Assembly (NCBI GenBank): GCA_030835135.1
Contig: JAUQWO010000019.1
Coordinates: 1-38,053 of the forward strand
Direction of reading: 5' to 3'
DNA from: Bacteroidota bacterium
GTDB lineage: Bacteria; Bacteroidota; Ignavibacteria; UBA10030; UBA6906
DNA length: 38,053 nucleotides
The position numbers were made by a program, and so were the translations under genes. Positions within the stretch are counted from its first letter, which is position 1; each line of letters begins with the position of its first letter. The notes beneath the pieces are model-generated. The model saw only the letters and a list, made by a program, of their open reading frames with translations. It had not been told where the DNA came from and did not search any database. Of the stretch, positions 1 through 38,053 are shown piece by piece.

Positions 1-38
1 GATGGATTGGTGCAGGGCCCTGCTGCGTGTGCTGTTGT

Positions 39-62
39 AGGGGCGGTGCATGCACCGCCCCT
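39..62. terminator. 24-bp perfect palindrome after rseP
   Basis: The 24 bases read the same on both strands, with a GGGGCGGTGC arm and an ATGC centre. As RNA this forms a very stable GC-rich hairpin about 24 nt past the rseP stop. There is no T-run on either side, so classical intrinsic termination is uncertain; it may protect the 3' end of the dxr-rseP transcript or serve as a bidirectional terminator for an unseen neighbour to the left. Confidence 0.5.
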
Positions 63-85
63 GTGCACGCACCTCCCCGGAGGGG

Positions 86-1402
86 TTAGAACTGCCGAAT
101 ATCGTTATAAAGTACGAACGCCATGAATGCGAGCAAGAGGACGAAGCCGGCCTTCTGCAGCGCCATGCGCACCTTCACCGGTACTTCGCGCTTGAAGATC
201 GCTTCGTACACGAGGAAGACCATGTGTCCGCCGTCCAGTGCCGGGAACGGCAGGAAGTTCAGGATCGCCAGGCTCATGCTGAGGAGCGCCATGAATCCGA
301 GGTAGGTCAGAAGGCCCATCTCCGCCGTCTGCGTCGCCATCTGGGCGATGCGGATGGGGCCGCCCACGGACTGCGCGAACGCCACCTTCCCGACGATGAT
401 CTGCCAGACCTGCTTCACGAACAGCACACTCACATCGACCACATTCGACAATGCCGGGGGGAGGGCACCAAAGAACGAATATTCCACCTTGCGGCTCGGA
501 CCCGTGTACCGCAAGCCGAACCCGATCCCGATGCGGCCGTCGGCCGTCGGCGTGACGGTTCCCTGCATCACCGCCGTGTCGCGCCGCCACTCCATCGCAA
601 TGGGTTTGCCGGCATGCTGCTGCACGGCCGCTTTCACCTGCGAGTCGGTGACGAGCTTCTCGCCGCCGATCGCCGTAAGCACGTCGCCCGGCTTCAGCCC
701 GATGGCATCGGCAGGCATGCCTCCCTGCACGGTGCCGACGAGGATCTCGGTCTGATCGGGGATGATACCGAATGATGTTTCGTTCGGTTCGGGGATCGCG
801 GTGCGCGGGATCGTGATGTCCACATCAGTGCCGGCGCGCTGCACCGTGAAACGGACGTCCTCGCCGGCCTGCTCGATGTACACGTTGTTCAGGATCTCGT
901 CCCAGTGCGTAATGGCCGCGCCGTTGATGCGGACGATCCTGTCGCCTGCCCGCAACCCGCCCATCTGCGCCGCGCTGCTATCGGCCACCATCCCGATCGT
1001 GGTCGTCTCGCGGATGACCGTGCCCTGAACGTAGTTGATGCCCCAGAAGATCGCGATCGCCAGGAGTATGTTCATCAATACGCCGCCGGAGATGACCAGC
1101 ATCTTCTGCCAGACGGGCTTTGCACGGAACTCCCACGGCTGGGGAGCCTGTGCGAGATACTCGGTGTCGAAGCTCTCGTCGATCATACCGGCGATCTTCA
1201 CGTAGCCGCCGATCGGGATCCAGGAGATGCAGTAGTCGGTCTCACCGACCTGCTTGCCGAAGGCGCGGGGCGGGAACCCGATCGAGAACCGGTCCACGCG
1301 CATGCCGGAGAGCTTCGCGGTGATGAAATGCCCGAACTCGTGCACGAACACCAGCACGCCGAGCGTGATGACAAAATACAGGGCAGTCTCGAGGAACGCC
1401 AT
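86..1402 (-). CDS. rseP: RIP metalloprotease RseP (site-2 protease, M50)
   Basis: Membrane-embedded zinc protease that cuts transmembrane segments, classically of anti-sigma factors and leftover signal peptides. The zinc motif HEFGH is at residues 21-25 in the first membrane helix. PDZ-type segments fill the periplasmic middle, including the stretch around GGLRAGDRIVRING. The second metal-binding/active-site element, ALDGGH, lies in the C-terminal membrane part, followed by a final helix. About 438 aa is normal for the family. I chose the ATG at 1402; a TTG two codons upstream is possible. It sits 14 nt after the dxr stop, so the two are almost surely cotranscribed. An ECF sigma gene lies at 26660-27319, but no anti-sigma substrate is visible in the window. 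Confidence 0.95.
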   Translation of the reverse strand: MAFLETALYFVITLGVLVFVHEFGHFITAKLSGMRVDRFSIGFPPRAFGKQVGETDYCISWIPIGGYVKIAGMIDESFDTEYLAQAPQPWEFRAKPVWQKMLVISGGVLMNILLAIAIFWGINYVQGTVIRETTTIGMVADSSAAQMGGLRAGDRIVRINGAAITHWDEILNNVYIEQAGEDVRFTVQRAGTDVDITIPRTAIPEPNETSFGIIPDQTEILVGTVQGGMPADAIGLKPGDVLTAIGGEKLVTDSQVKAAVQQHAGKPIAMEWRRDTAVMQGTVTPTADGRIGIGFGLRYTGPSRKVEYSFFGALPPALSNVVDVSVLFVKQVWQIIVGKVAFAQSVGGPIRIAQMATQTAEMGLLTYLGFMALLSMSLAILNFLPFPALDGGHMVFLVYEAIFKREVPVKVRMALQKAGFVLLLAFMAFVLYNDIRQF

Positions 1403-1416
1403 AAGCAAACCGTCCG

Positions 1417-2583
1417 TCAGTGTGTGAGTACCGCAGCCGCCTGCGCGACGAATGCCCGCGCGTCACGGTCTGCTCGATCTATCAGGTCCAGTGTCACCGC
1501 GCCCGACGGTGGAAGTGCATCCATCGCCGCCGCGATCAGTTCGGGGATGGCGGTGAACCCGATCTTCCCGTCGAGGAAGAGCGCCACCGCCGCTTCATTC
1601 GCTGCATTCATGACCGCCGGCGCGCTGCCACCGTCGCGCATCGCGCGGAAGGCGAGAGCAAGGCAGGGGAACCGTTCAGTGTCAGGGTCCTGGAAGGTGA
1701 GCCGCCCGAGCGCCGCGAAATCCACCCGCTTGAAACCGGAGGGTGGACGTTCGGGATACGTGAGCGCATACTGTATGGGCAGCTTCATATCCGGGATGCC
1801 CAACTGCGCCTTCACCGAGCCGTCCACGAACTCCACCATCGAGTGGATGATGGATTGCGGGTGCACGATCACTTCGATACGCTCCGCCGGGAGTCCGAAG
1901 AGCCACTGCGCCTCGATCACTTCCAGTCCTTTGTTCATCAGGGTGGCGGAATCGATCGTGATCTTGGCCCCCATGGTCCAGGTCGGATGCTTCAACGCGC
2001 GTGCCGGGGTGATCCCGGCCATCTCCGCGTGGGAGGTGTTCAGGAAGGGGCCACCGGACGCCGTGAGGATCAGCCGGTTCACGCTGTGGATGTCCTCGCC
2101 CTGCAGACATTGCAGGATCGCGCTGTGCTCGCTGTCCACCGGGAGAAGGCGAACCTTGTGCTCCCGCACCTTCGCCATGACCAGTTCACCGCCCACGACG
2201 AGGGTTTCTTTGTTCGCGAGGGCGATGTCCTTGCCGGCTTCGATAGCCCGCAGTGTGGGATGGAGGCCGGCAAAACCGACCAGCGCGCTGATCACGATAT
2301 CAACGTCAGGCCGCGCCACGACATCGAGAAGCGCCGTGTCGCCGCACAGCACTTCGGTTGTCCCATCCGCCAGGGCACGCAGATCTCCCGCGCGGGCGGG
2401 GTCGGTGACAACGACCACCCGGGGTTTGAACCGGTGTACCTGTTCAGCAAGGATCTCGGTATTGCGGTGTGCAGTAAGACAGGTGACGCGGAAGCGGTCC
2501 GGCATTGCCTCGATCACCTCGAGACTGCTGCGGCCGATCGAGCCTGTGGAGCCGAGTATGGCAATGTTGGTGGGACGTTTCAC
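1417..2583 (-). CDS. dxr: 1-deoxy-D-xylulose 5-phosphate reductoisomerase
   Basis: Second enzyme of the MEP isoprenoid pathway; it converts DXP to MEP with NADPH and a divalent metal. The 388-aa length is typical. The NADPH loop GSTGSIG is at residues 10-16, followed by the family-typical ANKETLVVGG and PVDSEHSAI segments (metal and substrate binding) and GPKHPTW-like ALKHPTWTMG. The start is GTG at 2583, with GGAG four bases before it. It is the first gene of a dxr-rseP operon and is divergent from the TPR gene at 2659; the -35 box of its promoter overlaps that of the opposite promoter. Confidence 0.96.
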   Translation of the reverse strand: MKRPTNIAILGSTGSIGRSSLEVIEAMPDRFRVTCLTAHRNTEILAEQVHRFKPRVVVVTDPARAGDLRALADGTTEVLCGDTALLDVVARPDVDIVISALVGFAGLHPTLRAIEAGKDIALANKETLVVGGELVMAKVREHKVRLLPVDSEHSAILQCLQGEDIHSVNRLILTASGGPFLNTSHAEMAGITPARALKHPTWTMGAKITIDSATLMNKGLEVIEAQWLFGLPAERIEVIVHPQSIIHSMVEFVDGSVKAQLGIPDMKLPIQYALTYPERPPSGFKRVDFAALGRLTFQDPDTERFPCLALAFRAMRDGGSAPAVMNAANEAAVALFLDGKIGFTAIPELIAAAMDALPPSGAVTLDLIDRADRDARAFVAQAAAVLTH

Positions 2584-2603
2584 AGCACTCCAGGAATGTC
2601 CTC

Positions 2604-2632
2604 AAGGTACGCAAACGGTGCTTGTATATCAA
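2604..2632 (-). promoter_or_regulatory. promoter of dxr-rseP
   Basis: On the minus strand TTGATA (2632-2627) is followed after exactly 17 nt by TACCTT (2609-2604), 20 nt before the GTG start of dxr. This leaves room for a short leader carrying the GGAG ribosome site. It belongs to the recurring TTGnnn-N17-TAnnTT set in this window. Confidence 0.55.
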
Positions 2633-2650
2633 GCCGGAGGAAGGTACATT
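2622..2650 (+). promoter_or_regulatory. promoter of the 620-aa TPR gene, with inverted repeat over the -10
   Basis: TTGTAT (2622-2627), 17 nt, TACATT (2645-2650). Its first box shares base 2627 with the opposing dxr -35. The -10 box is enclosed by a 6-bp inverted repeat, GAGGAA (2637-2642) and TTCCTC (2650-2655), a possible operator. Expected transcription start is near 2657, two bases before the ATG, so the GGAGGA seen upstream would not be in the mRNA and the transcript would be essentially leaderless. Confidence 0.5.
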
Positions 2651-2658
2651 TCCTCAGT

Positions 2659-4521
2659 ATGCGCAAGATCTATGCGGCTTTTTGCCTCATTCTGATGCTG
2701 CTCGTTCCGGCCGGCACACGTAGTCAAACGCCGGACCTGCAGGCAAAGTTTCGTTTGGCCCAGGGCCTGGAGCAGGCGGGCGAACAGGAACGGGCGGCGG
2801 AAGTGTATCGCGACCTCTTTCGCCGCGATCCGCAGAGCTACGCGTTCTTCGATGGTGTCCACCGCACCGCCATGGCTCTCAAACGCTACGAAGAGGCTGT
2901 GGCGGTCATCAAGGCACGCATGCAGTACTTTCCCTCCGATGTTCCTCTCCATGCAATGCTTGGCACCGCCTACTACCGGTCCGGCGATGAGCAGCAGGCG
3001 ACCGCTGCCTGGGACAAAGCCCTGACGCTCGCTCCGGCGGCACAGCAAACGTACCGGACGCTTGCGGCAACGTACGTCGAGAACCGGCTTCTGGACCGGG
3101 CCGCGGAGGTGTACCGCAAAGGCCGCGTCGGGTGCAAGGACCCGCAGCTCTTCACCCTCGAACTTGCGCAATTGCTGGCCGCAACCATGGACTATACCGG
3201 TGCGACCCGGGAATACCTCCAGTGGCTGCATGCGAACCCCTCCCAGATCGGGTTCGTGCAGACCCGCATGAGCGCGTACAGCTGGAAGGACGATGGACGC
3301 ACGGCATCCGTTACCGCGGTCCGTGAGGCGCTGCGCAACGGCGAGAACCTCCGTTTGTACGAACTCCTGGGGTGGCTCTATCTCGAGGGGAAGGACTTCA
3401 CGCAGGCCTTCGATGTGTACCGTCATATCGACGAACTGTCATCGGCCCGCGGCGTGTCGATCCTGGATTTCGCCGATCGGGTCTTCCGCGAACACGCATA
3501 CGACGTGGCATCGCAGGCGTACCGTGAAGCGCTGAACCGCGACCTCCCTCCGGCGCGCCTTCCGCAGGCACGGTATGGCGCCGCCTGCGCGACGATGGAA
3601 TTGCAGATCGCGCGCGACAGCTTGCTGGTGACCGGCACGCCGGACCTGCGCCCCGCATCGGAATCGCGGACGCGATTCGCCGGCGCGCTCGGCTCCTTCG
3701 ACGCCATCGTGACGGAATTTCCGAACACCGAGTACGCTGCCCGGGCGTTGTACCAGAGCGGCACGATCCACCTCCGTCAGTATTTCGACCTGGACCAGGC
3801 ACTGCAGACCTTTCAGCGGATCCTCGCGTCGCCCGCGGCCTCGATGATGCTCCGCACGGATGTCCAGCTCCGCCTGGGAGAGATCCAGTTGTACCGCGCC
3901 GATACCACCGCGGCATCCACGGCATTCCGTGCGGTCACGGCCCTGCCCGGCGCCACGCCCGATCAGTTGGACGAAGCGCGGCTCCGTCTCGCGGGGATCG
4001 CTTTCTACAGCGGACGCATTGCCGATGCCATGGCCCTGGTGGACAGTATCTCGAGCAACACCGATCACGATTTCGCCAACGATGCGCTCGACCTCCGCGC
4101 CCTGCTGGAGGAGAATGCGCAGACGGCACCCGCCGCCCTTGCACTGTTCGGCAAGGCAGAGTTCCTCGCGCAACAGCGGAAGAACACCGAAGCCATCGCG
4201 GTGCTCACGGACCTCGTGTCGCGCTACCCGCGCACCCCGATCGTGGACGATGCGGTCCTGCGCACGGCGACGCTCTCCATGCGCGCCGGCATGTTCGCGG
4301 AAGCGGTGACGGCCTGCGATAAGCTCCTCACCGACCTGCGCGAGCAATGCCGCGTGCCGGACCGCGCACTCTTCCAGAAGGCCGCGGTCCAGCAGTTCGG
4401 GCTCCGCGTCCGGGAAGATGCCATCGCATCCTACGAGCGGCTCCTGGTGGAGTTCCCGACCTCGGTGTTCGCGGGCGAAGCGCGCAAACGGATCCGTCAG
4501 TTGCGGGGAGATGCACTGTGA
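2659..4521 (+). CDS. exported tetratricopeptide-repeat protein
   Basis: A 620-aa protein with an N-terminal signal peptide (residues 1 to about 22, hydrophobic LILMLL core, cleavage near RSQ) followed by TPR-type helical repeats almost to the C-terminus, e.g. AGEQERAAEVYRDLFRRDP and later YPRTPIVDD-like repeats resembling the YbgF/BamD style. Likely a periplasmic or outer-membrane-associated scaffold; no catalytic domain is visible. The frame stays open far upstream, but the ATG at 2659 directly begins the signal peptide and follows the promoter. Its TGA overlaps the GTG of the next gene (GTGA), so it is translationally coupled to the AsnB-misnamed protein and probably works with it. Confidence 0.85.
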   Translation: MRKIYAAFCLILMLLVPAGTRSQTPDLQAKFRLAQGLEQAGEQERAAEVYRDLFRRDPQSYAFFDGVHRTAMALKRYEEAVAVIKARMQYFPSDVPLHAMLGTAYYRSGDEQQATAAWDKALTLAPAAQQTYRTLAATYVENRLLDRAAEVYRKGRVGCKDPQLFTLELAQLLAATMDYTGATREYLQWLHANPSQIGFVQTRMSAYSWKDDGRTASVTAVREALRNGENLRLYELLGWLYLEGKDFTQAFDVYRHIDELSSARGVSILDFADRVFREHAYDVASQAYREALNRDLPPARLPQARYGAACATMELQIARDSLLVTGTPDLRPASESRTRFAGALGSFDAIVTEFPNTEYAARALYQSGTIHLRQYFDLDQALQTFQRILASPAASMMLRTDVQLRLGEIQLYRADTTAASTAFRAVTALPGATPDQLDEARLRLAGIAFYSGRIADAMALVDSISSNTDHDFANDALDLRALLEENAQTAPAALALFGKAEFLAQQRKNTEAIAVLTDLVSRYPRTPIVDDAVLRTATLSMRAGMFAEAVTACDKLLTDLREQCRVPDRALFQKAAVQQFGLRVREDAIASYERLLVEFPTSVFAGEARKRIRQLRGDAL

Positions 4522-5810
4522 ACGCGCGCTTTCGTTCTCTGATCGTTGCGGCGCTCCTTGTGCCGATGTGCGCATCCGCCGGCGCGCACGCCGTTGCGGC
4601 GGACAAGGTGCTGATCCCGATGGACCTCGAGCAGACCGACCACCTGAAGGCGTATGGCATCGCCTACTGGGCGCTGACGAAGAACATCGAAGTGGACTGG
4701 CTGTTGAACTACCGCGGCGGGTCGTTCATGATGGACGGCAATCCGTTGCTCATCACCGAGTGCCGCGTCCGGGGGGTTGCCGCGCAAACCATCGGCGGCG
4801 GGCAGGCCGCCGGGATCTATGCTGAGGTCCAGCGCGACGACAATAACATGGATGTGGTGCGGCTCGAGAAGGCCCCCCGCATCGCCGTGTATGTGCCGCC
4901 CGGTTTTCAACCGTGGGACGACGCCGTGACGCTCGCACTCGGGTACGCGGAGATCACGTACGAAAAGCTGTGGGACACCGAGGTGCTTGGCGGGAAGCTG
5001 AACGAGTACGACTGGCTCCATCTGCACCATGAGGACTTCACCGGGCAGTATGGCAAGTTCTATGCATCGTTCGCCGGCGCGAGCTGGTACATCGAGCAGC
5101 AGGTGACACAGGAAGCGGAGGCGAAGAAGCTCGGGTTCCGGAAGGTGTCGGAACTGAAGAAGGCCGTGGTGCGGACGATCCGGGATTACGTGGCGAACGG
5201 CGGCTTCCTCTTCGCGATGTGTTCGGCGACGGATTCGTACGACATCGCCCTGGCGGCGGAGAACACCGACATCTGCGATGTGATGTACGACGGCGATCCG
5301 CCGGACCGGGATGCACAGGCGAGGCTGGATTATGCGAAGTCCTTTGCCTTCACGGACTTCACGCTCGAACGGAACCCGTTGCGCTACGAATATTCGGACA
5401 TCGACCAGCCGCCGAGCGACGTGCTGGCATTGCAGGACCCGGAGACGGACTACTTCACGCTCTTCGAATTCTCGGCGAAGTTCGATCCGGTACCCACGAT
5501 GCTCACGCAGTGCCACGTGAATGTGCTCAAGGGGTTCCTCGGGCAGACGACGAATTTCAAGAAATCACTGGTGAAGCGCTCGTGCATCATCCTCGCAGAG
5601 CGCGATGGGATGGACCAGGTGCGGTATCTGCACGGGAACGTGGGACGCGGGACGTTCACGTTCTACGGCGGGCACGACCCGGAGGACTACCAGCATGCGG
5701 TCGGCGATCCGCCCACCGATCTCTCATTGCACAAGAATTCGCCGGGCTACCGGCTGATCCTGAACAATATTCTGTTCCCTGCGGCAAAGAAGAAGCAGCA
5801 AAAAACCTGA
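4518..5810 (+). CDS. exported protein of the family often misannotated 'asparagine synthetase B'
   Basis: A 430-aa protein with a signal peptide (to about residue 27) and a mature N-terminus beginning KVLIPMDLEQTDHLKAYGIA. From memory, Bacteroidota homologues with this opening are often labelled asparagine synthetase B. None of that enzyme's features are here: no N-terminal nucleophile Cys and no PP-loop SGGxDS. Segments such as YDWLHLHHEDFTG, GGFLFAMCSATDS and GTFTFYGGHDPEDY instead suggest a Rossmann-like GATase-1/ThuA-like fold (my inference), with Cys in the AMCSAT turn as a possible functional residue. The GTG start overlaps the TPR stop, with GGGGAG seven bases before it. Followed 26 bp later by a barrel protein. 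True activity unknown. Confidence 0.8.
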   Translation: MNARFRSLIVAALLVPMCASAGAHAVAADKVLIPMDLEQTDHLKAYGIAYWALTKNIEVDWLLNYRGGSFMMDGNPLLITECRVRGVAAQTIGGGQAAGIYAEVQRDDNNMDVVRLEKAPRIAVYVPPGFQPWDDAVTLALGYAEITYEKLWDTEVLGGKLNEYDWLHLHHEDFTGQYGKFYASFAGASWYIEQQVTQEAEAKKLGFRKVSELKKAVVRTIRDYVANGGFLFAMCSATDSYDIALAAENTDICDVMYDGDPPDRDAQARLDYAKSFAFTDFTLERNPLRYEYSDIDQPPSDVLALQDPETDYFTLFEFSAKFDPVPTMLTQCHVNVLKGFLGQTTNFKKSLVKRSCIILAERDGMDQVRYLHGNVGRGTFTFYGGHDPEDYQHAVGDPPTDLSLHKNSPGYRLILNNILFPAAKKKQQKT

Positions 5811-5836
5811 TCATCATCCACAACCGGAGGTTCCGT

Positions 5837-6451
5837 ATGAAGAAGTCATTACTCCTCGTCACGATGTGCGTGCTGGCCGTGTCCATCTCCTTCGCCCAGC
5901 TCCCCTCGGTGAAGTTCGGGCTTCAGGGTAACTTCGGCTCCATCAACGTTGCCGAGCCGATGAAGAGCGTCTACGGGCCGGGGTACGGCGGTGGGGCCCA
6001 TCTGGACATCACCCTGGCGATCCTCTCGCTGAGGATCTCCGGCGACTACATCACATTCGCGCCGGACAACGGGAAGTATCAGGAGGCGCTGGCGAAGCTG
6101 ACCGGGTCCGCGGCGTCGATGTTCTCGATCGATGGCGGGCGCATCAACATCATGTCGGGGAATGTGAACCTCAAGTGGGCGATCCTTCCGCTCCCGATCG
6201 TCACGCCGTACATGACCGGCGGTATCGGCCTGGCGAACATCTCCGTGAAGGATGCCACGATCAAAATGAACGGCATCGAGCAGGGCACGATCGCGGGGGT
6301 GAAGGGTGAGACGAAGACCGCGTTCAACGTCGGCGCAGGCGTCGATCTGAAGATCGGCATCACCCTCTACATCGAGGGCAAGTATACGTGGATCATGACG
6401 GAAGGGGAAACGAGCACATACATTCCGATCTCCGTCGGGATCACGTTCTAA
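5837..6451 (+). CDS. small outer-membrane beta-barrel protein
   Basis: A 204-aa protein with a clear signal peptide (MKKSLLLVTMCVLAVSISFAQ, cut near residue 20-21) and a mature region of alternating hydrophobic/polar strands rich in Gly and aromatic residues, ending in phenylalanine (VGITF) as expected for outer-membrane barrels. Similar in style to the OmpW/OmpX-like 'outer membrane beta-barrel' families; strand count suggests 8 strands. The start is ATG 5837, with CCGGAGG six bases before it. It is the last gene of the TPR / AsnB-misnamed / barrel cassette, which appears to be one transcript; its role may be to anchor or receive the other two at the outer membrane (inference). Confidence 0.8.
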   Translation: MKKSLLLVTMCVLAVSISFAQLPSVKFGLQGNFGSINVAEPMKSVYGPGYGGGAHLDITLAILSLRISGDYITFAPDNGKYQEALAKLTGSAASMFSIDGGRINIMSGNVNLKWAILPLPIVTPYMTGGIGLANISVKDATIKMNGIEQGTIAGVKGETKTAFNVGAGVDLKIGITLYIEGKYTWIMTEGETSTYIPISVGITF

Positions 6452-6460
6452 CACGCAAGC

Positions 6461-6488
6461 GATAAGGAAGAGGGAAGAAGGAAGACGC
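6461..6488 (+). repeat. degenerate heptamer repeat, purine-rich
   Basis: Four consecutive seven-base units: GATAAGG, AAGAGGG, AAGAAGG, AAGACGC. A matching array on the other strand lies at 6560-6582, so the two form inverted arms (14-base exact match AAGGAAGAGGGAAG) around about 70 bp between two convergent genes. Possible long-range hairpin or bidirectional terminator. Confidence 0.5.
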
Positions 6489-6553
6489 GGTGAAGGACCG
6501 AGGGCACATTCCCGGACCGATCGGAGCGATGTGTCATTCGACGACGAGGGCCA

Positions 6554-7993
6554 TCATCCTTCCCTCTTCCTTCTTCCTTCTCTTTTCATCAGTTCGATCA
6601 GCCCCTCCTGTTCCACCGCTGTCAACCGCTCCGTTGTACCCCCTGTGTGTTCCCTGATCTCCCTGCACATGCGTGGTTCGTGAGGAGGAGGGAGTGCCCG
6701 TGCAAGGCGGCGCAGACGACGCTCCATGCTCCCGTCGCGAACGATGCGTGCATGTGCAAGCGCGACCGGAAGAAGCGCATTGAGCATGATGATCGTGATG
6801 CGGTCGTTGCCAAGCCGGACCCCGCGTTCCTTCCACCGGTCATGAAAGTGAAGATGGTGTGCCCAGTACCCCTCGGGCGCGATGCGCATAGTGCTCCGGA
6901 GCCGGCGGAGCCGTTCCCGATCGCTCCCGGGTCCGCGCACTGTATCCCGGAACAGTGCACACAGACGCGCCGGTGCGAAGAGCGTGGGAAGAAGATGGGC
7001 GACGGCAGCGATCCGTGCCGTGGGGAAGTTCGCCGGACGTAACCGGAAGAAGACCCAGTCGATCCCTGCCGCGTGCTGAGGGCCGGGTGGCACCGCTGCG
7101 AACCCCCAGTGACGGTGGAGCCGGCGGACGTACGCAACGGCGTCGCTGTCGTTCAGGGCTCCTGTAGTGGGGAGCAACCCCGCAGTGCCGAACAGCAGTC
7201 CCATCGCTGCATCGGGATCTGCGCATCCGGCGGTGCGCAGCATGCGAAGCGTTACCGTCCGCGACAGGAGGAGGAACGCGTCGCTGTTCCGGGCATATCC
7301 CATGGCCTCCATCACACCCTCATACACGAGTTGCTCCCAGAGATGCGATGTGCGGAGCGTGCGGGGTGCCCACGTACGTGCGCACGGCTCTGCGCCGCTG
7401 CCCGTCCCGGTGTCGTTGACGCATTCCCGGGCGTCGTAACCCGGCACCGTTTCGGCGATGATGCCATGCTCCTCGGCGATGAGCTGATGCAGACGGTTTT
7501 CGAAGCGGCGGGCTTTCCGGCGGATGCGGGTCCAACCGAGCCGGGCGAGCTTCACGCGGGGGCGGGTACTGGCGAGCAGCGTTGCCGCGCATGCGGCGAT
7601 GATCTGAGCGCGGTCGGCCGGAGTACGCGGAGGTGGAGCCGCGCAGGAAGGAAGCACGAGGAGTGGCAGCGTGCGGCCGGCGGCGGTATATGCCGGAGAC
7701 CGGCTTCCGGCGGGGTGTGCGACAACGTGCAGGATCACGCGGTTGTAGCGTGGATCGCGGTCGTGATGGTGCAGATGCCATCCTGCCGCCGAGCGATGGA
7801 TCTCGACGTCGCCACGGAACGTGACAGTGCCGATGCGGATGATGGCATCGCGGAAATCAGGTCCGCTGTCGGGGTTCGGGGTGCCGGCATGGATCACCCG
7901 TACTCTGCGTCCATCCGTGGTGCGCAGGTGGGGTGTGAGCAGATCGTGTCGCTCCCAGATCCGGTGCAGGGCCGCTTCCGGGAGGCGCGTCAT
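6554..7993 (-). CDS. DUF2851 family protein
   Basis: A 479-aa protein of a family common in Bacteroidota and relatives and of unknown function. The N-terminal region carries the hallmark run: NPDSGPDFRDAIIRIG, then GDVEIHRSAAGWHLHHHDRDP and YNRVILHVV. The many conserved His, Asp and Glu residues resemble a metal or nuclease-like site, but no function is proven. The C-terminal half is alpha-helical and Arg-rich. Its ATG immediately follows the TGA of pyrF (no gap), so it is coupled to pyrF. The last eleven or so residues (MKREGRRKREG) are encoded by a low-complexity heptamer repeat that also supplies the stop codon, so the C-terminus is a repeat-derived extension. Confidence 0.85.
   Translation of the reverse strand: MTRLPEAALHRIWERHDLLTPHLRTTDGRRVRVIHAGTPNPDSGPDFRDAIIRIGTVTFRGDVEIHRSAAGWHLHHHDRDPRYNRVILHVVAHPAGSRSPAYTAAGRTLPLLVLPSCAAPPPRTPADRAQIIAACAATLLASTRPRVKLARLGWTRIRRKARRFENRLHQLIAEEHGIIAETVPGYDARECVNDTGTGSGAEPCARTWAPRTLRTSHLWEQLVYEGVMEAMGYARNSDAFLLLSRTVTLRMLRTAGCADPDAAMGLLFGTAGLLPTTGALNDSDAVAYVRRLHRHWGFAAVPPGPQHAAGIDWVFFRLRPANFPTARIAAVAHLLPTLFAPARLCALFRDTVRGPGSDRERLRRLRSTMRIAPEGYWAHHLHFHDRWKERGVRLGNDRITIIMLNALLPVALAHARIVRDGSMERRLRRLARALPPPHEPRMCREIREHTGGTTERLTAVEQEGLIELMKREGRRKREG
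6560..6582 (-). repeat. degenerate heptamer repeat inside the DUF2851 C-terminus
   Basis: Read on the minus strand from 6582 the units are GAGAAGG, AAGAAGG, AAGAGGG, then a partial AA. They match the plus-strand array at 6461-6488. The repeat encodes the final Arg/Lys/Glu/Gly-rich residues and the stop of the DUF2851 gene. Confidence 0.5.
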
Positions 7994-8815
7994 TCAGCCG
8001 AAGCGTTCCTGGCGGTAGCGGTTGATCTCGTCGCGGAGTGCATGGGCCGCGGTGCGTGCTGCATCGGCGTAGTCCTCACCCGCGGAGGCGAACAGAATGC
8101 TTCGTGACGCATTGAGGAGTGCGAGCGCGCCGGTGTTGTCGCAGCCATAGTGCACCGCCTTGCGGACGTCGCCGCCCTGGGCGCCGATGCCGGGGATGAG
8201 CAGCGGCATCTCCGGCACCAGCGCGCGTATCTGTTTCAGCTGTGCCGGACGCGTCGCCCCCACCACAAGGCCGTAGTTGCCCGCCGTGTTCCACTTCTTC
8301 ACCTTGCGGACGACATGCTCATACAGCGGCTTGCCGCTGACCTTCAGATACTGCAGGTCCTTCGCGCCGGGATTGGACGTCAGGGCGAGGACGAACACGC
8401 CCCGGGAGGGATCCTTCGCGAAGGGTTCCACCGAATCGAGGCCCATATACGGATGCACCGTGGCTGAATCGAACTGCAGGTCGGTCATGATCGACCGTGC
8501 ATACATCGACGAGGAGTTGCCGATATCGCCCCGCTTGCCGTCCGCGATCGTGATCGTGTCCTTCGGGATGGAGCGCAGCACATCCCTGAGGGTCCGTGTG
8601 CCGTTATCGCCCATCGCTTCGAAGAAGGCGAGGTTGAGCTTGTACGAGCATGCCACCTCCTGCGTGGCTTCGATGATGCCGCGGCAGAAGCGCAGCACCC
8701 CGTCTTCCCTTCCCTGCAGATGGCGGGGGAGTTTCAGGGGATCGGGATCCAGCCCGACACACACGAGGGAATTGTGGTTTTCCTGACTCTGGCGCAAACG
8801 TTCGGTGAAGTTCAT
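7994..8815 (-). CDS. pyrF: orotidine 5'-phosphate decarboxylase, type 2
   Basis: Last step of UMP synthesis: OMP to UMP plus CO2. 273 aa, the size of subfamily 2. The catalytic motif DGKRGDIGNSS (family D-x-K-x-x-D) lies near residue 90; VCVGLDPDP near the N-terminus and the phosphate-binding LIPGIGAQGGD near the C-terminus are typical. I chose ATG at 8815 because NFTERLR is where homologues begin; an in-frame GTG eleven codons upstream falls in poorly conserved sequence. No strong Shine-Dalgarno is visible. The stop touches the ATG of the DUF2851 gene. Upstream are the AT-rich palindromes at 8853-8918. Confidence 0.95.
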   Translation of the reverse strand: MNFTERLRQSQENHNSLVCVGLDPDPLKLPRHLQGREDGVLRFCRGIIEATQEVACSYKLNLAFFEAMGDNGTRTLRDVLRSIPKDTITIADGKRGDIGNSSSMYARSIMTDLQFDSATVHPYMGLDSVEPFAKDPSRGVFVLALTSNPGAKDLQYLKVSGKPLYEHVVRKVKKWNTAGNYGLVVGATRPAQLKQIRALVPEMPLLIPGIGAQGGDVRKAVHYGCDNTGALALLNASRSILFASAGEDYADAARTAAHALRDEINRYRQERFG

Positions 8816-8850
8816 GGTCGTGTGTCCGGGGGGCTGATTGTAGTACACGT

Positions 8851-8927
8851 GAGAATTCGGAATTGCGAGTTCACAATTCCGAATTCATATCAGATATCTG
8901 AATTCAGATATCTGATATCTGAATTTA
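8851..8927. repeat. AT-rich heptamer array containing two nested palindromes
   Basis: The spacer between larE and pyrF is AT-rich in a GC-rich genome and reads as eleven seven-base units, the first ones of the form nnnAATT (GAGAATT, CGGAATT, GCGAGTT, CACAATT, CCGAATT), the later ones CAGATAT/TCTGAAT variants. It folds as a hairpin at 8853-8886 (13-bp stem GAATTCGGAATTG, 8-nt loop) and a perfect 32-bp palindrome at 8887-8918 centred on GAATTC. It overlaps the larE stop at 8925. Probably acts as a 3' terminator/processing structure for larE. Confidence 0.65.
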
Positions 8928-9749
8928 CTTGAGCCCCAGCACTTCATTCATAGCACCCGTGCGGTAGCCCTGGAGATCCAGCGTGACATAAATGAAGCCA
9001 AGGCTTTTCAAATGCTGCACCAGCGCGGACCGCAGCGGCTCGGCGACGAGACGCGGCAGCTCCAGCGGTCCGACCTCGATGCGCGCGGTGCTCGCATCGT
9101 GAAAGCGCACGCGGAAGGATCGGAACCCGTGCTCGCGCAGGAACGTCTCGGCGGCATCCACGCGCGTGAGGTTCTCCTTCGTGATGCCGGTGCCGTACGG
9201 GAAGCGCGACGACAGGCAGGCGAACGACTGCTTGTCCCACGTGGCAAGGCCGAGCTCCTGCGAGATCTCCCGCACCTCCGCCTTGTTCAGTCCGGCCTCG
9301 AGCAACGGCGAACGGACGTTCTTCTCATCCTTGGCCTTCATGCCCGGACGGAAGTCGCCGAGGTCGTCGGTGATCGTGCCGTCGGCGATCCACGGGATGT
9401 TCTCCTGCGCCGCGATCCCGCCCAGCTTCCCGAACAACTCGGTCTTGCAGTAATAGCAGCGGTCCACGGGGTTCTCACGGAACTTGATCTCGTCCGTCTC
9501 TTCGGTCCTGATCACGATGTACCGCGCATGCATCGCCTCGGCGAGCGCAACGGCTTCCTCGAACTCTTTCGTGGGATAGGTCTCGGACCGCCCGATCACC
9601 GCGAGGGCCTTCGTCCCGATGGTGTCGGCCGCCACCCGCAACAACAGGGTGCTGTCCACACCGCCGGAATATCCGATCACCACGCTTTCCATCTCACGCA
9701 GGATCACCTTGAGCGTCTCATATTTCACCGCCGTTGCTGCTGACAGCAT
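8925..9749 (-). CDS. larE: ATP-dependent sulfur transferase, LarE type
   Basis: PP-loop enzyme that, in the Lar pathway, adenylates and then sulfurates pyridinium-3,5-biscarboxylic acid mononucleotide on the way to the nickel-pincer nucleotide cofactor. The PP-loop SGGVDS is at residues 28-33 of the chosen start; ACLSSRFPYG near 177 holds the family Cys. A CYYC pair lies near residues 98-101. Three such cysteines are the pattern of the [4Fe-4S]-dependent LarE type rather than the single sacrificial-Cys type (established for a few members; assignment here is inference). Start ATG 9749; a GTG at 9755 is equally possible, both with GAGG-like sites. No larA, larB or larC is nearby. Confidence 0.88.
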   Translation of the reverse strand: MLSAATAVKYETLKVILREMESVVIGYSGGVDSTLLLRVAADTIGTKALAVIGRSETYPTKEFEEAVALAEAMHARYIVIRTEETDEIKFRENPVDRCYYCKTELFGKLGGIAAQENIPWIADGTITDDLGDFRPGMKAKDEKNVRSPLLEAGLNKAEVREISQELGLATWDKQSFACLSSRFPYGTGITKENLTRVDAAETFLREHGFRSFRVRFHDASTARIEVGPLELPRLVAEPLRSALVQHLKSLGFIYVTLDLQGYRTGAMNEVLGLK

Positions 9750-9829
9750 AGCCACCTCACCCTCTGATACGGAGCGGCCTCACCCCGCGGGTGCGGAGCA
9801 AGGCCGTTCGTGAAACATCCCTTCTGCTC

Positions 9830-11251
9830 CTACTTGCGCAGCAGGTTCTTGAACTCTTTGATCGACTTCACGCCGGGGTACTCGCGCTCGAAGTCCTTCC
9901 GCTTCCCGGGATCAAGATAGAAAGAACTCTTCAACGATTCCACGGCCTCGTAGTTCCGGTTGAGGACCAGGAGCACCTTTGCCCGGAGGTAGTACGAATC
10001 CGCCGAATGCGGGTTGGCATCCACCGAACGATCGAACGCCTTGAGTGCCTGGCGGTAGTAGCCGAGCTCGAAGAGCGTCTCGCCATAATCCATCCATGCC
10101 TCGGCATTCCCCGGTTCGAGCCGGGTCACCATCCGGTAGGAGAGCAGCGACTCGCGGACCTTCCCCATATTATAGAGCAGGTCAGCTTTCGCATACCACA
10201 GCTCGGGGTACTCGCCCGCGATCTCGATCGCCTTGTTGTAGTCCGCCAGGGCGTGACGGTTATCCTCGAGCGCATCGTAGCAGCTGCCGCGGCCGAAGTA
10301 GGACTCGTAATGGTTCGGGTCCAGCTTCACCGACTGCGTAAAGCACTGGATGGCATCCTTGAACTCACTCAACTCTTCGTAGGCATTCCCGAGGTTATGC
10401 CAGGCGGGAAGGTCCTTCGGCTCCAGCCGGATGGTCTCCCGGTAGCATTCCACCGCATCATGGAGACGGCCGAGGTTGGCGTACGCGTTCCCCTTGTTGT
10501 ACCAGGCGGCCGGGAAGCCTTCGTTCACTGCCAGCGCGAGGTCGTAACTCTCCAGGGCACGGTGATAGTGTCCGAGCCGGCTGAGGACGATGCCTCTATT
10601 ATACCATGCGTTGTGATTGTACGGGTCGCGGTCCAGATGCTCGTCGTAGCACCGGAGCGATTCCTCGAGCTGGTCGAGGTAGTCGCAGCAGTAGCCGAGT
10701 TCGTACCAGGCTTCGCGGTGGTCCGGGTTCCCTTCGAGGATGAAGCGGAAGATCTGTGCCGCCTCTTCGTACTTCTCCATCTTCTCGAGGGTCACTGCCT
10801 TGTTGAAGAGACCGTCTTCGTGGGTAGGCTCGATCGACAGAGCCTGTTCAAAAGTAGCCAGCGCCTCTTCGAGGCGGCCGAGGTCATCGAGGGTGATCCC
10901 GCGGTTGACAAGGATATCCGGGTCGACGGGGTTGAGCCCGAGGGCAGTGGTGAACGCGGCGAGCGCCTCCTCAAAGCGGTACAAATTGCTCAGGATGAGC
11001 CCTTTGCGCTGCCATGCGTCGGCGCTATAGGGGACGAAAGTGAGTAGGCGCTCCACCATCTTGAGCGCTTCCTCGAACCGCTCGTGGTCGAAGAAGTAGT
11101 TGACCAGTTCTTCCAGGGCTTCGATGCTCGTGATCTCCGAGGCACCGTCCCCGTACAGGTCCTTGTACTTCTTCAGCTCATCTTCGAAGCGGTCCTTCTT
11201 CCCCTCTTCGCTATCATCATCTTCAAAACTGTTAAAATCCAGTTTGCTCAT
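9830..11251 (-). CDS. tetratricopeptide-repeat protein, 12 TPRs
   Basis: A 473-aa cytoplasmic protein without signal peptide. An acidic, charged N-terminus (FEDDDSEEGKK) is followed by twelve regular 34-residue TPR units, several with the W-Y-N-K/R-G pattern (AWYNKGNAYANLGR) typical of long TPR solenoids, and a capping helix ending in EFKNLLRK. It should be a protein-protein interaction scaffold; the partner is unknown. ATG 11251 follows GGAGCGGGA. A good promoter lies upstream at 11277-11305, back to back with that of yggS. The gene may also feed larE, pyrF and DUF2851 downstream (80-bp gap to larE). Confidence 0.9.
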   Translation of the reverse strand: MSKLDFNSFEDDDSEEGKKDRFEDELKKYKDLYGDGASEITSIEALEELVNYFFDHERFEEALKMVERLLTFVPYSADAWQRKGLILSNLYRFEEALAAFTTALGLNPVDPDILVNRGITLDDLGRLEEALATFEQALSIEPTHEDGLFNKAVTLEKMEKYEEAAQIFRFILEGNPDHREAWYELGYCCDYLDQLEESLRCYDEHLDRDPYNHNAWYNRGIVLSRLGHYHRALESYDLALAVNEGFPAAWYNKGNAYANLGRLHDAVECYRETIRLEPKDLPAWHNLGNAYEELSEFKDAIQCFTQSVKLDPNHYESYFGRGSCYDALEDNRHALADYNKAIEIAGEYPELWYAKADLLYNMGKVRESLLSYRMVTRLEPGNAEAWMDYGETLFELGYYRQALKAFDRSVDANPHSADSYYLRAKVLLVLNRNYEAVESLKSSFYLDPGKRKDFEREYPGVKSIKEFKNLLRK

Positions 11252-11276
11252 TCCCGCTCCGGAAAGACTTCAACCC

Positions 11277-11305
11277 ATGATAAATCAAAAAGGGGGGGAA
11301 GTCAA
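11277..11305 (-). promoter_or_regulatory. promoter of the 12-TPR gene
   Basis: Minus strand TTGACT (11305-11300), 17-nt spacer, TATCAT (11282-11277), 25 nt before the ATG. The spacer contains a run of seven C. Its -35 lies 5 bp from the -35 of the divergent yggS promoter. Confidence 0.6.
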
Positions 11306-11309
11306 GGGT

Positions 11310-11338
11310 TTGATTTTGAGGAGGGTAGGACGTATATT
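11310..11338 (+). promoter_or_regulatory. promoter of the yggS-divIVA-ileS cluster
   Basis: TTGATT (11310-11315), 17-nt spacer, TATATT (11333-11338), predicted start near 11345, giving a leader of only about 11 nt before the yggS ATG at 11356, which has no Shine-Dalgarno in reach. Confidence 0.6.
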
Positions 11339-11355
11339 CATACCTTATATTTTTC

Positions 11356-12051
11356 ATGATTTCAGCCAATATTGATAGGGTTCGGGCCGGAATTGCGGCT
11401 GCCTGCCAGCGGACCGGGCGCCGACCCGACGAGGTCACCCTTATTGCGGTGACCAAGACCTTCCCGGCGGACCAGATCCGGGAAGCGGTTCGCGCCGGGG
11501 TCGCGGATATCGGGGAGAATTATGTCCAGGAACTCCTCCCCAAACACGAAGAGCTGTCCGGTGAGGCCATCCGATGGCACTTCATCGGACATCTTCAGTC
11601 AAATAAGGTGAAGTATCTGGCGCCGTGGGTGACGCTGGTGCATGCCCTGGACAACCGGTCGCTGGCCGAAGAGCTGGACCGGCGGGCACGGCAGCATGGA
11701 CGGGTGCTCGACGTTCTTGTCGAGGTGAATACCACCGGGGAGCAGTCGAAGTTCGGACTGCGGCCGGATGCGGTGGTGACGTTCGTGCGGTCGCTGGCCG
11801 ACCTGCAGGCGATACGCATCAGCGGGTTGATGACGATCGGTCCGTTCCTCCCCGACCCGGAAGGGTCCCGGCCGATGTTCCGGCAGCTCCGGGCGATCCG
11901 GGATGAACTCGGCGGGATCGCGCAGGCGAACCTGCACCCCGTGCATCTCTCGATGGGGATGACCGGCGACTACGAGGTGGCGGTGGAGGAGGGGGCGACA
12001 TTCATACGGATCGGGACGGCGTTGTTCGGGACCCGACCGAAAAAGGTGTAG
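11356..12051 (+). CDS. yggS: YggS family PLP-binding protein (PLP homeostasis)
   Basis: Pyridoxal-phosphate-binding protein (PLPHP, YggS/PROSC/YlmE) that buffers PLP and influences amino-acid metabolism; no robust catalytic activity is known. 231 aa, alanine-racemase-like TIM barrel. The PLP lysine is in IAVTKTFP near residue 35; GENYVQEL, WHFIGHLQSNK and LSMGMTGDYEVAVEEG (phosphate binding) are family signatures. No Shine-Dalgarno is seen; the mRNA is predicted nearly leaderless. First gene of a seven-gene same-strand cluster equivalent in order to the ylmE-divIVA-ileS region of Gram-positives. Confidence 0.95.
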   Translation: MISANIDRVRAGIAAACQRTGRRPDEVTLIAVTKTFPADQIREAVRAGVADIGENYVQELLPKHEELSGEAIRWHFIGHLQSNKVKYLAPWVTLVHALDNRSLAEELDRRARQHGRVLDVLVEVNTTGEQSKFGLRPDAVVTFVRSLADLQAIRISGLMTIGPFLPDPEGSRPMFRQLRAIRDELGGIAQANLHPVHLSMGMTGDYEVAVEEGATFIRIGTALFGTRPKKV

Positions 12052-12072
12052 CGGCGACCGGAGAGCATGACC

Positions 12073-12630
12073 ATGAAACTGACACCACTCGACATTCGCA
12101 AACAGGAATTCAAGCGCACGATGCGCGGGTACGATCCGGTCGAGATCGATACCTTCCTGGAGATGGTCGCGGCGGAGTTCGAAGAGGTCCTGAAGTCGCA
12201 GAAGGACATGCGTGACCGGGCGATCGAGCTGGAGGTGCAGCTCAAGGACTACCGCCAGATCGAGAAGACGCTCCAGCAGACCCTCCTGCAGGCGCAGGAG
12301 ACGACCGGCAAGACCTATGAGGCGGCGCGCAAGGAAGCGGAACTCATTGTCCGCGAGGCCGAGGCGAAAGCCACATCGTCCCTCACCCAGGCGCAGTCGG
12401 ACCTTGCCTCGCTGAAACGCGAGATCGATGAGTTGGGGATGCGGAAGGCATCGCTGATCCAGCAGTTGCGCGTGATCCTGAGCGCGGAGCTGGACCTGCT
12501 GAAGACACTGGAACTCGGTACGGCACGCGGACTCGTCGAGCCTTCCACGGCGGGGACCGGCAAGGCCGCGATCGACCTGGACTCTGTTGCACGAACACTG
12601 AACTATGACGGACCAACGGAAACACATTAA
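12073..12630 (+). CDS. divIVA: DivIVA domain-containing protein
   Basis: A 185-aa coiled-coil protein. The N-terminal LTPLDIRKQEFKRTMRGYD followed by VEIDTFLEMV is the membrane-curvature-binding DivIVA/GpsB domain; after it a long heptad-rich coiled coil (residues about 30-150) drives oligomerisation. DivIVA-family proteins mark poles and septa and recruit division or growth partners in Firmicutes and Actinobacteria; the role in this Gram-negative lineage is not known. I chose the second ATG (12073) because GGAGAG lies at correct spacing from it and not from the ATG at 12067. It overlaps the start of the PNP gene by 26 nt. Confidence 0.88.
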   Translation: MKLTPLDIRKQEFKRTMRGYDPVEIDTFLEMVAAEFEEVLKSQKDMRDRAIELEVQLKDYRQIEKTLQQTLLQAQETTGKTYEAARKEAELIVREAEAKATSSLTQAQSDLASLKREIDELGMRKASLIQQLRVILSAELDLLKTLELGTARGLVEPSTAGTGKAAIDLDSVARTLNYDGPTETH

Positions 12631-13426
12631 CGAGGCCATCGCGTACCTGCGGACGAAGACCGCAGCGACGCCCGGCATCGGTATCATCCTCGGCACCGGC
12701 CTCGGCGGGCTGGTGAAGGACATCGCGGTGGAGACGGTGATCGACTACAGCGCGATCCCGCACTTCCCGGTGTCCACGGTGGAATCGCACCACGGCAAGC
12801 TGATCTTCGGCACGCTCGCGGGCAAGAGCGTCGTCGCGATGCAGGGACGCTTCCACTACTACGAAGGCTACACCATGCGGCAGGTGACGTTCCCCGTCCG
12901 CGTGATGAAGTTTCTCGGCGTGAAGACCCTGCTCATTTCGAATGCCGCGGGCGGGATGAACCCCGGGTTCCGCAGGGGGAGCGTCATGCTGATCACCGAT
13001 CATATCAATCTACTCGGCGACAATCCGCTGATCGGGGCGAACGATCCCGAACTCGGGCCGCGGTTCCCCGACATGTCGGAGCCCTACAGCAAGCGGCTGC
13101 AGGCGATCGCGGAAGAGGTGGCGCTCGACAACAGGATCCGGCTTGAACGCGGCGTGTTCGTTGCGGTGCCGGGGCCGAACCTCGAGACCCGCGCGGAGTA
13201 CCGTTTCCTGCGCCTCATCGGCGCGGATGCGGTGGGGATGTCCACGATCCCGGAGAACATCGTGGCCGTGCATATGGGCATGGAAGTGATGGGGATGTCG
13301 ATCATCACGGATGAATGCTTCCCGGACGCACTCGTGCCGGCGAAGGTGGAAGAGATCATCGCGGTGGCAGGCGCAACGGAACCGAAACTCACTGCCATCA
13401 TGAAGGGCGTCGTCGCACGCCTCTGA
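12605..13426 (+). CDS. purine-nucleoside phosphorylase (trimeric type)
   Basis: Phosphorolysis of purine (deoxy)nucleosides to base and (deoxy)ribose-1-phosphate in purine salvage. 273 aa matches the trimeric PNP/MTAP class. Recognisable segments: ILGTGLGGL (phosphate loop), MQGRFHYYEGY, ISNAAGGMNPGF, VPGPNLETRAEYRFLR and the substrate-site GMSTIPENIVA; the E in NLETRAEYR and the N in ITDEC-like SIITDECF region align with base-binding positions. The gene starts inside the end of divIVA (26-nt overlap), with no clear Shine-Dalgarno, so translation is likely coupled. Its placement between divIVA and ileS differs from the Gram-positive cluster. Confidence 0.94.
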   Translation: MTDQRKHINEAIAYLRTKTAATPGIGIILGTGLGGLVKDIAVETVIDYSAIPHFPVSTVESHHGKLIFGTLAGKSVVAMQGRFHYYEGYTMRQVTFPVRVMKFLGVKTLLISNAAGGMNPGFRRGSVMLITDHINLLGDNPLIGANDPELGPRFPDMSEPYSKRLQAIAEEVALDNRIRLERGVFVAVPGPNLETRAEYRFLRLIGADAVGMSTIPENIVAVHMGMEVMGMSIITDECFPDALVPAKVEEIIAVAGATEPKLTAIMKGVVARL

Positions 13427-13446
13427 GAAGGGTTGTCACGAACACT

Positions 13447-16400
13447 ATGCGCGCATTCAAAGAACTCACGGAACGTATCTCCTATCCTGCGGTCGAACAG
13501 GAGATCCTGGCGTACTGGAAAGAACACCGGATCTTCGAGCAGAGCATCACCTCGCGTGAGGGGAAGCCCGGCTTCACGTTCTACGAGGGTCCGCCCACGG
13601 CCAACGGCCGCCCGGGCATCCATCATGTGATGAGCCGGACGCTGAAGGATCTTGCGTGCCGCTATCAGACCATGCGCGGCAAGCAGGTGCACCGCAAGGC
13701 CGGGTGGGACACCCACGGCCTGCCTGTCGAGATCGAGGTCGAGAAGGAGCTCGGGTTCAAGCACAAAGAGGACATCGTCCGCTACGGCGTGGCGGAGTTC
13801 AACAAGAAGTGCCGTGAGTCCGTGTGGAAGTACAAGGCGGACTGGGAACGGATGACGGAGCAGATGGGCTACTGGGTGGACCTCACCCGTCCGTACGTCA
13901 CGTTCGAGAACGAGTACATCGAATCCATCTGGTGGTCGCTCAAGCGCTTCCATGATGAGGGGATGATCTACAAGGGGCACAAGATCCAGCCCTACTGCCC
14001 GCGGTGTGAGACCCCGCTCTCGTCGCACGAGGTGTCGCTCGGGTACCAGGACGTGAAGGACCAGAGCGTGTATGTCCGGATGCGCCTGAAGGACGAACCG
14101 GACACGAGCTTCCTGGTGTGGACGACCACGCCGTGGACCCTCATTTCGAACGTTGCGCTCGCGGTGGCCGCGGACGTCACGTATGTGAAGGTCGAACAGA
14201 ACGGCGAGAAGCTGATCCTGGCCGAGCCGCGGCTTTCGGTGCTGGAAGGCGAGTACACCGTGCTCGAGAAATTCCCCGGCAGTGCACTTGTCGGCAGGGA
14301 GTATCACCGGATCTACAACTTCCACCCGGTCACGGCGAAGGCCTTCTATGTCGTCACGGCCACATTCGTGACGACCGAAGACGGCACCGGCATCGTGCAC
14401 ATGGCGCCGGCCTATGGCGAGGACGACAATCAGGTCGGCAAGAAGTACGGCCTGCCCACGATCCACCCGGTGAACCGGAGCGGTGCGTTCGGGCCCGATG
14501 TGCCGCCGTTCGCAGGCAAGTTCGTGCGGGATGCGGACATGGATATCATCCGCGAGCTGAAAGAGCGGAAGGTGCTGTACAAGAAAGAAGCCATCACGCA
14601 CAGCTATCCGCACTGCTGGCGCTGCAGGACGCCGCTGCTGTACTACGCGCGCGAATCGTGGTACATCAGCACCACGAAATATGCGGAGAAGATGATCGCG
14701 TTGAACAAGACGATCAACTGGTATCCGCCGGAAGTGGGCGAAGGGCGGTTCGGCAACTGGCTCGAAGAGAACAAGGACTGGGCGCTGTCGCGCGACCGGT
14801 TCTGGGGCACGCCGCTGCCCATCTGGGTCTGCCCGTCGTGCAAGAAGCAGAAATGCGTCGGCAGCGTGGCCGAATTGCGTGAAGGCACGGGGCTCGCGGA
14901 GCCGCTGGACCTGCACAAGCCGTTCGTGGATGCGGTGACGTTCACCTGTACCTGCGGCGGCACGATGACGCGCACGCCCGAGCTGATCGACGTGTGGTTC
15001 GATTCCGGCGCGATGTCGTTCGCGCAGTGGCACTATCCGTTCGAGAACAAGGAACTCATCGAATCGGGCGAGCAATATCCGGCCGATTTCATCTGTGAAG
15101 GCGTGGACCAGACGCGCGGGTGGTTCTATTCGCTCCACGCCATCGGGACGTTCCTGTTCGGCAAGCCGGCGTACAAGAACCTCCTGGTGAACGACCTGAT
15201 CCTCGACAAGGACGGACAGAAGATGTCCAAGTCGAAGGGGAACACGGTCAACCCGTTCGACGTGATGGCGAAATACGGCGCCGATGCCACCCGCTGGTAC
15301 CTCGTTACGAACAGTCCGCCCTGGCGGCCGACGATGTTCGATGAGGAGGGCGTGCTGGAGGTGCAGCGGAAGTTCTTCGGGACGCTGGTGAACACGTATG
15401 CATTCTTCGCGATGTATGCGAACATCGACAAGGTGGACTGGAAGGCCGCGGCGGTGCCGGTGGCAGAGCGTCAGGAGATCGACCGCTGGATCCTGTCGGA
15501 ACTGCAGTCGCTCATCGGGCGGTACACGGGGTACATGGCCGTGTACGACGTGACGAAGGCGGCACGCAGCATCAGCGAATTCACCATCGATCAGCTCTCG
15601 AACTGGTATGTGCGGCGCAACCGCCGCCGTTTCTGGAAGAGCGAGATGGGTGCGGACAAGCGTGCCGCGTACCAGACGTTGTATGAGTGTCTGGACACGG
15701 TGGTGAAGCTCATGGCGCCGTTCGCGCCGTTCCTTGCGGATGAGATCTACCGGAACCTGAACAGTGTCACCGGTCTCGACCCGGCGGCGTCGGTCCATCT
15801 GTCCTTCATGCCGGACGCCGATGCGTCGCGCATCGACGCGGCGCTGGAGGAACGGATGGAGCGCGCGCAGAAGATCGTGGTGCTCGTGCGCGCGATGCGC
15901 ATGAAGGCGAACCTGAAGGTGCGCCAGCCGTTGCGCCGGATCATCCTGCCGATCGCGGATGAAGCGGGCCGCGGCGATGTGCGAAGGATGCAGGACATCA
16001 TCCTGGACGAGATCAACGTCAAGGAGATCGAGTACGTGCACGACGCCTCCGGCATCGTGCGGAAGAAAGCGAAGGCGAACTTCAAGGCCATCGGCCCGAA
16101 GTTCGGGAAGTCGGTGCAGCAGGTCGCGGCGCGCATCAAGGACATGACCGGCGCCGAGATCGCCACGATGGAGCAGAACGGCAGCGTGCAGCTGGCGTCC
16201 GGCGAGCAGACGTGGACGGTGGCGGTGGACGATGTGGAGATCATGCGCGAGGACATCCAGGGCTGGCTGGTGGAGACGGATGGCGGGTTGATGGTGGCGT
16301 TGGATACCACGCTGGATGACGCGCTGGTCGCCGAGGGCGCTGCGCGCGAACTTGTGAACCGCATTCAGAACATGCGGAAGGATGCGGGGTTCGAGATCAC

Positions 16401-16593
16401 GGACCGTATCGCGATCGTGTATGCGGCGGACGCCGCGCTGGCGGAGCGTCTGGCGACACAGGAGCGGTACATCGTCACGGAAACACTGGCGGAGAGCTGG
16501 ACTGCCGGCTCGCCGGCAGGGGAGCATACGGAGACACTGGAACTCAATGGCGGATCGATCAGCATCGCCATCACACGTATGAAGCGCGGTTAA
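13447..16593 (+). CDS. ileS: isoleucyl-tRNA synthetase, type 2 (eukaryote-like)
   Basis: Charges tRNA-Ile with isoleucine; class I synthetase with editing. 1048 aa. HIGH-equivalent GIHH is at residues 57-60 (PTANGRPGIHH), KMSKS at 592-596 (GQKMSKSKGN). Cys pairs CPRC, CWRC and CPSC...CTCGG form zinc-ribbon elements. Length and the WDTHGLPVEIEVEKELG block are those of the IleRS2 branch, which includes the mupirocin-insensitive enzymes, so reduced sensitivity is a reasonable inference. Start ATG 13447, 20 nt after the PNP stop. Second half has the anticodon-binding domain (ISEFTIDQLSNWYVRRNRRRFW). Confidence 0.96.
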   Translation: MRAFKELTERISYPAVEQEILAYWKEHRIFEQSITSREGKPGFTFYEGPPTANGRPGIHHVMSRTLKDLACRYQTMRGKQVHRKAGWDTHGLPVEIEVEKELGFKHKEDIVRYGVAEFNKKCRESVWKYKADWERMTEQMGYWVDLTRPYVTFENEYIESIWWSLKRFHDEGMIYKGHKIQPYCPRCETPLSSHEVSLGYQDVKDQSVYVRMRLKDEPDTSFLVWTTTPWTLISNVALAVAADVTYVKVEQNGEKLILAEPRLSVLEGEYTVLEKFPGSALVGREYHRIYNFHPVTAKAFYVVTATFVTTEDGTGIVHMAPAYGEDDNQVGKKYGLPTIHPVNRSGAFGPDVPPFAGKFVRDADMDIIRELKERKVLYKKEAITHSYPHCWRCRTPLLYYARESWYISTTKYAEKMIALNKTINWYPPEVGEGRFGNWLEENKDWALSRDRFWGTPLPIWVCPSCKKQKCVGSVAELREGTGLAEPLDLHKPFVDAVTFTCTCGGTMTRTPELIDVWFDSGAMSFAQWHYPFENKELIESGEQYPADFICEGVDQTRGWFYSLHAIGTFLFGKPAYKNLLVNDLILDKDGQKMSKSKGNTVNPFDVMAKYGADATRWYLVTNSPPWRPTMFDEEGVLEVQRKFFGTLVNTYAFFAMYANIDKVDWKAAAVPVAERQEIDRWILSELQSLIGRYTGYMAVYDVTKAARSISEFTIDQLSNWYVRRNRRRFWKSEMGADKRAAYQTLYECLDTVVKLMAPFAPFLADEIYRNLNSVTGLDPAASVHLSFMPDADASRIDAALEERMERAQKIVVLVRAMRMKANLKVRQPLRRIILPIADEAGRGDVRRMQDIILDEINVKEIEYVHDASGIVRKKAKANFKAIGPKFGKSVQQVAARIKDMTGAEIATMEQNGSVQLASGEQTWTVAVDDVEIMREDIQGWLVETDGGLMVALDTTLDDALVAEGAARELVNRIQNMRKDAGFEITDRIAIVYAADAALAERLATQERYIVTETLAESWTAGSPAGEHTETLELNGGSISIAITRMKRG

Positions 16594-16620
16594 CCAACCA
16601 ACGGATGGAGAGGTAGAAGC

Positions 16621-17193
16621 ATGGCAAAGAAGGCCCCCAAGACCGCTGCAGCAAAGGCGACGGCCAAGAAGAAGCCGGCGAAGGCTGTGGCACCGAAGAA
16701 GACCGCGACCCGTGCGGCCAAGCCCGCTCCGAAGAAGGCGGCGGAGAAGCCCGTGTCGCGTGCAGCTCTCGGGCCGCATGCCTATTCCGACGCCGAGCTC
16801 AAGAAGTTCAAGGAGATGATCCTCAGCAAACGGCAGGAGACCCTTGAGGAGCTGGACACCCTCAAGGAGACCATCATGGACACAACCACCGGCGAATATG
16901 TGAGCGAGAGCTCGAACTACTCGCTGCATATGGAGCAGGGGACGGACGCGATGGAGCGCGAGAAGACGTTCCTGTTCGCCTCGCGCAGCGGGAAGTTCGT
17001 GAACCAGCTCGACGAGGCGCTCATGCGCATCGAGAACAAGAGCTACGGCGTGTGCAAGGCCTGTGGTCTGCTCGTGCCGAAGGAGCGCCTGGATGCTGTG
17101 CCGACCGCGACGACGTGCGCCGAGTTCAAGAACACGGGTATCCCGTGCGAACGCGGCCGTGCGGCTCTGGCGCGCCAGAAGCAGAGCAAGTAG
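16621..17193 (+). CDS. TraR/DksA-family zinc-finger protein with histone-H1-like tail
   Basis: 190 aa. Residues 1-46 are almost only Lys, Ala, Pro and Thr, like the tail of histone H1, suggesting nucleic-acid contact. Residues 55-140 form the paired coiled-coil helices of the DksA/YlyA family, and the C-terminus has the zinc finger. Ligands seen are C145, C148 and C166; the expected fourth at 169 is Phe, and C176 a few residues later may substitute. DksA-type proteins bind RNA polymerase secondary channel; direct evidence for this variant is lacking. GGAGAGG precedes the ATG. Lies between ileS and lspA exactly as ylyA does in Bacillus. Confidence 0.88.
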   Translation: MAKKAPKTAAAKATAKKKPAKAVAPKKTATRAAKPAPKKAAEKPVSRAALGPHAYSDAELKKFKEMILSKRQETLEELDTLKETIMDTTTGEYVSESSNYSLHMEQGTDAMEREKTFLFASRSGKFVNQLDEALMRIENKSYGVCKACGLLVPKERLDAVPTATTCAEFKNTGIPCERGRAALARQKQSK

Positions 17194-17196
17194 CGC

Positions 17197-17778
17197 GTGC
17201 GCGTCCTCTTCCTCACCGCCGCGATCGTCATCGCCGATCAGGTGACGAAGCTGCTTGTCCGGGGCATCCAGATCCCCGCGCTGGGTATCGCGTGGGAGGG
17301 GATGCCGTACGGGATGAGCCGGCCGCTGATCGGTGACTTCATGCGGCTGACCTACATCGAGAATCCGGGGATGGCGTTCGGCATCGGCACGGGCGGAACG
17401 CCGTACTTCGCGATCTTCTCGCTCATCGCCAGTGTCGCCCTCATCGCGTATCTCTACCATATCCGGACGGCGCCGTTCTCCTTCCGCCTTGCGCTCGCTG
17501 CCGTCCTCGGCGGTGCGGTGGGCAACCTGGTCGACCGCGTGTTCTACGGCGTGATCTTCGGGTATGCGCCGCTGTTCCGCGGCCGCGTGGTGGATTTCTT
17601 CGACATGGATTTCTTCGACTTCACCGTGTTCGGCTATCACATGTCGCGTTTCGCGATCTTCAACATCGCGGATGCCAGCGTGACGGTGGGCATCATTCTG
17701 CTGCTGTATCTGCAGTATGTCGAAAGCCGTGCCGCGGCATCTCCTCCGCCCCCCGTCCCGCCGGCGGACCCTTCCTGA
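17197..17778 (+). CDS. lspA: lipoprotein signal peptidase (signal peptidase II)
   Basis: Inner-membrane aspartyl protease that removes signal peptides from diacylglyceryl-modified prolipoproteins. 193 aa with four membrane helices. Family motifs: IADQVTKLLV at the start, YIENPGMAFG, GGAVGNLVDRV with the first catalytic Asp, and FAIFNIADASVTVG with the second. The loop after helix 1 is longer than in E. coli. GTG start at 17197, three bases after the stop of the DksA-like gene. At least one client, the CHAT lipoprotein at 22988, is in the window. Confidence 0.95.
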   Translation: MRVLFLTAAIVIADQVTKLLVRGIQIPALGIAWEGMPYGMSRPLIGDFMRLTYIENPGMAFGIGTGGTPYFAIFSLIASVALIAYLYHIRTAPFSFRLALAAVLGGAVGNLVDRVFYGVIFGYAPLFRGRVVDFFDMDFFDFTVFGYHMSRFAIFNIADASVTVGIILLLYLQYVESRAAASPPPPVPPADPS

Positions 17779-17795
17779 GCGGATCCTGACATCCC

Positions 17796-18758
17796 ATGCG
17801 CCCGCAGATGGAGATCATCGTTCCCTCAGGAAAGAAACGGGAACGTCTGGATGTCTTCCTTACGCACCATGTGGAGAACGCGACCCGCACCAAGGTGCAG
17901 GCCGCCATCAAGGCCGGGTGCGTGATCGTGAACGGGCAGGCCGAACGGGCCAGTTATGCGGTGGCGCCGAACGATGTGATCCACATCACACTTCCTGAGT
18001 CCCCCGCTCCCGACGTTACCGCGGAAGCGATCCCCCTGTCCATCGTCTATGAAGACGGCCATCTCCTGGTGGTGAACAAACCGGCCGGCATGGTGACCCA
18101 TCCGGCGTACGGCAACTATACCGGGACACTGGTGAACGCGCTTCTCCACCATTGCGGCTCGCTCTCCGCAGTGAATGACCGATCACGGCCGGGGATCGTT
18201 CACCGACTCGACAAGGACACTTCCGGACTTCTGGTCGTGGCAAAGACCGACGCAGCGCATGCGCATCTGGGGCGGCAGTTCGCGCGCCGGACGATCAGGC
18301 GCGAGTATCAGGCCATTGTCTGGGGGGCGTTCCCCGTGGAGAAGGGGGTGATCGAGGCGAATCTCGGCCGGAGCAAGTCGGACCGCAAGAAGATGGCGGT
18401 GGTCGAGGGGGGCAAGGTTGCGGTGACCGAGTACACGGTTGTGGAGCGGTTCGCCTGGCTCTCGTTGATCCGGCTGAAGCTGCAGACGGGGCGGACCCAT
18501 CAGATCCGGGTCCATCTTGCGCACGTCGGGCATCCGGTATTCGGCGATCCGACCTACAACGGCCGGAGGATCCTGTTCGGGCCCGGGACCCCGCGGCAGA
18601 AGGCCGAAGTGCAGCGGATGCTCGATATCCTGACGCGTCAGGCCCTGCATGCGCGGACGATCGGGTTCAAGCACCCTGCGACCGGTGAGGAGATGTCGTT
18701 CGAGTGTCCTCTCCCCGAGGATATGACCGCGGTTCTGGCTCTGCTCCGGGGGGCGTAA
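17796..18758 (+). CDS. RluA/RluD family pseudouridine synthase
   Basis: Isomerises specific uridines in rRNA (RluD: 23S positions in helix 69) or other RNA. 320 aa. N-terminal S4 RNA-binding domain (ERLDVFLTHH to about residue 75), then the catalytic domain with VVNKPAGMVTHP and the catalytic-Asp motif HRLDKDTSGLLVVAKT near residue 130; LKLQTGRTHQIRVHLAHVGHPVFGD is the second signature. Start ATG 17796; an in-frame ATG four codons on is possible. Position after lspA mirrors ylyB in Bacillus. Exact target cannot be set by eye. Confidence 0.93.
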   Translation: MRPQMEIIVPSGKKRERLDVFLTHHVENATRTKVQAAIKAGCVIVNGQAERASYAVAPNDVIHITLPESPAPDVTAEAIPLSIVYEDGHLLVVNKPAGMVTHPAYGNYTGTLVNALLHHCGSLSAVNDRSRPGIVHRLDKDTSGLLVVAKTDAAHAHLGRQFARRTIRREYQAIVWGAFPVEKGVIEANLGRSKSDRKKMAVVEGGKVAVTEYTVVERFAWLSLIRLKLQTGRTHQIRVHLAHVGHPVFGDPTYNGRRILFGPGTPRQKAEVQRMLDILTRQALHARTIGFKHPATGEEMSFECPLPEDMTAVLALLRGA

Positions 18759-18771
18759 CGGGCCGTTTCGC

Positions 18772-18800
18772 TTGTCAGTGAGGGCCTGATGTCGTATATT
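18772..18800 (+). promoter_or_regulatory. promoter of the 305-aa outer-membrane protein gene
   Basis: TTGTCA (18772-18777), 17 nt, TATATT (18795-18800), predicted start near 18807. It supports translation from ATG 18838, which has GGAGAGAGGA directly before it, and not from the ATG at 18805, which would sit before the transcript start. Confidence 0.6.
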
Positions 18801-18837
18801 AACCATGTTGCACCCCACCCACATCCAGGAGAGAGGA

Positions 18838-19755
18838 ATGAACACTTCGCGTGAACGCCTGTTGCTGTTGTTGTGTGTGCTGATGGGAGGCTTTCTCCTG
18901 CTTGCTCCGCAGGCCAGCGCCCAGACGGAACTGGAAAAGGCCATTCAGCAGTACAACGCCAACTCCATCGGTGGCTATCTTCAGCCCATCGCGGATCTCG
19001 TTGGTGCAAATATGCATGCGGGATACTATCACTCGGCCTACATTCCCCAGAGTGGTTTTTCCATCGGGATCGATATCGTTGCCATGGGATCGCTGGTGAA
19101 GGATGAGCAGAAGACCTACACGGCTTCGGCTCCGGCCGGTTTTACGCCCGGCAGTTTCCAGACCGCGACGATCTTCGGCGGCAAGGGGACCGCGGTCACA
19201 CACCAGACGAACACCAGTCTGCAGTATAAAGGGAGCGACGGCATCTTCAATGTGTCCATGTTCCCCATGGCTGCGCCCCAGCTCCGCATCGGATCCCTCT
19301 ACGGGACCGAACTGGTTGTCCGTTTCCTTGCGACACCTTCGCTTGGCGAGAACAAGCTGCCGGTCCTGACGTTCTGGGGTGCGGGCGCCCGTCACAGTAT
19401 CAGCCAGTATATCCCGTACTGCCCGGTGGACATCGCCGCCAGCTTCTTCTATTCGAAATTCTCCTTCGGCGATCTGATCACGGCCAACGGTGTCGCATTC
19501 GGCGTGCAGGCGAGCAAGAGCATCAAGATCCTCATGCTGTACGGTGGCCTCTCCTATGAGAAGAGCACCATGGACCTGAGCTTCAAGACCACCGATCCGA
19601 CCTCCACGCCCCTCGTGGATGTGGCGCTCAACGGTGCGAACAAGTTCCGCGGTACCATCGGTGTTGGCGTGAACTTCGGGCTCTTCAAGGTCTTCGCCGA
19701 TGCCAACTTCGGCACGGTGACCAACTATTCGGGCGGTATCGGTTTCGGCCGGTAA
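18838..19755 (+). CDS. outer-membrane barrel-type protein, probably DUF6588 family
   Basis: A 305-aa exported protein: signal peptide with a long Leu-rich core ending at PQASAQ (about residue 27), a short helical region (TELEKAIQQYNANSIGGYLQPIADLVGANM), then Gly/aromatic-rich strands typical of Bacteroidota barrels, ending GGIGFGR. The opening (export signal, 'YLQPIADLVGANMHAGYYHSA') resembles DUF6588 proteins, which I recall as Bacteroidota-specific and uncharacterised; family call is moderate. Own promoter upstream. Followed 48 bp later by a small exported protein on the same strand. Confidence 0.75.
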   Translation: MNTSRERLLLLLCVLMGGFLLLAPQASAQTELEKAIQQYNANSIGGYLQPIADLVGANMHAGYYHSAYIPQSGFSIGIDIVAMGSLVKDEQKTYTASAPAGFTPGSFQTATIFGGKGTAVTHQTNTSLQYKGSDGIFNVSMFPMAAPQLRIGSLYGTELVVRFLATPSLGENKLPVLTFWGAGARHSISQYIPYCPVDIAASFFYSKFSFGDLITANGVAFGVQASKSIKILMLYGGLSYEKSTMDLSFKTTDPTSTPLVDVALNGANKFRGTIGVGVNFGLFKVFADANFGTVTNYSGGIGFGR

Positions 19756-19803
19756 GGCCAGCCGTGTTCAGAGCATGAGATTGAAATCACTGGAGAGATG
19801 AGA

Positions 19804-20355
19804 ATGAAAACGAAAGCGCTGCTCCTGCTCCTTCTCGGGATCCTGGCGACGACCGGTTCCACCTGCATCCAGGATGGGTTCCTGGTCTCCGTCAACGTGC
19901 CGATCAAGGCCACGTTCCCCATCAACGCGGGACCGAACCTGGTATTCTCCGGCTCGCAGACCATCAAGCTGTCGGATCTGATCGACGCATCATACGTCGA
20001 CAATCTGAAGAACGTCCGCTACTTCGATGTCCGCATCAGCACGACCGGCACCTACAACGGCACCGTGTTCGTGACCGGCAGCATCGACGGCAGCGAGCTG
20101 ATCAAGACAAAGAATACCCCGACGCCGTGGAGCGATCTTGCCACGCCGCAATCGCTGCTCACCGGAACGACCAAGTTCGATTTTCAGGCGGCCGGTCTGG
20201 CCCAGCTCATGGCCAAACTGGATCAATTCAAATCGAATCCGAACACGACGGTCACGCTCGCAGCCAACGGGACGTTGAGCGGAGAGACGCCTGTCCCGAC
20301 CGGGCTCGCCCTGGTCGTTGAGATCTATGCACAGGCGGATTCCGAAGTGAAGTAA
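19804..20355 (+). CDS. small exported protein of unknown function
   Basis: 183 aa with an N-terminal Leu-rich signal (KALLLLLLGILATTG) and a Cys at residue 21 in GSTC, which is close to but not a canonical lipobox, so it may be a lipoprotein or a signal-peptidase-I substrate. The mature part is beta-rich with repeated Thr/Asn/Gly runs and FPINAGPNLVFSG, suggesting an Ig-like or jelly-roll fold (inference). GGAGAG is six bases before ATG 19804; the ATG at 19798 has no spacing for it. Probably cotranscribed with the preceding outer-membrane protein, and may be its periplasmic or surface partner. Confidence 0.7.
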   Translation: MKTKALLLLLLGILATTGSTCIQDGFLVSVNVPIKATFPINAGPNLVFSGSQTIKLSDLIDASYVDNLKNVRYFDVRISTTGTYNGTVFVTGSIDGSELIKTKNTPTPWSDLATPQSLLTGTTKFDFQAAGLAQLMAKLDQFKSNPNTTVTLAANGTLSGETPVPTGLALVVEIYAQADSEVK

Positions 20356-20399
20356 CAGATCATTGGTGGATCCGCGGTAGCACGCAGCAGGACGGCTCG

Positions 20400-21593
20400 A
20401 TGATGACGGGGGAACCGGTGAACATCCTCGGCATGAGCCGGGAAGAATTGCGGTCGTTCGCAGCGGAACTCGGCGAACGGCCCTACCGCGGCGACCAGGT
20501 GTACCAGTGGCTCTATGCCAGAGGTGCCACCGGGTTCGATGTGATGACCGATTGCGGACGGGCATTCAGGGAGACCCTGCATGCCCGTGCGCGTATCGCG
20601 GGTGTTGCCCAGGTGAAGAATCAACTCTCACCGGCCGACGGCACCACCAAGTTTCTCTTCGCTCTTTCTGATGGCTTGCAGATCGAAAGCGTCCTGATCC
20701 CTCCCTCCTCGGCCTTCGAGGGGGATGACCCCGGGGATGAAGAACCCCGGTCGTCCCGTGAACGCCTCACCCTTTGCGTCTCTACCCAGGTCGGTTGTCC
20801 GTTGGACTGCGCCTTTTGCGCCACCGGCACCATGGGGTATCTCCGCAATCTGACCCCCGGCGAGATCATCGACCAGGTGCTGACGGTCCGCCGCCTCACC
20901 GGCCGCACCATTACGAACGTGGTGTTCATGGGGATGGGCGAGCCGATGCTCAACTATGACGCCGTCATCCGTGCCGGTATGCTGATGACCGACGGGGCAG
21001 GCATCGCCGCACGGCGCATCACGGTCTCGACCGCCGGCTGGGCCGATGGGATCCGCCGCATGGCCGATGAACGCACGCGCATGAAGCTCGCGGTCTCGCT
21101 GCACAGCGCCGTGCCTGCGACGCGCGACGCGCTGATGCCCGTGACGCGCCGCTTCCCGCTGGATGCGCTGCGTGCAGCACTCCAGTATTATTACGCGCGG
21201 ACAAAGGTCCGCGTGACGTACGAGTACATATTCTTCGACGGGATCAACGACACGCCCCTGGAGGTGCGCCGCCTGATCGCCTTCGCACGTGCGATCCCGT
21301 GCAAGCTCAATGTGATCCCGTATCACGAGATCGGATTCGCGGGGCCGGAAGGCATCGGCGCTTCACTGCGCCCCTCGCCCCGCATGCATGAGATCGTCGA
21401 AGAACTCCGGCGCGCCAACCTGACGGTCATCGTCCGCAGCAGCGCCGGCGAAGATATCGCCGCAGCCTGCGGGCAACTCGCCGTGCAGGGCCTGCGCCGG
21501 TCACGGTCCGGACGTTCCACGCGGGGAGTACCCGACGCGGAACACGGCCCGCGCAGCATCGTCACCCAACACAGACACGACAGGCGTCCATGA
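20400..21593 (+). CDS. rlmN: dual-specificity 23S rRNA/tRNA methyltransferase RlmN
   Basis: Radical-SAM enzyme adding a C2 methyl to A2503 of 23S rRNA and A37 of some tRNAs. 397 aa. The radical-SAM cluster motif is C133-x3-C137-x2-C140 (CPLDCAFC); GMGEPMLNY and the C-terminal SSAGEDIAAACGQL with the mechanistic Cys are present. An acidic insertion (FEGDDPGDEEPRSS, about 106-119) sits just before the LTLCVSTQVG strand and is longer than in E. coli. Ends in a basic tail. Its TGA overlaps the adk ATG (ATGA). Confidence 0.96.
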   Translation: MMTGEPVNILGMSREELRSFAAELGERPYRGDQVYQWLYARGATGFDVMTDCGRAFRETLHARARIAGVAQVKNQLSPADGTTKFLFALSDGLQIESVLIPPSSAFEGDDPGDEEPRSSRERLTLCVSTQVGCPLDCAFCATGTMGYLRNLTPGEIIDQVLTVRRLTGRTITNVVFMGMGEPMLNYDAVIRAGMLMTDGAGIAARRITVSTAGWADGIRRMADERTRMKLAVSLHSAVPATRDALMPVTRRFPLDALRAALQYYYARTKVRVTYEYIFFDGINDTPLEVRRLIAFARAIPCKLNVIPYHEIGFAGPEGIGASLRPSPRMHEIVEELRRANLTVIVRSSAGEDIAAACGQLAVQGLRRSRSGRSTRGVPDAEHGPRSIVTQHRHDRRP

Positions 21594-22243
21594 AACTTCT
21601 TCTTTTCGGTGCCCCGGGCGTGGGGAAGGGCACCCAGGCAAAGCTCCTCGCCGATTACTATTCCATTCCACATTTTTCCACCGGCGATATGCTCCGCGCC
21701 GCCGTTGCCGCGCAGACCTACCTTGGCGTGCAGGCGAAGCAGCATATGGATGGCGGACGGCTCGTTCCCGATGAACTGATGATCGCGATGATCCGCGATG
21801 CGCTCGTCGGGCCGACGGCGAAGACCGGCTTCATCCTCGACGGCTTCCCGCGGACCGTGCCACAGGCCGAGACGCTGACGGTGATCTTCCATGACATCGG
21901 CGCCAGCGTGTTCACGGTCGTGAACATCGATGTGGATCCGGAACTCATCATCAAGCGGCTCAGCAGCCGTTTGATGTGTCCGAACGACGGGAAGATCTTC
22001 AGCAGCGAACTGATGGATGTCCGCCAGAACGGTCCCTGTCCGGCATGCGGCACCCCGCTCATCCAGCGTGTGGATGACCGTCCGGAGACCGTGCGGGAGC
22101 GCCTCGAGGTGTATAACGCGAAGACCGCCCCGGTGCTCACGTTCTACGAGAAGCTCGGTGTTGTCGTGACGGTCGATGGCAATGATACCGTCGATGCCGT
22201 CAACCTGAATATCCGCAACAAACTCAGAGCGCTGAAGCGGTGA
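21590..22243 (+). CDS. adk: adenylate kinase
   Basis: Interconverts AMP + ATP and 2 ADP. 217 aa, long-lid form. P-loop GAPGVGKGTQ at residues 7-16, the AMP site STGDMLR and the DGFPRT motif are all present. The LID (about 127-160) has Cys residues in LMCPNDGK and CPACGTP, consistent with a zinc-binding lid as in many Gram-positive and Bacteroidota enzymes. ATG overlaps the rlmN stop; its TGA overlaps the start of the next gene, so the three are one translationally coupled unit. Confidence 0.97.
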   Translation: MKLLLFGAPGVGKGTQAKLLADYYSIPHFSTGDMLRAAVAAQTYLGVQAKQHMDGGRLVPDELMIAMIRDALVGPTAKTGFILDGFPRTVPQAETLTVIFHDIGASVFTVVNIDVDPELIIKRLSSRLMCPNDGKIFSSELMDVRQNGPCPACGTPLIQRVDDRPETVRERLEVYNAKTAPVLTFYEKLGVVVTVDGNDTVDAVNLNIRNKLRALKR

Positions 22244-22977
22244 TGCTCGTGGCCGCACATCGGGGTGCTTCGGGACATGCGCCCGAGAACACGATGGCGG
22301 CCTTCCATGCGGCCGTCGTCGCCGGCGCGGACCTCATCGAGCTCGATGTCCGCTTCAGCAGCGATCTTGTCCCCGTTGTGATCCACGACCGTACGCTCGC
22401 CCGCACCGCGGGCGGGCGTGGCACGGTCGCCACCCTCTCCTTTGCGGACCTGTCCCGTCACGATGCCGGACGATGGTTCCATTCCCGGTTCGCCGGCGAA
22501 CAGGTGCCATCGCTCGCCAGCGTTCTGACCGGGATCCCTCCGGACATGGGCATCAACATCGAGGTGAAACCCGATGGCGATGCAAGGCCGCTGGCGCTCC
22601 TGGCAGACCGCGTGCGGGAAGAGATCCATACGCATCGCGGCACACGGCAGGTGCTGGTGTCGTCCTTTGATCATCGCTTCCTTCGCGCCTACCGGCATAG
22701 TGCGCCGCATGATCCGCTCGGGGTGCTTCTGCACCCCGTGCGCGATCTTGCCCGCCGCCCGGTGGCCATTGCGCGCCGATTGGATGCAGCGTATATTTTC
22801 TGCAGCCGTTCCCTTCTCCGCAGGTCCATGATCGATGCGGCCCATGACGCGGGGTTCGGCGTTGGCGTCTATACCGTGAACGCCACGGCTATGATCCCCC
22901 GGCTTGCCCGCTATGGGATCGATCTGGTCTTCACGAATTTCCCGGCGGAGATCCGGGCAGCACTGGAGCGCACCTGA
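22243..22977 (+). CDS. glycerophosphodiester phosphodiesterase
   Basis: Hydrolyses glycerophosphodiesters to sn-glycerol-3-phosphate and an alcohol. 244 aa TIM-barrel of the GDPD family. AHRGASGHAPENT at the N-terminus supplies the catalytic His/Arg, LIELDVRFSSDLVPVVIHDRTL the metal-binding Glu/Asp and second His, and INIEVKPD the third acidic site. No signal peptide, so cytoplasmic. Starts either at the GTG 22240 or the ATG 22243 overlapping the adk stop; ATG preferred. Ten bases separate it from the CHAT lipoprotein. Confidence 0.93.
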   Translation: MLVAAHRGASGHAPENTMAAFHAAVVAGADLIELDVRFSSDLVPVVIHDRTLARTAGGRGTVATLSFADLSRHDAGRWFHSRFAGEQVPSLASVLTGIPPDMGINIEVKPDGDARPLALLADRVREEIHTHRGTRQVLVSSFDHRFLRAYRHSAPHDPLGVLLHPVRDLARRPVAIARRLDAAYIFCSRSLLRRSMIDAAHDAGFGVGVYTVNATAMIPRLARYGIDLVFTNFPAEIRAALERT

Positions 22978-22987
22978 GGAGGAGACC

Positions 22988-25597
22988 ATGACCCGACCAA
23001 TGCTGTTCCCGCTGGTGACCGTCGCCGTCGCCGCGCTTATCCTCGCGCTCGGAGGATGCAGCGGTGGGGCGGAAGATACCACGACGCTGGACAGCGTTCT
23101 CACGCGGACAGAAGCGCTCGTTGAAGCCGGGAAGGACCGTGACGCACGGCAGTATCTGCATGCCGCGCTCATGACGCGCACGGACATCCGTGAGGGGAAG
23201 GCAACGGCAGCAGGATCGCGTATGCTTGCCGAGCTGTACACCGCATCAGCGTTCTACGACAGCGCGCACGTGTTCTACGAACGGGCCGCGGACGCGTACC
23301 GGGGACTCGCCCAGCGCGGCAATGCCTATGCCATGGTGATCGCAGCGGGAGAACTGGACATCCGTTCCGGCCGGCCCGACCGCGCGCGGCTTCAGTACGA
23401 GGAGGCGTTACGTCTCGCACAGGTGTTCGGCGACAGTGCTTCCGCGCATGCGCTGCGGCTGGCACTGATCCCGGTGTATGCGATGCTGGAGGACCGCGAC
23501 GCGGAACGCGATGCCCTGTCGCGGTTGTACACCACCGCGCGCTCGCATCAGGACCGCGGCGGTGAAGCAGCGATCGAGTACGCGGCCGGACTCGCGAGTG
23601 CCGGCCGTGGCGCGAACGACGAGGCGGCGGCAGCATTCCTCCGCACCGTAACGCTTGCGGACGGGGCTGGCGATTCCCTGCTGGCGACGAAGGCACTGAT
23701 GCAGGTGGGGATCGTACTGGACCGCACGGGTCAGACGCATGATGCGCTGGCCACGTTCGGGAGTGCCCTCTCGCGCTCGTCGCTTCTCCGGTACCACACG
23801 GACCTCGCGGCCGAATTGCTCGTCCGCGTCGGCAATCTCTATCTCCGCGGCCGCGACGTTGCCCAGGCCACGCGCTTCTTCCGATCGGCAGAGAAGATCG
23901 CGAATGCCTCACAGGATGCTCTGCTCGAAGCATATCTGATGATGCAGATGGGCCATGCCGCCCTTGCCACGGACAAAACCGCCGCGCTCCAGAGCTATCG
24001 TTCGGCCTACGACCAGTTCCGGTCGTTCCGGTATGCCCCGGGGACCGCATATGCGCTTTCGACCCTCGCAGCCGTCGCGGAGCGGGAGAACCGGCTCACC
24101 GATGCACTTCAACTTGCGACGGCCGCGGTTGCCGAGGAGGAACGGACTTTGGCCGTCCGCGCACCGTCGTCGCTGTACCGCGACTGTGAACGGTCCTCAT
24201 TGTTTGAACCCGACGAGGAACCGTCGCAACAGCTCGTTGCCCTCCTCCTTCAGTTAAGCAGGACCGACGAGGCCTTCGTCGCGCAACAACGGCGGAACTC
24301 TCGGGCCATGATGCGGCGGTTGAGTCCGGGTGTGTTCAGGACCGGCGCAGCGGATCCGGATTCCGTGCTGGCGTTCTGTGCCGATCAGCAGGCCCTGCAT
24401 CGCGGTGCGGAATGGCAGCAGGAGTTCGTGCTGACGCGAGCATCGTCGCATATCACGGTGCGCGAAGACATCCTTGGCGTGATGGAGCGTACGAGGACCG
24501 GCGTGGCGGAGGCAGCAGAGGATCTTGTGCGCCTCGCGCCAGCGTTCCTGCCGCTTGCGCGGGTGTCGGGAGAGATGCCGGCCGATGTGCAGAAACGTGT
24601 GCCGCCGAACAGCGCACTGCTCACGTTCATTCCCGGAAGACGATCCGTCTCCGTTGTGGTCATCACCCCGGCGGGGAGCACGGTCCGCGTGTCCATTCAG
24701 CCGGTGGCAAAGATCGTTTCCGCGATCGAGGCCTACCTGTCGGCGTTGCGCGCGCAGACTGTTGATGGTGAAGGGGGAGGGAAGCCCAAACCTGCCCAGG
24801 GGGTGGAACTGCAAACGCTCACACGGACGCTGTACGAAGCATTGCTCCTGCCGGTGGATCCGTTGCTGAAGCCCGGGACGCGTCTGTTCGTGTTGTTCCC
24901 CGAGGGGATGCCGCCGTTCCCGATCCATGCGTTGCGGCGGGCACCGATGCCGGGTTCGCCGTATCTCATCGAGCGGTTCCCGGTGCAGTACCTGACGGAC
25001 CTGCGCTTCCCGTCCGTCCATACGCCGGCTGTTCCCACGGTGGTCGCCTGTGCGGGCTTTGCCGGGTCGTCGACGTGGGATGTGGAGTACGAGTTGCGGG
25101 ATGTCCGGTTTTTCTTCAAGGATGCCCGGATGCTGTTCCACCGGGACGTGACGCTGGATTCCGTCCGCGCGGTGCGTTCGGATGTGCTGCACTGCGCACT
25201 GCAGATGCAGTTCGGCGTCCGGTCACCATTGGCGGGCAGGTTCTTCCTGTCGGATGGCGCATCGCAGGAAGGGGGTCATGCGTATCCCCTGACCACGCTC
25301 ACGACGTTCCCTTCCGCGCGGATCGTGGTGATGTCGTCGCTCACAGCGGGACTGCCGTCCTTCGATCCGCTGGTACCGTTCGCACTCGGGACGAACGGCA
25401 CGGGATCGATCGTCATGAACGTGTTCATGCCGACGCGTGGTGCGAAGAAAGCGTTCGGGGAATTGTTCTATACAGCGTTGTTGCAGGGACTGACCGCGGA
25501 GGACGCGGTGCAGAAGGCACAGGTGGAGATGATCAGGGGGAAGCAGTTTGCCACGCCGGCATCGTGGGCAGGGTACATGGCGTGGACCATGAATTAA
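22988..25597 (+). CDS. lipoprotein with TPR-like repeats and a degenerate CHAT domain
   Basis: 869 aa. The signal ends in LALGGC with the lipid Cys at 24, so it is anchored in a membrane. Residues about 35-430 are TPR-like helical repeats. The C-terminal third has the full CHAT (caspase-like) pattern: the strand before the catalytic His reads VLHCALQMQF, the strand before the catalytic Cys reads RIVVMSSLTAGL, and the end has the usual LLQGLTAEDAVQKAQ and SWAGYMAW. In active CHAT proteins these read HxATHG and LSACETG; here His is Gln739 and Cys is Leu785, so protease activity is very unlikely. GAGGAGGAG lies before ATG 22988. Likely a scaffold or pseudoenzyme of envelope function. Confidence 0.88.
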   Translation: MTRPMLFPLVTVAVAALILALGGCSGGAEDTTTLDSVLTRTEALVEAGKDRDARQYLHAALMTRTDIREGKATAAGSRMLAELYTASAFYDSAHVFYERAADAYRGLAQRGNAYAMVIAAGELDIRSGRPDRARLQYEEALRLAQVFGDSASAHALRLALIPVYAMLEDRDAERDALSRLYTTARSHQDRGGEAAIEYAAGLASAGRGANDEAAAAFLRTVTLADGAGDSLLATKALMQVGIVLDRTGQTHDALATFGSALSRSSLLRYHTDLAAELLVRVGNLYLRGRDVAQATRFFRSAEKIANASQDALLEAYLMMQMGHAALATDKTAALQSYRSAYDQFRSFRYAPGTAYALSTLAAVAERENRLTDALQLATAAVAEEERTLAVRAPSSLYRDCERSSLFEPDEEPSQQLVALLLQLSRTDEAFVAQQRRNSRAMMRRLSPGVFRTGAADPDSVLAFCADQQALHRGAEWQQEFVLTRASSHITVREDILGVMERTRTGVAEAAEDLVRLAPAFLPLARVSGEMPADVQKRVPPNSALLTFIPGRRSVSVVVITPAGSTVRVSIQPVAKIVSAIEAYLSALRAQTVDGEGGGKPKPAQGVELQTLTRTLYEALLLPVDPLLKPGTRLFVLFPEGMPPFPIHALRRAPMPGSPYLIERFPVQYLTDLRFPSVHTPAVPTVVACAGFAGSSTWDVEYELRDVRFFFKDARMLFHRDVTLDSVRAVRSDVLHCALQMQFGVRSPLAGRFFLSDGASQEGGHAYPLTTLTTFPSARIVVMSSLTAGLPSFDPLVPFALGTNGTGSIVMNVFMPTRGAKKAFGELFYTALLQGLTAEDAVQKAQVEMIRGKQFATPASWAGYMAWTMN

Positions 25598-25632
25598 GAA
25601 TGAAGAACTAAGAATTCTTAGTTCTTAATTCT
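25591..25632. terminator. heptamer palindrome between convergent genes
   Basis: Six seven-base units: GAATTAA (whose TAA is the CHAT gene stop), GAATGAA, GAACTAA, then GAATTCT, TAGTTCT, TAATTCT. The left three are the near reverse complement of the right three, giving a perfect 24-bp palindrome at 25603-25626 extended to 36 bp with one mismatch. T-rich on both sides, lying 6 bp from the stop of the opposite gene: a good bidirectional terminator candidate. Confidence 0.65.
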
Positions 25633-25638
25633 GCTTTC

Positions 25639-26517
25639 CTACCGGCGGCGTACTTTGATGCTGCCGAGTCCGGAGTCGATGTTGATGTTCATCCGTCCCT
25701 GGGCCTTATGATAGTTCGATGAGATGTACTGATTCTCACCGTCGGGTTGAAAGTCCTGATCGCAATCCAGGCGCGAGACCCAGCTATTCTCATAGATGAT
25801 CCGGGCGCCGATCTCTTCCGGGATGATGATCGTGACGAGCCCCAGGCCCACCTCGATGTCCACGTCCACTTCGTTCTTCAGTGCCCCGCCGAAGTCGAGC
25901 GTATAGGATCCCATCCCACCCTGGAAGCGGAGGTGGCGGAAGTTGGCGTTGCCGAGGTTGCGTGCGTCGAACTTGCTCACCCCCGACTCGATGTTCATGT
26001 TCTCGATCGTTCCGTCGTTCTCCTGGTCGAACGCAAGCGTGACATCGCTGGCGCCGGTGGAGAGGTTGAAGTCCTTCACCTGCAGGCCGGACAGATTGAA
26101 ATCGCCCCGGCCCACGCCCAGTTCGATTTCGAACGAGATCGGGATCGCATCGGTGAATTTCAGGAACCACTTTCCTTTGTCGAACCGGTCGAGGTTGAAG
26201 GAATAGTGATTGCCGTTCTTCTCCATCTTCTGTTCGCCGAGCGTCATCTCCAGGAACCCGATGCGGTTCCGGATGGCGTACTCGACATCCATCACATTGC
26301 TTTCTTCCTTCTCGGAGGAGGCTTCGGCGGTGAGGATCTTGCCCGACTCTCCCCGTCCGATCAGCACCGTGCCGAACGCGGAGGAAAGGTTGACCTTCAG
26401 CTCCTTCTCGGTGGTGCGTCCGATCTCGCGGTTGACAGCCCCCTTTTCTCCGGAGAGGGCGGGGGTGGCCGCAAGGAGAGCCGTACAGGCCAGCGCTATG
26501 ATGGGTACTGAACGCAT
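25639..26517 (-). CDS. exported beta-helix (toast-rack / LiaF-like) protein
   Basis: 292 aa. Signal peptide (MRSVPIIALACTALLAATPALS) then a conserved N-terminal segment (VNREIGRTTEKELKVNLSSAFGTVLIGRGES) and a run of short parallel strands (GDFNLSGLQVKDFNLSTGASDVTLAF, IESGVSKFDARNLGNANF, GGMGSYTLDFGG) as in the toast-rack/DUF2154 and LiaF C-terminal beta-helix domains. Ends with VDIEVGLGLVTIIIPEEIGARI and GLGSIKVRRR. Such domains are linked to envelope-stress and adhesin-like roles, but no partner is proven here. It follows the ECF sigma gene by 142 bp, and is likely its target or partner. The AACATT / TACTAT pair at 26531-26558 is a weak candidate ECF promoter. Confidence 0.78.
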   Translation of the reverse strand: MRSVPIIALACTALLAATPALSGEKGAVNREIGRTTEKELKVNLSSAFGTVLIGRGESGKILTAEASSEKEESNVMDVEYAIRNRIGFLEMTLGEQKMEKNGNHYSFNLDRFDKGKWFLKFTDAIPISFEIELGVGRGDFNLSGLQVKDFNLSTGASDVTLAFDQENDGTIENMNIESGVSKFDARNLGNANFRHLRFQGGMGSYTLDFGGALKNEVDVDIEVGLGLVTIIIPEEIGARIIYENSWVSRLDCDQDFQPDGENQYISSNYHKAQGRMNINIDSGLGSIKVRRR

Positions 26518-26659
26518 GGTGTTCTCTTTAATAGTACGGCGGCCCATCCGGGAATGTTGCACGGGCAGCGGGTCCGGTATGTGGTCCGGCCATGGACCGG
26601 CGTCACGGGAAGCAGGAAACAGCCGGACGACCGGTGCCATGCCGGGGATGCCGGCCGTG

Positions 26660-27319
26660 TCAGTAGTGCCGGATCTGATGGCGAAGTTGCTTATACAGAA
26701 GCTCGCGGGCACGGAAGATATGGGCCTTGACGGTCCCGATCGGCAGTTTGAGCATATCCGCGATCTCTTCATAGGACCGTTCGTCGCTGTGGCGCAGCAT
26801 GATCACGCGGCGGTATTTTTCGGGGAGCTGATCGATGGCGGATTTCAGCATCACCGCCCGCTGGTCACTGATCAGCTCTTTGTCCGCTTCGTAGGAATCG
26901 TCAGGGAGTTCGAAGGTGTAGTCGCTGTCCTTCGATTCTATCGGCTTGTCGATCGAGTACATCTGCAGCTTCCGCTTGCGGATGTAATCGATGGAATTAT
27001 TGGTGGCGATCTTGTACAGCCACGTGGAAAAGGCGAACTCTTCGTTGAAATTCTTCAGTGAAGCGAAGGCCTTGATGAACGCCTCCTGGGTCAGGTCCTC
27101 CACCTGCTCCCGGTCGTGTACCATGCGGAAGATGAAACTGAAGATGGCATCGTGGTACTTCTTCATCAGCCGGGTGTACGCCGCATCATCACCGCCGAGG
27201 GCCTCCTTGATGAGCTGGGAGTCCTCGGCACGGGAGTCCAACCGTCTCTGTTCCCTGGGATCAACGGAAGGGGCGGGTGCCGGACGGGACATCTGGGATG
27301 TGGATCGGGTGCGGGGCAT
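26660..27319 (-). CDS. ECF-type RNA polymerase sigma factor
   Basis: 219 aa. After a variable Pro/Arg-rich N-terminus (about 35 residues) come sigma region 2 (DAAYTRLMKKYHDAIFSFIFRMV, EDLTQEAFIKAF, FSTWLYKIATNNSIDYIRK) and region 4 (DQLPEKYRRVIMLRHSDERSYEEIADML, PIGTVKAHIFRARELL). Regions 1.1 and 3 are absent, so it is an ECF factor. Directs transcription of a stress or envelope regulon. No anti-sigma gene adjoins it; the neighbour is a beta-helix exported protein. Promoter at 27332-27360 predicts a leader of only about 6 nt before ATG 27319; no Shine-Dalgarno. An internal ATG at codon 10 is an alternative. Confidence 0.93.
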   Translation of the reverse strand: MPRTRSTSQMSRPAPAPSVDPREQRRLDSRAEDSQLIKEALGGDDAAYTRLMKKYHDAIFSFIFRMVHDREQVEDLTQEAFIKAFASLKNFNEEFAFSTWLYKIATNNSIDYIRKRKLQMYSIDKPIESKDSDYTFELPDDSYEADKELISDQRAVMLKSAIDQLPEKYRRVIMLRHSDERSYEEIADMLKLPIGTVKAHIFRARELLYKQLRHQIRHY

Positions 27320-27331
27320 AGGATCGTGAAA

Positions 27332-27360
27332 AAGTTACAGAAAAGGGTCATAAGGTGCAA
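27332..27360 (-). promoter_or_regulatory. promoter of the ECF sigma gene
   Basis: Minus strand TTGCAC (27360-27355), 17 nt, TAACTT (27337-27332). Back to back with the tmk promoter, the two -35 boxes 9 bp apart. The box looks housekeeping-type, so autoregulation by the ECF factor is not evident. Confidence 0.55.
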
Positions 27361-27369
27361 GGCAACCCG

Positions 27370-27398
27370 TTGCTTCGCTTGGTGAAAATCCGTACGTT
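27370..27398 (+). promoter_or_regulatory. promoter of tmk-ctp-tauE
   Basis: TTGCTT (27370-27375), 17 nt, TACGTT (27393-27398). Only five bases separate the -10 from the tmk ATG at 27404, so the start of transcription should coincide with the ATG: a predicted leaderless mRNA, in agreement with the absence of a Shine-Dalgarno. Confidence 0.5.
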
Positions 27399-27403
27399 AT
27401 TTC

Positions 27404-28033
27404 ATGTTTCTGACACTGGAAGGCATAGATTTCTCGGGTAAAAGCACACAGGCGAAGATGCTTGTGGACGCCCTCTCAGCTGAGAGGGCTGTCTGCTTTT
27501 TGCGAGAGCCCGGCGGGACACCGATCTCCGAGCGGATCCGGACCATCCTGCTGGACAAGAAGAACCTTGAGCTGACGGACCGAGCGGAACTGCTCCTGTT
27601 CTCCGCCAGCCGCGCACAGCTCGTAGCAGGGGTCATCCGGCCCGCGCTCGCACGGGGCGAGATCGTGATCTGTGACCGGTATTACGACTCCACGACGGCG
27701 TATCAGGGTGCGGGACGCGGACTCCCGATGGATGCGGTCCGTGCCATCAATGCCTTCGCCACGGACGGACTCGCTCCCGATCTGACGCTCTTCATCGATA
27801 TTCCGGTGGACGAGATCGAGCGGCGGCGAGCAGCGGCTGGCAAGGGGTTCGACCGCATGGAAGCCGCGGGCAGGGAGTTCTTCCGGCGGGTCCGGGACGG
27901 CTATTGTGCACTTGCGGCGGCCGAACCGCACCGGTTCGTGCGCATCGACGGTACGCGCACACCCGGGGATGTGCACGCAGAGGTCATGGCGGCACTGACA
28001 GCGTCACCACTGTACCAGCTCCACACTCCATGA
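27404..28033 (+). CDS. tmk: thymidylate kinase
   Basis: Phosphorylates dTMP to dTDP. 209 aa. P-loop EGIDFSGKSTQ at 6-16, the REPGGTP motif near 34 and the DRYYDSTTAYQGAGRGLP segment (base and phosphate binding) are the family signatures. The usual arginine-rich lid is short. No Shine-Dalgarno; predicted leaderless from the promoter just before. Its stop overlaps an upstream ATG of the next gene. Confidence 0.96.
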   Translation: MFLTLEGIDFSGKSTQAKMLVDALSAERAVCFLREPGGTPISERIRTILLDKKNLELTDRAELLLFSASRAQLVAGVIRPALARGEIVICDRYYDSTTAYQGAGRGLPMDAVRAINAFATDGLAPDLTLFIDIPVDEIERRRAAAGKGFDRMEAAGREFFRRVRDGYCALAAAEPHRFVRIDGTRTPGDVHAEVMAALTASPLYQLHTP

Positions 28034-28044
28034 TGAGGGATCGC

Positions 28045-29712
28045 ATGAAGGCGGCAACGAGGAAGACCGGAGACCAACGCATCGCAGCGGCAGGCATCAT
28101 CGCGGTGGCACTGCTGTTCACGGGATTCATGATGGCACCCGACAGCGACATGCTCCTGAAGATCAGCAAGAGCATCGACGTGTTCGGGCGCGTGTACAAA
28201 GAGGTGGCCACCAGTTACGTGGATGAGATCGACCCCGAGAAGTTCATGGAGGCCGGCGTCGAGGGGATGCTGGGCACCCTCGATCCGTACACCGTGTACA
28301 TCGGCAAGGACGATGGCGATGAAGTGGACCTCATGACCAGCGGGAAGTACGGCGGCATCGGCGTGACGATCGGGACGCGCGATGGTTCCGTGCGCGTGAT
28401 CTCGGTGATGGACGGCTATTCCGCGCAGCGTCAGGGGATCGTGCCGGGTGACCGGTTCATCGAGATCGGCGGTACGAAGGTGGACGGATTGAAACCCGAC
28501 GAGATCCGGGGACTCACGCGCGGCGATCCGGGCAGCGAGGTGAAGGTCCTCGTCGAGCGAGACGGTGACGCGAAGCCACTGGAGTTCGTCCTCATCCGCG
28601 AGGAGATCCAGGTGAAGAACGTCACCTACAGCGGGATGCTCGAGAATGGCATCGGCTACGTGCGCCTGGAACGGTTCTCGCGCCGCGCGGGCGATGAGGT
28701 CCGCCAGGCCATCAAGGAATTGAAGCTCAGCGGTGAGTTGAAGGGATTGGTACTCGACCTGCGCGGGAACCCCGGCGGGCTCCTCGATGCCGCCGTAGAT
28801 GTGGTGAGCAAATTCGTACCGCGCGGAAGCCTCGTGGTGAGCACACGCGGACGCCGGCAGGAAGCGGACAAGAAGTACGCGTCCACCGAGGAGCCGCTGG
28901 TGCCGTCGGTCCCGCTCGTCGTCCTGACGGACCGGAACAGCGCCAGCGCCAGCGAGATCGTGGCCGGGAGCCTGCAGGATATGGACCGCGCGCTCATCGT
29001 GGGCACGCGTTCCTTCGGCAAAGGACTCGTGCAGACGATCGTTCCGTTGAACTACGGCGCGCAGCTGAAGATCACGACGGCACGGTATTACATCCCGAGC
29101 GGTCGGAGCATTCAGGAGATCGATTACATGCACCGCGACAAGAACGGGGTGTTCACCGTGACCCCGGACAGTCTGCGCCGCGAATTCAAGACCGTGCACG
29201 GCCGGAAGGTGTACGAACGCGGTGGGATCTCCCCCGATTCTGCCGTGGAGTTCCACACCATGGGCCCGATGGTCCGCGAGCTCATACGGAAGGCCCTGCT
29301 CTTCAAGTTCGCCAACCGGTATGTGAATGAGCATCCGAAGGATTCCATCACCGCCGTGACCCCGGCCATCCTGGCGTCGTTCAAGGCGTTCCTGGAGAAA
29401 GAGAAGTTCGACTTCCAGGAGGACAGCGAGAAGCATGTGGGCGAGTTGAAGCGGATCGCCGACAACGCGCATTACAGCGCGGACATCCTGCGCGACATCG
29501 ACCAGCTCCAGAAGGCGCTGCAGAAGGAAAAGGAGCGGGGCTTCGAGCGGTATGAGAAGGAGATCGCCGACGAACTGCACATCGAGTTGATGGCGCGCGT
29601 GAAGGGCGAGCGCGGCCGCATCGAGGCGTCGTTCCGGACGGATCCGCAGCTCAGCGCGGCCCTCGGACTGCTGCAGAGCAAGAAAGAATTCTCACGCCGG
29701 ATCGGCGGATAG
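28045..29712 (+). CDS. S41 family C-terminal processing peptidase (CtpA/Prc-like)
   Basis: 555-aa exported Ser-Lys protease. N-terminal signal anchor (about residues 13-30), then SYVDEIDPEKFMEAGVEGMLGTLDPYTVY, a PDZ domain (GGIGVTIG to LTRGDPGSEVKVLV), and the S41 fold with DLRGNPGG, catalytic Ser301 in NSASASEIVAG and Lys326 in SFGKGLVQ (25 residues apart, as in Prc). The C-terminal 120 residues are charged and helical. I preferred ATG 28045 because GAGG is six bases before it; the ATG pair at 28030/28033 overlapping the tmk stop is the alternative. Removes C-terminal tails of envelope proteins; may affect cell-wall or T9SS cargo (inference). Confidence 0.93.
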   Translation: MKAATRKTGDQRIAAAGIIAVALLFTGFMMAPDSDMLLKISKSIDVFGRVYKEVATSYVDEIDPEKFMEAGVEGMLGTLDPYTVYIGKDDGDEVDLMTSGKYGGIGVTIGTRDGSVRVISVMDGYSAQRQGIVPGDRFIEIGGTKVDGLKPDEIRGLTRGDPGSEVKVLVERDGDAKPLEFVLIREEIQVKNVTYSGMLENGIGYVRLERFSRRAGDEVRQAIKELKLSGELKGLVLDLRGNPGGLLDAAVDVVSKFVPRGSLVVSTRGRRQEADKKYASTEEPLVPSVPLVVLTDRNSASASEIVAGSLQDMDRALIVGTRSFGKGLVQTIVPLNYGAQLKITTARYYIPSGRSIQEIDYMHRDKNGVFTVTPDSLRREFKTVHGRKVYERGGISPDSAVEFHTMGPMVRELIRKALLFKFANRYVNEHPKDSITAVTPAILASFKAFLEKEKFDFQEDSEKHVGELKRIADNAHYSADILRDIDQLQKALQKEKERGFERYEKEIADELHIELMARVKGERGRIEASFRTDPQLSAALGLLQSKKEFSRRIGG

Positions 29713-29722
29713 GACCGCAACC

Positions 29723-30526
29723 ATGGAACTGCTTCACGTGATCCTCCTGTTGGTCGGCGGGTGCTGCGCCGGGTTCCTGGCTGGCTTTTTTGGGGTCGGC
29801 GGCGGGATCGTCCTCGTCCCCATGCTCCTGGTCTACTATCAGGCCACGAATGTCACGTCGCTGGTCTCCACGCACATGGCCTTTGCCACGAGCCTGTTGA
29901 TCATCGTGTTCGCCTCCCTGTCGTCGGCCTACCAGTACCGGAGGAATGGCCACGTGGTGTGGAAGGCGGTGGTCTGGATGGGCGCAACGAGTGTTGCCGG
30001 CGGACTGATCGGTGCTGTGCTCGCGGGGGGAATGCAGGGGAAGTCGCTGCGCCAGATCTTCGCCGGCGTGGTGATCGTGTCCGCGCTGCGCATGCTCATG
30101 GAAACGCGCAAGCCGAAAATCGAGGAGATGCCGCCACTCCAGGTGCCGTCACTGCTCGGGACGGGATTCGTTGTCGGACTGCTGTCCGCATTTGCCGGAG
30201 TAGGGGGTGGGGTCCTGTCAGTTCCGGTGATGAACTCGTTGTTGAAATTCCCGTTGAAGAAAGCTCTCGGGACCTCCAGCGCAACGATCGTCATCACCGC
30301 GCTCGCCGCCGGCACGGGGTATGTGATCCGGGGTTGGTCGAATACGCTCGTGCCCGAGGGGACGCTGGGGTACGTGGACTGGCTCACGGCGTTGCCGCTG
30401 ATCGCGGGGTCCATTCCCATGGCGGCGGTTGGTGCGCAGGTCGCGAACAAGATGAAAGCCACACGGCTGAAACAGATCTTTGCCCTGTTCCTGCTCGTGA
30501 TCGCGATGAAGCTGTTGCTGTTCTGA
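29723..30526 (+). CDS. TauE/SafE family sulfite exporter-like permease
   Basis: 267 aa, about eight membrane helices in two related halves. The first half has GFFGVGGGIVLVPMLL and the second GLLSAFAGVGGGVLSVPVMNSLL, the paired Gly-rich motifs of the TauE/SafE (DUF81) family, which export sulfite, sulfonates or other anions across the inner membrane. The actual substrate cannot be told. It starts 10 bp after the peptidase gene and is the last gene of the tmk-peptidase-permease unit; the hairpin at 30530-30559 follows. Confidence 0.92.
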   Translation: MELLHVILLLVGGCCAGFLAGFFGVGGGIVLVPMLLVYYQATNVTSLVSTHMAFATSLLIIVFASLSSAYQYRRNGHVVWKAVVWMGATSVAGGLIGAVLAGGMQGKSLRQIFAGVVIVSALRMLMETRKPKIEEMPPLQVPSLLGTGFVVGLLSAFAGVGGGVLSVPVMNSLLKFPLKKALGTSSATIVITALAAGTGYVIRGWSNTLVPEGTLGYVDWLTALPLIAGSIPMAAVGAQVANKMKATRLKQIFALFLLVIAMKLLLF

Positions 30527-30529
30527 CAT

Positions 30530-30559
30530 CCGTGACCCGTTCTGAACGGGGTTTCACGG
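30530..30559. terminator. hairpin after the TauE permease gene
   Basis: Stem CCGTGA-CCCGTT, loop CTG, stem AACGGG, bulge GTT, TCACGG: two 6-bp stems, three bases after the permease stop. No T-run directly after. The rest of the 30560-30697 spacer, between convergent genes, holds nothing else that I can identify. Confidence 0.45.
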
Positions 30560-30697
30560 CAGGATCGGAAGTCCCCCTTTGCAGATCATTGTTCTCGACA
30601 GGTCCGACGGTGAACCCGCCGGGCGTGTCTTCGTCTCCGGATCTGCCGCACTGTCCCCGCCTGCTGCGTGCTCTGGAACCAACCAGCCGTTTCCATA

Positions 30698-33082
30698 CTA
30701 TCGCAGCAGGATCAGCGTCCGCGTTTCCATGACGTCTCCGTTGCCGCTTCTGCCCGAGGGGACAGATTCCGGATGGTGGACCCGTATCCTGTAGAAGTAA
30801 ACCCCGCTTGATAGTCCCGCCCCGTCGAACCGGACCTCATATCTTCCGGCAGTCTTTCTCTCATCCACGAGTACTGCCACTTCCCGTCCAAGCAGATCGA
30901 ACACCGCGAGCTTCACATGGCCGCTGACAGGAATCTGATAACCGATCGTCGTTGTCGGGTTGAACGGATTGGGATAATTCTGCAGAAGTGCGAAGGCCAC
31001 GGGCGCAGAAACAGGCACGTGCACCGGCGTGTCATCGAGTATCGCCTTGATCTCTGTCATGGGGCGGTACCAGATCCGGTCGCTGGCCTCCGTGAGGGCC
31101 ACAAGGTATTCCGGGGAAGCGGTGATCACAACGATGGAGTCCGTGGTGAGTTCCCCGGAAACATCCTTCCACGAGAGGGGGTCGGGGCGTGATGCGAAGA
31201 CGTGACCGTTCTGCAGGGCGAAGAGCACGCTGTCCGATTCGATGATGCGGTCAACGGATAGGCCGGTGAAGCCCGCGGGCGTCCATGTCGTGCCATGGTC
31301 GGTCGATGCGTACAGGCCACCTGGGTCGCCGGGGATGATCGCGGGGACGACATGAGCGAACAGCCGTCTGTTGCTGGTGTGCAGGAGCTTGAACCCCGGG
31401 ACGGGGGAAATGCTTCCCGGCGGCGTGTAGTACGGATAGGTGCCGTTGTAGGTGAACGGATCCCACGTTTGTCCGTCATCGGAGGAACGAAGCGCGGAGG
31501 TCAGCGACGCGGCATACATCACCGAATCCATTCCCATGAGAGGGTCGAAGATCTTTCCGTTCGCAGGAAGTGTGATGGTGGACCAGGTCCTGCCGGAGTC
31601 GAGGGAGCGGTGCATGCCCCAGCACGGTCCGTACGCGAAGGTGATGTACATCTGGAATCCCGGTCCGTCCGGCTGTCTGCGGAACGTCACCCCGGAAAGT
31701 GTGGTGCGGGTGAAGTCGGCACGGGGTTCGACCTCATCACTCCATGTGGTTCCTCTGTCGGTGGAAAGGTGATATCTGAACTTGTCGTGGTCTCCCTTCC
31801 CCGTTGTGAAGAGAAGGATGTTGTCATCGTGCTGAGCGGCAAAATACTCGAAGCGAAATGACCGTGAGATGAAGTTTGGTGTGGCGGGGGTCGTGGTCCA
31901 GGTTCTTCCGAGATCATCCGTCCAGCTCACTGCCGAACAGAGATCACCGGCACCGGTGCCGTGTGAGTAGGCTTCTTTGAGCGAATAGTGCTCATTGCTC
32001 ACGGTGAAAAGCCGGGTTGTCGGCCCGCCAGAGGAGAACGATGCCGCATACAAAGAACTCACCAGCGGTGTCGCGCCATCGCTCGTGAGATGCCAGAGTG
32101 AGCCGCGATCGAAGGAGCGATAGATACCACGGTCCGTAGCCACAAAGAGAATGGTGTCTCTGGCGATGATCGCATTGATGCGCAGGCTCTTCAGCCCCGT
32201 GTTCAACGGTTCCCACACAGTGCGCGCCGGGTCATACCGCCAGATCCCCGCATCGATGGTGCCGGCGTAGAGGGATCGTCCACCGCTGAGCGGAACGGAC
32301 GCGAGACTGATGATGTCGGTCGAAGGGAGGCCTGTCCCAAGCTGTATCCAGCTCGAACCCGCATCGGATGATCGCGAGATGCGGCCGGTGCTTTGGGCGG
32401 CAAAGAGTGTATCGCCGTGCGCTGCCAGTGCATGGACGTGAAGCGGACCGAGTCCAGCGTTGCTGACAGTCCAGTGCGATCCGTCATCGGTGGCACGAAA
32501 GATGCCGCCACCGAGCGTTCCCGCAAAGAGGGTTTGCCCGCTGTCGCCTGGTGCCGGGATCGTTGCGAAGGAGGTGACGTGCAGGTCCGTGAGCCCATCA
32601 TTGCACGTGGTCCACGTCTGCCCCTGATCCGTGCTTCGCCGAACGCCGCCGCCGTCTCCGCCAAGATACCAGGTCGAGATCGTATCCCGTGTGGTGGATC
32701 CGACCGCCCGGATGTCGTCATCCAGGCCTTCAACCGCCTGCCGGTACCAGCTCCACATATTCTTCTTGAGGAAGCATCCTTTGCTGGTCCCGCCGACCGG
32801 CATGCCATCGAGAATGCCGAGGCAGAACCCTGTATAGTCCATCGGCATACGCCATTTCACGATGATCCAGGTCGACCCGTTGTCGGTGCTCTTGTGGAGT
32901 GCGCCGGGGGAACCAAAGGCGAAGAGCGTGCTGTCCGCCACGGCGAGGGCATGGAATTCCATCCCGGACCGGTCGAAGGACTGCCATTGAGAGTGCAGAG
33001 GCGTCTGAGGAACCACGGAAAGGAGCAGGACGGCAACAAGGATTCGACTGACGGAACGACGAAGACGAATGGAAGAGTCCAT
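30698..33082 (-). CDS. T9SS-secreted Asp-box beta-propeller protein A
   Basis: 794 aa. Signal peptide (to about residue 31, ending LHSQ) is followed by a propeller made of at least nine Asp-box motifs (S-x-D-x-G-x-T-W; e.g. STDNGSTW, STDQGQTW, SSDDGQTW, STDHGTTW), as in sialidase/sortilin/photosynthesis-stability folds. The C-terminus is a type IX sorting domain: NYPNPFNPTTTIGYQIP, AVFDLLGREVAVLVDE and GVYFYRI, so it should be exported to the surface or released after cleavage. ATG 33082 follows AGGGGGG. An additional repeat-poor tail (HPESVPSGRSGNGDV) interrupts the usual end of the domain. Tandem paralogue of the gene at 33149, 66 bp upstream. Confidence 0.88.
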   Translation of the reverse strand: MDSSIRLRRSVSRILVAVLLLSVVPQTPLHSQWQSFDRSGMEFHALAVADSTLFAFGSPGALHKSTDNGSTWIIVKWRMPMDYTGFCLGILDGMPVGGTSKGCFLKKNMWSWYRQAVEGLDDDIRAVGSTTRDTISTWYLGGDGGGVRRSTDQGQTWTTCNDGLTDLHVTSFATIPAPGDSGQTLFAGTLGGGIFRATDDGSHWTVSNAGLGPLHVHALAAHGDTLFAAQSTGRISRSSDAGSSWIQLGTGLPSTDIISLASVPLSGGRSLYAGTIDAGIWRYDPARTVWEPLNTGLKSLRINAIIARDTILFVATDRGIYRSFDRGSLWHLTSDGATPLVSSLYAASFSSGGPTTRLFTVSNEHYSLKEAYSHGTGAGDLCSAVSWTDDLGRTWTTTPATPNFISRSFRFEYFAAQHDDNILLFTTGKGDHDKFRYHLSTDRGTTWSDEVEPRADFTRTTLSGVTFRRQPDGPGFQMYITFAYGPCWGMHRSLDSGRTWSTITLPANGKIFDPLMGMDSVMYAASLTSALRSSDDGQTWDPFTYNGTYPYYTPPGSISPVPGFKLLHTSNRRLFAHVVPAIIPGDPGGLYASTDHGTTWTPAGFTGLSVDRIIESDSVLFALQNGHVFASRPDPLSWKDVSGELTTDSIVVITASPEYLVALTEASDRIWYRPMTEIKAILDDTPVHVPVSAPVAFALLQNYPNPFNPTTTIGYQIPVSGHVKLAVFDLLGREVAVLVDERKTAGRYEVRFDGAGLSSGVYFYRIRVHHPESVPSGRSGNGDVMETRTLILLR

Positions 33083-33148
33083 ATCCCCCCTGAGAGTGTA
33101 GTTGACAATAATATACTGTGGAAAATGGTGCTCTGCCACTGTCGGCTG

Positions 33149-35536
33149 TCATCGGAGGACGTTCATCCGGCGCGTCTCCACCCTCCCTGGCGTGGTCAAC
33201 CTGTAGAAGTACACCCCACTTGCCAATCCCGCTGCCTCGAATGTCACTGTGTGTGTCCCGGCTTCCTTCCGTTCGTTGACAAGCACCGCCACTTCACGTC
33301 CGAGCAGATCGAACACCGCGAGCCTCACGTGACCGCTGACGGGTAGCTGATACCCGATGGTTGTCGATGGATTGAAGGGGTTCGGGTAGTTTTGGAACAG
33401 AGCGACCGCCACAGGCAGATCATCCCCCGATCTTTTGATGGCTGTTGGTCCGATGGCGTTGAGTTCCTCCTTGATCTCCGCCATTGGCCGGTACCAGATC
33501 CTGTCGCTGGCCTCCGTGAGGGCCACCAGATACTCCGGGGAAGCGGAGATCACAACGATGGAATCCGTGGTGAGTTCGCCGGAGACATCCTTCCACAGGA
33601 GCGTGTCGGTGCGGGAAGCAAAGACGTGGCCGTTCTGCAGAGCGAAGAGCACGCTGTCCGATGCGATGATGCGGTCAACGGATAGGCCGGTGAAGCCCGC
33701 GGGCGTCCATGTCGTGCCATGGTCGGTGGATGCGTACAGGCCACCGGGATCGCCGGGAATGATCGCGGGGACGACACGTGCGAAGAGGCGGGTGCTGTTG
33801 GCGTGGAGGAGTGTGAACATCGGTCGGGAGTATATGCTATTCGGTGGCGTGTAGTAGGGATAGACGCCGTTGTACATGATGCTGTCCCACGTCTTGCCGC
33901 CATCAGAGCTCCGGACGGCGGAAGCCCCCGTCGTGGCATAGATAGCCGATCCATCAACGATCAGCGGAAGCCTGATCCGCTCGCGGGGGGAGTACTTCTT
34001 TTCCGTCCAGGTCTTCCCCGAATCGGAAGAGCACCACAGGCCCGGGTATGGACCACCACTTACGAGGATGTAGACTTCGAATCTATCTTCGAGGGGGACC
34101 TCACGGATGGCCGCTCCGGCCACACCCCCATATCGGAAAGCAAACTCATGGAGACGGTCACCCCATGATACCCCGCTGTTCGTTGAGAGGAGACATTCGA
34201 GACAACTATACTCTCCCCAGCTAGAATTTGTCAAGAAGACGCACGCGTTGTGCTGAACGGCGAAATGGTTGGAACGGGATTGCGTGGTTATCAGGTACGG
34301 GTGGAACGGCGTTGTGGTCCAGGTCTTTCCGAGATCGTCGGTCCAGCATACGGTTGAGGACGATCCCTTGATGGGAGACCCGCTGTATTCGTGTCCCTCA
34401 TTCTCGATGAATATCCGCGTGCGTGGCGAGCCGGAGGCGGGAGCGATCGCGGCAACCGAGCTCACCAGTGGCCGGGTCCCACGGTCGATCGGCCTCCAAC
34501 TGGATCCGAACTTGTCGGAACGATAGACTCCGCGCTCCGTGGCGATGAAGATCGACGTATCACGGACGAGGATCGCATTGATGCGCACGCCCTTCACACC
34601 CGTGTTGACAGAATCCCATGTGCCGTGTACGGGATCATGGCGCCATATCCCTTTGTCGATCGTACCTGCAAACAGGTAACACGCTGTCGGCGTGGTGACT
34701 CTCGCCAGGCTGATGACATCGGTATACGGGAGTCCCGCGCTCATCGTCACCCACGTTGCTCCGGCATCGACCGACCGAGAGACACATCCACCGCTATGGG
34801 CGGCAAAGATCGTGTCCGCGTGTGCGGTCAGGGCATAGACGTGCAGATCGGCAAGCCCGGTACTGCTCGTTGACCACTGTGAGCCATTGTCATCCGACCG
34901 GAAGACCCCGCCTCCATACGTCCCCGCGAACAGGGACTGGCTGCTGTCGCCCGGTCGGGCGAGCGTCACGAACGACGTGACATTGAGATCCGTCAATCCC
35001 TCATTGCAGAGTGACCATGTGTGTCCCGCGTCCGTGCTTCGCCGTACGCCTCCGCCAAAGCCGCCAAGCAACCATATCGAGAGCGTATCACGCCTGGTGG
35101 ATCCGATGGCCTGGATATCATCTTCGACACCTGCAACGGCCTGGCGTTGCCACTGCCATGCGCCGGCGAAGAATCTTCCCTTGCTGCCGCCCGCGATCGG
35201 TGTGCCGTTGATAACGCTCAGACAGAACACCTCCTCCCCATAGTCCGCCGACCAGGATTCCCGGAACCAGATCCCGCCCTCATCGATGCTCGAATGGAGC
35301 CCGACGGGAGAGGCGAGGGCGTAGAGCGTTGGGCCAATGAACGCAAGCCCGCGGAAATCCTCTTCGGGCCTGTCGAAGGACTGCCACTGCGCGTGAGTTG
35401 TTGAAGAGATGAATGCAAGGAAGACGAATGCGCCGAGGATGATGCGTGCAAGTGCTGCGATGGACGGGAATGAGAACGGTCCACTGTGGTTCACTGTGGA
35501 CCGTGCGTGTATGACAGCAGGTTCCGGGATTCTCAT
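33149..35536 (-). CDS. T9SS-secreted Asp-box beta-propeller protein B
   Basis: 795 aa, nearly the same length as its tandem paralogue. Long N-terminus with a hydrophobic export segment (IILGAFVFLAFISSTTHAQ, about residues 32-50), then Asp-box repeats (STDAGHTW, SVDAGATW, SSDSGKTW, SSDGGKTW, STDHGTTW) and a canonical type IX sorting domain (NYPNPFNPSTTIGYQLP to GVYFYRL, ending TRRMNVLR). GGGAGG is five bases before ATG 35536; the frame stays open upstream but there the sequence is not conserved-looking. It is transcribed first, from the promoter at 35638-35667, and probably together with A. Function unknown: surface adhesin, lectin-like or glycan-related. Confidence 0.88.
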   Translation of the reverse strand: MRIPEPAVIHARSTVNHSGPFSFPSIAALARIILGAFVFLAFISSTTHAQWQSFDRPEEDFRGLAFIGPTLYALASPVGLHSSIDEGGIWFRESWSADYGEEVFCLSVINGTPIAGGSKGRFFAGAWQWQRQAVAGVEDDIQAIGSTRRDTLSIWLLGGFGGGVRRSTDAGHTWSLCNEGLTDLNVTSFVTLARPGDSSQSLFAGTYGGGVFRSDDNGSQWSTSSTGLADLHVYALTAHADTIFAAHSGGCVSRSVDAGATWVTMSAGLPYTDVISLARVTTPTACYLFAGTIDKGIWRHDPVHGTWDSVNTGVKGVRINAILVRDTSIFIATERGVYRSDKFGSSWRPIDRGTRPLVSSVAAIAPASGSPRTRIFIENEGHEYSGSPIKGSSSTVCWTDDLGKTWTTTPFHPYLITTQSRSNHFAVQHNACVFLTNSSWGEYSCLECLLSTNSGVSWGDRLHEFAFRYGGVAGAAIREVPLEDRFEVYILVSGGPYPGLWCSSDSGKTWTEKKYSPRERIRLPLIVDGSAIYATTGASAVRSSDGGKTWDSIMYNGVYPYYTPPNSIYSRPMFTLLHANSTRLFARVVPAIIPGDPGGLYASTDHGTTWTPAGFTGLSVDRIIASDSVLFALQNGHVFASRTDTLLWKDVSGELTTDSIVVISASPEYLVALTEASDRIWYRPMAEIKEELNAIGPTAIKRSGDDLPVAVALFQNYPNPFNPSTTIGYQLPVSGHVRLAVFDLLGREVAVLVNERKEAGTHTVTFEAAGLASGVYFYRLTTPGRVETRRMNVLR

Positions 35537-35637
35537 GTTGGCCTCCCGGGAGTGTGGTCGACCACGAAGGACGGATCTATCGTGTGATGTGGGCTGCAGA
35601 TGCTCCTGGATAGATGGTCGAGATCGCTCCCCACTCA

Positions 35638-35667
35638 AATGTACGCCAGAGCGCACGCGATTGTCAA
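35638..35667 (-). promoter_or_regulatory. promoter of the tandem propeller genes
   Basis: Minus strand TTGACA (35667-35662), 18-nt spacer, TACATT (35643-35638), predicting a leader of about 95 nt before ATG 35536. This is the only one of the set with an 18-nt spacer and the only one with a perfect TTGACA. The rest of the 35537-35775 spacer shows no other clear element. Confidence 0.55.
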
Positions 35668-35775
35668 CTCCAGGGGAGAAAAATCATTCCGCGCGCCAGG
35701 GCTCAGGCGCACCATTGCCGAAATGCCCTCTATGACCAGGAAATGGCGCCCGGAGTGTTCACAAATTCAACAGAG

Positions 35776-36399
35776 TTACCGCGCCAGCTTCGCCCCGATC
35801 ATCGCCAGCACTGCCCGGAGGTCTTCCGGCCTGTTCACGAAGTCCAGGCCGTCCGACTCCACCACCAGCAGTTTCCCCTTTGTGTACCGCGCGATCCAGG
35901 ATTCGTAGTGTCCGTTGAGTTGTTCGAGGTATTCGCGGCGGATCGATTTCTCGAAGTCGCGCCCGCGCAGGGAGATCTGATGCAGGAGCGTGTCCACGTT
36001 CGCCCGCAGATAGACGAGCAGGTCCGGCGGATGGAGATACTCGGTCATCACATCATAGAGTGCGAGGTAGTTCTCGTAGTCGCGCTTCTCCATGTTCCCG
36101 ATCTCGTAGAGGTTCTTTGCGAAGATCTCGGCATCCTCATAGATCACGCGGTCGAGCACAACGGAGTGATCGCCTTCAGTGATGGACTTGTGCGAGCGGA
36201 ACCGGTTGGAGAGGAAGTAGACCTGCAGCTGGAACGACCATCGCTTCATGTCGCCATAGAAATCGCTCAGATACGGGTTGTCCTCCACCGATTCGAACAT
36301 CGGCGCCCAACCATTGGCCTCACTGAGCAGGCGAGTGAGCGAGGATTTTCCGGAGCCGATATTGCCGGCTACCGCAACGAAGGCTTTCCCAGTGGTCAT
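35776..36399 (-). CDS. deoxynucleoside kinase (dNK family)
   Basis: 207 aa. Phosphorylates purine and/or pyrimidine deoxynucleosides in salvage. P-loop GNIGSGKSS at 12-20; ESVEDNPYLSDFYGD binds substrate; the DRVIYEDAEIFAKN segment corresponds to the catalytic E/D-R-S region; DLLVYLRANVDTLLHQISLRGRDFE covers the lid with Arg residues. Resembles dGK/dAK-like enzymes of Bacteroidota and Firmicutes; nucleoside preference cannot be read. Its ATG overlaps the stop of the binding-protein gene (ATGA), an odd functional pairing. Confidence 0.92.
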   Translation of the reverse strand: MTTGKAFVAVAGNIGSGKSSLTRLLSEANGWAPMFESVEDNPYLSDFYGDMKRWSFQLQVYFLSNRFRSHKSITEGDHSVVLDRVIYEDAEIFAKNLYEIGNMEKRDYENYLALYDVMTEYLHPPDLLVYLRANVDTLLHQISLRGRDFEKSIRREYLEQLNGHYESWIARYTKGKLLVVESDGLDFVNRPEDLRAVLAMIGAKLAR

Positions 36400-37277
36400 G
36401 GTCTGTTCCGGTGAATGAATGACGAGAGGAGCTGGAGTCCATCCACGGCCCGCGGGCCCGGACGGGAGACGATATCGGCGTCAATGCGGTGGACGCGGTG
36501 GTTCCGGACGGCGGAGAGCCGCTTCCATTCGGGGTACATCTGCTCGAGCGCATCGGGGGTGGAGAGCACATCGGACATGACGAAGATGACGTCGGGGTCA
36601 TCGCGGACGACAGCCTCGCGGTTCAACGTCGGGTACGTCATCTTCAGTCCCGCCGCAACATTGCGTGCGCCGGCGAGGGTCAACAGTTCCGTGATGAACG
36701 TGCGGTCGCCGGCCGCGATGAGCGGCTGCAACGAGACGAGCAGCAACGCGCGTGGAGCCCGGGCCGGATTGCTCCGGACGATGGCATGCTGACGGTCGCG
36801 CAGCCCGACGATCAGATGCGCGGCGCTGTCCGCATGGCCGGTGAGCGTGCCGAGCATCGAGAGGGAACCGTAGATCCCCTCCATGGAGCGCGGGTTGGTC
36901 ACGGCAACCGGTACGCCAAGGGCGGTGAGGTTGGCGAAATCCTCCCGGAGGTTCCCTTCCATGCTCACAAGGATCAGGTCGGGCCGGAGCGCGGCGATGG
37001 TCTCGATCGATGGGGTCGTCATGCCGCCGACATGCGGCTTCAGTTTCGCTTCGGACGGATAGTTGCAATAGTCCGTGACGCCCACCACCTGGAAGCCGGC
37101 GCCGATCGCAAAGAGCGACTCGGTGATGCTGGGTGCCAGCGACACGATGCGCTGCGCGGGCGTACGCAGGGACACGGTGCGGTGCAGGTCATCGGTCACC
37201 GTCACCTGGGCGACGGTCATGGATGAGCCGAGGAGGCAGAGTGCGAACGTGGCACGGATCACTACGGATTGCAGCAT
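36396..37277 (-). CDS. periplasmic binding protein, BtuF/FecB-like
   Basis: 293 aa. Signal peptide (MLQSVVIRATFALCLLGSSMTVAQ), then the ABC-type class III binding-protein fold: DDLHRTVSLRTPAQRIVSLAPSITESLFAIGAG in the first lobe, VVGVTDYCNYP, a linking helix (SLSMLGTLTGHADSAAHLIVGLRDRQHAI) and a second lobe. These bind vitamin B12, haem or siderophores for an ABC importer. No permease or ATPase is beside it. Cobinamide-type is the first guess from the 'DYCNYP' motif; substrate is not proven. Its stop overlaps the kinase start. Promoter at 37313-37341. Confidence 0.88.
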   Translation of the reverse strand: MLQSVVIRATFALCLLGSSMTVAQVTVTDDLHRTVSLRTPAQRIVSLAPSITESLFAIGAGFQVVGVTDYCNYPSEAKLKPHVGGMTTPSIETIAALRPDLILVSMEGNLREDFANLTALGVPVAVTNPRSMEGIYGSLSMLGTLTGHADSAAHLIVGLRDRQHAIVRSNPARAPRALLLVSLQPLIAAGDRTFITELLTLAGARNVAAGLKMTYPTLNREAVVRDDPDVIFVMSDVLSTPDALEQMYPEWKRLSAVRNHRVHRIDADIVSRPGPRAVDGLQLLSSFIHRNRP

Positions 37278-37312
37278 GGGGCCTACGCTAGGGTGGATCG
37301 CATTGGACTGGA

Positions 37313-37341
37313 AAGATACGGGGAAGGCGGGAGGGAATCAA
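37313..37341 (-). promoter_or_regulatory. promoter of the binding-protein/kinase pair
   Basis: Minus strand TTGATT (37341-37336), 17 nt, TATCTT (37318-37313), about 36 nt before the ATG. Same architecture as the other promoters here. Confidence 0.55.
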
Positions 37342-37354
37342 CAGGGAAAAACCC

Positions 37355-37424
37355 AATGGAGAATGAAGAATGGACTATGGAGAACGGCCAATGGAGAATG
37401 AGCAATGGGGAACGGACAATGAAC
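37355..37424 (+). repeat. degenerate heptamer array, AATGGAG type
   Basis: Ten consecutive seven-base units, most AATGnnn: AATGGAG, AATGAAG, AATGGAC, TATGGAG, AACGGCC, AATGGAG, AATGAGC, AATGGGG, AACGGAC, AATGAAC. Noncoding spacer of a 526-bp gap (37278-37803). Same period as the other arrays in this window. Confidence 0.7.
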
Positions 37425-37473
37425 AGTGCCGGTAGCAGCATGAAGCAGAGAGGCGAGAGGGTGGAAATCCGAA

Positions 37474-37495
37474 GCGGGGTTCGTAAGAACCCCGC
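37474..37495. terminator. 9-bp GC hairpin with GTAA loop
   Basis: GCGGGGTTC, GTAA, GAACCCCGC: a perfect 9-bp stem closed by a GNRA-type tetraloop, stable on either strand. No T-run. Lies between the heptamer array and the 18-bp array, downstream of cydB; may end the cydB transcript or prevent read-through. Confidence 0.45.
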
Positions 37496-37553
37496 CCGGG
37501 AACAACAACTACGATCCATGGCCGAATGTGACAAAGGACCAACAGCAGGACAT

Positions 37554-37757
37554 GAACACCAATGGCACATGAACACACGACGAAGCATGAACAAACGATG
37601 CAACATGAACGCACGATGAAAGCTGAACACACGACGAAGCATGAACAAACGATGCAACATGAACGCCCGATGAAACCTGAACACACGACGAAGCATGAAC
37701 AAACGATGAATCATGTATGCACGATGAATCATGAACGTACGATGGCACATGAACACC
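37554..37757. repeat. 18-bp minisatellite with 54-bp higher-order units
   Basis: After a 17-nt unit (37554-37570) come ten 18-bp units from 37571 to 37750 and a partial one. Units read like GAACACACGACGAAGCAT, GAACAAACGATGCAACAT, GAACGCACGATGAAAGCT. Three consecutive units form a 54-bp block repeated three times (37571-37624, 37625-37678, 37679-37732); the first two blocks differ at two bases, the third has diverged. Being a multiple of three and stop-poor, it stays open on both strands with six-residue peptide repeats (plus HEQTMQ-like, minus FMLHRL-like), which I take as a by-product and not coding. Confidence 0.85.
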
Positions 37758-37803
37758 TACAGCACACGCACACCTGAAGTGCTCGCCTTCCTCCGGCCTC
37801 CTC

Positions 37804-38053
37804 TCAGTAACTGTCCGTTCCGATGACCACTTTGCCCTTGAACGCGCGATAAATGAAGATCGTGTACGCGATCACCAGCGGCATGCCGATAAGGGCGATG
37901 ACCAGCATCGTGGTCAGGGTCGCCTCGCTCGAGGAAGCGTTATAGATGGTGAGGCTGAGGGACAGATCGTCCAGTGAAGGCACGAGCCGCGGGAAGAGGC
38001 TCAGCGCACTCAGGCCGATCATCATCGCGATGGCCACCGAGGATGCGGTGAAG
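37804..38053 (-). CDS. cydB: cytochrome bd ubiquinol oxidase subunit II (C-terminal part)
   Basis: The last 82 or so residues of a gene that runs off the right edge of the window. Two membrane helices (ASSVAIAMMIGLSALSLFPRLVPS and LTTMLVIALIGMPLVIAYTIFIYRAF) with the typical SLTIYNASSS loop between and a charged C-terminus, the standard end of CydB. Subunit II of the bd-type oxidase, which reduces oxygen to water from quinol in the inner membrane. The gene continues in frame through position 38053 (frame read as FTASSVAIAM at the edge). Confidence 0.88.
   Translation of the reverse strand, partial: FTASSVAIAMMIGLSALSLFPRLVPSLDDLSLSLTIYNASSSEATLTTMLVIALIGMPLVIAYTIFIYRAFKGKVVIGTDSY

Follow-up and report, generated by a model that had tools for sequence, protein, structure and literature searches.

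The window, i.e., the whole stretch of 38,053 nucleotides analyzed here, encodes a TPR-containing protein (hereinafter pseudoCHAT) that is best interpreted as an envelope pseudoprotease, likely to bind partners or to serve as a scaffold. This protein has a CHAT fold, the catalytic dyad of which is lost across the order, and a conserved anchor cysteine; it belongs to a single clade, and its CHAT domain is conserved above its TPRs. Given that nearly all relatives within the order share the loss of the dyad, the shape of a caspase-type protease has probably been retained for a role in binding or signalling and not for cleavage. The gene and its parts are located as follows:

22988..25597, +, TPR-pseudoCHAT lipoprotein gene, 869 aa (ORF, Pfam, AlphaFold2 model)
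22988..23059, +, lipoprotein signal peptide with the lipobox LGGC24 at its end (Cys aligned in all covering orthologues, 69/69)
23075..24142, +, TPR superhelix, about residues 30-385 (Pfam, model, structural matches)
24569..25594, +, CHAT region, residues 528-869, Pfam core 611-865 (Pfam, model, structural matches, hhalign)
25202..25204, +, codon of Gln739, the catalytic-His position (alignments)
25340..25342, +, codon of Leu785, the catalytic-Cys position (alignments)

The open reading frame starts with an ATG behind a strong Shine-Dalgarno sequence (GAGGAGGAG-acc-ATG), 10 bases after the stop of the upstream GDPD gene. The N-terminus of the protein (MTRPMLFPLVTVAVAALILALGGC24) combines a signal peptide with a lipobox, as is typical of bacterial lipoproteins, and Cys24 is aligned in each of the 69 orthologues that reach this column; the lipoprotein signal implied by the first-pass annotation is thus borne out, and the residue numbering used there (Q739, L785) is correct.

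The Pfam CHAT profile (PF12770) matches residues 611-865 with 67.2 bits (cut-off 24; E 2e-18), and the N-terminal part gives sub-threshold matches to TPR_12 and TPR_2. Approximately 10 TPRs precede the CHAT domain, which is the TPR-CHAT architecture. In a Foldseek search with the AlphaFold2 model, which was built on a 44-sequence alignment (pLDDT 90.4, pTM 0.88), DdvA, separase and Csx29 rank first, and a second structural aligner gives a VIA Z of 25.4 to Csx29 (8d9f) and a Z of 23.7 to separase (5fc2; rmsd 3.4 over 303 residues), so that the fold of the domain is caspase/separase-like. Together, the profile score, the model and the matches to Csx29 and separase imply that the CHAT assignment is not due to chance, and the profile match, combined with an hhalign probability of 99.9% to other CHAT domains, supports the homology proposed from the sequence and descent from a CHAT-fold ancestor. 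Against PDB sequences, phmmer with the pseudoCHAT protein yields weak TPR matches only, including BamD (YfiO; E 0.013), and the CHAT profile finds, among CHATs, Csx29 alone (E 0.06-0.09), leaving DdvA unmatched by sequence. PADLOC reports a generic weak TPR match alone and no CHAT defence family.

Alignment of 45 CHAT domains of the family with 17 other CHAT domains, in most of which the dyad was verified, spans 325 columns (hhalign probability 99.9, E 2e-35) and pairs DVLHCALQ with DLLHFATH and VVMSSL with VTLSAC, which means that Gln739 occupies the catalytic-His column and Leu785 the catalytic-Cys column. In the model, each of these residues directly follows a beta-strand (E733-738 and E779-784), i.e., occupies the place expected for the dyad. 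The MAFFT alignment with the dyad-bearing CHAT protein of the same genome (HLATHG / VCYAG) matches up the His column but displaces that of the Cys, which was therefore assigned from the hhalign comparison and the model; because the structural aligner gives no residue pairing, the position of the dyad in three dimensions is likewise derived from secondary structure and the profile alignment. The loss of both catalytic residues, which had been noticed from the sequence alone, is thereby confirmed, and with Q739 and L785 the protein lacks the His-Cys dyad of the active CHAT peptidases of clan CD and is predicted to be inactive. The second CHAT protein of this genome (L001; G000:C34:38220-39050, minus strand), in which the ATHG/Cys dyad is intact and the C-terminus includes a hydrophobic segment, and which has a long branch in the tree, serves as an internal control for the loss.

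The dyad loss is not confined to this genome. Searching the contigs with the pseudoCHAT protein alone gave no match; with the family alignment, 58 loci were found. Orthologues are present in 75 of the 98 genomes and in 44 of the 55 genera of the order, mostly one per genome; most of the genomes are MAGs, and contig ends cut off some of the loci. Column 739 is occupied by E (32), D (15), Q (8) and, in G077, a single H, and column 785 by Q (23), L (15), V (10), I (8) and, in G062, a single C; none of the orthologues covering both columns has a His-Cys pair. A private loss is accordingly rejected, and the finding that the loss is family-wide strengthens the original claim. A separate PF12770 search of the same genomes guarded against sampling look-alikes only. 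Among the other CHAT proteins with loci, the dyad was recognized in 20 by pattern and in five more by inspection (L204, L211, L213, L225 and L227); the dyad of L228 is ambiguous, and L229 is a fragment. In the phylogenetic tree, 36 pseudoCHATs form one clade as opposed to 31 dyad-bearing rows, with a branch support of 100/100 and recovery in 100% of 200 bootstrap trees, and families f1, f4, f5 and f6 are subclades within it; G077 and the class-level row L191 have long branches. This topology fits a single loss of the dyad followed by vertical descent. Class-level members of the family that belong to another order (f9) are likewise without the dyad. The dead CHAT of L191 has a Peptidase_S8 gene after it. 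Many f5 and f6 genomes additionally encode a second family of about 800-846 aa with weak CHAT matches (profile positions about 60-202, about 30 bits; e.g., G026:C54:58737-59138).

The neighbourhood of the gene includes the following:

18805..19755, +, DUF6588 protein, predicted outer-membrane beta-barrel (Pfam, predictions, locus comparison)
20400..21593, +, rlmN, with which the overlapping run rlmN-adk-GDPD-pseudoCHAT begins (ORF, Pfam)
21590..22243, +, adk (adenylate kinase), overlaps the GDPD gene (ORF, Pfam, locus comparison)
22240..22977, +, GDPD gene, 10 bases upstream of pseudoCHAT (Pfam, locus comparison)
25639..26595, -, LiaF-like secreted protein, convergent to pseudoCHAT (Pfam, locus comparison)
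26660..27319, -, ECF sigma factor, upstream of the LiaF-like gene (Pfam, locus comparison)

The genes from rlmN to pseudoCHAT overlap or nearly abut. Counting only loci with room for the respective neighbour, GDPD is present in 46/62 loci and adk in 41/55. GDPD neighbours pseudoCHAT in f1, f4 and f5 and is found near it in class-level f9 loci; in family f6, adk-GDPD is missing (0/10 and 0/13 loci with room). The adk-GDPD context named in the first-pass annotation is indeed co-directional here but is not the most conserved one, and this linkage is a lineage-specific context. The most widely shared neighbours, present in all four families, are the LiaF-like gene (61/66 loci with room), the ECF sigma factor (57/64) and DUF6588 (49/66). 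DUF6588 is predicted to form a beta-barrel, its best fold matches being outer-membrane barrels with low TM-scores, and is adjacent to pseudoCHAT in another order, too. Our literature search found no mention of DUF6588. Strict co-occurrence of DUF6588 with pseudoCHAT is rejected: DUF6588 is common in f2 genomes without pseudoCHAT, so the pairing is not obligate. One f2 genome keeps the locus without the pseudoCHAT gene, which indicates that this gene is dispensable in some lineages, and in G001 the genes for DUF6588 and the LiaF-like protein are immediate neighbours, pseudoCHAT being absent from between them. The place that pseudoCHAT has in the relatives, between DUF6588 and the LiaF-like gene, is taken in G081 by a subtilase whose tail is of the T9SS type (L237:2360-5338, minus strand); a T9SS-type sorting tail is also present on a large secreted protein encoded at positions 30698-33139 (minus strand) of the window. 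The T9SS was rejected as a discriminating partner, with SprA present in 96 of the 98 genomes of the order.

It appears moderately likely that pseudoCHAT is a vertically inherited lipoprotein of the envelope that binds partners without cutting them, with DUF6588 as the likeliest partner, and is a subunit of an outer-membrane complex. Under this scenario, the CHAT domain would have lost its His-Cys dyad before the radiation of the order, with vertical inheritance of the family thereafter. After export and lipidation, the protein would sit on a membrane of the envelope, probably the outer membrane, where the TPR groove and the remodelled face of the former active site, with an acidic residue or Gln at 739, Asn/Asp at 784 and an aromatic residue at 740, might bind protein partners with no cleavage. 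The DUF6588 barrel would be the likeliest of these partners, and pseudoCHAT itself a structural or assembly subunit of the complex. Counting against the choice of DUF6588 is the equally strong conservation of the pair of LiaF-like and ECF sigma factor genes.

The conservation of the latter pair in all four families and the ranking of the anti-sigma factor DdvA (8rw5, 8rot) at the top of the Foldseek matches bring up another, unlikely role, namely, that of an envelope sensor: by analogy with DdvA, the lipoprotein would detect the state of the envelope and signal to the convergently encoded ECF sigma factor, with either the LiaF-like protein or some unseen anti-sigma factor as the intermediary. 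However, pseudoCHAT starts with a lipoprotein signal and has no cytosolic anti-sigma domain, the sigma factor operon is convergent with the pseudoCHAT gene rather than co-transcribed with it, and the sigma factor and LiaF-like genes stay in place at loci that lack the lipoprotein gene (G001, G020, G081 and G011); furthermore, the whole-protein TM-score to DdvA is only 0.24. A broader variant, which we regard as quite unlikely, is an order-wide system for envelope signalling or assembly in which the lipid-anchored dead CHAT would read the state of the DUF6588 barrel and report to the ECF sigma/LiaF-like pair; if real, such a system would amount to a pseudoprotease version of DdvA that operates outside CRISPR and phage defence.

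The pattern of sequence constraint bears on whether the CHAT domain itself matters. Across the order, the mean pairwise identity is 33% in the CHAT domain, the best-conserved part of the protein, compared to 23% in the TPRs, whereas the two catalytic columns fall in the 41st and 29th percentiles of conservation in pseudoCHATs vs. the 99th and 100th in the comparison CHATs. The combination of a best-conserved domain with variable catalytic columns suggests that a non-catalytic function was retained, as opposed to decay. Ordinary decay, whereby the CHAT domain would be a degenerating tail and only the TPRs of the lipoprotein would matter, is very unlikely and already disfavoured: apart from the difference in identity, Pro622, Tyr668, Gly690 and Phe823 are nearly invariant, and the open reading frames remain full-length across the order. 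What speaks for decay are the class-level TPR lipoproteins L187-L190, with similar N-termini and C-termini that align poorly to CHAT, and the absence of a CHAT match in L188, the one of the four that was scanned. These proteins may be a further degenerate branch; in L187 and L189, the next gene resembles those for TonB-dependent receptors. Finally, it is most improbable that pseudoCHAT is still an enzyme with an active site re-made from other conserved residues, such as S783-N/D784, E/D739 and H647: polar residues close to the former site are indeed conserved (N/D at 784 in 65/68 and S at 783 in 56/68), but both columns are variable, with no new His-Cys or His-Ser pair fixed there, and the position of H647 is also His in Csx29, so that this residue is probably structural.

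CHAT proteases have so far been studied mostly as active defence effectors, and our literature search returned nothing relevant on CHAT lipoproteins or inactive CHATs. In the envelope lipoprotein described here, the CHAT fold is apparently exported and lipid-anchored, with the dyad lost once and the domain then conserved order-wide above its TPRs. The pseudoCHAT family is therefore a natural system for asking what the caspase fold does without catalysis, and its conserved neighbourhood points to testable partners.

Among the known systems, Csx29 of craspase (type III-E CRISPR; PDB 8d9f, 8eex) resembles pseudoCHAT in that a CHAT domain follows its TPR superhelix (Z 24-25 over approximately model residues 187-869). 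Csx29 is an RNA-activated protease bound to Cas7-11 (PMC9729208, PMC10028731). In contrast, pseudoCHAT contains a lipobox and lacks both catalytic residues, and the scanned neighbours (pseudouridine synthase, DUF6588, rlmN, adk, GDPD, LiaF-like and sigma factor genes) include no cas gene. Separase (PDB 5fc2, 5fby) shares the fold of the protease domain but is eukaryotic and catalytically active. In the pseudo-orthocaspases, proteins with a caspase fold that occur in cyanobacteria among other bacteria, Tyr and Ser stand in place of the HC dyad (PMC6426788); unlike pseudoCHAT, they are of the orthocaspase p20 type and are not TPR-CHAT lipoproteins. TPR-CHAT lipoproteins that keep the dyad come from the same class: L198-L201 combine a lipobox, TPRs and a C-terminal CHAT, as pseudoCHAT does, but retain an intact ATHG/SACQT dyad and lie outside the pseudoCHAT clade. 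Upstream of L201, an ORF with SGHG and DACHSG motifs encodes a second caspase-like protein. These four proteins and the transmembrane location of DdvA, the top fold match, make the earlier statement that active TPR-CHAT proteins are cytosolic too strong. In DdvA, the transmembrane anti-sigma factor of Myxococcus xanthus (PDB 8rot, 8rw5), the periplasmic part is reportedly a TPR-CHAT with an incomplete His-Cys site, and the protein reportedly works with an ECF sigma factor. As a whole, DdvA superposes poorly on the model (TM 0.24), and it possesses a transmembrane helix and a cytosolic anti-sigma domain, whereas pseudoCHAT opens with a lipoprotein signal, with no cytosolic domain before it, and is predicted to be held by a lipid anchor.
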